Of a stretch of 21,286 bases of DNA, positions 1-21,286 are shown piece by piece; position 1 is the first letter of the stretch; each line of letters starts with the position of its first letter. Origin of the DNA: a virus; the IMG/VR virus record IMGVR_UViG_3300007276_000375, positions 1-21,286 of that record; one strand, written 5' to 3'. A model generated the notes under the pieces. It was not told the origin of the DNA, did no database searches, and worked only from the letters and a program-made list of their open reading frames with translations. The translations under genes were made by a program, and so were the position numbers.

Positions 1-1400
1 ACTTCCCCGCTGTTCAGGCTCGGGTAGAACCACCAAAGCTCAGAGTGCTCGGTGTTCAAACCTACCGTGATCTTTTCTAGCTCGCCTTCGTTAATGTCGC
101 TGAACACAAAGTCCCGAACTGTGCATGGCAGGCGCTGCACCGCACCAGAGTAAATGTAAAACTCAGAGCGACCCATCCAAAACACAGTATCGTCCACCGC
201 AATCGCAGCATTTGGCCCAGCAATCGTGATGTTCTCTGATAACGCAGTTACACCAAACGTGAATGGTGGTCCAAGGAACTGCATGGCGTACAGGGTAGTG
301 TCCGTAAAAACTAGAACCTGTTGCCGTGTTTCTACGGCGGTAACTATCTCTGAACCCGAACCCAATCGCAATTCGCCAGCCGTATTTGTACTTGTTGTCT
401 GCCAGTCGGTCAAAGATTCTTGGTCCGAGAACCGTATAGCCAACGGATCCTGCACCCCGGGGTTAGCTTCCGTGTCACAGCCAAACGCCAGAACGTGCCT
501 GTCTCGATCCGAAACCATGACCTGCTTTGCAACTGTCGGTACGCTCTGTCCACCAGCCAACGTGGTGATGTCCACGGCCCGTGTGTTTACGGTTCCTGTT
601 TGATCCCAGTAGTATATGCCGCCGTCGCGCACGTTGATCAACAAGTCTTCACCAAAGTTGTCGTGCGACCAAAGACGGATTGTGTTTGATACGATTGGGT
701 CTGTAGAGGCCGAGCCCCATGTGCCACGGCTCCATGTCCCTGCACCCCAACCCGCGCCAGACACGGTGATGTCCAGACCCGTGTTGATCTGGTACGCGCC
801 TACTACCGATCCACCTCCGTTGCCTGAGTCAGAACCATTTGCAGTAACGTATGTAGGTGTGAGTTGACCGTCTACTGTAATGTCATAGATTGGGGTGTTG
901 GCAGCACGGGCGTCAATCTTATACGAGTTGTTGTCCACAATCTCTGTGATTTGGTACTCTTGGTTTAACACGGCGGCGGTAATGTTTCCGCCTAACGACG
1001 CTGCTCCAGAGAACGTAACAAAGTCATTTACGACTGCACCATGCGAAGCGTCCGTTACTGTAATTGTGTACGACCCATTGGTTGCAGCAAACGTAACATC
1101 CCCTGCGGCTGTAGTCAGCCTAATCGGAGTTATGTCGTTGTAAAACCCGCCCTCGTCTATGTAATACTTGAGGTGCGTACCAACGCCAATGTATCTGTCT
1201 CGATCAAGAGAAACCCACGGATGAAGCGCACGACATGTTCCGAGGAAAGAGTTGCTGGAACTCTTCTGCCAACCACCAATCTTTTCCGGAAAGCCTTTTT
1301 GGAATCGAACATGATCAATGTCGAACCAGCCTCCTTCGTTAGTGTACGACGTTACCTCGCGGTTTACGCCGGGTCGAAACTGTAGTTTTGAGAGCGCCAT
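1..1400 (-). CDS. P22 gp10-like tail hub / DNA stabilisation protein (partial, N-terminal 466 aa)
   Basis: The first 466 residues of a protein that runs off the left edge. It starts at the ATG at 1400-1398, three bases after the TGA of the gene before it. The N-terminus (MALSKLQFRPGVNRE, then a TNEGGWF motif near residue 20 and PEKIGGW near residue 39) is the conserved start of a large structural protein common in marine phages. The rest is rich in short beta strands and aromatic turns (for example WWFYPS close to the visible end), which fits a beta-propeller-like fold. By analogy with P22 gp10 it would close the portal/adaptor channel and carry the fibres at the tail tip. I infer this from the start motif, the repeated beta pattern and the position after adaptors and fibres. 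The ribosome binding site is weak (AAGAGA), so translation is probably coupled to the upstream gene. The role is moderately certain and the gene itself is certain. Confidence 0.8.
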   Translation of the reverse strand, partial: MALSKLQFRPGVNREVTSYTNEGGWFDIDHVRFQKGFPEKIGGWQKSSSNSFLGTCRALHPWVSLDRDRYIGVGTHLKYYIDEGGFYNDITPIRLTTAAGDVTFAATNGSYTITVTDASHGAVVNDFVTFSGAASLGGNITAAVLNQEYQITEIVDNNSYKIDARAANTPIYDITVDGQLTPTYVTANGSDSGNGGGSVVGAYQINTGLDITVSGAGWGAGTWSRGTWGSASTDPIVSNTIRLWSHDNFGEDLLINVRDGGIYYWDQTGTVNTRAVDITTLAGGQSVPTVAKQVMVSDRDRHVLAFGCDTEANPGVQDPLAIRFSDQESLTDWQTTSTNTAGELRLGSGSEIVTAVETRQQVLVFTDTTLYAMQFLGPPFTFGVTALSENITIAGPNAAIAVDDTVFWMGRSEFYIYSGAVQRLPCTVRDFVFSDINEGELEKITVGLNTEHSELWWFYPSLNSGE

Positions 1401-1403
1401 TTA

Positions 1404-1778
1404 TCATGTAATCTCTTCGTAAGTTACGATAATTTTTAGATCATTTGCTGCACTAGCTGTGGCACCCAAAGACTTGTCTTCCTCTAAATAAATGGGCGTA
1501 TCTTTCGTGACAACGTCAAAGAAAGTATTGGCGGTGACATTTTTCGCCTGCACTAACTCCATGGCTGTACCACCTAAGTTATCCTGCGTGTAGTAAGAAA
1601 TAGTGACATCCGCAGCGTTACTTCCGTCAATGTTCACAGCGCGGACCAACGTGACCCGTAACACTTTGTTCGAGCCGACAGCGTTTTCTAAAACCGAGGT
1701 AGCACTTGTTGTGGTAAGACTGGTAGTGTCCGTCTTTCCCAGCATCGATGTGATGTTTACAATGTTCGGCGCGGTCAT
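1404..1778 (-). CDS. Small beta-rich phage structural protein, 124 aa
   Basis: A complete small gene between the short fibre and the hub gene, with AGGAG seven bases before the ATG. It has no signal peptide or membrane segment. The sequence is Ser/Thr/Ala-rich and beta-rich, with a central VTLVRAVNIDGSNAADVT stretch and a C-terminal TPIYLEEDKSL segment followed by a strand ending in YEEIT. The pattern (strand, NxDGxNAADVT, PIYLEE turn, strand) resembles small beta-sandwich proteins found in marine phage structural modules. Its end also resembles that of the 93-aa protein at 14669-14950. It is probably a minor virion protein of the tail tip or a decoration protein. I do not recognise a characterised family. 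Confidence 0.75.
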   Translation of the reverse strand: MTAPNIVNITSMLGKTDTTSLTTTSATSVLENAVGSNKVLRVTLVRAVNIDGSNAADVTISYYTQDNLGGTAMELVQAKNVTANTFFDVVTKDTPIYLEEDKSLGATASAANDLKIIVTYEEIT

Positions 1779-1788
1779 GTTCTATCTC

Positions 1789-2505
1789 CTAACCAAAAAT
1801 AAGGCTGAAGGCTACGGCCTTGCCTGTTGTTGCTCTTTCTGAAAACGACAGGGTGCCTGACCCATTCGTCACCAAAGTTTCATTCGCGGACCCGTCACTG
1901 GTAGGTAGGGTAAATGCCGCCACAAACGCTTGCAAGTTTGCATCATACGCCAGAACATCTGTGCCAATCACCACGCCAAGATTTGTCCGTGCCGCAGCGG
2001 CTGTCCCTGCGCCAGTCCCTCCGTCTGCAATTGCAAGATCCGTGATCCCAGTTACACTGCCCCCGGTTATGGACACATTGCCCATCGCAAAGTTGGTTGT
2101 AAGGTCACTGACCGCGGCCCCTGCACCCGCTCCATCGGCATAGATAATTTTGGACTGACCATTTGGAACGGTGACGTTACTACCAGAGCCTTGCGAAAAC
2201 ACCGCAGACTGCCCAGAGTTATTGTAAACAAAGTAAACATGCTGACCAGTGTTCGGATCAATAGTAATGGTGTTAGTCCCAGAAGGTGACCCCGCCAAAA
2301 TAAGCACTTTGTACTGACCCGGGGACAGAGATCCATCGTTTGTGCTTAACGTATGCGTAGTACCCGCAAGAGAAATAGTACCAACGCCGTTAGTCAAACG
2401 GTCTATGATGTTCAAGTTTGTGTTAGTGATCGTGCCCCATGTACCCGACTTTTCGCCGTTACGAATAAGCTCTATACCACTGTTATCTGCGTATGTACTA
2501 GGCAT
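1789..2505 (-). CDS. Short tail-fibre protein, 238 aa
   Basis: A complete gene with AGGAAAG before its ATG. Residues 6-40 (ADNSGIELIRNGEKSGTWG, then TNTNLNIID) match the G-x-WG-x-x-TNxN attachment motif common at the N-terminus of marine phage fibres. Residues 60-130 form a beta domain (VYFVYNNSGQSAVF, then a PNGQSKIIYADGAG turn). Residues 157-179 are a classic fibre repeat, LAIADGGTGAGTAAAARTNL. The C-terminus (198-222) is an FTLPTSDG...LVTNGSGTLSFS linker also found twice in the 958-aa fibre of this phage. It is probably a trimeric fibre or fibre adaptor mounted on the hub encoded next to it. It ends shortly after the linker, so it may lack a receptor-binding tip of its own, or be truncated from a longer fibre. 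Confidence 0.85.
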   Translation of the reverse strand: MPSTYADNSGIELIRNGEKSGTWGTITNTNLNIIDRLTNGVGTISLAGTTHTLSTNDGSLSPGQYKVLILAGSPSGTNTITIDPNTGQHVYFVYNNSGQSAVFSQGSGSNVTVPNGQSKIIYADGAGAGAAVSDLTTNFAMGNVSITGGSVTGITDLAIADGGTGAGTAAAARTNLGVVIGTDVLAYDANLQAFVAAFTLPTSDGSANETLVTNGSGTLSFSERATTGKAVAFSLIFG

Positions 2506-2513
2506 CTACTTTC

Positions 2514-3212
2514 CTATGCAGCTATGATTTCTGTCCAGATCGTATTGTCGTCTGGTATAATTCTGCCCCAAACTAGCACGTTTCCAGTTTGACCGCTACC
2601 CGCAACTCCAGTAACGGAAACCGCAGCGTTACCCGTGATTGTTGGATCCCCGACCTCGCCCTGCGCAGGGGCCACCGCGCCAATAGGAATAACGCTGTTG
2701 ATCCGGATAGTTGGTGAACCAACCGCCCCTGTTCCCGCTATACCCACGACCGGAACTATCTGGTCTGTTTTGACTGTGACGCCGCCAACGCCGCCTGTGG
2801 CTTCAAGTCCAGTAACAGGAACAGACGCCGCCCCTTCGATGGTTACTGACCCAACGCCACCTGTCGCAGCAATCCCAACAACTGAGATGACTTGATCTGT
2901 AACCAAGGTAACAGAACCAACTTCCCCTGTTGCCGACACCCCTGTAACAGGAATGCTATGACCTGTCTTAACGGTAACACCATTTACGGCGGTTGTCGCC
3001 TCAAGACCCGTGACCGGAACTTGCGCTTCCCCTGTAATGCTAACAGAGCCAACGCCACCTGTCGCGGCAACTCCTGTTACCGAAATGATTTGATCTGTAA
3101 CTAAAGTAACTGAGCCTACATTACCCGTCGCAACTAAACCTGAGACAGGAATAAAGGTTGTTGAATCCTCCGCCGCTAACGGAGCCGTCGTTAGTGGGGA
3201 GAATCCAAGCAT
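2514..3212 (-). CDS. 22-residue tandem-repeat tail protein, 232 aa
   Basis: After a short N-terminal region (MLGFSPLTTAPL) the protein consists of about nine tandem copies of a 22-residue unit close to PVTGVAATGGVGSVTV. A C-terminal cap (WGRIIPDDNTIWTEI) follows. Units 1-3 and 4-6 are more alike as triplets than as neighbours, so a 66-residue super-repeat has been duplicated. Proteins with V-x-G-x-x-A-x-G-x-V-G-x-V repeats and a similar W-x-x-I-x-P-D-x-x-x-x-W cap occur in marine phage tail regions. They are thought to be structural, forming a repetitive beta rod. The attachment partner is unknown. The gene lies between two small genes and the short fibre, as expected for a tail appendage. 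Confidence 0.85.
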   Translation of the reverse strand: MLGFSPLTTAPLAAEDSTTFIPVSGLVATGNVGSVTLVTDQIISVTGVAATGGVGSVSITGEAQVPVTGLEATTAVNGVTVKTGHSIPVTGVSATGEVGSVTLVTDQVISVVGIAATGGVGSVTIEGAASVPVTGLEATGGVGGVTVKTDQIVPVVGIAGTGAVGSPTIRINSVIPIGAVAPAQGEVGDPTITGNAAVSVTGVAGSGQTGNVLVWGRIIPDDNTIWTEIIAA

Positions 3213-3216
3213 TTAC

Positions 3217-3453
3217 TTACCCTGCAATAGCAGCTTTACCCGCTGTAACAGCGGCGTTGAGCGGAGCCATGTCTTCACTGCCCCAATGCTCGTAGCTAAC
3301 CATAGCTTCTACATGGTCAACGTTACGTTGAAGCACTGTGGGGTCATCAGTGTAATCATCAGGCGCAGCAATAACTGCATTGATTAAGTTTACGCTATCC
3401 ATACATGCGCTGTAGTGCTGTGCGATTTCTTCTGTTGTAGGTGTATCAGGCAT
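3217..3453 (-). CDS. Small acidic protein of unknown function, 78 aa
   Basis: The start codon overlaps the stop of the 74-aa gene (TAATG), so the two are probably translated together. The sequence is acidic and mostly helical, with MDSVNLINAVI followed by DDYTDDPTVLQRNVDHVEAM. It has no signal peptide, no membrane segment and no cysteine cluster (one Cys near residue 17). I do not recognise a characterised family. The position between a fibre and a tail repeat protein suggests a fibre assembly accessory or a small virion part, but that is inference from context only. Confidence 0.7.
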   Translation of the reverse strand: MPDTPTTEEIAQHYSACMDSVNLINAVIAAPDDYTDDPTVLQRNVDHVEAMVSYEHWGSEDMAPLNAAVTAGKAAIAG

Positions 3454-3677
3454 TACGCTGCCTCCTCTTCGACTTCAGGGTTTTCTAGTGCATCTACTAA
3501 ACGTTCCGCAAATGCTTCACGACCAATTATAAGTTGGTCCAGATTAAACTGTGTACTACCAATCTTACGCTCCAAATCACTAACGTGGTTCAACAACGTT
3601 CTTTGTTTATCGGTCATCGCATCAACGTCATATTCTTTTTCGTTGACGGTAATGACGTTTGTTTTTTTCTCAGTCAT
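3453..3677 (-). CDS. Small coiled-coil protein, 74 aa
   Basis: A short gene just after the long S74 fibre gene, with its stop overlapping the next start (TAATG). It begins with MTEKKTNVITVNEKEYDVD, a small beta hairpin. A predicted helical coiled-coil follows (DKQRTLLNHVSDLERKIGSTQFNLDQL), and the tail is acidic (EVEEEAA). Proteins with this NGKEY-like start and a helix with spaced D-L-x-x-K/R-x-x-x-x-Q-F-x-L-D-Q are common in marine phages next to tail genes, but their role is not known to me. A fibre assembly chaperone is possible from the context; the sequence alone does not show it. Confidence 0.75.
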   Translation of the reverse strand: MTEKKTNVITVNEKEYDVDAMTDKQRTLLNHVSDLERKIGSTQFNLDQLIIGREAFAERLVDALENPEVEEEAA

Positions 3678-3685
3678 GTTCGTCC

Positions 3686-6600
3686 TTATGAGTTTATTTG
3701 AGCTTCAAGCTCACTTACTTTAGCAGACAAATCTTTAATCGCCTGCACTAACACTGGAACCAACTTACCATAAGCAGCCTCCAGTCGTTCTGGGTTGTCA
3801 TCACTGACTAGACCCGGAATTTCTACACCTGTGTCTTGCTGTACTTGTTGCAAATCTTGCGCAATAAATCCAGTTTCTTTTATGCCTACCTTACCACCAT
3901 CACGCATGTTCCAAGTAAACGATACCGGATCAAGGCGCTCAACAAAATCAAGCCCAGCTTCAAGTGATTGTATATCTGTTTTGTCACGTTTATCTGATAG
4001 TGCTGTAATGGATGTGACTTGACAACGAAGTGTAGCAATAGAAGAGTTACCAAGAGTAATCTCGTTGGAGACTGTTGCGGATGATGCGTCCGCCGACTTT
4101 CCAATTACGGTGTTGTTAGTTCCAGAAGTAACATTATCGCCTGCATAAGCACCGATAAAAGTATTGTCATTCCCCGTATTGGCGTTACCTGCGCCGCTAC
4201 CTAATGCAGTAGTACGAGAAAAATTATTAAACGAGTTACCTGCTAATGCGCCTTGTCCAAAAGCTGAGTTATCAGTTCCTGTACCTTGACGCCGTAAAGC
4301 ATAAGTTCCAACCGCAGTATTGTTGTCTCCCGTAGAGGAAGAATTTGCTTCGTAACCAACCCCAGTATTATATGATGCTGTAGTAATACTTTGTACAGCA
4401 CTTGTACCAACAGCTACGTTGTATGTTCCTGTGGTAAGTAGCTTTGCCGCTCCCTGACCGACAGCAACGTTATTATGACCCGATGTCACATCGTGTAAGG
4501 TGCTGTGTCCTACGGCTGTGTTGTAATTACCAGTAACACCCGCGCTACCTTGCATACTGTCTGAGCCAAGGGAGATATTGTATTGACCAGTGGTTATATC
4601 TCGACCCGCACGGTAGCCCAACATGGTGTTGTACGACCCCGAGGTAAGATCATAACCAGTTTCTAGCCCGAAAGCCGCATTACTAGAGCCCGTTGTTATG
4701 TTGTATAAAGAATACCAACCTACAGCAGCATTTGTACCACCTGACGTTAGTGTTCTCGAAGAGTATGTACCAATAGAAATATTGTTGCTGCCAGTAACAC
4801 CGGCGGTTTGTGACATTGCCCTTTCGCCAATAGCAATGTTGCTTGTGCCTGTGGTAATATCTTCCCCAGCAAGATAACCAAGAGAAATATTTTTATCACC
4901 TGTGGTAATATTTCTTGCTGTAAGATAACCAATAGCAATGTTGTAATTAGAACCACTTTCTGAAGTTGAAGATGCCCCTGCACTTTGTCCAATATATACG
5001 TTAGCCGTACCAGTAATAACCTCTTTACCAGCACTATCACCTATAAAGACATTATGTTCTCCAGTAGTAATAGCATGACCTGCTTCATAACCTAAAGCTG
5101 TATTTGATGTTCCACTTGTTAATGCACGAAGGGTGTGGTATCCCATACCAATGTTGTCACCAGCAGTAGACGTTACTACACCACTGCCCATAGACTGATA
5201 ACCCATAGCTATATTTCGAGTGCCTGTAGTGGCATTTACACCCGCTTGATACCCTAAATAAATATTACTACTACCTGAAGTCGTATTTGTACCAGCTTCC
5301 GAACCTATAAAAAAGTTATGTGATCCTGAAGTAAGGTCTTGACCTGATGACTGTCCTGAAGCAAAGTTGTTACCGCCTGTAATTCCATCACTAGCATTTC
5401 CTGCTCTATAACCTAAGAAAACGTTATACGCACCTGTAGTAATAGCCTTACCAGCCTCTTGGCCCATAACAACGTTTTGCGTACCTGTAGTAATAGCATT
5501 TCCAGCGTCACGACCAATGGCAATGTTGTTAGTACCTGTGGTAACATTTCTAGCAGCATTTCTAGCAATAGCTACGTTGTCGGTTCCTGATGTTAAATCC
5601 TCAAGAGCCTGTTGCCCAAGTGCGTAGTTATCATCTCCAGTGACATTGCCGTTGGCACCTTGCATAGCAAGATAACCAATAGCTACGTTCCGCTCACCCG
5701 TGGTGATGCCGTACCCCGCCAAATGTCCAAGTGCTGTATTATGATCTCCTGAAACAAAATACAGAGTACGATAACCAACACCTGTATTACTGTTCGTAGT
5801 GGTGGGACTATAAATAGATTGATAACCAAGCGCTACGTTGTAGGAACCTGTAGTAAGTTTAGCCCCCGCTTCATAACCTGATGCGAGATTAAAATCTCCG
5901 GTGTTTACATCATTACCTGCTTGTTGGCCTAGAAGTGTGTTGTAAGTAGCTCCACTTTGCAGGGCTGCACCCGCACCAGTACCACCGATAAAGTTACCCG
6001 TGCCAACGTTACTTGAAGCACCACCCCCCGCATCCGCTAAGTCAATAAGACCCGTAGATGAGTTGTACGTTAGTACCTGACCGTCCGTAGCTCCGTTTTG
6101 AAGCCCCGGTAAACGGAAGCGGGAAGCACTTGTGTTACCAATGGTAATCTCGTTGGACACTGTTGCACTAGAAGCGGCTGCATTGTAGCCAATAATAGTG
6201 TTGTTGGAGCCTGTAGTAATAGCATCGCCAGCGGCTCTGCCTACTGCGGTGTTGTTAGAACCAGTAGTATAATTCTCTAAAGTCTGTGGGCCAAGAGCTA
6301 CGTTACTACTACCTGTGCTTCCGCTTGATACACCTTCTAGTGCTTGATAGCCAAGGGCAGCGTTGTAACCTGCTGTGGTATTATACCTACCTGCATTCCC
6401 TCCAACAAAAGTATTTTCAGCGCCAGTAGTGGTGGTCTTCCCTGCCTCGGCCCCAATACCAACATTGTTGCTAGCTGTTGTAGCGTTAAATAAAGCCAAC
6501 CATCCAGAAGAAACGTTATACGCACCTGTAGTGAGGTAGTAAGAAGCCTGATACCCAACAGCGGTGTTAGAAGCGCCAGTTGTCGCCGTAGTTAATGCCC

Positions 6601-8350
6601 TGTGACCAATACCTATATTATTTCCACCTGATGCACTAGAGCCACTACCAGAAAGATAACCCATAAATATGTTGCTACTGCCGCTTACTCTTGACTCTGC
6701 TGTATTGTGACCAACAAAAACATTCCACTGGCCTGATGTCATTGAGAAACCAACATTCGCCCCAACACCTACTGATTCAACCATGCCGCCAGTACCGGTG
6801 AAAGCATAATTACCAATAGCTACAAACTGATTTGTACCTGTGTAAGCTCCTCCAGCCTCACGACCAATAGCAACCGCAGAGCTACCTGTAGTCCGAGCGT
6901 CTAGTGCGTTATAGCCAATCGCTACGTTGTAGGAACCTGTAGTAATAGCCTTTAATGTTCTATATCCAATTGCAGTGTTACTAGTTCCAGTAGTAAATGC
7001 TTCCATAGCCTTTTCGCCTACAGCAGTATTATCACCCCCAGTTGATGAACCACTTACGCCTTCACCCGCACTATAACCCGTGAAAGTATTTGAAGCACCA
7101 GTGGCATATCGACCTGCATAAACTCCAAGACCCGTACTTTGTGAGTTAGTAGTATTTTTCGATAGTGCCTCTCTACCAACAGCAGCATTAAAAGTACCTG
7201 TAGTGTTGTCATTTAGTGCTTCATGACCGATTGCTACGTTACTTGCTGCGGTGGTGGTGTTTTGAAGAGCAAAATTACCAAGGGCTGTATTGTCAGTACC
7301 AGAGCTTATTCCATAACCAGCCTGTGCACCAATGCCTATATTGTTACCACCCGAAGTTAAGCTATAAAGAGCTTGTAATCCAATTGCTATAGTGTCAGTA
7401 CTTGTAGAACCACCAGTACCACCTTTACCTGCCTGTTGCCCAATACCAATATGACGAGCACCAGTTACAGTATTTTCACCAGCACCAAAACCAAGGTAAA
7501 CGTTGTGTGATGCCGTAGTTATATTCTTTCCAGCCTCTTCGCCAACAGCAATATTATTCTGGGCTGTAGTCACGTCTTCTAGTGCTTGTTTACCTATTGC
7601 AACATTATTAATACCTGTCGTAATACTTGTACCAGCAGTTTGACCAATAGCAATGTTGGAATTGCCCGTAGTAACCTTGCGGGCGGCATAATAGCCAAGG
7701 GCTATATTATAACCCCCAGTTGTTGATGCACTGCCTGAGTCCACCGACCTGCCTGCTTCATGTCCAATAGCGATTGTGTAATCACCTTCATTATATTGGG
7801 CAGATTGATAACCTATAGCAACTTTTTGAACGCCCCCCGTAGCTTCAGCACCAGAAAGATTGCCGATGTGGATACCGCCATTCACAGTAGTGTAATCTTT
7901 ACCCGCTTGATAACCGATATAAACAAACTCGTCTGCCGTGGTGTTGTTCATCCCTGCGTAAGTGCCTATTGCTACTGCGCTATTAGCACCAGCAGAGTTT
8001 TTCATCGCTTGGTGTCCTATTGCCACATTAGCTTGCATATAGGATGTATGTGAACCGTATAGAGACTGATAACCAATCGCTATATTCTTTTCGCCAATAG
8101 TATTTCTTGACCCTGCATCATAACCAACGTGAACGTTGTAATCTCCCGTGGTTAAGTCATTACCCGCCTCTTGGCCCAACAAGGTATTATACTGACCACC
8201 ACTTTGAAGCGCAGCGCCAGCACCAGTACCACCGATAAAGTTGCCCGTACCTGTGTTACTTGAAGCACCCCCCGCCGCTGCGCCATCAATGGTTAGAGAA
8301 CCGCTTGTAGCGGATATGTCGTTCGTTTGGTGGTTGATGGTTATAGACAT
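3686..8350 (-). CDS. Giant trimeric fibre with AIG repeats and self-cleaving S74 chaperone domain, 1554 aa
   Basis: A very long receptor-binding fibre. Residues 1-30 are a short attachment region. Residues about 37-1435 are tandem repeats of the type NVAIGYNAL...TTGSS, mostly 17 residues (51 bp) apart with some longer insertions, on the order of 70 copies. They resemble the beta-roll repeats of YadA/Hep_Hag heads. The shaft is two large copies: NFIGGTGAG at residues 37-45 recurs 749 residues later, and SSATVSNEIT occurs at about 735 and again at about 1430. Residues 1450-1554 are a peptidase S74 intramolecular chaperone. The SDKRDK motif gives the Ser1452/Lys1457 dyad of the family, GFIAQDLQ follows, and the end is a coiled coil. 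In this family the domain trimerises the fibre and then cuts itself off just before the serine, so the mature fibre would end near residue 1451. A ribosome binding site (AAAGGA) precedes the ATG. Confidence 0.93.
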   Translation of the reverse strand: MSITINHQTNDISATSGSLTIDGAAAGGASSNTGTGNFIGGTGAGAALQSGGQYNTLLGQEAGNDLTTGDYNVHVGYDAGSRNTIGEKNIAIGYQSLYGSHTSYMQANVAIGHQAMKNSAGANSAVAIGTYAGMNNTTADEFVYIGYQAGKDYTTVNGGIHIGNLSGAEATGGVQKVAIGYQSAQYNEGDYTIAIGHEAGRSVDSGSASTTGGYNIALGYYAARKVTTGNSNIAIGQTAGTSITTGINNVAIGKQALEDVTTAQNNIAVGEEAGKNITTASHNVYLGFGAGENTVTGARHIGIGQQAGKGGTGGSTSTDTIAIGLQALYSLTSGGNNIGIGAQAGYGISSGTDNTALGNFALQNTTTAASNVAIGHEALNDNTTGTFNAAVGREALSKNTTNSQSTGLGVYAGRYATGASNTFTGYSAGEGVSGSSTGGDNTAVGEKAMEAFTTGTSNTAIGYRTLKAITTGSYNVAIGYNALDARTTGSSAVAIGREAGGAYTGTNQFVAIGNYAFTGTGGMVESVGVGANVGFSMTSGQWNVFVGHNTAESRVSGSSNIFMGYLSGSGSSASGGNNIGIGHRALTTATTGASNTAVGYQASYYLTTGAYNVSSGWLALFNATTASNNVGIGAEAGKTTTTGAENTFVGGNAGRYNTTAGYNAALGYQALEGVSSGSTGSSNVALGPQTLENYTTGSNNTAVGRAAGDAITTGSNNTIIGYNAAASSATVSNEITIGNTSASRFRLPGLQNGATDGQVLTYNSSTGLIDLADAGGGASSNVGTGNFIGGTGAGAALQSGATYNTLLGQQAGNDVNTGDFNLASGYEAGAKLTTGSYNVALGYQSIYSPTTTNSNTGVGYRTLYFVSGDHNTALGHLAGYGITTGERNVAIGYLAMQGANGNVTGDDNYALGQQALEDLTSGTDNVAIARNAARNVTTGTNNIAIGRDAGNAITTGTQNVVMGQEAGKAITTGAYNVFLGYRAGNASDGITGGNNFASGQSSGQDLTSGSHNFFIGSEAGTNTTSGSSNIYLGYQAGVNATTGTRNIAMGYQSMGSGVVTSTAGDNIGMGYHTLRALTSGTSNTALGYEAGHAITTGEHNVFIGDSAGKEVITGTANVYIGQSAGASSTSESGSNYNIAIGYLTARNITTGDKNISLGYLAGEDITTGTSNIAIGERAMSQTAGVTGSNNISIGTYSSRTLTSGGTNAAVGWYSLYNITTGSSNAAFGLETGYDLTSGSYNTMLGYRAGRDITTGQYNISLGSDSMQGSAGVTGNYNTAVGHSTLHDVTSGHNNVAVGQGAAKLLTTGTYNVAVGTSAVQSITTASYNTGVGYEANSSSTGDNNTAVGTYALRRQGTGTDNSAFGQGALAGNSFNNFSRTTALGSGAGNANTGNDNTFIGAYAGDNVTSGTNNTVIGKSADASSATVSNEITLGNSSIATLRCQVTSITALSDKRDKTDIQSLEAGLDFVERLDPVSFTWNMRDGGKVGIKETGFIAQDLQQVQQDTGVEIPGLVSDDNPERLEAAYGKLVPVLVQAIKDLSAKVSELEAQINS

Positions 8351-8368
8351 TTAGGTGCGTCCTTTTAG

Positions 8369-8674
8369 TTATACAGCGGTAGAGCCGTCCATATCATCTT
8401 GGTCCATGACCCAAGCATAACACTTATCAAGAAAAGTAGAACCTGATTTTGCTTCTACGTCGGTCAGGTTTGCGCTGTAACGCTTGAAGTCTACCTCACG
8501 GGTGTCATCCGTAGGTGAGTTTGTAGCATATGCCGACAAGTCGATCATCACGGAAAACTTTGGATCAGTTCCACGTTGCCGCGTTACACTTGCTGTAACA
8601 ATACGGTAGTATGCACCTGAAAACGAAATGCCGTAATCGGAGTTCGCTTCAGATATGTTGTGTTGTATAGCCAT
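8369..8674 (-). CDS. Small protein between the two long fibres, 101 aa
   Basis: A complete gene with AAAGGAG before its ATG, sitting between the two long fibre genes with gaps of under 20 bases. It begins MAIQHNISEANSDYGISFSGAYYRI, followed by VTRQRGTDPKFSVMIDLSAYA. The middle is beta-rich and the end acidic (MDQDDMDGSTAV). There is no signal peptide or membrane segment. Similar short proteins accompany fibre genes in marine phages. A fibre connector, an adaptor or an assembly factor is plausible from context. No characterised family is recognised. Confidence 0.8.
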   Translation of the reverse strand: MAIQHNISEANSDYGISFSGAYYRIVTASVTRQRGTDPKFSVMIDLSAYATNSPTDDTREVDFKRYSANLTDVEAKSGSTFLDKCYAWVMDQDDMDGSTAV

Positions 8675-8686
8675 TTGGTATCTCCT

Positions 8687-11563
8687 TTAGGCGTATGTAA
8701 GTTCAGATGTGTGAATTGTAGCCACCCACCTGATGTTAGTTGATGCTGCACCAGTTACTTCTATTTTAAGACAGCCATTTGTGGTGTCAGCGGATAGTGC
8801 CATGCCCCAATTATATGTATTATCTATAATTGTAGTTGCGCTATTTACTAAGACTGTTGTGCCAGCAGAGCCTTCTCTGCGAATTAAACCTTCAACTTTC
8901 CATGCTGCACATTCAGTACCTTCTGATGCTTTTTCTCTTGCTACAATAGTGCCGTGGAATGAATAAGCAGAGTTGTTTTGTAAGTTTACTTGATTAGTTG
9001 CTGATGCAGAAGTTCCTGTAGACGTAAGAGCTATGGCTGTTGCATTTGTGGTAGATACGTGTAAAACATATTTACCTTGTTGTGCATCGCCAGCACCATT
9101 TATATAATCATTAGCAAAAGCGTATTTACCAATTATACCGCCTACTCTTGCGTAAGCACCAATCGCAACACTGCTACTAGCATTTGCTGTAACATTTCTA
9201 CCAATTGCTAAACTATCACTACCTGAACTACTTGCTTCATGGCCTATAGATACTGAACTTGATCCTGATCCACCCAGACCTGCTTCTCTACCTATTGCAA
9301 CAGTAGAGTGATTAGAGGATCTTGCGTTATAACCAATAGAAACACCATAGTCACTACCAGTAGCTTGAGCAGAGCCAATAGCTACAGCATAATTACCCGT
9401 AGATTTTGACTGATAGCCCATCGCAATACTGCTAGTACCAGTTGCACCGTAGGATGAACTGTTGGTAGCGATGGCGGCTGCGAAGCTGTTAGTGCCAGAA
9501 GCATAAGAGCCACCAAGAGCCATTGCGCCCATATTAGAGCCACCAACTGTTGCTAGGTGAGCGCTACTGTTCAAGCCAATGGCAGTTGAGTAATGATTGT
9601 TAGTGGTTGTGCTACCCATGATAGCAATTGTAGAATTTGCCCTAGATAGGCTGACATTGCCGCCGCCAACATTTCTGCCGATTGCCAATGCGCCGTTACC
9701 TGATGCCGTACCACCCTGTACCGCAAAACTATCCGTACCACTTGCGGTTGGTGCTTCACCAATGGCTATTGCATTAGCCCCAGTCGCAGAAGGTTGTGCT
9801 GAAGGAGAGCTTTCATTAGCAGCATAAAGCGCAGCGCCAACTGTGGCGAATGAAAGTGCGCCAGAGCCATTTGTAACAAGCGCAGTCCCTGATGAACCAT
9901 CGGCTGTAGGTAGGGTGTAGGCTCCAGATACTCTAACCGCATAGCCTGAAGCACCTAAAGCAACCTGATTCGTTGCGCTTGTTGCTGCATTGTAACCAAC
10001 AGCAGTTGCATTCGCATGTGTTGCTTGAGCGCCGTTACCTAAAGCAGTTGACCTAGTGGCGGTAGCATCTGTACTTGAACCTCCTGCAAAACTGTCTTGG
10101 CCAGAAGCTACAGCATTATAACCGTATGCGGCTGATTGATAGCCACTAGCTATAGAACTTTGACCAATAGATGCTGCACTGTTATTTGTAGCTCTAGCTT
10201 GAGTACCAAACGCTACGGAGTTTACACCAGTTGTGCCATAAGAGCTTGAGTTATTAACTATACTCCCAGCAATACTACTAGCCGCACCAGCACGAGAGTT
10301 ACCTATAGCTATAGCTTCGCTTGAACCAACCGCTTGCGCATTGTAACCTAACGCTGTTGCAGAGGTAGCAGTAGCATCTGTGCCAGAACCTATTGCTGTT
10401 GCATGTGGGCCTGAAGCTACAGCCAAAGCGCCAACGGCTGTTGCCGACTGACCCGCCGCTCCCGCGGCGGCATAATAACCTAGCGCAAGAACGTTTTGAT
10501 TGTTTCCAGCAGTTGCGCCAGTGCCAATCGCAATTTTATCATTATTCCCAGTAGCTGACCCTGCTACTGCGGCACTACCTATAGCAATACTGTTGTTACC
10601 ATTTACTACAGGATCAGTGGCACTTACAGGATTAGCAGCATAAAGATCAGCACCAACCGCAGAAAAAGACAACGCGCCCGAGCCATCTGTGACAAGCGCA
10701 GTCCCTGCCGCGCCGTCTGAGGTTGGCAGGGTATAAGCATCGAACAGCTTGATTGTATTCCCAGTGCCACCAATAGCTATTTGATTGTCTACGCTGGAAC
10801 TAATCGCCTTACCAATAACAATAGTATTTTCGCCAGAAGCCGTCGAAGCGTTTTGACCTATAGAAAAAGATTGTTCCCCATTGGCGCGGCTAAACCCTAG
10901 CGCTATTCCATATTGCCCTCCCGCAATAGCGGCGTATCCAATCGCAATAGCGTATGTGGCTTGTGCTCTGGATTGATACCCAAGAGTAACGGAGTTAGCC
11001 CCTGTCGATCCAAACGTCGCATCGTTGCGTGAGTTGTTCGCACTAAACGCTTCTAGCCCCGACGCATTAGAGCCACCAAGTGCTACAGCCCCGTTGCCCG
11101 AAGCTATCGCCCCCACATTGGTTCCCGTCGCCAACGCACCGATACCAACAGAACGGGTGCCCGAAGCTAACGCATCAAGGCCAATGGCTATCGCATCTGT
11201 GCCCGTGGCACTCGGACCATTAAAACTTGAAGTAGTTTGCGTAACAAAATTTGCGTCGTATAAAGGGCTTACGTCTTCCGCAGCCGCAGTAATAAAGACT
11301 TCCGCATTTCCGCTTAGAGAAATCGCAGAGCCACCACTGGAACTTTCACTCGGAGTTCGAGTTAATGTAGTGCCCGAGGTGGTATAAGTCCCAAGCCCAA
11401 TTTCCCAATTTACGCCATCTTGGATCGTATACCGCGTTATCGCCCCTGTGGTTAAACCCGCAGCGGTGAAACTTTGGTAGCCTGAAAGAGCAGAACCCAG
11501 AGTTATAGTACCAGCACCCGTGGTGCTGGTGGACATTTTTGCCCTGTTCTTTAAAACAGCCAT
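8687..11563 (-). CDS. Long YadA-head-like tail fibre with repeated modules, 958 aa
   Basis: The N-terminus (MAVLKNRAKMSTSTTGAGT, then about 80 residues with an RYTIQDG...WEIG motif) is the conserved virion attachment domain of many marine phage fibres. From about residue 100 to 808 the protein is made of AIG repeats (ATAIGSGTDATATSATALG type) like the left-handed beta-roll of YadA heads. They fall in three modules, each opening with LYxAN and an ATGxxAIAIG start, separated by two near-identical linkers (AYTLPTSDG...LVTxGSGALSF) at about residues 277-311 and 549-583, exactly 272 codons apart. Residues 808-958 form a separate C-terminal beta domain (KYAFANDYINGAGD to HTSELTYA) seen at the end of many marine phage fibres, presumably the tip. 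It has no S74 domain. The start was chosen for its match to the family. An internal ATG at residue 10 is a possible alternative, since the ribosome binding site is weak for both. Confidence 0.92.
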   Translation of the reverse strand: MAVLKNRAKMSTSTTGAGTITLGSALSGYQSFTAAGLTTGAITRYTIQDGVNWEIGLGTYTTSGTTLTRTPSESSSGGSAISLSGNAEVFITAAAEDVSPLYDANFVTQTTSSFNGPSATGTDAIAIGLDALASGTRSVGIGALATGTNVGAIASGNGAVALGGSNASGLEAFSANNSRNDATFGSTGANSVTLGYQSRAQATYAIAIGYAAIAGGQYGIALGFSRANGEQSFSIGQNASTASGENTIVIGKAISSSVDNQIAIGGTGNTIKLFDAYTLPTSDGAAGTALVTDGSGALSFSAVGADLYAANPVSATDPVVNGNNSIAIGSAAVAGSATGNNDKIAIGTGATAGNNQNVLALGYYAAAGAAGQSATAVGALAVASGPHATAIGSGTDATATSATALGYNAQAVGSSEAIAIGNSRAGAASSIAGSIVNNSSSYGTTGVNSVAFGTQARATNNSAASIGQSSIASGYQSAAYGYNAVASGQDSFAGGSSTDATATRSTALGNGAQATHANATAVGYNAATSATNQVALGASGYAVRVSGAYTLPTADGSSGTALVTNGSGALSFATVGAALYAANESSPSAQPSATGANAIAIGEAPTASGTDSFAVQGGTASGNGALAIGRNVGGGNVSLSRANSTIAIMGSTTTNNHYSTAIGLNSSAHLATVGGSNMGAMALGGSYASGTNSFAAAIATNSSSYGATGTSSIAMGYQSKSTGNYAVAIGSAQATGSDYGVSIGYNARSSNHSTVAIGREAGLGGSGSSSVSIGHEASSSGSDSLAIGRNVTANASSSVAIGAYARVGGIIGKYAFANDYINGAGDAQQGKYVLHVSTTNATAIALTSTGTSASATNQVNLQNNSAYSFHGTIVAREKASEGTECAAWKVEGLIRREGSAGTTVLVNSATTIIDNTYNWGMALSADTTNGCLKIEVTGAASTNIRWVATIHTSELTYA

Positions 11564-11575
11564 TGTCGCACTCGC

Positions 11576-12025
11576 TTATGCTATGCGGATAATTGCGTTA
11601 CTCGCGTCCGCCGTTGGGAAAACAATCTGGAAATCTCCAGCCGATGAGGCTTTATCCGAACCGAAGTCCAAAATCACGACGGAGTTAGTTGTTCCAGAGC
11701 CTGCTCCCGCAGTCGTATTATATATCAAAGCACCACGCGCCGTAATCGTAGCCGACGTAAACGTAAGATCAGAGAAGTCTGTCAACGCCGTAGTGCCCGA
11801 CGATGTGGGCGTTACATTCACCAACGTTCCGCCACCCGCGCTATATGTGCCTGAGTTACTAACCTCGTTTGAGCTTGTGTAAGCAGTTGTAGCTGCGTTA
11901 AACGAAGCGTTGTTGTCATACAAAGCGAGCTTAAATGTGTCGCCCGTTCCGTTCGTAAAGTTGTGCGTAGCAGTCATCAATTCTTTCTTGAAAGACGTAC
12001 ACATGTAGTTTCCACTAAAGGCCAT
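11576..12025 (-). CDS. Phage structural protein, 149 aa
   Basis: The ATG directly follows the stop of the 98-aa gene, and its AGGAG lies inside that gene's last codons. The protein begins MAFSGNYMCTSFKKELM, continues with a DTFKLALYDNN strand and an SNEVSNSGTYSAGGGTL segment, and ends DFQIVFPTADASNAIIRIA. This order (CTSFKxEL, then KLALYD, then a glycine-rich turn, then FP...NAIIRIA) is a widespread small virion protein of marine podo- and siphoviruses, usually encoded just before the first fibre. Its exact place in the particle is not known to me; a tail-to-fibre interface is likely from the position. No membrane segment is present. Confidence 0.85.
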   Translation of the reverse strand: MAFSGNYMCTSFKKELMTATHNFTNGTGDTFKLALYDNNASFNAATTAYTSSNEVSNSGTYSAGGGTLVNVTPTSSGTTALTDFSDLTFTSATITARGALIYNTTAGAGSGTTNSVVILDFGSDKASSAGDFQIVFPTADASNAIIRIA

Positions 12026-12322
12026 TTAAAGTCTCCTTATCAATTCTGCCAGTTCAGGGTTGCCAGCATCTTTAATCGCATTATACACAGTTGTCCTATC
12101 GCTGTGAATAGCTTGTCTCAGGTAGTACGCAATGACTGTTTCCACATGACGGGAAAAAGCCTTTGCTTGTTCTTGGATCGCTGGATGGGCAGAATCAGAT
12201 ATCGAAATAATCTTTTCTACACATTGCTCTGCAAGCTCGTCTGGGTTAAACCCACGATTGCTTGTTGTTCGTACCGATACTACCGCGTCTTTGCGGGGTA
12301 AGTCAAATGCTGCTAGTGTCAT
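12026..12322 (-). CDS. Small helical protein of unknown function, 98 aa
   Basis: Its start overlaps the stop of the adaptor gene (ATGA), and its last codons carry the ribosome binding site of the next gene. The sequence is mainly helical, with FNPDELAEQCVEKIISI, then HPAIQEQAKAFSRHVETVIAYYL, and a basic end (ELAELIRRL). It has no signal peptide or membrane helix. It lies within the connector block, so a minor head-tail or internal virion role is the best guess. A comparable small helical protein is frequent at this place in related marine phages, but I cannot name a characterised family. Confidence 0.75.
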   Translation of the reverse strand: MTLAAFDLPRKDAVVSVRTTSNRGFNPDELAEQCVEKIISISDSAHPAIQEQAKAFSRHVETVIAYYLRQAIHSDRTTVYNAIKDAGNPELAELIRRL

Positions 12323-12978
12323 TGTTTCGCCCTTATAACTTTACCCGTGCGATATTCGTCCGTAGTTTCCTTGGCCTCACCCAAAAGTTTAATACCCAGT
12401 ATCGATTCTTGAAACCTCTGCGTATACATCTGCATAACGTCGGGCTCACCCTTCATGTAAATGTACGCCTCTATTAATGCGCCATACAGCAAAGCCATTT
12501 CAGCGTTTTCGCTCAACCAAGTTGAGTCGTTGTCTGTACCCGCAGTTATACTTTGAGGTCGATAAAAATAATGAAGCTCCGCCGTATACGCCGCGTTAGG
12601 CGTCGGGGCCATCAAAAAGTTATCAACATCGAACTGGCAATAATACTTCGGCTCCCCCGTAGTCGTGGGATCCGGGGTGTACGTCTGCACAAAGCTCGGA
12701 TCTTTAAACTCTACAAAAAACTTGTCGCCGTTCGATCCGGTCATACTTAACGAAAACGGAGCAAGAAAGTCCGCTGGCACTTTAATGTATTGAGCAGCGG
12801 CACTCCCCGAGTTAGTTGTGGCAGTAGCGTTTTTCCGGAACAAACTTAACTGTACACTTTTAAGTATTCGCTCCTCAGACAGACGAATAAACAACGGTAT
12901 GTTCGTTACATACCCTGTTTCTTCATACTCAGTATAATCTTTAATAGCCTGCTTTAGCTGCCCATATGTCATCGTCAT
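12319..12978 (-). CDS. Head-tail adaptor protein, SU10 adaptor-like, 219 aa
   Basis: Begins MTMTYGQLKQAIKDYTEYEE, with GGAG eight bases upstream of the first ATG; a second ATG two codons later is an alternative. The N-terminal helices include NNIPLFIRL-like TNIPLFIRLSEERILKSVQL. A beta section follows (YIKVPADFLAPFSLSM, then FLMAPTPNAAYTAELHYFY), and then C-terminal helices (STWLSENAEMALLYGALIEAYIYMKGEPD). This architecture matches the adaptor family of short-tailed phages such as SU10, which forms a ring below the portal and joins it to the tail hub. The family name is from memory of these motifs and was not checked by a search. It overlaps both neighbours by a few bases, so all three genes are probably translated together. 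Confidence 0.85.
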   Translation of the reverse strand: MTMTYGQLKQAIKDYTEYEETGYVTNIPLFIRLSEERILKSVQLSLFRKNATATTNSGSAAAQYIKVPADFLAPFSLSMTGSNGDKFFVEFKDPSFVQTYTPDPTTTGEPKYYCQFDVDNFLMAPTPNAAYTAELHYFYRPQSITAGTDNDSTWLSENAEMALLYGALIEAYIYMKGEPDVMQMYTQRFQESILGIKLLGEAKETTDEYRTGKVIRAKQ

Positions 12979-13298
12979 GTGTTGATCTCCACTGTGCCTA
13001 CCGAACCCACAGCTACTAAGTTGTTGGGCGGAGACAAGCCTTCTTGGTAGTTAAACCCCACCGGATTCCATCCCCACTGTAGAGCGCGTTGTTCCGCCAG
13101 ATCACTTTCCGGTCTCGGGTTGCGCAAGGCTTGCGGATCAGGGCCAACTCTCGGAGGATATAGTTGCGGGTGCTTCGGCTCGAACTCCTCTGGCCCAACC
13201 AACGCACCCGTCCACTCCTGCTTCATGTCCCGCAAACGATAACGAAACCCGGACCTGTCCGAAATACCCCAAGCGTTTTTGTTAGAAGCAAATGACAT
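12975..13298 (-). CDS. Conserved connector-region protein, 107 aa
   Basis: Starts on the overlap TGATG with the gene before it and ends on ATGA with the gene after it. The sequence begins MSFASNKNAWGISDRSGFRYR, followed by MKQEWTGALVGPEEFEPKHPQL and a proline-rich stretch (YPPRVGPDPQALRNPRPESD). The pattern N-x-x-G-I-S-D-R-S-G-x-x-Y, W-x-G-x-x-V-x-x-x-E-F-E, H-P-Q-L-x-P-P is one I associate with a small protein lying between adaptor genes in many marine phages. Its function is unknown to me. The low predicted secondary structure suggests an extended linker or plug within the neck. Confidence 0.82.
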   Translation of the reverse strand: MSFASNKNAWGISDRSGFRYRLRDMKQEWTGALVGPEEFEPKHPQLYPPRVGPDPQALRNPRPESDLAEQRALQWGWNPVGFNYQEGLSPPNNLVAVGSVGTVEINT

Positions 13299-13963
13299 CA
13301 GACCCTCAAATACCTAGCACTAGGTTGTAACTTCAACGGAACTCGGTCCTCGTCTTCTTCCGCGGCACGTTGAAACTCTTCTTCATACACCGCTTTTAAT
13401 ATCTGTATCCGTTCCGGAGCACGTTTCATAGAAAGGTAGTAGGATAAACCAGCAACCATACAAGGATAAAAACGGAAAGGCATATCAGTAGTGTTGACCA
13501 ACGCATCGGCATCCTCGATCCTTTGAACATAATAGTAGATCAACTGATCCGTAGAGTTTTCAGGTGTTTGCCACAAAGTTATAATGGGGTCGATCTGCCT
13601 ATTGAAGTAAAACTGTGACGGACGGCCTTGATCAGTCTTGTTCGGAAACGTCAGATAATCGCCGCGACTAATACGCTCGACTTCGTAATCCGTCCCATCC
13701 CTGCGTAAGACCATCTCCAACATGCCAACGACATCCGCCGTCAACGTGTAGGTGGATGTGCCCTGCACCAAGTTGGTCGTTCCTTGCGCCACGGTCCAGA
13801 GGTTTAAACCTCTGTTCGCCCAGTCCGCAAACATCAGGTTCAGAGACCGACGTGCTGTCCGAGCATCATACCCAGTGCGAACTTCTAGTCCACACCGCTC
13901 ATACGCCTCCTCAATTATCTCACCGACATCGAGGTTAAAATCTCTTGATCCTGAAGTTGTCAT
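13298..13963 (-). CDS. Head-tail adaptor / tail accessory protein, 221 aa
   Basis: After a short MTTSGSRDFNLDVGE start come helices (EIIEEAYERCGLEVRTGYDA, then ARRSLNLMFADWANRGLNLW). A beta section follows (TYTLTADVVGMLEMVLRRDGTDYEVERIS in part), and then C-terminal helices ending in KAVYEEEFQRAAEEDEDR. A helical start with C-G-x-E, R-x-L-N-x-M-x-x-x-W and a C-terminal helix bundle is typical of phage adaptor proteins of the P22 gp4 / T7 gp11 kind, which bind under the portal ring. Together with the 219-aa protein it would make a two-layer neck. The ribosome binding region is weak, but the start fits the family. The gene is certain; the role is inferred from architecture and position. Confidence 0.85.
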   Translation of the reverse strand: MTTSGSRDFNLDVGEIIEEAYERCGLEVRTGYDARTARRSLNLMFADWANRGLNLWTVAQGTTNLVQGTSTYTLTADVVGMLEMVLRRDGTDYEVERISRGDYLTFPNKTDQGRPSQFYFNRQIDPIITLWQTPENSTDQLIYYYVQRIEDADALVNTTDMPFRFYPCMVAGLSYYLSMKRAPERIQILKAVYEEEFQRAAEEDEDRVPLKLQPSARYLRV

Positions 13964-13966
13964 TAT

Positions 13967-14173
13967 CTACACCATCTTTGTGTCACGAACACCGCGACCC
14001 GACATTACACAACCGCCATTTTTGTAACCTTTGTTTATCATACCACCCTTTGCCTTTTTCGCGGTCTTTCCTGCATTGACAAAGTCTTGGTCACTAGGCG
14101 CACCCTTGTCGCCTTTTTTACGCATAGGCTTTCCGCTTTTTCGGCGGTTGTGTATATTCTCGTATAGACTCAT
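13967..14173 (-). CDS. Small basic Lys/Gly-rich protein, 68 aa
   Basis: The start is the ATG at 14173, one base after the TGA of the upstream gene and about nine bases after GAGGGG. A longer in-frame reading from 14248 would lie inside the upstream gene, so I rejected it. The protein (MSLYENIHNRRKSGKPMRKK, then GAPSDQDFVNAGKTAKKAKGG) is strongly basic and ends MSGRGVRDTKMV. The KAKGGMINKGYKNGG segment is low in complexity. Short proteins of this type are common in marine phage head modules. They may bind DNA or nucleic acid inside the head, but this is inferred from charge alone. Confidence 0.78.
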   Translation of the reverse strand: MSLYENIHNRRKSGKPMRKKGDKGAPSDQDFVNAGKTAKKAKGGMINKGYKNGGCVMSGRGVRDTKMV

Positions 14174-14174
14174 A

Positions 14175-14414
14175 TCATTTTTCCCCTCTGGTGGCGTGGA
14201 TATCTGGAACGGCATTGATGTTCTGCTTATGCTCATTATATTTTGCACTCCGTACTAAAAAATCCTGCCACATTGGTTTAATCATGTCATAGTTTGCACC
14301 GACCCTGTAGGTAATCACCGCGGTGTCCGCTTTAAGTTGATACAGTTGCAACGCACCCCAGCATAACAGACCAATGGTAATTACAGACGCTAAGTTATTA
14401 AAATCGACTTTCAT
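14175..14414 (-). CDS. Small protein with one N-terminal membrane helix, 79 aa
   Basis: The start is ATG at 14414, on the overlap TAATG with the preceding gene, with AAGG nine bases upstream. A TTG two codons earlier is less likely. Residues 7-23 (ASVITIGLLCWGALQLY) form a single hydrophobic helix, and a soluble, mildly charged tail ends in DIHATRGEK. With one transmembrane helix it could be a minor virion membrane-entry protein, a spanin-like or signal-anchor protein, or an additional lysis factor. The sequence does not decide this. It has no lipobox and no Cys-rich motif. Confidence 0.7.
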   Translation of the reverse strand: MKVDFNNLASVITIGLLCWGALQLYQLKADTAVITYRVGANYDMIKPMWQDFLVRSAKYNEHKQNINAVPDIHATRGEK

Positions 14415-14659
14415 TACCAAGCCTTACATGACCAATACTTGGCCTTTAATTTATCTAATGTACCCTTATCACAACCATGACGGTCCCTAAACGACTTGCG
14501 CCGTTTAGGATTAGATTTTTTGATGGACATCTTGGCATCGCCAAAACGAATGATTTTTTCTTTGCCCTTGGCACATGCTTTAACAACAGACTTTTTTCCG
14601 CCAGATATCTGACGTTTGGGCTTGTTGCACTTCATCTTGGCTTTATCAATTTTAGCCAT
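14414..14659 (-). CDS. Small basic cysteine-containing protein, 81 aa
   Basis: Begins MAKIDKAKMKCNKPKRQISG and is rich in Lys and Arg throughout. There are four cysteines, the last two in a C-terminal motif with a tyrosine-tryptophan pair (DRHGCDKG, then LKAKYWSCKAW). The order K-x-x-C-N-K-P-K, KEKIIRFG, SFRxRHxC, YW-x-C-K-x-W recurs in small proteins of marine phage structural regions. It may bind DNA or a metal ion, but no complete zinc-finger spacing is visible. It lies three genes before the adaptor, in a run of very small genes. Confidence 0.78.
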   Translation of the reverse strand: MAKIDKAKMKCNKPKRQISGGKKSVVKACAKGKEKIIRFGDAKMSIKKSNPKRRKSFRDRHGCDKGTLDKLKAKYWSCKAW

Positions 14660-14668
14660 GAGTCCGCC

Positions 14669-14950
14669 CTATGCTAAAAGGATAGTTAGCTCAGTCCCCG
14701 CGCCTGTAAGCGCAGAAACGTAAACTCCAGAAGTGAACAACATTCCATTCTCAGGAATGTATATCTCATTCATACCTATGGGAAACTTCTGCGTTAACAT
14801 TGTTGCTCCCCCATTACCATTAGTAAGAGTAAACGAACCTGCCGCAGTAGCGTATATGTTTACGGCCTGAAGTCTGGATCTCGACGGCCCTATAAGAGCC
14901 GCCGCTGAACCTTGCGCATAATTATACGCTGTAATGTCTGAGCCAGCCAT
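14669..14950 (-). CDS. Small beta-rich virion protein, 93 aa
   Basis: A short gene after the decoration-like gene, with an AAGGGGG run before its ATG. The sequence (MAGSDITAYNYAQGSAAALI, then RLQAVNIYATAAGSFTL, then GMNEIYIPENGMLF and a final strand ELTILLA) fits a small beta sandwich or jelly-roll. It has no signal peptide or helix. The EIYIPENG turn followed by a strand resembles the PIYLEEDKSL end of the 124-aa protein at 1404-1778. It is probably a capsid decoration or head-surface protein, from its location just behind the capsid genes. This is an inference. Confidence 0.78.
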   Translation of the reverse strand: MAGSDITAYNYAQGSAAALIGPSRSRLQAVNIYATAAGSFTLTNGNGGATMLTQKFPIGMNEIYIPENGMLFTSGVYVSALTGAGTELTILLA

Positions 14951-14962
14951 GTGTGAACCCCC

Positions 14963-15433
14963 TTATGGACGGATTACAGTGTTGTAAGCCTGCGCATACA
15001 GAATAGTAATCACAGCTACACCCGCGGTGGTCGCTGCGCTGTTTGTAACGGTCAGCTTTAGATCAGCCGTTCCTGTGTTAGCCCACTCCCCTGTACCACC
15101 GCCTTGTGTGGTTACAGTCTTGAGCCCCGCAGTTGTACCTGTGGCAAGCGTGTTAAGAATTGTAGATGCCCCGCCAACGGTATCACCAACGCTCAAGTTA
15201 GTGGTAGCATTCGCAGCCGTAGACAAGTCTACGATACAATCAATAATCTTGGAGTTTGCTGGAATAACCATGTCGGTTGCGCCTGCTGCAATCGCTCCAC
15301 CGGAAAGATCCATTGTGTGTGTTTGCATCATTACAACGTAGCCTACGTTAGCGATGTTCTCGCCTACAGTAGTTCCTGTTGTATTTCGGATGTTCCCTGC
15401 CCGGATTGGGCCTGAAAAAGTTGAGTTAGCCAT
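14963..15433 (-). CDS. Decoration-like head protein, 156 aa
   Basis: The start is the ATG at 15433 (MANSTFSGPIRAGNI) with AGGAG eight bases upstream. An in-frame ATG seven codons earlier has no good ribosome binding site. The protein has a TGTTVGENIANVGYVVMMQT segment, then alternating strands and turns (MVIPANSKIIDCIVDL, GGASTILNTLATGTTAGL) and ends VITILYAQAYNTVIRP. The MANSTFSGP(I/V)R start and Thr/Ala-rich beta pattern are those of proteins found after the capsid gene in many marine phages, and are thought to decorate the capsid. It is the first gene after the capsid terminator and leader region, so it may be expressed at a level different from the capsid gene. Confidence 0.82.
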   Translation of the reverse strand: MANSTFSGPIRAGNIRNTTGTTVGENIANVGYVVMMQTHTMDLSGGAIAAGATDMVIPANSKIIDCIVDLSTAANATTNLSVGDTVGGASTILNTLATGTTAGLKTVTTQGGGTGEWANTGTADLKLTVTNSAATTAGVAVITILYAQAYNTVIRP

Positions 15434-15451
15434 GAAGATCTCCTGTCTTGG

Positions 15452-15508
15452 CAAATGTCAGCCGCACCGTGCGACTGTCAGGGATACCAGAACAATACAT
15501 GACATTTG
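15452..15508 (-). promoter_or_regulatory. Nested inverted repeats in the leader of the decoration-like gene
   Basis: Two perfect 9-base arms, CAAATGTCA at 15452-15460 and TGACATTTG at 15500-15508, could pair in the minus-strand RNA. Inside lies a second inverted repeat, CAGCCGCAC/GTGCGACTG at 15459-15477, nine pairs with one G-U pair in RNA. The two structures share two bases at one arm, so they could compete. They lie between the capsid terminator and the AGGAG of the decoration-like gene. They may set read-through or translation, or be an RNA processing site. A function is inferred from placement only. Confidence 0.4.
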
Positions 15509-15511
15509 AAC

Positions 15512-15540
15512 AAAAAGAAAGGGGCTACCGAAGTAGCCCC
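15512..15540 (-). terminator. Intrinsic terminator after the major capsid gene
   Basis: Read on the minus strand, a perfect 8-base stem (GGGGCTAC / GTAGCCCC) closed by a TTCG loop is followed at once by TTTCTTTTTG. UUCG loops are unusually stable in RNA, and the U-rich run is on the correct side only for minus-strand transcription. On the plus strand the run after the stem is not T-rich. It lies 53 bases after the capsid stop and would end most capsid transcripts, with some read-through needed to reach the tail genes. A weaker 6-base hairpin (GAGGTA/TACCTC at 15555-15577) lies between the stop and the terminator. Confidence 0.9.
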
Positions 15541-15593
15541 AGTCTAACAGGGAGGAGGTATGAAAAGTACCTACCTCAGTAACATAGCACAGT

Positions 15594-16505
15594 TTAGGCT
15601 CCGGGGGAACCGTAAACACAACGTGGGTCTGAGAACCCAAAGCTGTAGCGCTCACGAGCTTTGAACCGCATGTTTCCGGTATCAAAGTCGGCTTCCATGT
15701 TTGTTGACAAAGCAGAACGCTCAAAGTGGATCATACCACGAGGTGCGTCAGTCATAACAAAGAAGTGATCCGGGTCAGTGAAGAAGTCGTTGACGGCATA
15801 GCCTTCAGGCAACATCCCCATAGACCGGATTGCGTTTGTGTCGTTGTCCGCTGTACCTACGCGTAGGTTTGAAACCATCAAACGCTCTGCAACGAATTGC
15901 AGTTGACGTGGGATAAGAAGTTTCGTGCCGCGTAGAGCAACTTTCAAACCGCGCTCATCAACAAAACCAGCGATATTGATAAGGGCATCTTCAAGAGATG
16001 TCTCGTTCAAATCTGCTGCTGTTGCTGGAGTGTTGGCAAACGTACCACCGTTAGTAAGAGGGTGGTTAGTTGCACACAATGCAACGCCGTCACCGCCTGC
16101 GTTCGCACCACCTGTAAAGGCGTTGTTGAGAACCGCAGCAGCTTTAACCTGCTTTGTGTGTGCCATTGAGCGAGCCAACGCACGAGTGTAACGCGAACCA
16201 AGACGATCATACAGATTGTCTTCGATAGCTTCCTCTGTTATAGAGAAGGCCAACGCGATAGTTTCGTGGTTGTAACGAGCAGTGTATGCTTCGTTAGCGT
16301 CGTCAAAGTTGACCGCAGAACCTTCCGATTTGGTTGGTGCCGCTCCGAACCCACTCAACATCACTTCCTCTTCGAATGCTCGATCAGAAGATTCTGTTGT
16401 GTAGATCTCTGCGTGTTGGTTTTCGTACCTACTGTACTCCATACCGAACAACGCATTGAGGCCCGGTTCTAGCTCTTTCGCTAGTTGTGCGCGAGAAATA
16501 GCCAT
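15594..16505 (-). CDS. Major capsid protein, 303 aa
   Basis: A complete capsid gene. It begins MAISRAQLAKELEPGLNALF, followed by GMEYSRYENQHAEIY. A TARYNHETIALAFSITEEAI segment, then EDNLYDRLGSRYTRALARSM, matches the central region of capsid proteins of uncultivated marine phages. C-terminal strands are rich in aromatic residues (FFVMTDAPRGMIHFERS, FKARERYSFGFSDPR). At 303 residues it is the usual length for an HK97-fold capsid protein without its own delta domain, which agrees with a separate scaffold gene upstream. There is no protease gene in the window, so maturation is probably not by a nearby prohead protease. The HK97 fold is inferred from family and position, not shown here. A strong terminator follows. 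Confidence 0.88.
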   Translation of the reverse strand: MAISRAQLAKELEPGLNALFGMEYSRYENQHAEIYTTESSDRAFEEEVMLSGFGAAPTKSEGSAVNFDDANEAYTARYNHETIALAFSITEEAIEDNLYDRLGSRYTRALARSMAHTKQVKAAAVLNNAFTGGANAGGDGVALCATNHPLTNGGTFANTPATAADLNETSLEDALINIAGFVDERGLKVALRGTKLLIPRQLQFVAERLMVSNLRVGTADNDTNAIRSMGMLPEGYAVNDFFTDPDHFFVMTDAPRGMIHFERSALSTNMEADFDTGNMRFKARERYSFGFSDPRCVYGSPGA

Positions 16506-16517
16506 TCTTTAGACCCC

Positions 16518-17153
16518 CTATACGCCAGTGGTTGACGGAGTACCAGCAACAATCGCGCCATTGGCGGAATTGAAACTGTTATTCAGTCGAACGATTAACG
16601 GGATGCCAGCAGCAGTGAAATCGCTGTTCTCCGGGTCGTCTTGGATACCGACGATACGAAGTTGCAATGCTGCGGTGGCGGCGATTGTGCCGACAGCTAA
16701 CTTAGCGGACGAGATACCTGTGGCTGTTACGCCAGATGTAGCTGTTCCAAAGTTTGCATTTGCAAACACATGACCGCGAGCAGTTGCTTCACTGGTTAAT
16801 GAGGCGTCTGATGCGATAATAAATGTCTGCATTGGGTTGTCATACACGAAGGCTACGACGGGATGATTAGAATCCGCGCCAGAACCGGGCCAGTGATTTG
16901 AGAAAATCTTCTCCCCAGTGGTAGACGAAACGTATTCGCAACCCCAGAAAACACCTAATAAACCTACGGTTCCACCAGCAGCCGCGCCAACAATATCAAT
17001 AAAGCCTGTTGACAGCGGAATTACGGGAGAACCTTGGTAAATCGCGTTTGTGTTCCCATAGGCGATGCGATACTCGGTCATACCAGTGGTGTTTGCAGCC
17101 TGACCGACTACACCAATCGGACGCAGTCCGAAGGCACCGTTAGTATTTGCCAT
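16518..17153 (-). CDS. Capsid-associated structural protein, 211 aa
   Basis: Begins MANTNGAFGLRPIGVVGQAA, a start shared by structural proteins encoded beside the capsid gene in many marine phages. The rest is beta-rich, with EYRIAYGNTNAIYQGSPVI, then FWGCEYVSSTTGEKIFSNHW, and a Gly/Thr-rich section (TATSGVTATGISSAKLAVG). It ends in a PLIVRLNNSF strand. It has no helix-rich scaffold part and no membrane segment. It is probably a capsid cement, head-fibre base or minor capsid protein. It directly precedes the capsid gene with a 12-base gap, so both are likely made at high level. It could also be confused with the capsid protein, but the 303-aa neighbour fits that role better. Confidence 0.82.
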   Translation of the reverse strand: MANTNGAFGLRPIGVVGQAANTTGMTEYRIAYGNTNAIYQGSPVIPLSTGFIDIVGAAAGGTVGLLGVFWGCEYVSSTTGEKIFSNHWPGSGADSNHPVVAFVYDNPMQTFIIASDASLTSEATARGHVFANANFGTATSGVTATGISSAKLAVGTIAATAALQLRIVGIQDDPENSDFTAAGIPLIVRLNNSFNSANGAIVAGTPSTTGV

Positions 17154-17173
17154 AGTAGCAATCCTTCTATAAG

Positions 17174-17632
17174 TTAATCGGAGTCTCTACGAGATCCCCC
17201 GAATGATACACGACTACGCCTATCGTTACTGATAGGCATGGAAGGATGTGACTCCTTCATAAGATCCTGATCAACGGCAGTCATTTGTTCGCGGGTTCTG
17301 CCCCCGTAATATGCAGTTCTTTCTGCTACTGTTTCTTCAGGTATACGGCACAACATCAATCCGCCTTGACCAATCACCCCCTCATAACGACCATCGTCAA
17401 TAGTCGGGGCTTCATAATTAGGATACTCATCTTTACGGACGGGTTCCCATCCTTCTCGCAGCTTGGCGTTGACATTCATTTTGTCTTCTTCGCCGCGCAT
17501 TGAAACGCGTATCCAACGATGCACATATCCATCTGGTGGAGTAGGTGCCTCAAGGTGACTGGGCGGTGCCCATGGTTTTCTGCGCGATTCTGTTTCTCGC
17601 GTATTATTTTTGCGGGGTGTTCTGTCAGCCAT
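17174..17632 (-). CDS. Conserved head-module protein, 152 aa
   Basis: A complete gene with AAAGGA eight bases before its ATG, located four bases after the scaffold gene. The protein is charged and probably mostly disordered at both ends (MADRTPRKNNTRETESRRKP at the start, and an SNDRRSRVSFGGSRRDSD tail). The core runs PPDGYVHRWIRVSMRGEEDK, LREGWEPVRKDEYPNYEAPT and GVIGQGGLMLCRIPEE. A similar core (G-x-x-x-R-W-x-R-x-x-x, then N-V-x-x-x-x-x-x-G-W-E-P-V) is frequent between scaffold and capsid genes of marine phages. It may be an internal head protein or assembly factor, but no function is known to me. Confidence 0.82.
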   Translation of the reverse strand: MADRTPRKNNTRETESRRKPWAPPSHLEAPTPPDGYVHRWIRVSMRGEEDKMNVNAKLREGWEPVRKDEYPNYEAPTIDDGRYEGVIGQGGLMLCRIPEETVAERTAYYGGRTREQMTAVDQDLMKESHPSMPISNDRRSRVSFGGSRRDSD

Positions 17633-17636
17633 GATC

Positions 17637-18533
17637 TCAATCCTTTACAAATTTAGCGTATTCTTCAAGTGGAACGCCAAGCGACTTTGAAATCGCGACT
17701 TGAGAAGGCGTCAGTTTCACCGACCTGCGCCCCGATTTAGTGCTGCGGGATGCGGAAGAAGCAGCGGATGCGACCTGACTTCTTTCCCCCGTTTTCTTAG
17801 CCGTCTGAAACTTGTGTGGAAACTCCACACGCAACCGACGATCTATTTCAGTATAATACTCATTGCTCTCCGGGTCAAACCCCTCATCTTCGATAAGGGT
17901 AGCGTGGATAGCATATGTGGCAGAAGTAAGCATTCGATCAGACCCAAACCACTCGTTCTTCTGCGCCCAAGCCTCGGCTTTAGGATCTGGTTTTGGAGGA
18001 GGTGGGGCAGAAGGAGCAGCTTGCTGCTGGACGGGCTGTTTTGCCTCGCGCTCTACCCTAGCTTTAGCCTGCCTATGGCGTTCCATTTCAGAGTTCAACC
18101 GAGAAAGTTTTTCTTGAGCTTCCAGTTGTTTGTCACTGTCGCCTCGGTCCGCAGCATCTTTGTACGCTATCTTTGCCGCGCTCATTTCGATGTTAAGACG
18201 GTTCCCGTACTCTTGGACATAACCTCGGTCCAAAAGTTTTAAACGGTCCTTCATCTTCTTGTTTTCTTCCATCAACTGAGAAGTCAGGCGAAGCGCTTCC
18301 TGTTTATCGCGCTCTTCCTTACGGTACTTATCTGTTAATTTCTTGATTCGATTCTGAACGTTTTTACTGTAATCGGTAAGCTCTTCGTCAGAACCTGTGT
18401 TTTCAGATTCTTCTTCCACAATTACTTCTGGTTGATCTTCTACAGGTTCAGCAGATTGGACTTCCTCTTCTGAAGCCTCGTCCTCAATGACTACCTCAAT
18501 CTCTTCTTCAATTTCTTCAGACGTGTTTGACAT
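17637..18533 (-). CDS. Capsid scaffolding protein, 298 aa
   Basis: The start is the second of two adjacent ATGs (18533), seven bases after GGAG; the first ATG at 18536 and an in-frame ATG at 18557 have poorer spacing. Residues 1-54 are very acidic (EEIEEEIEVVIEDEASEE). Residues about 55-165 form a long charged coiled coil (NRIKKLTDKYRKEERDKQEA). Residues 166-185 are a Gln/Pro/Ala linker, and a basic C-terminal part (KSGRRSVKLTPSQVAISK) follows. Acidic start, coiled coil and basic capsid-binding end are the features of phage scaffold proteins, and the gene lies two genes before the capsid gene. It overlaps the cochaperonin gene by 17 bases, so translation of the two is linked. Confidence 0.87.
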   Translation of the reverse strand: MSNTSEEIEEEIEVVIEDEASEEEVQSAEPVEDQPEVIVEEESENTGSDEELTDYSKNVQNRIKKLTDKYRKEERDKQEALRLTSQLMEENKKMKDRLKLLDRGYVQEYGNRLNIEMSAAKIAYKDAADRGDSDKQLEAQEKLSRLNSEMERHRQAKARVEREAKQPVQQQAAPSAPPPPKPDPKAEAWAQKNEWFGSDRMLTSATYAIHATLIEDEGFDPESNEYYTEIDRRLRVEFPHKFQTAKKTGERSQVASAASSASRSTKSGRRSVKLTPSQVAISKSLGVPLEEYAKFVKD

Positions 18534-18993
18534 CATCGGGCTCCAATATTGTTGCAATCACCTCGTCATCGTTAATGATGCGAACTTCTCCCCCATCGAT
18601 CTTAAATCGAGAACCAGAATATCGACCAATGCAAACCCACTGTCCCTCCTCACACCAAGCAGAGCCGTACTTTTTATCGCTATAAGCCAGTGGTCCCAGT
18701 TTAAGAACATATGCTACAACTGTAGCAACAGTTTCTCTTTCCCGAACCTCGTCGGGAAGGTGCAATCCGCCTTTTGTTTTCAGAGTACCTTGATACGGCA
18801 TTACCAATATTCGCCATCCTGTGGGCTGTGGTAATCGTTCAAGAAGGGATTTATCAAGAAGCGAAGGCTCTAGCACTCGGTCTTGATTATCTACATACGC
18901 GCTACCAACCTCAGAAGAAGCAGACGATGAGTCCACCTTTTCTTTGTTCATTTTCTGCGCGACATGATCAGGAAGATATAATGTCTTCGACAT
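18517..18993 (-). CDS. GroES-like cochaperonin, 158 aa
   Basis: Residues 56-152 match a Cpn10 fold. PTGWRILVMPY opens the barrel, a mobile loop lies at about 69-82 (GTLKTKGGLHLPD), and the roof and final strands include ETVATVVAYVLKLGPLAYSD, WVCIGRYSGSRFKIDGGE and VRIINDDEVIATI. The end (ILEPDDV) is typical of marine phage versions. Residues 1-55 are an extra, polar N-terminal extension missing in bacterial GroES. Such proteins are thought to dock on host GroEL, as T4 gp31 does, and help fold the phage capsid protein. The position just before the scaffold and capsid genes supports that. It overlaps the 70-aa gene by 26 bases. The ATG has only a distant ribosome binding site. Confidence 0.88.
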   Translation of the reverse strand: MSKTLYLPDHVAQKMNKEKVDSSSASSEVGSAYVDNQDRVLEPSLLDKSLLERLPQPTGWRILVMPYQGTLKTKGGLHLPDEVRERETVATVVAYVLKLGPLAYSDKKYGSAWCEEGQWVCIGRYSGSRFKIDGGEVRIINDDEVIATILEPDDVKHV

Positions 18994-19180
18994 CGTCAGC
19001 GTTATTCTCCAGCAAGGACTTTATTTCTTCTCTGGCAAAAGAGAGTCCCCGTACCTCTCCCACCATCATCTTATAAGTCTCCCAGTCTTTGGCAGACCCG
19101 TTGACTAATGAACGCCCAATATCATTTTCACGCTCTCTCAACAACCTATACACATGTTTCGCAAAGTCAACAACATCCAT
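18968..19180 (-). CDS. Small helical protein paired with the cochaperonin, 70 aa
   Basis: Its start sits on the TAATG overlap with the cysteine-rich gene, and its end overlaps the cochaperonin start. The sequence is helical and charged (MDVVDFAKHVYRLLRERENDI, then WETYKMMVGEVRGLSFAREEIKSL) and ends acidic (ADDVEDIISS). The order D-x-x-x-x-L at the start, then Y-x-x-x-V-G-E-x-x-G-L-x-x-A-x-x-E-I, is conserved among small proteins at this location in marine phages. It resembles neither a chaperone nor an enzyme. A role in head assembly is only suggested by its neighbours. Confidence 0.78.
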   Translation of the reverse strand: MDVVDFAKHVYRLLRERENDIGRSLVNGSAKDWETYKMMVGEVRGLSFAREEIKSLLENNADDVEDIISS

Positions 19181-19539
19181 TATAGGTTATCCCTGTATTC
19201 CTCTTGTAAGTCGGATGTAATCGGACCACCCTCTACCCACTCGCTACATGTGCTTTCGCTCATACATGAAAACTTTAGCAATTGGCAATACCCAAGATCC
19301 CCAGAGTCGTCTCCAATGCAAGCAAGCATGTCCTCTGTTTGATTATACATTCCACAGTTTCCGCACTCCTCGTCTGTAGTGGCGGGGCCGTAGTTGTATT
19401 CTGCAATCGCAATGTCTTTGTTTTCTTGGTTTAACTCTTCATCTTGCGTTGGGAGCGGACAACTCTTGCCGTCGTCATCGCTCTCCATTTTATCTACAGG
19501 CATTCCGTCAGGAAGCACACTGATCATAATTGTTGTCAT
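19180..19539 (-). CDS. Cysteine-rich HiPIP-like protein, 119 aa
   Basis: The start is the ATG at 19539 on the TAATG overlap; a GTG three codons earlier is less likely. After an acidic, disordered start come seven cysteines: C27, then C59-x2-C62-x11-C74-x10-C85-x6-C92-x5-C98 followed by a tryptophan. The spacing C-x2-C ... C ... GYC with a C-terminal aromatic recalls high-potential iron-sulfur proteins, where four cysteines hold a 4Fe-4S cluster, although the lengths between cysteines are shorter and three more are present. It has no signal peptide. The likely reading is a small iron-sulfur or disulfide-rich protein. Function in a phage is unknown, and a zinc-binding role is an alternative. 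Confidence 0.72.
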   Translation of the reverse strand: MTTIMISVLPDGMPVDKMESDDDGKSCPLPTQDEELNQENKDIAIAEYNYGPATTDEECGNCGMYNQTEDMLACIGDDSGDLGYCQLLKFSCMSESTCSEWVEGGPITSDLQEEYRDNL

Positions 19540-20030
19540 TAGTAGCACTTTCCACGTTTGGGGTTATCACGGACATCGGCAGCGCGAACTTCGCCCCCTG
19601 ATCTAAAGCTGCCCTTAAAGTTCTCAAGAGTTCCCTTACCATTTTTACGGGTACTAAACATGGGGGGTAACATTCTATTGGGCGGCGGTTTTCCAACAGG
19701 CAATTTCTTGGTGCCTAGTTTTTTAGACATGTTTCTTTTGTACGGCATTTGAAAGGTTTTTGTACCACCCATCGAAGTGGGCATGTCCGGATCGTTGGGT
19801 ATCTTTGGGGTCTTTGGAGCGACCTTACCACCGCGTCTATATTTTTCTTCATCCATGTCCTCAAAGATCTCCGGATTTTTACGCAGAAGTTTTTCTACCT
19901 CTTGCGACATAAATTGTTGTTTGCCAGCATTTAAACTTTTAGTGCCGCCCATAGCCTCATATGCAGACTCGCCTTCCATAAAACGACGTAGTTGCTCTTT
20001 CGTAAACGACTTCTTTTTCTTTTTAGCCAT
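19539..20030 (-). CDS. Basic Lys/Gly-rich protein, 163 aa
   Basis: Begins MAKKKKKSFTKEQLRRFMEG and overlaps the lysozyme gene by eight bases. It is strongly basic. After a helical start (SAYEAMGGTKSLNAGKQQFM, then KLLRKNPEIFEDMDEEKY) the rest is low in complexity (KVAPKTPKIPNDPDMP, then KLGTKKLPVGKPPPNR). The end is an R-rich tail, EVRAADVRDNPKRGKCY. The tail resembles that of the 68-aa basic protein at 13967-14173, whose end is GRGVRDTKMV, and both contain GG-K/M elements. Small proteins with such ends are frequent in marine phages. It may bind DNA or RNA. No known enzyme motif is visible. Confidence 0.75.
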   Translation of the reverse strand: MAKKKKKSFTKEQLRRFMEGESAYEAMGGTKSLNAGKQQFMSQEVEKLLRKNPEIFEDMDEEKYRRGGKVAPKTPKIPNDPDMPTSMGGTKTFQMPYKRNMSKKLGTKKLPVGKPPPNRMLPPMFSTRKNGKGTLENFKGSFRSGGEVRAADVRDNPKRGKCY

Positions 20031-20568
20031 CTAAAAGCTCCAGTGCTTTCTCAAGAGTTTCTTTGTTACGACGAGACCAACCTTTGCCGTATACCGCATA
20101 GTCTTTTAGAGAGCGGTAAAAACCTTCACGCCCGTCGTAGTATTTGTGCAAGATGTCTTTTGGATCGAAGTCATGCACTGCTGCTACGGTCTTTGGGCCA
20201 ATGGCCCCATCTGCGGTCGCCCCGACCACGCGCTGTAATATTTTAGCTGCACGTCCCGGCCCGGCATTCACACAAAGGTCCACGCAACTAACGTCAACGC
20301 CCGAAGGGAGATCGTCCCCCTTGACCGCATCCCAGTAGTTTTTCTTGTACAAAGGTTTCACATCGTCTTTCGTCAGCTTACGCATAACGTCTTTCGGGGC
20401 AGGCTTGCCAGTGTATCGCGCCCAGTTGTACGCCGTAACACCCAGCATGGTACTGCCATCATTTCCGTGACCATCACCTTTTTTGTTTCCAGAATCCCTA
20501 GTGTCATCCGTAAATCCACCTTCGTGATGAATCAGCATTTCAAAAAACGCTTCCCAGTTCTTTTTCAT
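20023..20568 (-). CDS. GH108-type N-acetylmuramidase endolysin, 181 aa
   Basis: The start is the ATG at 20568, preceded by AAGGAAG. A longer in-frame reading from 20688 lies inside the holin gene and was rejected. The start (FFEMLIHHEGGFTDD) holds the catalytic Glu16 of the EGG(Y/F) motif of GH108 muramidases, and a GSTMLGVTAYNW segment follows, as in that family. Residues 90-130 (SCVDLCVNAGPGRAAKILQ, then DGAIGPKTVAAV) are a peptidoglycan-binding PG_binding_3 type domain. The enzyme would cut the glycan strands of the host wall. It has no signal peptide, so it needs the holin encoded just upstream. The end overlaps the next gene by eight bases. Confidence 0.92.
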   Translation of the reverse strand: MKKNWEAFFEMLIHHEGGFTDDTRDSGNKKGDGHGNDGSTMLGVTAYNWARYTGKPAPKDVMRKLTKDDVKPLYKKNYWDAVKGDDLPSGVDVSCVDLCVNAGPGRAAKILQRVVGATADGAIGPKTVAAVHDFDPKDILHKYYDGREGFYRSLKDYAVYGKGWSRRNKETLEKALELLDG

Positions 20569-20569
20569 G

Positions 20570-20959
20570 TCACTTCCTTTTAAAAAATGATTGCGCCCCG
20601 CGCACACCAAAACTGGCTGAAATTGCAATTCCAAGGCTATAAAAATACCAGTCCGGTGCCTTGTTAAGCTGCTCAAACCCACGATCAACCCAACCTTCCG
20701 CGCCCGGAATCCAACATAAAATCAAGGGGATAGACAAGATAATTACAAAATATTCGTCCTTCCAGCTTGTTTTTGCGCCTTCAGCCATGACTCGTTCCCA
20801 GTCGGCAACGCTTGTTTCTTTTGACAATAATATCTGGGCCTTCGCCTTCGCCTCGGTTAACTTTAGCTCCGCCTCTGCGGACTGTTTATCTGCTTTGCCT
20901 TGTAGCCAACTACCCGCAAGATTTGCTAACGGCCCTAATGCAGCGGTAAAAATACTCAT
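20570..20959 (-). CDS. Holin of the gene-transfer-agent 3TM type, 129 aa
   Basis: Starts on the overlap ATGA with the small membrane gene and ends one base before the endolysin gene. Residues 1-18 form an amphipathic or hydrophobic segment (FTAALGPLANLAGSWLQG). Residues 24-45 are a charged helix, and two clear membrane helices lie at about 70-85 (YFVIILSIPLILCWIPG) and 104-120 (WYFYSLGIAISASFGVRG). The ADWERVMAEGAKTSWKDEY segment before the first helix is diagnostic for this holin type, known from gene-transfer-agent release. It would open the inner membrane for the endolysin. A basic end (FFKRK) supports a cytoplasmic C-terminus. Confidence 0.88.
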   Translation of the reverse strand: MSIFTAALGPLANLAGSWLQGKADKQSAEAELKLTEAKAKAQILLSKETSVADWERVMAEGAKTSWKDEYFVIILSIPLILCWIPGAEGWVDRGFEQLNKAPDWYFYSLGIAISASFGVRGAQSFFKRK

Positions 20960-21144
20960 TTCTCAGACCCCAGCCAAACGGCGAACGCTCCTGTAAGCGC
21001 CCCAGAACAAATTGATATCATCGCACTTTGTTGCGTTGACAAGTCGTCAAGGCTCATCCCCCACTCTAAAACGCGAATGTACATTACCGTCATCACCAAC
21101 ATCATCAGACGTGGCATGATCTTCCAAGCAAGAACTTTTTCCAT
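20956..21144 (-). CDS. Small two-helix membrane protein, 62 aa
   Basis: It has GAGGT six bases before its ATG and ends on an ATGA overlap with the holin gene. A first hydrophobic helix spans about residues 9-25 (IMPRLMMLVMTVMYIRV) and a second about 42-58 (MISICSGALTGAFAVWL), joined by an EWGMSLDDLSTQQS loop. Proteins with the pattern W-K-I-x-P-R-L-M-M-L, then DLSTQQSA, then TGAFAVWLG are common next to holins in marine phages. It may be a second holin, a partner or an antiholin. The sequence does not separate these. The tight coupling with the holin suggests joint action. Confidence 0.8.
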   Translation of the reverse strand: MEKVLAWKIMPRLMMLVMTVMYIRVLEWGMSLDDLSTQQSAMISICSGALTGAFAVWLGSEK

Positions 21145-21145
21145 G

Positions 21146-21286
21146 TTACACCTCTATGTTTAACTTCGTTCCCTGCGGCCTGTCCGCATTAGTCTTGCGG
21201 CCAAACCTATCATAAGTTTCCCCCAAGTCAAAACGCTGCTTTGCCAAAGCCTCTAAGTGGCTGTGGTTGACCCTGTGTTCCTTCTC
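21146..21286 (-). CDS. C-terminal fragment of an unknown protein (partial)
   Basis: An open frame enters from the right edge and stops at 21146-21148 (TAA), one base before the next gene's ATG. The visible 46 residues (start EKEHRVNHSHLEALAKQRF, end QGTKLNIEV) are charged and helical at first, with no membrane segment. The translation is my own reading of the bases and is open to the edge. It is too short to assign to a family. Its position suggests it belongs to the same operon, probably upstream of the lysis cassette. Confidence 0.6.
   Translation of the reverse strand, partial: EKEHRVNHSHLEALAKQRFDLGETYDRFGRKTNADRPQGTKLNIEV

What the first reader, a model, noticed from the sequence alone, without database searches (positions are those of the whole stretch)
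3686..8350. Giant fibre is an in-frame duplication of a whole fibre unit, with the chaperone kept only at the end
The 23-base string gcaccagtaccaccgata + aagtt occurs at 8220-8242 and again at 5973-5995, exactly 2247 bases (749 codons) apart, each time encoding the same NFIGGTGAG region that opens a shaft. The shaft end (SSATVSNEIT) also occurs twice, at 6134-6166 and 4046-4078, 2088 bases (696 codons) apart. The layout is start, about 700 residues of repeats, end motif; then start, repeats, end motif, S74 domain. The simplest reading is that a complete fibre gene was fused to a second copy, losing the first chaperone. The mature trimer would be unusually long. The two halves also differ in repeat number, so 51-base repeats were gained or lost afterwards.
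Basis: partly seen in the sequence, partly recalled or inferred. Interest (0 to 1): 0.72.

Follow-up and report, generated by a model that had tools for sequence, protein, structure and literature searches.

The report
Two-segment phage fibre, a recombination mosaic
A long tail fibre of a marine virus of bacteria is built of two shaft segments that look like a doubled gene, but comparison with relatives shows the segments are not copies of each other: they are interchangeable pieces that such viruses trade between fibre genes, cutting in the same conserved end pieces.

Summary
The 1554-aa ORF (3686-8350, minus strand) and its anatomy are real: anchor, opening cap, shaft, closing cap, linker, second opening cap, shaft, closing cap, S74 chaperone. 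The 23-mer 749 codons apart is exact. But the halves are not duplicates. Likeness is limited to about 80 residues at the start and 35-40 at the end; the repeats between are not collinear (z about -0.6; positive controls reach 8-9). The two opening caps are old paralogues (dS 1.5). The first 188 residues of segment 2 are 90% DNA-identical to the FIRST segment of another phage (L083; dS 0.2 in the shaft part), and L083's opening cap is itself a three-source mosaic. L003, 97-100% identical over most of the region from mid-S74 downstream, carries an unrelated second segment. L002 and L004 share the two-segment junction. Single-segment relatives with the same anchor and cap exist (L034). The closing-cap/linker junction recurs up to five times per fibre, often without any S74, so no chaperone need have been lost. 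Best reading: a modular, recombining shaft-segment system, a variant of known tail-fibre mosaicism.

The parts
8282..8350 (-). N-terminal anchor, aa 1-23 (MSITINHQTNDISATSGSLTIDG); present once only
   Evidence: aligned in four relatives; profile match; +2247 diagonal gives 6/30 and 9/30 here, so it is not duplicated
8135..8272 (-). opening cap 1, aa 27-72
   Evidence: profile openN; DNA identity to cap 2 76%, dS 1.48
6197..8134 (-). shaft of segment 1, aa 73-718, about 17-residue repeats
   Evidence: repeat segmentation; distal part (aa 468 on) 83% DNA identity to L002
6122..6196 (-). closing cap 1, aa 719-743 (IIGYNAAASSATVSNEITIGNTSAS)
   Evidence: profile close
6026..6121 (-). linker, aa 744-775 (RFRLPGLQNGATDGQVLTYNSSTGLIDLADAG)
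   Evidence: same linker in L002, L003, L004, L165, L166
5888..6025 (-). opening cap 2, aa 776-821
   Evidence: profile openN; groups with second caps of L002/L004, moderate support 85/92
5463..6025 (-). stretch 90.1% identical (564 nt) to the FIRST segment of L083
   Evidence: dS 0.20 over aa 830-963
4109..5887 (-). shaft of segment 2, aa 822-1414
   Evidence: repeat segmentation; not collinear with segment 1
4025..4108 (-). closing cap 2, aa 1415-1442
   Evidence: profile close
3827..3997 (-). Peptidase_S74 / intramolecular chaperone, aa 1452-1508; Ser1452 and Lys1457 (i, i+5) invariant in nine fibres
   Evidence: Pfam PF13884 E 3e-14; alignment; dyad known from MyRF S587/K592 and endoNF S911/K916 (PMC8326128)
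3689..3826 (-). C-terminal end after S74, aa 1509-1554, predicted mostly long helix, probably trimeric coiled coil
   Evidence: helix 231-263 in a low-confidence model

Best explanation
A two-segment homotrimeric tail fibre made by recombination. The N-terminal anchor fixes the fibre to the virion; each segment is an opening cap, a variable run of about 17-residue beta-repeats, and a closing cap; a 32-residue linker joins closing cap 1 to opening cap 2; S74 at the end registers the three chains and probably cuts itself off before Ser1452. Segments are exchanged between fibre genes of related marine phages by homologous recombination inside the protein-level conserved pieces (opening cap, S74), so a shaft can sit first in one phage and second in another. 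Shown by sequence: anatomy, lack of collinearity, shared junction, first-to-second position relation with L083 and of L003 with L010/L015, mosaic break-points in the opening cap and in S74. Inferred: trimer, self-cleavage, receptor binding by the variable shaft, and the recombination route.
For: Inner repeats of segments 1 and 2 not collinear (z -0.55, 271/400; z -0.69, 112/150), while the same test gives 8.8-9.4 for segment 1 vs L002 segment 1 and 7.8-8.4 for segment 2 vs L083 segment 1. Segment 2's front has 90.1% DNA identity to L083's first segment; dS 0.20 against 1.48 between the window's own caps. L083's cap changes source twice within about 120 nt. L003: 97-100% DNA identity over most of the stretch from mid-S74 to the window's end, with one 78-aa gene at 70-85%, and unalignable shaft upstream. 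L002/L004 share the junction (81-83%). L010 (two segments) and L015 (one) share 88% over the first 301 aa and 96% over the C-terminus, with a different middle. Closing-cap/linker junctions recur up to 5 times; 16 of 23 distinct proteins that have one show no S74, 10 of those 16 with complete ORFs. Single-segment relatives with the same anchor and cap: L034-L036.
Against: The joining event itself is not dated: a very old self-duplication whose repeats were later entirely replaced cannot be excluded, and the two opening caps are paralogous in any model. The direction of transfer between the window type and L083 is unknown. L083 ends at a contig end and L003 starts inside the fibre, so their full layouts are unknown. 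Contigs are metagenome assemblies; chimeras within repeats are possible, and an independent near-identical contig (L011/L082) covers only the first 775 nt of the gene. L002's two segments gave a weak signal (z 2.5-2.7).
Confidence: 0.8

Rival explanations
1. One reading: a complete fibre gene was duplicated in frame and fused to its own copy, the first copy losing its S74 chaperone; repeats were gained or lost afterwards.
For: Same opening cap and closing cap in both halves, exact 749-codon spacing of a 23-mer; whole-segment alignment including the caps is significant (z 4.5); neighbouring S74 fibre genes that could fuse exist in relatives; single-segment relatives exist.
Against: Signal vanishes once the 4 first and 3 last repeats are dropped; anchor not duplicated; dS 1.48 between caps versus 0.20 to another phage's first segment; junction pieces iterate in S74-less fibres.
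Confidence: 0.05
2. Ancient duplication of the caps or of a whole segment in a common ancestor of window, L002 and L004, followed by independent replacement of the shaft interiors by recombination. This shares the mosaic part of the best explanation and differs only in how the two-segment layout first arose.
For: Second caps of window, L002, L004 group together (85/92) and the junction region is 81-83% identical between them.
Against: L165 shows the same cap twice in a fibre with a different N-terminus and no S74, and L003 has the same linker in front of a different cap, so caps also move as free modules.
Confidence: 0.12
3. Assembly artefact: two fibre genes or two strains joined within repeats.
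For: Contigs L011 and L003 break inside this gene, as expected for strain-variable repeats.
Against: The same junction is found in independent assemblies L002, L004 and, up to the linker, L003; no exact repeat over 26 nt occurs in the gene, shorter than a read.
Confidence: 0.03

Closest known systems
Phage fibres and spikes with C-terminal S74 intramolecular chaperone (endosialidase, K5 lyase ElmA, T5 L-shaped tail fibre, GA-1 neck appendage gp12; cellular MyRF)
   Same: C-terminal S74 domain with Ser/Lys at i, i+5 and a helical C-terminal end
   Different: Shaft is a two-segment array of about 17-residue repeats with no PDB sequence relative; cleavage not tested
YadA-like head domains of trimeric autotransporter adhesins (e.g. 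BoaA, 3s6l)
   Same: Predicted beta-solenoid shaft; BoaA head is top of the structural list, Z 9.8, 127 residues, 30% identity
   Different: Repeat is 17 rather than about 14 residues (the 14 is general knowledge); no Pfam YadA_head match even at E 10; general beta-solenoids score the same (9.7), rmsd 7.5, model confidence low
Tail-fibre domain mosaicism in phages (PMC10684548) and T4-type fibre exchange and duplications (Tetart 1996, Riede 1986, as cited in PMC9004378)
   Same: Modules swapped by recombination while ends are conserved
   Different: Here the exchanged pieces are whole shaft segments that change position along one fibre, delimited by repeated caps
Marine phage repeat fibres with S74 or YadA domains (PMC3909814; isolates Venkman gp55, HTVC111P gp52)
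   Same: Related repeat fibres; such genes are hypervariable in metagenomes
   Different: The isolate fibres checked carry at most one closing cap and no linker junction

Membership tests
Peptidase_S74 (PF13884) fibre | S74 domain above curated cut-off near the C-terminus | tested here: met
   53.4 bits vs cut-off 22, aa 1452-1508 of 1554
Peptidase_S74 (PF13884) fibre | Ser-Lys catalytic pair for self-cleavage | tested here: met
   Ser1452 and Lys1457 invariant in nine fibres; spacing as MyRF S587/K592 and endoNF S911/K916
Peptidase_S74 (PF13884) fibre | actual self-cleavage and trimer formation | not testable with these tools
   needs expression
YadA-like head repeat protein | match to Pfam YadA_head PF05658 | tested here: not met
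   no match at E up to 10; the neighbouring ORF 8687-11563 does match, E 2e-36
YadA-like head repeat protein | left-handed parallel beta-roll fold | tested here: inconclusive
   low-confidence monomer models; 3s6l Z 9.8 tied with other beta-solenoids; Foldseek no match under E 0.001
In-frame self-duplication of a fibre gene | repeats of the two halves collinear and mutually closest | tested here: not met
   z -0.55 and -0.69; controls 5.6-9.4
In-frame self-duplication of a fibre gene | single-unit relatives exist | tested here: met
   L034-L036, L015, L016, L019, L078
Recombining fibre mosaic | near-identical flanks with a replaced interior | tested here: met
   L003 vs window, one flank visible; L002 vs L004 and L010 vs L015, both ends visible
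HTVC023P-type podovirus | major capsid protein relative | tested here: met
   71% identity over 300 aa to the HTVC023P capsid protein; whole-genome placement not made, the window is a 21-kb fragment

The most novel reading that the evidence does not exclude
Opening caps and closing-cap/linker pieces form a general plug-and-play boundary set that lets marine phages chain, reorder and swap whole shaft segments along one fibre, with the caps serving both as folding boundaries and as standing recombination points; fibre length and specificity would evolve by moving segments between positions rather than by point mutation.
Probability: 0.3. Interest if true: 0.55.

Novelty: new variant of a known kind. 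Interest (0 to 1): 0.36.

Why it matters
Tail fibres decide which cell a phage infects. Here one can see natural exchange of whole shaft segments, including first-to-second position moves, in uncultured marine phages, with break-points readable inside conserved end pieces. It also warns that matching start and end motifs in a repetitive fibre do not prove duplication.

Tried and rejected
PDB sequence search of the whole fibre: no match even at E 10; of the C-terminal 150 residues: none; a profile search gave one weak hit, a tail fibre in 8jov, E 0.03. Two AlphaFold2 monomer models were of low mean confidence (61.9 and 59.3); Foldseek found nothing under E 0.001. The structural second look does not separate YadA head from other beta-solenoids. 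A cap-only tree (138 nt) resolves little; the relevant forks have 85-89% support. The idea of a DNA-level recombination site was weakened: caps differ at many synonymous sites (dS 0.5-1.5), so the conservation is of the protein. A near-identity DNA search of phage isolates found only a 338-nt match to roseophage CRP-901. Searches failed for frame or term errors; one search failed on a program option (diagnosed) and was repeated.

Full report
Observation. The window is a 21,286-base virus contig, linear, probably a fragment. ORF 3686-8350 on the minus strand encodes 1554 aa. The only Pfam domain is Peptidase_S74 at aa 1452-1508. The layout as described is right: anchor, opening cap, about 40 repeats, closing cap, linker, opening cap, 37 repeats, closing cap, S74.

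How far the halves match. On the +2247 diagonal DNA likeness runs from about codon 21 to codon 100 and then drops to chance; on the +2088 diagonal it covers about codons 704-740. The anchor (aa 1-20) has no counterpart in front of cap 2, where instead a linker stands. Units of the two halves average 46% DNA identity, no more than units within a half.

Units of 16 residues were aligned in order and the score compared with shuffled order. With caps included the halves match (z 4.5), but with the first four and last three units dropped they do not (z -0.55, 271 of 400 shuffles as good; repeated, z -0.69). The test has power: segment 1 against L002 segment 1 gives 8.8-9.4, segment 2 against L083 segment 1 gives 7.8-8.4, L002 against L004 second segments 5.6-5.8. 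In other two-segment fibres the halves are also not collinear (L004 0.1-0.2, L010 -0.6; L002 weakly, 2.5-2.7). So the repeats are not equivalents at +749.

Relatives. One scan with the whole protein and two with alignments of the N-terminus and of the junction gave 240 loci, some of them from the same contigs. Fibres with the same anchor come with one segment (L034-L036, L015, L016, L019, L078) and with two (L002, L004, L010). L002 and L004 share the window's junction at 81-83% DNA identity, up to codon 819. L003 shares it up to the linker and then has a different opening cap. L010 has two segments and L015 one, with 88% identity over the first 301 aa and 96% over the C-terminus: segments are gained or lost among near relatives.

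Origin of segment 2. Codons 776-963, cap 2 and the repeats that follow, are 90.1% identical in DNA to codons 27-214 of L083, where they are the first segment directly behind the anchor. Synonymous divergence there is 0.20 in the shaft part, against 1.48 between the window's own two caps. L083's cap is a mosaic: nt 1-96 follow L002 (95 of 96), nt 121-168 follow the window's cap 1, and from nt 193 on it follows the window's segment 2. A second case of position exchange: L003's second segment is collinear with the first segments of L010 and L015 (z 4.7 and 4.0).

A recent swap. L003 and the window are 97-100% identical over most of the stretch from the middle of S74 (about cds 4418) to window base 1, apart from the small gene at 3217-3453 (70-85%) and slightly lower bins beside it (92-95%); upstream of S74 identity decays and the shafts cannot be aligned. 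In that pair the S74 domain marks the cross-over. L002 and L004 are 96% identical at both ends with a replaced middle of segment 1.

No lost chaperone needed. Among 79 distinct fibres that carry a cap-linker or cap-S74 junction, 23 have a closing-cap/linker junction, up to five per protein by the census (six closing caps in L191), and 16 of these 23 show no S74, ten of them in complete ORFs. L165 has the same opening cap twice, another N-terminus and no S74. The closing cap plus linker is therefore a piece in its own right and not the scar of a lost S74.

How it most likely works. Shown by sequence are the domain order and the invariant Ser1452/Lys1457, equivalent in spacing to the dyad of MyRF and endoNF (PMC8326128). 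Inferred: three chains fold together, S74 sets the register and is cut off before Ser1452, leaving a mature chain of 1451 residues; each 17-residue repeat is one turn of a beta-solenoid; caps close each shaft section; the linker is a joint. Monomer models show a strand about every 17 residues with moderate confidence in the shaft, and the structural list is led by a YadA-like head, tied with other beta-solenoids. The fold is thus likely but not proven.

Context. The major capsid protein is 71% identical to pelagiphage HTVC023P, 67% to phage DSL-LC04 and 57% to roseophage CRP-901. The host is unknown.

Novelty. Mosaicism of fibres is well described (PMC10684548), and marine phage fibres with repeats and S74 or YadA ends are known to be hypervariable (PMC3909814). 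In the papers searched no description of this segment grammar was found, but the search was limited.

Limits. Metagenome contigs, two of the key ones truncated in or near the fibre; hand-made module profiles; direction and date of the joining event open; an old cap or segment duplication before the swaps remains possible.

Noticed in passing
window 8687-11563 (-): The neighbouring 958-aa YadA-head protein has its own segment structure: two near-identical linkers (YTLPT[SA]DGxxGTALVT[DN]GSGALSF...VGAxLYAAN) 272 residues apart, separating three head sections.
   Followed up: partly
window 1789-2505 (-): A third structural protein carries the same kind of LPTSDG...LVTNGSGTLSF linker near its C-terminus, so this linker type recurs in nearby genes.
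   Followed up: no
window 3217-3453 (-) versus L003: A 78-aa gene is only 70-85% identical in DNA between two phages that are otherwise mostly 97-100% identical around it: another small exchange tract beside the fibre.
   Followed up: partly
L029, L038, L039, L040, L045, L046, L060, L064, L067: Two fibre genes, each with its own S74 domain, lie close together on the same strand.
   Followed up: no
L191 2277-7208, L138 1-6153: Fibres with four to five closing-cap/linker junctions and no S74; L138 ends in a YadA-like section with a C-terminus resembling that of the window's 958-aa protein.
   Followed up: no
window 2514-3212 (-): 232-aa protein made of degenerate repeats (G[VL].ATG.VGSVT..), no Pfam or PHROGs match.
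   Followed up: no
window 20023-20688 (-): Glycosyl hydrolase 108 with a peptidoglycan-binding domain, a likely endolysin.
   Followed up: no
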